Positions 1-21,366 of a stretch of DNA of 21,366 bases are shown here, in pieces. Under the pieces are notes generated by a model. That model did not search any database, was not told the origin of the DNA, and was given only the letters and a program-made list of their open reading frames with translations. The first letter of the stretch is position 1. Each line of letters begins with the position of its first letter. The DNA lies in the IMG/VR virus record IMGVR_UViG_3300042731_005296, positions 1 to 21,366 of that record; one strand, written 5' to 3'. This DNA comes from a virus. The position numbers and the translations under genes were made by a program.

Positions 1-2213
1 TTGATAGAAATATTTTTTCCTAAACTGATATCATCGACGCTATCAGAGACCGTACTAGAATCTGTTTTTCCTTGTGGGGTAAACGAAATTTCTGGTGCGT
101 CTGAACTTGTTGCAGTATCAAATAACTCAAAGATATGACCAATAACTAAGCTTTCTGAAGCGGTTAATGTATCAGTAAATCCATCAACAACACCTCTTAT
201 ATAAGTTACCGCAATATCTGTTTGTCTGTCAAGCGAATCTGTAGCAGATACCGTGTCAGTCAATCCTTTGGTGAAAGATTTTTCATCCGACTCAGATGCG
301 GTCACAGTTTCAGTTTTTACTAAATCTGCCTGTAATATCGGTCTAGGATTAGAGACCGTTACTGTCTCGGTAAGTGGTTTAGTATAGGATATAAAACCAA
401 GACTAGTTGTTCCAATTGCAGGTGCAAATACAGAAACACCATGCGTAAGAATTTTTGTAACATCGGTTTCGGTTTTTCTGACACCAATATTACTTTCAAA
501 GTCTAGTTTTGTCTTTAAATTAATATCTCCAAAGAAAGCCAATCCAGCGGGGTGTACTGTTTCTTTCAGTGCATGATCCCACAAGGGCTTTGACATACCA
601 GACTTGATAATGTAAGAATATGCTTGATAGCGATTATTGTCTTGCAACACATTTACATCTGACAGGAAGCCTCTTTCGTTTAGATACATTCCAGGTGGCT
701 GGAAGAAGTATCCTGTTGTAAGAGTAAATGATACAATTTCGTTGCTTGGGCTTGATATACTAATCGTTGTCGTTACGTTAAAGAAGTTAGAACCACAGTT
801 CAGCACTTCAAAGGAAGTTGGAACTCCAGCAGAGCTTACTTCTTTTACTCGTATGACCGCATTGTTAATACCACCAATGAACACATAGTCTTCACTAAAA
901 TAATCCGTGGCGTATCCTAAGTTATCTGTACCCGCTTCATTAATCGTATATAATTGCCCAACATCAAAACCAGCATCAGATGCAGAGCCAGCGTATGTAA
1001 TATTACTGATAGATTTTAATACTCGACCCAAGTACGCATACTTTGGTGCGGTAAGAACATCTTCACCTTCCATTGTAATATACGTTCGAATTGGATCAAC
1101 ATTCAAGACAATTTCTGGTGCTGTATATCCAGAGCCACCGTCTACAATAACGACTTCGCTCAATTCACCATCTTCTACTCGCAAAGAAAGGTCTGCTTCC
1201 GTTGTGTACGTAGAGTTGGTTAACACGTAGTCGGGAGATGCAAGATATTCTGCTCCCCCGTTTGTGATTGGCACAGATGTTATAGCGCCGTTGCCATCAA
1301 CGGTAATGTTGCCAAACACCGCACCACCACCTGGGCCTGAAATTGTGGTCACAGACTGAGAGACAAAATCGAAACCTACGTCATATGTTCTTGGGAATAG
1401 ATATGCAATTCTAGATACAGTTTTTACTACGGCACGAATACTTTTTATAAAAGTTGCAGTTCCAATTGTTTCATAATAGTTAATACTAACACGTCTTCCA
1501 ATCAAGTCTAGTGGGCTGTATCCGTCATCCGCTTCAACAACACGAATAACCTTTGTTTCATCCCAATGACCACCAGACGCAATAAGAAGTTTGTCTTGTG
1601 GTTTCTCTACTTCTACATCTTCGCCATAAACAGATCTAAAGAAAGCTTGTACTGCCGCAACAGTACCTTTTGCCTCATAGATGTCTCGGATGCGCTGATA
1701 GAACAGTTCTTTGTCTGCAACTACTTTGCGAGGAAAGTCTGCCGCAAGATGACGAATCCAGTTGTCTTGATACGTACCATCAATCCCCAAATGAGGATGT
1801 AACATTTCTCCATATTCTTCATCAATGAATTGATAATAAGTTTCTAAAAACTTTTGAAACTTTGGAAAATTGTTTTGAACGTGTTCGGGTAATCTATCAG
1901 AAACAAAAAGTTTTTCTTTTGTCTTGAACTCTTCATATGTGCTAGATGCAGAGTCTAAAACGACTGCCAATTGAACATTTGAACCCCCGCCACCAGTGAC
2001 CGTGACAGTAGGTACTGATTTATATCCATCTCCAATATTTGTAACCGTGACGCGAACAATAGATCCATTGAATATCTCTGCTTCTGCGGTTGCGCCAGTG
2101 CCTCCACCGCCCGTAATGGTCAGTGTTGGAGTAGTAGTAAATCCACTACCACCATTTACAATGGTAATGCTTTCTACGTAATAGTGCGTCCTTTTTGGAA
2201 CATAATGCGCCAT
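1..2213 (-). CDS. Baseplate wedge-type structural protein (gp7-like candidate), 3' end beyond window
   Basis: An open frame of 737 codons runs from an ATG at 2213 off the left edge with no stop. The ATG shares its A with the gp6 stop (TAATG), so translation is probably coupled. Residues about 12-85 hold two Gly-rich beta repeats (GGSGF and GDGY, each followed by a TVTVTGGGG-like strand). Residues about 85-210 are helical and carry the pattern FPKFQKFLETYY and later IRDIYEAKGT..FFRSVYGE, which I associate with large T4-like baseplate or fibre-network proteins. Another GGSGY repeat lies near 350-365. From about residue 610 the chain becomes a run of Ser/Thr/Asp motifs (TETVTVSN, TETVTASES, TDTVSATDS, TDTLTASES, SSTVSDS). 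The place downstream of gp6 is where T4 has gp7, but I assign by position and style only. It is a virion structural protein with good confidence; gp7 itself is uncertain. Confidence 0.7.
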   Translation of the reverse strand, partial: MAHYVPKRTHYYVESITIVNGGSGFTTTPTLTITGGGGTGATAEAEIFNGSIVRVTVTNIGDGYKSVPTVTVTGGGGSNVQLAVVLDSASSTYEEFKTKEKLFVSDRLPEHVQNNFPKFQKFLETYYQFIDEEYGEMLHPHLGIDGTYQDNWIRHLAADFPRKVVADKELFYQRIRDIYEAKGTVAAVQAFFRSVYGEDVEVEKPQDKLLIASGGHWDETKVIRVVEADDGYSPLDLIGRRVSINYYETIGTATFIKSIRAVVKTVSRIAYLFPRTYDVGFDFVSQSVTTISGPGGGAVFGNITVDGNGAITSVPITNGGAEYLASPDYVLTNSTYTTEADLSLRVEDGELSEVVIVDGGSGYTAPEIVLNVDPIRTYITMEGEDVLTAPKYAYLGRVLKSISNITYAGSASDAGFDVGQLYTINEAGTDNLGYATDYFSEDYVFIGGINNAVIRVKEVSSAGVPTSFEVLNCGSNFFNVTTTISISSPSNEIVSFTLTTGYFFQPPGMYLNERGFLSDVNVLQDNNRYQAYSYIIKSGMSKPLWDHALKETVHPAGLAFFGDINLKTKLDFESNIGVRKTETDVTKILTHGVSVFAPAIGTTSLGFISYTKPLTETVTVSNPRPILQADLVKTETVTASESDEKSFTKGLTDTVSATDSLDRQTDIAVTYIRGVVDGFTDTLTASESLVIGHIFELFDTATSSDAPEISFTPQGKTDSSTVSDSVDDISLGKNISI

Positions 2214-4126
2214 TACAATTCTGGATCTCTAGGTAGCATTGTTACATCAATTCCAATCTTACTTCCAGTGTCAGCGTTTTTCACAGTGTCATTCTTTGTT
2301 AAAATCAAATTCGATGATGGTTGTGCATAAACCGCGCCAGTGCTGGCTTGTGTTCTACTTGTCAAAATTTTACTCTCAACATTCTGAGAGTTGTCATGAA
2401 GTTCCGCATTGAATCGCAAAACTTCATCCGTGGAATACAATTGAATTACTTTTAAGCCACTTATATCTACTTTACCTGTGTCGTAGTTTATGTATCCGTA
2501 GCCTTGGTTTATCTGAACACCGTCTGAAGCTCTCTTGGCATATAATGATCCTTCACCAGTATAAAGAGGCGGCACTACTCCAGGGTTTGGGACATCGCAC
2601 AAATATGCTTTAACTTGCTGTCCCGTAGCAGTCTCAAGCAAAAAGTTAGAACTTTTAAAATATCTGGGCTGAAGTTTTGCATTAAAGTTAAAAGCGTAAT
2701 TTTCGTTTATGCCCAGCGTGGGTGTAATTCTTCGCTGTAAGTTTGGAGAAATTGAAATAGAAAGAATTGAATTTGAAACTGATTTGATAGCATCATGCAC
2801 TTGCGTTATGTAAAAACTTCTTCCAAGTACATTCAAGTTATTAACGAAATAATTATCAATTGCAGTTCTAACAAGACCTTCAAGGCCAGCCGCAGTTTGC
2901 ACCGTCCTTGTTGCATCATAAGTTACTCTTACATCCAAACCAAGGTACGCATATTCTGGATCAACAAATTCTGGGATGACCGAAATTGGTGCTTTAGGAG
3001 TTATAACATTGTCAATGATTAAATTCTTATCTGCCAAAGTAATAATTGAATTTTCTCTGGGTTGAAGAGATATGAAAACCTTACCGTAGATTGGTGGATC
3101 ATTATCCTCTCCACCCCAAACAGCAACAGACTGAATAGCGGCATTACTATTTTTAATCAGAAACTCATAGTCTTTCGCTGTTACCGCCCTGTTTTTTGTT
3201 GAATTGAATAGGGGGGCGCTTCTTTTGACAGAATCCACAGTTTCTTGATCAACACCACCAAAAGCGGCAGTAGTGACTGTGGTGTTAATGGTTTCTCCCG
3301 CTCCTGTAATCTGATTACTACAAACAAATGAAGTTGCTCTGTTTGCAACCTTACCGCTTGATACTACATAGTCAACAATAATTACGTTGTTGTTGGTCAA
3401 CTTTCTACCGTTTACATCATCTCCAAATCTAATTTCATAAAGACCATCTACGCTTTCTGTGACATAGTATGCTTTTGTGGTCGAGTTGACTTCCAAGATG
3501 CTGTCATACTGAGTCCACGTATCAATATTAGCAGAAGAAGGATTCTCTTGGACACGAACTCTAATACTGGTTGTATCAACATTTTCATTTGGAATGAGAA
3601 AGGGTCCAGACAGGGAAGTGTTATCAGCAATAAAAGAGTTTTCTAATCGTGTTCCTTCTAACAACTCTACTTCTGGAAAAATAAATTGTGAGACACCATT
3701 GATGTTTTGCAAAGATGCAGTATATTCTTTCTTTGGAACAAAGGTAAAAGATCCATCTGCATTAGAACTTGAAAATTTTACATCTCTTGTGATTGTCGCC
3801 GTTTGTCCTAAAAATCCCGCTGGGGGTAGAATTGTCATAGAAACGATGCCACACGCACTTCGCCTACTTCTTGGTAGATAACCCAATGTTTGTGCAAGTG
3901 AAACAACTGACTGTCTTTTAATAGCAGTATCAAGAAAAGACTCATTAGCTAATAGATGCGTAAGAATCGCATTGTAGTGGGTGTTGTAGGCAAGAACGTC
4001 AAGCAACGTGTCAAGTGCGGAACCCGAAAAGTTGTAGTCTGCAAAATCATCAGAGCCTTGCAGATACGTTTTTAAATTTGTTTTGATCTGTTCGAAATCT
4101 AATTCATTGACATTAAGTATTGCCAT
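2213..4126 (-). CDS. 6: Baseplate wedge protein gp6
   Basis: This is a homologue of T4 gp6, the wedge protein that forms the inner iris of the baseplate and holds wedges together around the hub. It has 637 residues against 660 in T4. The N-terminal 95 residues are the most telling: ELDFEQIKTNLKTYL, then SGSALDTLLDVLAYNTHYNA, then LDTAIKRQSVVSLAQTLGY, the usual start of gp6 proteins. The middle (about 180-370) fits a baseplate J-like domain, with RAVTAKDYEFLI around residue 320. The start at 4126 is supported by AAGG seven bases upstream, inside the end of gp25. Its stop overlaps the next ATG by one base. It follows gp25, its normal structural neighbour, in one operon. Confidence 0.93.
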   Translation of the reverse strand: MAILNVNELDFEQIKTNLKTYLQGSDDFADYNFSGSALDTLLDVLAYNTHYNAILTHLLANESFLDTAIKRQSVVSLAQTLGYLPRSRRSACGIVSMTILPPAGFLGQTATITRDVKFSSSNADGSFTFVPKKEYTASLQNINGVSQFIFPEVELLEGTRLENSFIADNTSLSGPFLIPNENVDTTSIRVRVQENPSSANIDTWTQYDSILEVNSTTKAYYVTESVDGLYEIRFGDDVNGRKLTNNNVIIVDYVVSSGKVANRATSFVCSNQITGAGETINTTVTTAAFGGVDQETVDSVKRSAPLFNSTKNRAVTAKDYEFLIKNSNAAIQSVAVWGGEDNDPPIYGKVFISLQPRENSIITLADKNLIIDNVITPKAPISVIPEFVDPEYAYLGLDVRVTYDATRTVQTAAGLEGLVRTAIDNYFVNNLNVLGRSFYITQVHDAIKSVSNSILSISISPNLQRRITPTLGINENYAFNFNAKLQPRYFKSSNFLLETATGQQVKAYLCDVPNPGVVPPLYTGEGSLYAKRASDGVQINQGYGYINYDTGKVDISGLKVIQLYSTDEVLRFNAELHDNSQNVESKILTSRTQASTGAVYAQPSSNLILTKNDTVKNADTGSKIGIDVTMLPRDPEL

Positions 4127-4130
4127 GAGT

Positions 4131-4532
4131 CTACCTTAATTTTTTTATTAGCTGTGTTAAGTCCTGTGGTTCTTCAATTCCTATGACATGAAAGAATATT
4201 TGAATCTTCAAGGTCTGCTCATTTTCAAAAGTTGCACTTACTAAGTCAACCTTTACTCTTGGCTCATATCTGACTACTGCCTGTTCTACAGATTTTTCAA
4301 CAGCAATCAAAGTTAGCTCATCTGCTGGCTCAAACAAAAGACCGCCAATTGGAGTTCCAAAATCTGGCTTAAAGGGTCTCTCGTAGTAATTCGTTAAAAG
4401 AATATTCCTTAGAGATTGTTTGACAGCATTTACATCATATTTTTTTGCAACATCACCAGACACCGCACTTTGAGAAAAAGCAAGGTCTAGATCTTTGTAT
4501 ATTCTACTTAGTTTTAATCTTTCGGTAGCCAT
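4131..4532 (-). CDS. 25: Baseplate wedge protein gp25 (lysozyme-like sheath-initiator fold family)
   Basis: The 133-residue protein matches T4 gp25 (132 residues), the wedge component that nucleates sheath assembly and is shared with contractile injection systems. Visible hallmarks are the N-terminal RIYKDLDLAF segment, the central ERPFKPDFG..IGGLLFEP block (residues 51-69) and the C-terminal IQIFFHVIG strand. Despite the family's old 'lysozyme' label, no muralytic activity is expected. The ATG at 4532 has no Shine-Dalgarno sequence; instead an exact T4 late-promoter octamer ends five bases before it. It lies just upstream of gp6, as expected for wedge partners. Confidence 0.93.
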   Translation of the reverse strand: MATERLKLSRIYKDLDLAFSQSAVSGDVAKKYDVNAVKQSLRNILLTNYYERPFKPDFGTPIGGLLFEPADELTLIAVEKSVEQAVVRYEPRVKVDLVSATFENEQTLKIQIFFHVIGIEEPQDLTQLIKKLR

Positions 4533-4537
4533 GATAG

Positions 4538-4545
4538 TATTTATA
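4538..4545 (-). promoter_or_regulatory. T4-type late promoter octamer directly upstream of gp25
   Basis: The minus strand reads TATAAATA here, the T4 late consensus recognised by the gp55 sigma-like factor, normally spanning about -13 to -6. The predicted +1 is 4532, the A of the gp25 ATG. It sits in the short gap between the 248-aa gene and gp25, so it is not forced by coding sequence. Confidence 0.6.
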
Positions 4546-4550
4546 AGAGT

Positions 4551-5297
4551 TTACAATAAAATGTTGTATTTTCGTATATTACTTTCATCTTCCTCAAAAT
4601 ACAATGGGGCATTTTCATCGTGATAAGAATTATTTTTTCTTGTTTGTATTATCTTGTCTTTTAGAGTATTTTCCCATGAGATTGAATTCTTTTGCGGTTC
4701 AAGACCATCGATATCGTAAACAGCAGAATCCGTGTTAGCCTTGGCCCAATCACGGGTGAAAAATCCTATATCATAGCCATCCAAAAGATACGGAGAGTAG
4801 AGAGCAGACCCAACAGTAACAATATCATTGGCGTATTGTTGAAAATAATTTTCAAATTTTGGCTTAAATGCCACCTCTGCAAAACTAAATCCACCAGAAC
4901 CTTTTGCTATTTCTGCATCCTTAAACTTCTTTGTTATATAAGCATATCCAACACGAGACACAAGCGTTCGGTCTGGGTACACTATAGCAAAACCAGACGT
5001 ACCCATAGCGTCATTGAGAGTTTTATATTTGGAAGAATATAAAATTAGATTATCATATTCAAAAGTTTTTGGTATTTGCCAAAGTCTGGGATTTTGTAAG
5101 AACAATAAAAATTTTAGATATTCGCTAACCTGTTTTTTCCACAAGGCATAGTTTTTATTTTTCTTTCCATTTTCCAAAAACTCTTTGGGTGCGATTTGTG
5201 GTAGCGCAGGTGGATACCTACCTCGCTGAGAAGCATATTTTTTTTCATGCGCCTCCCAATATTGAGGCTTCATAAAAGGTGGTAATTTAGACGCCAT
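4551..5297 (-). CDS. Unassigned baseplate-operon protein (248 aa)
   Basis: I do not recognise a family. The protein is soluble, rich in aromatic and lysine residues, with a Pro/Tyr-rich N-terminus (LPPFMKPQYWEAHEKKYAS, then RGRYPPALP) and an acidic C-terminus (FEEDESNIRKYNILL). No signal peptide, membrane segment or catalytic motif is visible. The frame could begin at a TTG at 5303, but the ATG at 5297 lies two bases after the stop of the upstream 784-aa gene and is the simpler coupled start; neither has a good ribosome site. Its place between the 784-aa structural protein and gp25 argues for a baseplate or tail component. Confidence 0.75.
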   Translation of the reverse strand: MASKLPPFMKPQYWEAHEKKYASQRGRYPPALPQIAPKEFLENGKKNKNYALWKKQVSEYLKFLLFLQNPRLWQIPKTFEYDNLILYSSKYKTLNDAMGTSGFAIVYPDRTLVSRVGYAYITKKFKDAEIAKGSGGFSFAEVAFKPKFENYFQQYANDIVTVGSALYSPYLLDGYDIGFFTRDWAKANTDSAVYDIDGLEPQKNSISWENTLKDKIIQTRKNNSYHDENAPLYFEEDESNIRKYNILL

Positions 5298-5299
5298 AA

Positions 5300-7654
5300 T
5301 CAATAATCACTATTCTGACTTGCTGAAAAATAGAGACGCACTCCTACACCCAGTTGTGCATTTATGGCTGGGTCATAATCATTAAGTTCCTGTTCTATTT
5401 CGTTGAAGCCGTTTACGAGAGCATTATAGAAACCCCCAGCGGATGGCGCTATTTCAAATTCAATTCTTGGTCCTTGACCTAATGGGTCAATGGGTTTAGT
5501 TGTTCCACCTACAATTTTCATCGAAACACCATTCCTGAATTTCCCGTTTGAATCAAACAGATCTCCTCCATAATAGAGAGAACCACTTCCTGTTCCCGCT
5601 TTGTATCTTTGTAGGTACAAACTTTTTAGATAAACAAGCATCGTTGAATACCCATAGTCTGCTCCCTTGTTAATCTCCAGCATATAACCACTATTAGCAT
5701 TTATGAAAGCAGAAGGATCAAAATCGAACCCTAACTGGATCATTAGATTACCATTTGTTTTATAATACATAGCGACAAGAGTCCAATTTGCTGTGCCTGC
5801 CTCTATTCTCTCTGAGCCATTAGGTCTTTGTAGCTCAAACATGCTACTGTTTGACTGATTCCAATCTACACTATTATGTCCATAACCCACACCAATTACT
5901 TTGGTTTCTGCGCCATCATTAATATTGTCTTGTTGAATATAATTAATGAGGGCGGGTGCAAGCTCGGGTCCAGAATACTTAATGACGGGCATAAGTCTAA
6001 CATTCGCCCAACCTGTATCGCCCCAAGAAGGCCACAAAAAATAGATACTTGTAAAATCTGTTCTTGTTGCTGTACTGGTATCTGGCTCCCAATCATCATC
6101 ATACTGTGTCCAATCAACAGCACCAGTACCGCCACCGTCAAGATCTGCCCAATCTGGTCTGGTTCCTGTTTCTTCTTCAATGAGATCGGCAATCTTGTCC
6201 ATCACAGACGGTTCGCCAGCAACGTCCTCGCCAGCGACAGCAACCCCAGAAAAGGTTGGTTGCGTAATAACGTTGGTAATCGTGGCACCCGCTTGACTAG
6301 AATTGTTTTCATAATTTGTCCCAATTTCTGGAAAGGTTAAATTATAATTATCAGCAGGTAGAAGTCTTTTAAATAGGCCAGATTCTAACTTAAATTCTGG
6401 AATCTCTGTATACCCATTGCCAACATCAATAAGGAAAGCGTGAAGGACTTTGTAGCTGTATGCTGAACCCAATGCGGCGTCTCTTTGCAGATAACACATT
6501 GCTGTTGCAGTTCTTTTTGATGTTGAAGACACTGTTGGAGAAGAAACAAGCAATTGATACCACCCAGCGGCCTGATCAAGCGTATGAGTTTCCTGACCAT
6601 CGGTTCCTGGGTCGCCATCTATCTCATTAGGGACAGCTTCTATGTGTCCTGCATTTGTTATAGTCATCGCCCATTTTCCGCTTCTGTGTTCCAAAAGTTC
6701 CGTATAATTTTGCGGCTGATAACTTGGGTCTGCTTCCATATACAAAGTACCCGCTGGCAAAGCAGGCTCACCCGTATCATCTGGGGGATCAAGACGGTCT
6801 TCATTTGACTTGACCGTAGTCACAAGCTCTGAGATTGATTTGGTTTTTACATCGCTAGAAGAAAAATCAGTGAGATCAGCAATAAAATCTGCCGCTTTAT
6901 TGTAAGATGATGTTAGGTTTGTAATCTCTTTGGAGAGCAAATTTTTTGCCGTTCCAGAGGGAAGCATGTTTTTGACGCTATTGATAACATCGCTAGAAGG
7001 ATCACCACCAACAAGTAATCGTAGGCTTGCTGGTGCTGTTAGCATCTTATCTACTTGCAACAACTTTGATTGAGCATTTGCAACAACATCATTTGCAGTG
7101 TCAAGAATATCATTAATACCAATTTCGGGGAATTCTATCGGCAGTGCTTTTTCTAGAGAACTTCCATCTGGTAGTATGGAAACATTTGGCAAAATATCAC
7201 ACAACATCTTTGGTGTAATGTCACCAGTTTGTAAAACATCTACAAGCTTCGTTAAATCAATTCCATACTCAGTCATTTTTTCTGCATATTTTCCTTGCAA
7301 CAAATCCATATCATCTGCAAACTTGAGAAGGGCGGCGGTTTTTTCTAATGGGTCCAAACCTGGTTGACTCAAAACATTTTCTAATGTTTTTACTTTGTCA
7401 AACACCTCATCCAATAAAGAGGGGGGAGAAATACCAGACACCGTTGAAGAAAACGCATCAGCCTTTACCATCAAGCCAGTGTTTTGAGCAATCATAGTAC
7501 TTGCAACATTGCCAACCAGACTAGCAAGGGTTGACGCATCTGCGTTTTGAAGTTGTGTCGCCAGCGTTTGCGCTTGTACACCCAATGCTTCTACCTCATC
7601 AAAGAGTGCACCGAGTTCTTCGCCTAATCCGCATGGAGATGGTATCTTACTCAT
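5300..7654 (-). CDS. Large unassigned tail/baseplate structural protein (784 aa)
   Basis: The product has two distinct parts. Residues 1 to about 285 are helical and Leu/Ala/Asp-rich (for example LGVQAQTLATQLQNADAST), with features of a virion scaffold or attachment domain. From about 290 to the end it is beta-rich, with many Trp, Tyr, Gly and Asn residues, an acidic Asp/Gly/Trp stretch near 515-545, and a 560-700 segment whose strand pattern could be a jelly-roll or lectin-like fold (inference only). A C-terminal block near 735-784 (RIEFEIAPSAGGFYNALVNG) closes the chain. The ATG shares its A with the PAAR stop (TAATG), with GGTAGG just upstream. Directly after the spike and tip genes, it is probably a baseplate-associated or receptor-facing protein. 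Confidence 0.8.
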   Translation of the reverse strand: MSKIPSPCGLGEELGALFDEVEALGVQAQTLATQLQNADASTLASLVGNVASTMIAQNTGLMVKADAFSSTVSGISPPSLLDEVFDKVKTLENVLSQPGLDPLEKTAALLKFADDMDLLQGKYAEKMTEYGIDLTKLVDVLQTGDITPKMLCDILPNVSILPDGSSLEKALPIEFPEIGINDILDTANDVVANAQSKLLQVDKMLTAPASLRLLVGGDPSSDVINSVKNMLPSGTAKNLLSKEITNLTSSYNKAADFIADLTDFSSSDVKTKSISELVTTVKSNEDRLDPPDDTGEPALPAGTLYMEADPSYQPQNYTELLEHRSGKWAMTITNAGHIEAVPNEIDGDPGTDGQETHTLDQAAGWYQLLVSSPTVSSTSKRTATAMCYLQRDAALGSAYSYKVLHAFLIDVGNGYTEIPEFKLESGLFKRLLPADNYNLTFPEIGTNYENNSSQAGATITNVITQPTFSGVAVAGEDVAGEPSVMDKIADLIEEETGTRPDWADLDGGGTGAVDWTQYDDDWEPDTSTATRTDFTSIYFLWPSWGDTGWANVRLMPVIKYSGPELAPALINYIQQDNINDGAETKVIGVGYGHNSVDWNQSNSSMFELQRPNGSERIEAGTANWTLVAMYYKTNGNLMIQLGFDFDPSAFINANSGYMLEINKGADYGYSTMLVYLKSLYLQRYKAGTGSGSLYYGGDLFDSNGKFRNGVSMKIVGGTTKPIDPLGQGPRIEFEIAPSAGGFYNALVNGFNEIEQELNDYDPAINAQLGVGVRLYFSASQNSDY

Positions 7655-7911
7655 TATCCTACCTTAACGTTACTACTACTTGATCCCACATGGTTACAAG
7701 TCGCTTTGTCACCAGAATTAGCAACAGCTACTCCCCCGATAAAAACCTTATTTGAGCCAGCAATAATTGTTGCGCTACTGTGAGGGCTGTCACCATGACT
7801 TGTTACATCGTCACCATCAACAATGATATTTTTTCCATTTGCTTTTACTGTAGACTGACTGCTTTTAAGCGCACCACCAGCAGAATCACCTTTTCTTAAA
7901 ACGCTTGGCAT
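7654..7911 (-). CDS. 5.4: PAAR-domain spike tip protein (gp5.4-like)
   Basis: This 85-residue protein is a PAAR-family tip, the pointed zinc-binding cone that caps the gp5/VgrG spike and pierces the outer membrane (T4 gp5.4 has 97 residues). The expected ligands can be placed: H39 and H44 in SHGDSPH, C72 and H74 in TCNH, matching the three-His/one-Cys site. The central SATIIAGSNKVFIGGVAVA strand pair is typical of the family. No effector extension is present, so it looks like a plain tip. AGGA lies eight bases before the ATG. It sits eight bases after the spike gene, the normal pairing. Confidence 0.93.
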   Translation of the reverse strand: MPSVLRKGDSAGGALKSSQSTVKANGKNIIVDGDDVTSHGDSPHSSATIIAGSNKVFIGGVAVANSGDKATCNHVGSSSSNVKVG

Positions 7912-7919
7912 ATCAATTC

Positions 7920-9263
7920 CTACTTGTTCAGATCGATCTGCTTGCCTTTGATATCAACATTGTTACTTGCGCCAACAACAACATCTTTTCCAGCACCAAG
8001 AGCAATATTTTTACCAGAGGCTACAGTATACCCGTCAATTCCAATCACATTACAAGCTTTAATTACGGTCTTGGTTGCACTTCCGTTTACGGTTTCTGAA
8101 GTATCACCAGTTACTTGTGTATCTTTTTTGCCCTGTAGAATATGCAACTGATCGCCACCAATTGTTTCATGGTCCTTGCCACCAATGCGAGTGCCACGTG
8201 CACCTTCGACAATGTAAGACTGATCACCCTTGACTTCTAAAATGTGATTTCCTTCTACGTGTGTTACATGATCGCCCTTGACCGTGGTAACAAGATCACC
8301 TTCCACCTCTTGTATTGCATTTCCTTTTACATAAATTCTAGACGTACCTTGTACAGTGACATCCATATCACCTTTAACGAAAAGCTTTTTGTCTTTTACG
8401 ACAACTTCATAATCGTCGCCAACAACTTTTACAGTGCGCTTTCCATCTGCCTGTATTTCTTGATACGTACCAGACTTGTGATATGTGTGAATTCTTTCGT
8501 TGTTTGGAGTGTCATCAACTTCAAAGACATGACCGCTCTCTGTTTCTCTTACATTGTTGTAAGGATACCTAGAATTAATTGCTTCTTGATCAGTAGCGGT
8601 ATAATCACGATCACCAAAGTCATCGCCAAAGCGAGCGTTTGGCTCAGACCAATAACTCTTTGGATCACCATCCGTTCTTACGTATTCGATGGTGTCTTTC
8701 TTCGCCCTAGATATAACCTCTTGTGCAATAGCCCGTGGTATGTCTTCTAGGCGAGTGTCCTGTTTGTTAATAAAGCTGTGGTGGCTTTCTGCCGCCTCGC
8801 CTCTTGCAAGACGCGACACATCTGGTTCACCATTGCCTTGTATTGCATCATCGCCGTAGTCTGAAGCATCAGACGTTGTTCTTGGATATTTTTGAAAGGG
8901 GTCACCAAATCCTTCATCAGAACTAAATGCGGCAACCGATCCATCAAACGGAAGACCACCAATCGATCCTAAAATTATTGGTTGCTGTCCATCTTCCCCG
9001 TCTGCAAAAAAGCCCATGACAATAGAGCCTTCTACCAATCCTGTTGGTGACTCACCAATGCCGTTCATCAATGAACTTGTTGTGGGTTGAACGGGAACTG
9101 CCCACGGCAAATGCTCTGTGGGTAATATGTCCTTTCTGGGTGTGTGATAACCCATCACGCGCACCTTAACGCGACCCATTTGTGACGGATCTGATCTAGC
9201 TTCTACAACACCGATGAACCAGTAAAAATCTGGAACTTCAAAATTATTTTTTACAAGTGCCAT
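7920..9263 (-). CDS. 5: Baseplate central spike protein gp5-like, lacking the lysozyme domain
   Basis: This is the trimeric central spike, equivalent to T4 gp5 and VgrG. Residues about 12-105 form the OB-fold that binds the gp27 hub (FIGVVEARSDPSQMGRVKVR, then LPWAVPV, GSIVMGFFADGEDGQQPIILG). A polar linker spans about 110-235. From about 243 (SGHVFEVDDTPNNERIHTYH) the C-terminus is a triple-stranded beta-helix with repeated VxGD and VEG turns, as in VgrG. The length is 447 residues against 575 for T4 gp5, and the glycoside hydrolase domain that T4 carries between the OB-fold and helix is missing. GGAG lies eight bases upstream of the ATG. gp27-like is upstream and the PAAR tip downstream. 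Confidence 0.92.
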   Translation of the reverse strand: MALVKNNFEVPDFYWFIGVVEARSDPSQMGRVKVRVMGYHTPRKDILPTEHLPWAVPVQPTTSSLMNGIGESPTGLVEGSIVMGFFADGEDGQQPIILGSIGGLPFDGSVAAFSSDEGFGDPFQKYPRTTSDASDYGDDAIQGNGEPDVSRLARGEAAESHHSFINKQDTRLEDIPRAIAQEVISRAKKDTIEYVRTDGDPKSYWSEPNARFGDDFGDRDYTATDQEAINSRYPYNNVRETESGHVFEVDDTPNNERIHTYHKSGTYQEIQADGKRTVKVVGDDYEVVVKDKKLFVKGDMDVTVQGTSRIYVKGNAIQEVEGDLVTTVKGDHVTHVEGNHILEVKGDQSYIVEGARGTRIGGKDHETIGGDQLHILQGKKDTQVTGDTSETVNGSATKTVIKACNVIGIDGYTVASGKNIALGAGKDVVVGASNNVDIKGKQIDLNK

Positions 9264-9266
9264 TCA

Positions 9267-10787
9267 CTATTCTCCAGTATTTTTACCCAAGTTTTTCTGT
9301 AAGCCATTTTTAACAACTTCACAATACATAATATGGTCATCATAATTAATACGATGGTGAATAGAAGTCACCAAATATCTTCCCGTTAAAATCTCATCAT
9401 ATATATCCGTGGCATCGTTAGTGAGTTTTTCTCCAACGGATGGATACAGAATATCAATAGCAACACCAACTTCTATATCAGTCCGACCTGGGATTGTTAT
9501 TTCAAAAGTAAACTGTTCGAATCCCGCCAGATAAGCAGATCTTAAATTTGGTTGGACCATGCCATCCAGATTAGTACCCTGTACATATGTGTCGTTTGCG
9601 GGGGTAGTTTCAAACGCGCTAGAATCTGTTGCGTTATATGTCATTGCTTTGTCGCCAAACAGATTTAAATCAGTAGTGCACCACTTTCTTCTGGCAAGTG
9701 GATTTGGGGCAACGTTGTATGGTACGGGTGAACCAACACCAGTGCGTAAGTAATCTTGAAAATTTTTCCGCAAGTCGTAAGTAGACTCTCTTACTTTCTT
9801 CAAAGTAAAATCATACATGCTTGCAGAGTTTGCAAGTGCGCCAGAATTGTACGATCTCAACACGTCTATCCTTGAGGGAACTTTCATTTCTGTAATACGC
9901 ATATAGTTTTTCGGCAGAGCATTGCCATAATAAGCGCTAGACCCATCCGTGTTTAGCGCACGTGTTGGAAAATCTCTAATTGACTCTGGTACATAAGCGT
10001 ACATGTCAAAAGGTGATCGTGTCCCTGCCATGGTTTCAAGCGACGAAAAATAGAATGCCTTGTTCGATTCATAAAAAAGATATGAAGGGCTTTTCTGTGT
10101 ATTACCTTTAGTTTTTCTGGCAAGGTATGCCATGTTTTGAAATGGTGACCAAAAGTTAGACACATATGTAATATTGCGATTGTGCTTGCCGTTAGTATCC
10201 GTGTCAGTAATAACAAGTGAAGTTACATTGTCACCACTGCCAGATCCAGATGCGGCTGGAATCACCACTCTTTCTAATCTGGAACCAGAATTATTTTCTT
10301 TTTGTATGTGTTGATCATATATTTGTTTTGCAAGCTTTGCGGTGTCATCAGAGAACCTTTTTGTAATATTTGTAGTTTTGTCCCTGAAAGTTTCCAGTGA
10401 AGTAAAATGTAGTTTATAAAAAGCTTCACGGTCTGTGTTGAGAACAACGTCACTAATTTTATACAACTGAAAAGATTTGTATATCATGTTCTCTGGTGAA
10501 GCCATGTCTAATTGATTTGTTCTCAATTTGATTGTTATAACTTCTGTTCCATATATTGGAAATTTTTCAAGAGCGTTGATTGCATCTGTTATAACAAGGT
10601 TGCCGTACATGGTTGGCGTATAGACATCCTCATAAAGATTTATTTCAGTTACCATCGCCTTAAGATCAAAAATAGCACCTTCACCATTGCTTGTGGACTC
10701 AGATGTATTCAGTGGTTGAAAAAGTAAAACTTCTTCTATGACTGTTTCACCAGCAATACCACGGCTTTCTGAAATAGTAGCAGGCAT
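9267..10787 (-). CDS. 27: Baseplate hub protein gp27-like
   Basis: The product is most likely the trimeric hub ring that joins the tail tube to the gp5 spike. It is longer than T4 gp27 (506 against 391 residues), as I would expect in marine T4-like phages. Supporting features are the N-terminal domain with YEDVYTPTMYGNLVITDAIN and PIYGTEVITIKL (about 50-90), the YKISDVVLNTDREAFYKLHF strand pair (about 108-127), and a C-terminal region ending in GRYLVTSIHHRINYDDHIMY (about 465-485), a common ending for gp27/gpD-like hub proteins. The ATG overlaps the gp53 stop as TAATG. Its place immediately before the gp5-like spike supports the call. Confidence 0.85.
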   Translation of the reverse strand: MPATISESRGIAGETVIEEVLLFQPLNTSESTSNGEGAIFDLKAMVTEINLYEDVYTPTMYGNLVITDAINALEKFPIYGTEVITIKLRTNQLDMASPENMIYKSFQLYKISDVVLNTDREAFYKLHFTSLETFRDKTTNITKRFSDDTAKLAKQIYDQHIQKENNSGSRLERVVIPAASGSGSGDNVTSLVITDTDTNGKHNRNITYVSNFWSPFQNMAYLARKTKGNTQKSPSYLFYESNKAFYFSSLETMAGTRSPFDMYAYVPESIRDFPTRALNTDGSSAYYGNALPKNYMRITEMKVPSRIDVLRSYNSGALANSASMYDFTLKKVRESTYDLRKNFQDYLRTGVGSPVPYNVAPNPLARRKWCTTDLNLFGDKAMTYNATDSSAFETTPANDTYVQGTNLDGMVQPNLRSAYLAGFEQFTFEITIPGRTDIEVGVAIDILYPSVGEKLTNDATDIYDEILTGRYLVTSIHHRINYDDHIMYCEVVKNGLQKNLGKNTGE

Positions 10788-11296
10788 TATCGTGAAAGAC
10801 TCGATTGAAATGAACTAACGAATTCTGGAATTGCTTCAGTTTTTAACACAAGAATTTGTGATTTATCTGAATTGACTTCTGATTCATAATCCCAATTTGT
10901 AATAGCAATTTGATTCTCACCAACATTGGCATAGTCATAATCAACAATAAAACTGTCTTCATTTATGTAATGGTGAACATCGTTTAGATTAGTCGCTCCA
11001 TATTTCTCGACTGCATACTTATAGAGAACGTCACTTGACATGGGCCATTGTGTGTACGTATTTGTAATATTATTGACCAGCAATAGAATCCAATAAAAAT
11101 CAACAGTGCCATACAATCTATATGAAACTTCATCTGGTGACTCGCCATCTTGAACACGATATGATTCTAATATATTTGAGTTTATAATAGTATCTCTGGG
11201 ATGAGACCGTCTGAAGATATCAGTAAGAATTGCTCTCCTATCGCCGCCGAGAGGATAAATCAAATCTTTTGGAAAGGGACTAAAAAAGTTTGGCAT
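10787..11296 (-). CDS. 53: Baseplate wedge protein gp53-like
   Basis: The 169-residue protein matches the gp53 wedge family, which helps clamp wedges around the hub (T4 gp53 has 196 residues). The diagnostic block is YRVQDGESPDEVSYRLYG followed by FYWILLLVNNI (residues about 46-77), a LysM-like segment in which a short-lived-sounding PDEVSYRLYG helix precedes a Trp-containing strand. The N-terminus (FFSPFPKDLIYPLGG) is also typical. It is linked to both neighbours by one-base TAATG overlaps, so it is probably translated by coupling from the gp48-like gene and passes ribosomes to gp27. Confidence 0.88.
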   Translation of the reverse strand: MPNFFSPFPKDLIYPLGGDRRAILTDIFRRSHPRDTIINSNILESYRVQDGESPDEVSYRLYGTVDFYWILLLVNNITNTYTQWPMSSDVLYKYAVEKYGATNLNDVHHYINEDSFIVDYDYANVGENQIAITNWDYESEVNSDKSQILVLKTEAIPEFVSSFQSSLSR

Positions 11297-12441
11297 TAGA
11301 GACCTCCAACCACAAGAGTTTCTGTGCCACCACTACCATCTGGTCTTGTGCTAGTACCGTCAAGTGCCACTCTGTTCGCGGTAAGAGTTTCAAGTTCAGT
11401 GAACGATAAGTTAATTGTGATCTCAGAAGGAATGCCTTGCGTACCCTTTATGCTTGTGAAAGATTCTGCTCCACCATAAGTTACTTTCATGTCTGTCAGC
11501 GCACAAGAAGAAATTCTATTTACATGTTCATTGACTTTATCGTTGTAGCGATATTCGATATTAAATTCTCCAGGGTATGCTAGAAAGAAACCATCGCTGA
11601 CTCTGGTAGGATGCATGTTTACCTTAAACAAATCCACAATTTGTCTGACCTGTTGATATTCGGCTAGGCTTCTAGGAACAAACTCAAAATTGAATCCAAA
11701 CTTTCTGAAAGCCATGCTAGTAAACAACTGCTCTTTATACGGATTGGCAACCTTTTTTGATGTTGCGGCGACTGCGCCACCAGCATTGACATCAAAACCA
11801 AGTGCTTTCGGCACTGATGCGGCGGCGATCATGGCACTTCTGGCTACGAATTCACCAGCACTTCCAGCGTTGTCAAGAAGAGAATCCATACTCAATCCAG
11901 ACTCTCCGATCTTGCCCATGATTGCACCAATATCCTCTTCATTATAATTAGCAACATATTGTGCAACGATTGGTTGAGGAATGTGTAATTGAATCACGTT
12001 TTGAAGTCTTTCTGTTGCATAAGAATCAGAAACAAGTTCTCCAGCGGCATATCCACCAGCAAGGCCACCCGACAATCCAGCAATTTTCCCGACAAGAGAG
12101 GCACCCGCAAATGTTCCAGCGGCATATGTTCCAAGTGCCGCACCACCAACAGCACCACCAGCACCCAAAACTGCACCAGCGTTATCTGTGGTTAGTCTGG
12201 CTTCTTGTGCATACTGTGCCTCTAGATCGGTTTGGCTTGCCGCAACTGAACGAGAAAAATTGGGATTGCCGTTTTGTGGGCTTCTAGTCACCGCAGACTG
12301 TACGCGACGATTCACAAAGAACACAACAGAATGTGGTGATTTGTCTGTTGGATCTAACGGGTATCTGTGCAAGCTAGGGTAATCTCCACCACCAATCGTG
12401 ACGCCTTGGCGAACATCTAAAACATCTTGTGGGGTTGCCAT
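11296..12441 (-). CDS. 48: Baseplate tail-tube cap/initiator gp48-like
   Basis: This is a gp48/gp54-family protein, which forms the ring linking hub and tail tube. The C-terminal part (about 240-365) has the tube-type pattern FRKFGFNFEFVPRSLAEY, IVDLFKVNMHPT, FFLAYPGEFNIEYRY and a final ITINLSFTELETLT strand. Length is 381 residues (T4 gp48 364, gp54 320). Residues about 88-134 are strikingly Gly/Ala-rich and hydrophobic, like two glycine-zipper segments. AAGG (12455-12452) precedes the ATG by ten bases, and an exact late promoter lies 35 bases upstream, making this the first gene of the long minus-strand operon. gp54 rather than gp48 cannot be excluded. Confidence 0.85.
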   Translation of the reverse strand: MATPQDVLDVRQGVTIGGGDYPSLHRYPLDPTDKSPHSVVFFVNRRVQSAVTRSPQNGNPNFSRSVAASQTDLEAQYAQEARLTTDNAGAVLGAGGAVGGAALGTYAAGTFAGASLVGKIAGLSGGLAGGYAAGELVSDSYATERLQNVIQLHIPQPIVAQYVANYNEEDIGAIMGKIGESGLSMDSLLDNAGSAGEFVARSAMIAAASVPKALGFDVNAGGAVAATSKKVANPYKEQLFTSMAFRKFGFNFEFVPRSLAEYQQVRQIVDLFKVNMHPTRVSDGFFLAYPGEFNIEYRYNDKVNEHVNRISSCALTDMKVTYGGAESFTSIKGTQGIPSEITINLSFTELETLTANRVALDGTSTRPDGSGGTETLVVGGL

Positions 12442-12475
12442 ATATAAGTTACCTTAAGTAATTTATTTTTATATC

Positions 12476-12483
12476 TATTTATA
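12476..12483 (-). promoter_or_regulatory. Late promoter of the minus-strand baseplate operon
   Basis: The minus strand reads TATAAATA, the exact T4 late octamer. With standard spacing +1 falls at 12470, giving a 29-base leader that contains AAGG (12455-12452) before the gp48 ATG. The right-hand base of the octamer is the A of the divergent gp4 start codon, so promoter and gp4 start overlap. Confidence 0.75.
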
Positions 12484-12932
12484 TGGTTTATCGCAAAGAT
12501 TTACACCAAGGACGGTTTATACCACAAAATATTTCCAAATATATTGGCGATTCTCAGAATATTTTCTATCGTTCTGGATATGAACTTAAATTTATGAAGT
12601 GGTGTGACAAAAATCCAGCAGTCCTAGAGTGGGGGTCAGAAGAAATAGTTATCCCATATCGGTCCCCACTTGACAACAGAGTTCATCGATATTTTGTAGA
12701 TTTTTATATAAAAATACAAGAAAAGAATGGTGTAGTGTCCAAATATCTCGTTGAAGTAAAACCATCTCGTTTTGCACAAGAACCCAAAATACCCAAAAGA
12801 AAAACCAAACGCTTTATTGAAGAAGTCAAGCAGTGGGGAGTCAATCAGTCTAAGTGGAAAAGCGCAAAAGAATTTTGTGCAGATCGTGGCTGGAAGTTTA
12901 TAATTGTAACCGAAAAGGAACTTGGCTTATAA
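12483..12932 (+). CDS. 4: Head completion nuclease gp4-like
   Basis: This is a homologue of T4 gp4 (historically 50/65), required to finish DNA-filled heads before tail joining. Recognisable blocks are QGRFIPQNISKYIGD, IFYRSGYELKFMKWCDKNP, VLEWGSEEIVIPYRSPLD and HRYFVDFYI. It has a TnsA/PD-(D/E)xK-type nuclease core with E34, D73 and E91-V-K93 in the expected order. At 149 residues it is the usual size. The only suitable ATG (12483) has no Shine-Dalgarno sequence and lies inside the divergent late promoter; its own promoter is not clear (the nearest candidate is a weak TATATAAG at 12441-12448). It opens the plus-strand virion-assembly operon. Confidence 0.9.
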   Translation: MVYRKDLHQGRFIPQNISKYIGDSQNIFYRSGYELKFMKWCDKNPAVLEWGSEEIVIPYRSPLDNRVHRYFVDFYIKIQEKNGVVSKYLVEVKPSRFAQEPKIPKRKTKRFIEEVKQWGVNQSKWKSAKEFCADRGWKFIIVTEKELGL

Positions 12933-12935
12933 ATA
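12928..12935 (+). promoter_or_regulatory. Exact TATAAATA octamer at the gp4/190-aa gene junction (possible late promoter)
   Basis: The octamer is an exact late-promoter match four bases before the ATG at 12940; standard spacing would put +1 at 12941, one base inside the start codon. It includes the gp4 stop codon (TTA TAA), so chance is a real alternative. A second exact octamer abutting a start without a Shine-Dalgarno sequence (gp25) makes it worth recording. Confidence 0.35.
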
Positions 12936-12939
12936 CAGG

Positions 12940-13512
12940 ATGGAAAAAATATTCGAATCAATTAGAGATGCGGCTGGTGACACTGATCGATCATATCAGT
13001 GGTACATAGCAAACATTAAAAAGCTTGCTGGAAATATTCGCAGTCCTTCTGCCGCATACAGAACAGATCTAGGTGAGCTAACAGGCGTTCTAGAACCTGG
13101 GAATCTCTACATGTATATGTATGATCCCAAGTATAAAAAGAAGCTTCCATATTATGATACGTTTCCTCTGTGTCTACCCTTTAAAGAAGAGAAGGGTGGG
13201 TTCACTGGTTTGAATTTACACTATCTTCCACCTATGTTGAGGGCGCAGTTATTTGGTAAGCTGTTAGAATACACGGACACACCAACACTCATGGAAGATA
13301 CAAAGATTATGGCAAGATGGCAACTGTTGGAAAATTATTCCAAGTTTCCAGAGACAGTTCCAACAGTTAAAAGATATTTGTACAACAATGTAAAATCACG
13401 GTTTTTAAAAATAAACCCACAACACTGGAAGGCATCTATATTTTTACCATTGGCGAATTTTGAGAAAGCTTCTGACCAAATGGTGTGGAGAGAATCAAGG
13501 GATATGCTGTAA
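12940..13512 (+). CDS. Conserved T4-like virion-assembly protein (190 aa; gp2-like DNA end protector possible)
   Basis: The family pattern is familiar from T4-like phages: a short strand GNLYMYMYDPKYKK, then LPYYDTFPLCLPF, then GGFTGLNLHYLPPMLRAQLF, and a helical C-terminal half ending with WKASIFLPLANFEKA and WRESR. I cannot tie it securely to a T4 gene; the place next to gp4 suggests a head- or neck-completion role, and gp2 (DNA end protector, adjacent to gp4 in T4) is one option. The frame is open from a TTG at 12922 overlapping gp4, but ATG 12940 is the better start; the nearest AAGGAA is badly spaced for either. Its stop overlaps the next ATG as TAATG. Confidence 0.75.
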   Translation: MEKIFESIRDAAGDTDRSYQWYIANIKKLAGNIRSPSAAYRTDLGELTGVLEPGNLYMYMYDPKYKKKLPYYDTFPLCLPFKEEKGGFTGLNLHYLPPMLRAQLFGKLLEYTDTPTLMEDTKIMARWQLLENYSKFPETVPTVKRYLYNNVKSRFLKINPQHWKASIFLPLANFEKASDQMVWRESRDML

Positions 13513-14066
13513 TGCCAGAAGAAAGCGCGTTATCACAATTTATTACGGCGGCACGAAAAAAAGACTTTCAAAGAACAGAAAGGTTTCGTGTTGTTATAAC
13601 ACCACCTCTCATTTCTGGTATCGATCCAAACCAGACTAAAGATTTGGCTTTGATGGTCGAAGAGTGTAATATTCCAGGTGTAATTGTTCAAAACAGACCA
13701 GTGAAATATAACAATAGAATTCAATATCAACCAACTGGTATTGATTATTTGGGGCAAGAAGCAACGTTTGTATTTTATTTACAGTCAGATTGGTTGCAAA
13801 GAAATATGATTGAGATGTGGATCAATGCGGTTGTAGATCCACAAACAAGAGAGTTGGCATACAAGAATGATATCGTTGGTGAAATAAAAGTCATTCCAGT
13901 AAAGAGAAGCGCAGTAGATGCCAACACTGGCTATTGCCTTCACAGAGTCATACCACGTACAATCGCGGTAATGCCAATGTCTCAAGGAACAAGTGGTGTC
14001 GCGAGAACCACAGTAACTTTTAGTTTTGATAGCTGGTCATCAGAAAAGATTGACTCAGACGTTTAA
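13512..14066 (+). CDS. Tail-tube-fold protein (gp19-like; possible gp54 tube initiator)
   Basis: Comparison with T4 gp19 shows the same order of elements: FQRTERFRVVITPP near the start, EECNIPGVIVQNRPVKYNNR, a FVFYLQSDWLQRNMIEMW strand-helix, DIVGEIKVI, then the tube-type ending RTIAVMPMSQGTSG..TVTFSFDSW. It has 184 residues from the ATG at 13512; an upstream ATG at 13485 is less likely because 13512 shares its A with the preceding stop (TAATG) and has AAGGGA upstream. The main tube gene normally sits beside the sheath gene, which is absent here, so a baseplate-proximal tube initiator (gp54 role) is my preferred reading. The fold is more certain than the exact role. Confidence 0.75.
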   Translation: MPEESALSQFITAARKKDFQRTERFRVVITPPLISGIDPNQTKDLALMVEECNIPGVIVQNRPVKYNNRIQYQPTGIDYLGQEATFVFYLQSDWLQRNMIEMWINAVVDPQTRELAYKNDIVGEIKVIPVKRSAVDANTGYCLHRVIPRTIAVMPMSQGTSGVARTTVTFSFDSWSSEKIDSDV

Positions 14067-14080
14067 GGAGAAAGTACACT

Positions 14081-14770
14081 ATGTCATTACCACAGATTAT
14101 GCACCCGAAGTTTGAAATTGAAATACCTTCAACAAAAGAAATTTTTGAAGCAAGACCGTTTTTGGTTAAAGAAGAAAAGATTTTGATCATGGCAAATAGC
14201 TCAGACGATTCAAAAGAAATGATTCGGGCATGTGCACAGATTGTGACCAATTGCACGTTTGGAAACTTAGATGCATCTAAGCTGACAATTTTTGATTTGC
14301 AACATGTGTTCCTACAAATTAAGTGTGAGGCATCTGGATCAAAACAGGACTTTACTTTGACGTGTGGTGCATGTGACGACACGATTGATTATCAACTAGA
14401 TTTAAAATCCCTTGAAATTAAAAACCTAGAAAATGTAAATAATAATAAAATCAAGGCAGATGAATCAACAGTTTTGTTTTTACAATATCCAAATGCAATG
14501 GATCTTGTGCGGCACGATGATGATGAAACAATGTTGGTGGCATCTGCAATAAAAGAAATTCACCATCATGACGAAGTGTTTACACTAGAGAATGAAACAA
14601 TCGAAGAGATTTTAAGTTTTATTGATAACCTTCCAATCACTGCGCTGGATCAAATTAAAGAATTCTTTTTGAATTCACCGTATATGGAACACATAGTTGA
14701 ATACACATGTAAGGGTTGTGACAAGAGTAACGTTGTCTCAATTAATGGGTACGAAAATTTTTTCGCTTAA
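14081..14770 (+). CDS. 26: Baseplate hub assembly protein gp26-like (tail assembly chaperone role)
   Basis: The 229-residue protein matches the T4 gp26 family (208 residues), needed for hub assembly but not a major part of the finished tail. The N-terminus LPSTKE-like IPSTKEIFEARPFLVKEEKI is the characteristic block. Two CxxC pairs, C95/C98 and C210/C213, could bind one zinc; this is inference. AAGGAG precedes the ATG. The last codons read GAA AAT TTT TTC GCT TAA, two overlapping canonical -1 slippery heptamers just before the stop, so a fraction of ribosomes may continue into the gp51-like frame and make a 287-residue fusion. It is followed by the tape-measure candidate, the normal position of tail assembly chaperones. 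Confidence 0.85.
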   Translation: MSLPQIMHPKFEIEIPSTKEIFEARPFLVKEEKILIMANSSDDSKEMIRACAQIVTNCTFGNLDASKLTIFDLQHVFLQIKCEASGSKQDFTLTCGACDDTIDYQLDLKSLEIKNLENVNNNKIKADESTVLFLQYPNAMDLVRHDDDETMLVASAIKEIHHHDEVFTLENETIEEILSFIDNLPITALDQIKEFFLNSPYMEHIVEYTCKGCDKSNVVSINGYENFFA

Positions 14771-14795
14771 CTCTTTCTCAAGATAGCTTGGAGAA
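14755..14795 (+). promoter_or_regulatory. Candidate programmed -1 ribosomal frameshift signal
   Basis: In the gp26 frame the heptamers A-AAT-TTT (14755-14761) and T-TTT-TTC (14758-14764) are both of X-XXY-YYZ form. The zero-frame stop is 14768-14770. A hairpin follows ten bases after the second heptamer: TTCTCAAG (14775-14782) pairs with CTTgGAGAA (14787-14795) across loop ATAG, eight pairs with one bulged G. Slipping at either heptamer gives the same protein. No measured efficiency is available. Confidence 0.6.
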
Positions 14796-14943
14796 CTTTT
14801 TTAAAACAAATTTTTTACTGGTTCATGAACACAACTACTCAGTAGAATCAATAGAAAATATGATACCTTGGGAAAGAGAAGTTACAGTAAACATGTTGTT
14901 AACGCATTTAAGAAACAAGGCAGAAAAAAATAAGTTAAGGTAA
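14764..14943 (+). CDS. gp51/gpT-like C-terminal frame, reached by -1 frameshift or an internal TTG start
   Basis: This short frame lies -1 relative to gp26 and is open from 14746 to the TAA at 14941-14943. It encodes SLENFFKTNFLLVHEHNYS, then IENMIPWEREVTVNMLL, a conserved-looking domain like the C-terminal (T) parts of frameshifted tail assembly chaperones and short gp51-like proteins next to gp26. It has no convincing own start: the first candidates are a TTG at 14788 with little ribosome site and an ATG at 14860 that would cut the domain in half. By frameshift it adds 59 residues to residue 228 of gp26. Its end holds the AAGG for the tape-measure gene, which begins four bases after the stop. 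Confidence 0.65.
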   Translation, partial: RLTLSQDSLENFFKTNFLLVHEHNYSVESIENMIPWEREVTVNMLLTHLRNKAEKNKLR

Positions 14944-14947
14944 AAAA

Positions 14948-17251
14948 ATGGCCGAAGAAAATAATAATAATGTAGGCGAAATTGCTGGATCAATCAAAGC
15001 TGGTCTGTCACCCACACGTGGGATGACGCGAACTAGCACCAGCACTGTTGCCTCACTGTCTTCTTCTTTTCAAAGCAACATCTCCCAAAACCAACAAGGC
15101 TTTGATGATCTTATAGAATCAAATGCCTCGTTTTCTTCTTCCGTAGAATCATTTGCAGAGACATTGAAAAAAGTTTCTGAAATGAACAGAAAGGAATTTA
15201 ACGATCAACGAACTGCCCTTGTAAAAGCCATTGAAGAAATGAAACAAGCGGGTGGTGAAGATAACAAAGAATTGGTAGAAAAGCTCACTGAAGGATTGCA
15301 AGATAAGGCAATGGGTACGGAAGGTGGGCGGCTCCGCAGTATGTACGATACTGGTATGAGCAAGATGAAAGAGGCGTCGAACGTAGATCAAGACGCTGGG
15401 TTTGTAGAGGGAATGAAACAGGCATTTTCCCCAGAAAGAATGTTTCCTAAATTATTTGGTAAAGATTTTCAAGCAAGTCAAGCTACAACTGGTGTTAAAG
15501 TAAAAGGTTCAATCGGTTTTGGTAGCGGTGTTGATCGTGAAACACCAGCCGAAAAACAAACAGAACTATTACAAGATATTCTAGAGTCACTACACCGAAT
15601 AGAGGGCAACGGTGGCATGGCTGGTGGCGGTGGTGGTCTTGGTCTTCCTTCAAGAAAGCCAAATTTAAGGCCAGGTAAAAATCCACCAAAGACAACACCA
15701 AAGGCTACTCCACAAACTAAGGCTCCACCAAAGCCGCCTGTACAGCCACCCAAACCTCCTGTACAGCCACCTAAGCCTTCACTGGCGCAAAAGGCTGGTG
15801 ATGGTGGTAAGAAACTTTTGTCAAACGCAAAAGGTCTTGGTAAGGGGCTTGCAAGGGGTGCCAAATTTATTCCAGGTGTTGGTTTACTGGCGGCGGCTGG
15901 TATGGGAGTCTATGATGGCATACAAGGCGCAGGAAACGCCGCTGAGACATTTGGGCTAGAAGAGGGGGAAGAGGCTTCATTCGGTCAAAAAGCCGCTGGT
16001 GCGGCTGGTGGAGTACTCAGCGGTCTCACATTTGGTTTGGCAGATGGCGATAAAATGGCTAAAGGTCTGTATGGATTCTTTGGTGGTGATGACGATTCAC
16101 CAGAAGAAATGCAAAAGCGTGGCATGGAGATACCGCGTCAAGGGCAGACTGCGGATTCTAGCGGAATCATGATCGATAAGGATGGCAATATTACAAATGA
16201 AGATATTGCGATGGCGGGAGTTGAAGCAGAAGACGTTCAGAAATATGTCGATGAAGGCATGGACGAAAGAGACGCTATTAGACAAGCAAACATGGATCAA
16301 AGCTTTGGTAAGCGTGGCAAGACAATTGGCAGTGCAACAGACAGCGCAAATCTAAGCGAGAAAGGTGCGGCGGCTGTGGCGAATCTCAAGGGCGATGGCG
16401 TCCCAGAAGTAAACCCAGAAACGGGTAAGAGAGGCAAGGTCATTGGAAGTGCTGTTTCTAACAACTCAGCAAAAAATGTTGACATGGACGCCTACGGTAA
16501 AGCATTTGATCAGATAAAAGAAAAAGAAGCTGAATTAGAGGCCATTGGAGATCTGTCTGGTGCTGGTCAGCGAGAAATGAATTCACCAGAGTTTAAAGAA
16601 AAGAGAGAAAGACAAAAGGCACTGAAAGCAGAGATTGCACAACTCTTTAAAGAAATGGATGCCGCAATGGGCGAGACCCCAGAAAAAGAAGCGGCATTTG
16701 ATGCGTTACTTGATGCAGACGATGATGATTTCTATGCAGAAACACCCGTGAAAGGAAACGCAAAAGTAACAACAACTAGAACTGAAACTGGTGGTGGATC
16801 AATTACTACTTTTGCTGATAAGAAAGTTGATACGGAAGAGAGCAAAGCGCTTAGGGCAGAAGCAGAAAGTGTGGAAGGACAAAAAGATGCACTCATACAG
16901 CAGATGAAAGATTCTGGGTTGCAAGGCGGTGCACTGCTAGACGCAATGATGGACAGCCCAGAATATCAAGATCTACAGCTAAAAGTCAAACAATTGAAAG
17001 CGGCGGCAGAGGCGGCGATGGGGTCATTGCCACAAGATCCCATCATTGAAGCGGGTAAAAATGTGTCATCAACAATTGTTGAGGGTGCTACTGCGGATGC
17101 GGCTCAAGGTCAAGCGCCAACTATCATCAACAATAATCAATCTGCACCACCAGCCGCACCACAGAAACAAGCTCCCGTGATTGTAACAACACCGATTGGC
17201 GTGAGGAATAATGATTCTAGCGCAAGAGATAATGCGTCAAGAGTCTGGTGA
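14948..17251 (+). CDS. Probable tape-measure / gp29-like tail length protein (767 aa)
   Basis: I infer a tape-measure role (T4 gp29, 590 residues) from position and build rather than a certain family match. Directly upstream are the gp26 and gp51-like chaperone frames, mirroring G/T-H order. Domains: Ser/Gln-rich N-terminus (1-65), a helical, coiled-coil-like stretch (about 65-125), a Gly run and a Pro/Lys hinge (240-278), then hydrophobic segments KFIPGVGLLAAAGMGVYDG (about 306-324) and AAGAAGGVLSGLTFGL (about 349-364), which suit a tape measure that meets the host membrane. GKRGKTIGSA and GKRGKVIGSA form an internal repeat 40 residues apart. Long charged helices follow (about 505-575, 625-690), and a Pro/Gln/Asn-rich tail ends in SRVW. 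AAGG sits seven bases before the ATG. Confidence 0.65.
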   Translation: MAEENNNNVGEIAGSIKAGLSPTRGMTRTSTSTVASLSSSFQSNISQNQQGFDDLIESNASFSSSVESFAETLKKVSEMNRKEFNDQRTALVKAIEEMKQAGGEDNKELVEKLTEGLQDKAMGTEGGRLRSMYDTGMSKMKEASNVDQDAGFVEGMKQAFSPERMFPKLFGKDFQASQATTGVKVKGSIGFGSGVDRETPAEKQTELLQDILESLHRIEGNGGMAGGGGGLGLPSRKPNLRPGKNPPKTTPKATPQTKAPPKPPVQPPKPPVQPPKPSLAQKAGDGGKKLLSNAKGLGKGLARGAKFIPGVGLLAAAGMGVYDGIQGAGNAAETFGLEEGEEASFGQKAAGAAGGVLSGLTFGLADGDKMAKGLYGFFGGDDDSPEEMQKRGMEIPRQGQTADSSGIMIDKDGNITNEDIAMAGVEAEDVQKYVDEGMDERDAIRQANMDQSFGKRGKTIGSATDSANLSEKGAAAVANLKGDGVPEVNPETGKRGKVIGSAVSNNSAKNVDMDAYGKAFDQIKEKEAELEAIGDLSGAGQREMNSPEFKEKRERQKALKAEIAQLFKEMDAAMGETPEKEAAFDALLDADDDDFYAETPVKGNAKVTTTRTETGGGSITTFADKKVDTEESKALRAEAESVEGQKDALIQQMKDSGLQGGALLDAMMDSPEYQDLQLKVKQLKAAAEAAMGSLPQDPIIEAGKNVSSTIVEGATADAAQGQAPTIINNNQSAPPAAPQKQAPVIVTTPIGVRNNDSSARDNASRVW
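15731..15778 (+). repeat. 21-bp tandem repeat coding a Pro/Lys hinge
   Basis: Two full 21-base units (15731-15751 and 15752-15772) and a partial third encode KPPVQPP repeats at residues 262-277 of the tape-measure candidate. The sharing of the CCTGTACAGCCACC core suggests recent duplication. It probably makes an extended, flexible linker. Confidence 0.85.
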
Positions 17252-17425
17252 ATCTGAGTATTTAAGAATTTCTATTTCACCATCTGGGCGGCGAACAAAA
17301 CGTAGAAACTTTTCTTGTATTAAGATATCTATTGTTTCTTGAATATGATATTTTTTAAACAGAACGTTTCCAAAATGCACTCCAACCAGAGTGCCAATTA
17401 TATAACTTACTATGATACCTAACAT
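17237..17425 (-). CDS. Small single-pass membrane protein (62 aa), unknown role
   Basis: The N-terminus (IIVSYIIGTLVGVHFG, about residues 4-20) is a clear membrane segment, followed by a charged, probably cytoplasmic domain with ETIDILIQEKFLRFV and a C-terminal EIEILKY strand. I have the impression of similar small proteins in T4-like marine phages but no named function. GGAG stands seven bases before the ATG at 17425, which makes it a credible gene despite its isolation on this strand. Its 3' end overlaps the tape-measure gene end by 15 bases in a convergent arrangement, and it diverges from the lysozyme gene. A holin or antiholin role would be a guess based only on the neighbouring lysozyme. 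Confidence 0.75.
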   Translation of the reverse strand: MLGIIVSYIIGTLVGVHFGNVLFKKYHIQETIDILIQEKFLRFVRRPDGEIEILKYSDSPDS

Positions 17426-17455
17426 AAGGATCTCCGTACAAGTTATAACATTATA

Positions 17456-17463
17456 TATAAATG
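17456..17463 (+). promoter_or_regulatory. Near-consensus late promoter for the lysozyme/SGNH pair
   Basis: TATAAATG differs from the late octamer at the last base only. Standard spacing puts +1 at 17469, giving a 20-base leader with AAGGAG at 17477-17482, six bases before the lysozyme ATG. Confidence 0.5.
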
Positions 17464-17488
17464 ATCGAATCCCGTCAAGGAGTTAAAA

Positions 17489-17932
17489 ATGGATCGAAAA
17501 AGGGTTTTTGAACAGCTTAAAATCGATGAAGGCGTTGTATATGAAGTATATCTGGATCACCTTGGATATCCAACTTTTGGGGTTGGTCACCTTGTAACAG
17601 AGAAAGATCCAGAGCATGGTGCAGAAGTTGGTACGCCCATCTCAGAAGAAAGAGTTGAAGAGTGTTTTGAGAAAGATCTTGACGTGTCTATCTCAGAGTG
17701 TAGAGCGCTCTATGGAGAAACCTTTGATCAATGGCCCGACGAAGTACAAGAAGTTCTTGTCAACATGATGTTTAACATGGGTCGAAGTAGACTTGGTGGA
17801 TTCAGAAACTTTAGAAAAGCCCTTGAAGAAGCTGATTGGAAACAAGCCGCAATTGAAGGTCGTGATTCAAAGTGGCATAAACAAGTTACAAATCGTGCAG
17901 AGAGATTAATGTCCCGTCTTGAAAAAGTATGA
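17489..17932 (+). CDS. T4-type lysozyme (glycoside hydrolase family 24)
   Basis: This is a muramidase that cleaves the beta-1,4 bond of peptidoglycan. The catalytic triad of T4 lysozyme (E11, D20, T26) maps to E14, D23 and T29 in KIDEGVVYEVYLDHLGYPTFGVGHL-type context. Further conserved parts are VLVNMMFNMG (about 90-99), GGFRNF, and the C-terminal NRAERLMS helix. It has 147 residues against 164 in T4 e, ending early by about one helix. No signal peptide is present, so export needs a holin or delivery in the virion. AAGGAG and a near-consensus late promoter are upstream. The spike protein in this phage lacks a lysozyme domain, so this enzyme could be the endolysin, a tail-associated lysozyme, or both. 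Confidence 0.93.
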   Translation: MDRKRVFEQLKIDEGVVYEVYLDHLGYPTFGVGHLVTEKDPEHGAEVGTPISEERVEECFEKDLDVSISECRALYGETFDQWPDEVQEVLVNMMFNMGRSRLGGFRNFRKALEEADWKQAAIEGRDSKWHKQVTNRAERLMSRLEKV

Positions 17933-18711
17933 GTTTACTTAAATTATTTGAAGATAAAAATAAGATTATGGGTTGGAGAAGGGATTTCAAAATTAGTAAA
18001 GATTGGATTCCTAACAAACACATTGCAAGATTAAAAGAAGATCAAACAATAGCATATCATGGTGAAAAAATTTATGATATGACAATTGAAGGTCTTTACT
18101 ATGAGATCAACAGTCTAGGACATAGATCTCATTTCACTCCCAATGATGTTAAGAGCTATGGTATTGTCGTGGGTTGTTCTCACACATTCGGCACTGCCGT
18201 TTCTTATTCTAATCTGTATCACCAATGTTTAAACATAGACACGCCAGTTTATAATCTTGGCATTGCGGGGTGTTCAAATGAAGTTTCAATTCACAATCTT
18301 TCAAGATTCCTCACCCTTTATAAAAAACCAGAGTTTGTCATATTTCAAGTAACGAATAAAGAAAGGTTAACAACAGTTACGGATGATAGCCACATTAAAA
18401 ATCTAGGGCTTTGGTCTTTAGCAGAGGAAGACGAAAACATTACAAACGCAATGCTGGGGCTGGATGGCATCAAACATTTTGAGTGGCGATACACAACCCA
18501 CATAAACATTGTCAAAGCGCTTTGTAGGGATATACCTTTAGTGTTTGTACATCACCCGTCACTAGGAACTGCTCATAATATATCAGACGAGACCCATTAT
18601 TTAATGCGGGTCACAGAGGGAAAGTTTGCCGCAGACGGGATGCATAGTTGTGAAGAGGATCATGTTGCGTGGGGAAGAGATTTAGGAAACATAATAAAAA
18701 GGGGGCCGTAG
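17929..18711 (+). CDS. SGNH/GDSL-type hydrolase-like protein
   Basis: The 260-residue protein carries the order of SGNH-hydrolase blocks: VGCSHTFG (nucleophile candidate S84), NLGIAGCSN (about 109-117), FQVTNKE (N143 in place of the GxND block) and DGMHS (D236 and H239, the DxxH acid-base pair). Members are esterases, acetylases or lipases; here substrate is unknown. Removal or modification of acyl groups on surface glycans is plausible for a phage but is inference. The ATG overlaps the lysozyme stop as ATGA, so the two are co-translated. There is no signal peptide. The last four codons and stop lie within the hairpin of the opposite-strand terminator. Confidence 0.78.
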   Translation: MSLLKLFEDKNKIMGWRRDFKISKDWIPNKHIARLKEDQTIAYHGEKIYDMTIEGLYYEINSLGHRSHFTPNDVKSYGIVVGCSHTFGTAVSYSNLYHQCLNIDTPVYNLGIAGCSNEVSIHNLSRFLTLYKKPEFVIFQVTNKERLTTVTDDSHIKNLGLWSLAEEDENITNAMLGLDGIKHFEWRYTTHINIVKALCRDIPLVFVHHPSLGTAHNISDETHYLMRVTEGKFAADGMHSCEEDHVAWGRDLGNIIKRGP

Positions 18712-18716
18712 CCCCC
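18691..18716 (-). terminator. Intrinsic terminator for the radical SAM/repeat-protein operon
   Basis: On the minus strand, 20 bases after the repeat-protein stop, GGGGGC pairs with GCCCCC around the loop TACG, a UNCG-type tetraloop closed by C-G, followed by TTTTTATTAT. It is strong for minus-strand transcription and lies inside the end of the SGNH gene. The plus strand has no T-run after the stem. Confidence 0.9.
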
Positions 18717-18735
18717 GTTGCTTCCCAAGCCTTAA

Positions 18736-19755
18736 TTACTGACAGACGTAAAGACCGTCTGCATTTGGGCTACAAGTGATTGGATCAGCCAATTCCGCGC
18801 CAAGCAAATCAATACTATTCTGCATATCTGCAATAATAGAAGTGTAGTTAGTTCCCTGTGAATCAAGAATATTCATACCAGTAGTACTAACTGTGCTTAC
18901 AGCGTCGATGCCAGTAGTCCCGAGCGTAGTAAGATTGGTCATACCAGTAGTGCCGAGTGTGGCAAGATTGGTCATGCCAGCAATACCGACAGTTTCAATG
19001 TTATCCATGCCGATCTGTGCAGTAGCACCAATCTGTGCCATACCAGCAACACCAACAGCGCCAACAGTGTTAATTCCTGTAGTTGCAACCGAATCAACCG
19101 TAGTAAACCCTGTAGTTGCAACCGAATCAACCGTTGCAAAACCTAAGCCAGCAATAGTTGTGTTTGCGTCAAAGCCAGCACCAGCAATACTATCGGCAGT
19201 ACCTAGACCAGCAATAGCGACATCAGCAGTTTGACCACCAGCAGTGTTCAACGCATCAAAGCCAGCCATAGCCACTTCAATTGCACCACCACCAGCAGTA
19301 GCCGCCGCGTCAGCCCATGAGCTACCAAGATTGGTAACCATGTTCTGTTGACCCAATTGAATTGCTTCATTGGACGCGAAGCTTGCCATCTGGATATCTT
19401 TGGAGTTGTCACTAGCATTCATAGAGACTGCCGCTTGAATGGCTCCAAGACCAAGAGTGCTTACTGCGGGAGTCAAAACTTGCGCCCACTTAAGAGCAGA
19501 AGATTCGACATATTGAGGAGCTACCACTTTTTCTTGCGTGAGTGCAATAGCCATAACTGCCGCTGTTGCCGCACCTGGATCAGAAGACCCAGCAAGTTGT
19601 GATAGGGCGAGAAACTTTGCCTCTTGTGCACGACTTGCATTTTCTGCCGCCGCCGCCATTGCCACGTAGTAATCCTGTGCCGCTTGATTACCCGCACATG
19701 CGGTGGTGGTGAAAAGCAGTACTGTGCACGTGCAAAGTGCTTTCAGTAGTTTCAT
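18736..19755 (-). CDS. Secreted (probable lipo-) protein with 11-residue repeats
   Basis: No known family. Residues 1-21 form a signal peptide (KLLKALCTCTVLLFTTTACAG); a Cys at about 20 after TTA could be a lipidation site, though the -3 residue is not the usual Leu. Residues 25-160 are Ala-rich and probably helical. Residues 183-303 are eleven in-phase repeats of 11 residues with pattern G-hydrophobic-x-x-hydrophobic-x-x-hydrophobic-x-x-x, for example GFTTVDSVATT and GMTNLATLGTT. The C-terminus has two Cys (TCSPNADGLYVC) that could pair outside the cytoplasm. AAAGGTG lies before the ATG, which overlaps the radical SAM stop as ATGA. A dedicated terminator ends the unit. Export in the infected cell, or a place on the virion, are both possible. 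Confidence 0.85.
   Translation of the reverse strand: MKLLKALCTCTVLLFTTTACAGNQAAQDYYVAMAAAAENASRAQEAKFLALSQLAGSSDPGAATAAVMAIALTQEKVVAPQYVESSALKWAQVLTPAVSTLGLGAIQAAVSMNASDNSKDIQMASFASNEAIQLGQQNMVTNLGSSWADAAATAGGGAIEVAMAGFDALNTAGGQTADVAIAGLGTADSIAGAGFDANTTIAGLGFATVDSVATTGFTTVDSVATTGINTVGAVGVAGMAQIGATAQIGMDNIETVGIAGMTNLATLGTTGMTNLTTLGTTGIDAVSTVSTTGMNILDSQGTNYTSIIADMQNSIDLLGAELADPITCSPNADGLYVCQ
18847..19209 (-). repeat. 33-bp repeat array coding eleven 11-residue units
   Basis: The array codes residues 183-303 of the secreted protein. Neighbouring units can be nearly identical at DNA level: a 26-base identical stretch occurs at 19076-19101 and 19109-19134, and 18911-18943 closely matches 18944-18976. 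The 33-base period points to growth by tandem duplication with selection for frame. Confidence 0.9.
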
Positions 19756-21272
19756 GATGTTTCACCTTTGTTAGTTAACGTTAACTTCTTCACTTTGTAC
19801 TCATAAATAAATCGATTTATGTTTTCTCTCCTTTCGGGGCCAAGAGAACTGCCCATTAACATCGTCCATGATACATCTGGATCAATGAAAAACTTGTCAA
19901 ATGTAAATGGATCTATATTATTATACTTATATATAGCATCCGTGTCAAACTCATTCGCACAAAACTGTATGGCATCAACAATGGTAATATTACCATTATC
20001 CCATCCAATATAACCGTATTCCTTGTTTTTGAGTATGTGATCCAGCTTTTCATAGTAATTGCTGTATTTTGAATTTATTTGTAAATCAGTTGGGTACTCA
20101 AATTCTTTGTAACCGTAGTCTTTCCATGACTTGTCGAACTTAGAAAAATGTGTCAACTCATGAACGGGCGAATCAAAATCCTTGATCATTAAAGTATTCA
20201 TGACACAAGAATTCTTATACCAGTACTTGTGTATCCAAGATACGCTTTCTCTAAGACTTTCAAGCGTCTCATGTGGCAAACCCGCAATGAGCGATATGTG
20301 ACCCTTGTAATAGCCAGCATTCTTTCTAAAGTATTCATCAACTTCAAGCAATCCGTCTTGAAGCTTGGCTGTGTTCATTCCTTTGCCGATTGCTTTTGCA
20401 GATGCATTGTTGAAGGATTCTACCCCATAAAAGTGTGAGCAGAAGCCCATGTCGATGAGATTGTCCCAATCCTTGGGGCGAGACACTAAAAGATCTGCGC
20501 GAATGTATCCAGTGAGTTTTGGTTGAAAGGGAAGTTTCCTAATCACTTTCGCATACTTTGCGATTTTTTCACTGGAGTCATTAAAAGTTTCATCAAGCAC
20601 GATGTAATGTTCCGTGCCATGTTTCTCATAGTTACTCAACAACTCATCATACAAATTGTCTGCGGATCGTGTGTGGTCTTCTTTTACACCCAGCACTGGA
20701 AATGAACAAAACGCACATTCAAACTTACACCCACGTGAAAACTCTAACAGTAATATTTCGCGGTCAGAGATATGGTCTCTTTCTTGATATCGTACTGTAA
20801 GATCAGACTTTGGAAATGCTCTGTAATTATCGTAGCAATTGATAATTCGATTTGTGTGTGTTGGCTCTTTGCCACCTTGGAAATATTGTAGCAACTCTAG
20901 AATGGCGTATTCACCAAATCCAAAAATCATCCAATCACAACCAAGACCAATCATGGAATTGTTCTGACTGCCAGATACCGTGGGAATGGATGGATAAGTT
21001 TTTCTCAACCATTGTACAAACTCGTTTACAACGGGAGATTCTATGGTGAAGGTAGAACTGAATCCAAAGAATATCGTGTCCACATGAACGCGAGACATTG
21101 TGTATGTCTGTAATTCTTCAAGTGTCCAAGCGTGAATATAGTCGAGAACTTCAATGTCGTAATGATGTTCTCTGAGGAAAGTGGCAATTTTGTGTGCACC
21201 GATAGAGCGACGAATACTGATATCGTCACCTATCATGTTCTCTCGTAAACCGCCGAAAATTAAACCATGCAT
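19752..21272 (-). CDS. B12-binding-type radical SAM enzyme
   Basis: The 506-residue protein has a radical SAM core with the iron-sulfur cluster motif C182-x3-C186-x2-C189 (SRGCKFECAFC), a following YIVLDETFN strand (about 223-231), and YGVESF and GHISLIAGLPHET blocks seen in the class. The N-terminal 140 residues, with IGAHKIATFLREHHYDIEVLDY and a later GFGEYAILELL, fit the Rossmann-like B12-binding domain; the classic DxHxxG base-off motif is not visible, as is common in this class. The substrate is unknown. Its TGA overlaps the ATG of the repeat protein, so the two are co-expressed. The ATG at 21272 has no good ribosome site. Methylation or another radical reaction on a nucleic acid, glycan or peptide cannot be decided here. 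Confidence 0.9.
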   Translation of the reverse strand: MHGLIFGGLRENMIGDDISIRRSIGAHKIATFLREHHYDIEVLDYIHAWTLEELQTYTMSRVHVDTIFFGFSSTFTIESPVVNEFVQWLRKTYPSIPTVSGSQNNSMIGLGCDWMIFGFGEYAILELLQYFQGGKEPTHTNRIINCYDNYRAFPKSDLTVRYQERDHISDREILLLEFSRGCKFECAFCSFPVLGVKEDHTRSADNLYDELLSNYEKHGTEHYIVLDETFNDSSEKIAKYAKVIRKLPFQPKLTGYIRADLLVSRPKDWDNLIDMGFCSHFYGVESFNNASAKAIGKGMNTAKLQDGLLEVDEYFRKNAGYYKGHISLIAGLPHETLESLRESVSWIHKYWYKNSCVMNTLMIKDFDSPVHELTHFSKFDKSWKDYGYKEFEYPTDLQINSKYSNYYEKLDHILKNKEYGYIGWDNGNITIVDAIQFCANEFDTDAIYKYNNIDPFTFDKFFIDPDVSWTMLMGSSLGPERRENINRFIYEYKVKKLTLTNKGETS

Positions 21273-21311
21273 AAAGAATGGGCAGTTTAAACTCTTACCC
21301 AGGAAATTTTA

Positions 21312-21366
21312 TTAGTCTTCTGCGAGCTTTGAGAAGTAGGACATTGCATCCTCATCGTCATCAGAA
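21312..21366 (-). CDS. C-terminal end of an acidic protein (gp32-like ssDNA-binding protein possible)
   Basis: Only 17 residues and the stop are in view: SDDDEDAMSYFSKLAED. An acidic tail ending in a hydrophobic/aromatic segment is typical of single-stranded DNA-binding proteins such as gp32, where it recruits partners, but other acidic-tailed phage proteins would fit. The stop is 40 bases before the radical SAM start. Confidence 0.5.
   Translation of the reverse strand, partial: SDDDEDAMSYFSKLAED

Follow-up and report, generated by a model that had tools for sequence, protein, structure and literature searches.

A T-run slip site at the end of a gp26-like gene in a T4-like virus fragment, and comparative evidence for a short and a long chaperone by probable -1 frameshifting

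Comparison of sequences indicates that a programmed -1 ribosomal frameshift at U_UUU_UUC very probably allows one gene to specify both a short and a long tail assembly chaperone in the 21,366-nucleotide stretch of virus DNA analysed here (IMG/VR record IMGVR_UViG_3300042731_005296, hereafter the window), a 21-kb fragment which carries T4-like baseplate, neck and tail genes. The original prediction, that such an event fuses a gp26-like and a gp51-like frame, is strongly supported by comparative evidence, with 93 of 93 loci in agreement. Its remark that this was not known as standard for T4 gp26/gp51 needs correction, as frameshifting had already been reported for several T4-like groups (Vladimirov et al. 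2022). With the principle on record for T4-like phages since 2022, what is new is the window itself as a divergent marine member, and the present analysis contributes tallies across 93 loci, the variable seventh base of the heptamer and tests of stimulators, some of which the 2022 paper may already contain.

How would the two products arise? The majority of ribosomes would end at the gp26 stop and release a short chaperone of 229 aa, and a minority would move back by one base as the tRNAs in the P and A sites pair anew with UUU UUU. Past the UAA, which lies one codon further and would now be out of frame, these would read on through a gp51-like domain and yield a fusion product of about 287 aa. 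If lambda G/GT is a guide, the short form would cover the tape-measure protein and the long form would supply an extra contact to bring in tail tube or hub parts. We infer the slippage, its rate and the chaperone roles of both products.

The comparison supports the synthesis of a short and a long chaperone from one gene in a broad set of T4-like phages, with hosts among the cyanobacteria, Pelagibacter and the alpha-, beta- and gammaproteobacteria; in T4 and close relatives two genes do this instead. Since public records mostly enter the second part as a gene of its own, ‘hub assembly catalyst’, or omit it (S-H9-1, Aeh1, S13, ACP17), their annotation could be mended in bulk by the T_TTT_TTN rule.

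The junction in the window and its two protein parts

The gp26-like gene has GAA AAT TTT TTC GCT TAA as its 3′ end. Two overlapping in-frame heptamers with the stop one codon beyond had been pointed out there, and sequence, frame and coordinates agree (Table 1), T_TTT_TTC being a slippery heptamer of the kind looked for in frameshifted chaperones. The -1 frame is, as had been foreseen, open through 14943 and specifies a domain that is conserved in relatives, its product matching PHROG 634, ‘baseplate hub assembly catalyst’ (E 2e-22), and also the C-terminal end of PHROG 150, positions 230-276 (E 4e-9). The expectation that this frame would lack a good start was borne out too: the sole common start codon early in it is TTG, at codon 8, which no ribosome-binding site precedes, and the conserved C-terminal domain lies in a frame open without need of a start of its own. 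An example peptide across the slip in the predicted fusion is ...GYENFFRLTLSQ...

Table 1. Features at and around the junction, in positions of the window
Feature	Positions	Strand	Remark
gp26-like gene, short form of the tail assembly chaperone (TAC-N), 229 aa	14081..14770	+	
Overlapping heptamer A_AAT_TTT, zero frame	14755..14761	+	not conserved among relatives
Slippery heptamer T_TTT_TTC, zero frame	14758..14764	+	place and phase kept in 93/93 non-redundant loci
-1 frame: gp51-like C-terminal domain of the predicted long form (TAC-C)	14761..14943	+	ends with TAA
Zero-frame stop TAA	14768..14770	+	one sense codon (GCT) between slip site and stop
Weak hairpin	about 14774..14794	+	-5.1 kcal/mol, z 0.03 to -0.46
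767-aa gene directly downstream	14948..17251	+	putative tape measure by position only

Both marks of the T4 gp26/gp51 family, the T4_baseplate domain (short form) and the gp51-type C-terminal domain, are present. The gp26-like protein matches Pfam PF12322 T4_baseplate (E 3e-45) and PHROG 150 (E 5e-50), and in profile comparison the T4-type gp26 of RB51 matches it at E 1e-20. The gp51 of RB51 matches in two places: its N part matches the profile of the gp26-like part (E 2e-8) and its residues 200-242 match the -1 domain (profile E 2e-6), residue 200 being exactly the slip Phe. The AlphaFold2 model of the gp26-like protein is confident (pLDDT 94.5), and its nearest folds are only gp26-like or unnamed viral proteins, a fold search of the PDB giving nothing with E below 0.001; the -1 part is modelled as a small helical domain (pLDDT 86) with no telling PDB match in the fold search. 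Sequence and fold searches of the PDB yielded no relative.

The junction in relatives and the alternatives to ribosomal slippage

A first scan for relatives with a single window protein gave no match. The junction was then read in each of 17 annotated isolates with the gp26-gp51 order, whose hosts are Synechococcus, Prochlorococcus, Pelagibacter, Caulobacter, Sinorhizobium, Agrobacterium, Vibrio, Aeromonas, Cronobacter, Xanthomonas, Stenotrophomonas, Pseudomonas and Acidovorax, and in 80 IMG/VR loci, which were collected via a motif near the protein start and hence without bias for the junction. Removal of near-duplicates left 93 loci, i.e., 75 from IMG/VR, the 17 isolates and the window. All 93 close gp26 with T_TTT_TT(C/T/A), 0-3 sense codons ahead of the zero-frame stop, and in every one, except where the contig ends first, the -1 frame runs on without a stop into one and the same domain. 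Alignment of the junction, called for when the frameshift was proposed, finds slippery site and frame relation kept in 93/93, and downstream hairpins specific to lineages.

Within the heptamer bases 1-6 are invariant and the seventh is C in 58, T in 29 and A in 6; the T run is of 6 in 64 loci, 7 in 22 and 8 in 7. The six relatives with TTA have Leu in place of the zero-frame Phe, and slippage is still possible there. In addition to the 93, Rhizobium phage RL38J1 has T_TTT_TTG, the sole G ending seen; its record opens inside the gp26 gene (L104:1-260), which is in consequence split across the record ends. The codon before the slip may be GAT, AGT, AAT, TCT, CAT, GCT, GGT or ACT, always T-final whatever the amino acid, and A_AAT_TTT is found in the window and some relatives because that codon is AAT there; across relatives only T_TTT_TTN is kept.

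Spelling elsewhere in the same genes is quite different. In-frame T_TTT_TT(A/C/T) occurs at 12 of 21,473 codon positions and just 2 of 73 other Phe-Phe pairs are spelt T_TTT_TT(C/T); the first Phe of the slip is always TTT, as against 712 TTT and 337 TTC in the gene bodies. The joint synonymous-codon probability, computed as if loci were independent, is ~10^-45, a figure which overstates the case because the loci share ancestry.

Could the second part be a separate small protein, started close behind the gp26 stop through translational coupling or reinitiation? It is so annotated in S-PM2, P-SSM2, S-RIM32 and others, and since ATG, GTG or TTG occurs within 7 codons after the slip in 27 of the 93 loci (about 29%), the second part could be translated separately in those, and some phages may make it alone as well. 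As an account of the family this is nevertheless very unlikely. It leaves the invariant heptamer unexplained, 37 of the 93 lack ATG, GTG and TTG throughout codons 1-15 of the -1 frame, and conserved residues lie ahead of any start, with protein conservation of the -1 part beginning at the slip itself: FRI-x-LSH-x-x-L...HHKYSLTELENMxPWERxIY. In the T4 group, moreover, gp51 is a fusion (see below). An origin one step earlier, in transcriptional slippage on the T run to give mRNAs of altered frame, would also draw on the slip site being a run of T. Runs of 6-8 are short for polymerase slippage, and their fixed codon phase and free seventh base argue against it to the point that this account is extremely improbable. 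That the run merely reflects a conserved Phe-Phe in AT-rich genomes scarcely merits credence and is already contradicted by the spelling statistics: GL-x-x-FF is a conserved gp26 end, T4 included (...GLKEFF-ELL in T4 and RB51), yet T4 and RB51 gp26 keep FF with the spelling TTC TTT, other Phe-Phe pairs are seldom spelt as at the slip, and six relatives have Phe-Leu. As the last base varies even when the zero-frame residue changes, what is kept looks like a ribosomal slip site and not like a Phe-Phe protein motif.

Stimulators around the slip site

To go with -1 ribosomal slippage, a hairpin after the slip had been proposed for the window, and z scores were computed against dinucleotide shuffles. 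The hairpin exists; as a stimulator it was rejected, as it folds no better than shuffled sequence. Over all loci the 50 bases after the slip have a mean z of -0.78, with 22% below -2 (control offsets, -0.38 to +0.27): there are real hairpins in some lineages and the family mean is modest. Right after the stop in S-PM2 there is a hairpin with a 14-pair stem and z of about -6.4, and strong post-stop hairpins are also present in P-SSM2 (z -4.1) and MED4-213 (z -3.5). A search across relatives for a common structure downstream of the slip found none.

Upstream, over the 20 bases that lead up to the slip, Shine-Dalgarno-like pairing is stronger than in synonymous recoding in 67 of the 93 loci, a bias whose p-value is too small because the loci are related, and which is absent or reversed at control positions. 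The window's own upstream stretch of this type is weak (-3.8 kcal/mol). A fixed U6 slip core may perhaps, and we put this forward with some doubt, be served by stimulators that are exchangeable between lineages: a downstream hairpin in S-PM2, P-SSM2 and MED4-213, an upstream Shine-Dalgarno-like element in many, and neither in the window. If so, the ratio of short to long form would be tuned or kept around a core that stays fixed.

The two-gene arrangement, known systems and neighbouring genes

Separate gp51 genes with no slippery heptamer, which would have counted against frameshifting, were found only in T4 and its close kin, where gp51 takes the form of a fused copy of full length. In RB51 and MX01, both of the T4 group, gp26 and gp51 each match PF12322, and gp51 consists of a gp26-like part and the C-terminal domain in one frame. 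T_TTT_TTN was searched for and is absent in gp26 of T4, RB51 and MX01 and at the gp51 junction of RB51 and MX01. T4-group gp26 (short) and gp51 (long) are paralogues without the slip site; gp51 there is the long form and not only the -1 domain, and the full-length gp51 of T4 is the two-gene equivalent of the frameshift. Both parts are homologous to those of the window (via the RB51 proteins), the difference being two separate genes in the T4 group versus one gene with a -1 extension in the window, and separate gp26 and fused gp51 genes of T4 type were not found within the 21-kb fragment, outside which the phage may carry a second copy. The abstract of the 2022 work reportedly has frameshifting kept in several T4-like groups and T4 using genes 26 and 51. 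A divergent gp26/gp51 pair as in T4 occurs also in Acinetobacter phage Morttis and Aeromonas phage avDM4. Cronobacter phage leN, by contrast, has a tandem pair in which the long gene (gp51) and the short one (gp26) overlap by 8 bases (L106:1234-2527), an arrangement that may be nearer to the duplication as it first arose.

The tail assembly chaperones of T4-like phages were identified by Vladimirov, Gautam & Davidson 2022 (Virology 566:9-15), which is cited for chaperone frameshifting in T4-like phages in PMC10885494 and PMC12846349. Where these two papers cite it, they confirm both the poly-T frameshift and the two-gene solution, and the PRFect paper (PMC10885494) describes T4-like phages in which two chaperone genes, a short one and a fused long one, take the place of frameshifting. 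Some years before, G-T frameshifting had been described as widely conserved in long-tailed phages ‘except T4’ (Atkins et al. 2016; PMC5009743). Lambda G/GT and P2 E/E′ resemble the predicted arrangement, with a short form, a -1 frameshifted long form and similar gene order; theirs lie just before the tape measure, as the window's would if the 767-aa gene is one. The link of the gp26/gp51 junction to the G/GT class, which had been advanced as a prospect, is the best reading of the comparative evidence. A profile search of the -1 domain against lambda T and P2 E′, a weak test as the targets were single sequences, gave no similarity. Chaperones of Vandenendeviridae and Andersonviridae have a GTTTTT slip (PMC12846349) and belong to different phage families.

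The position of the 767-aa gene suggests that it specifies the tape measure; it has no tape-measure family match in Pfam or PHROG, and no clear similarity to the annotated tape measures of HTVC008M and Cr30. After it there is a small separate lysozyme gene (17489-17932, +) matching the lysozyme part of PHROG 430, and the gp5-like hub protein (7920-9263, -) has OB and C-terminal trimer domains with no lysozyme domain match. Two genes between the gp25-like and PAAR-like genes (4551-7654, -; one of 250 aa with a TTG start and one of 784 aa) have no Pfam or PHROG match. Further along, a lipoprotein-like protein (18736-19755, -) starts with a stretch that resembles a signal sequence, contains many degenerate TVDSVATTG-type repeats and has no Pfam match, and with a 4-base overlap its neighbour is a radical SAM protein of 506 aa (19752-21272, -; PF04055 E 5e-11, no PHROG match). 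The gp4-like head closure protein (12483-12932, +) also matches a TnsA-like endonuclease domain (PF08722 E 2e-23).
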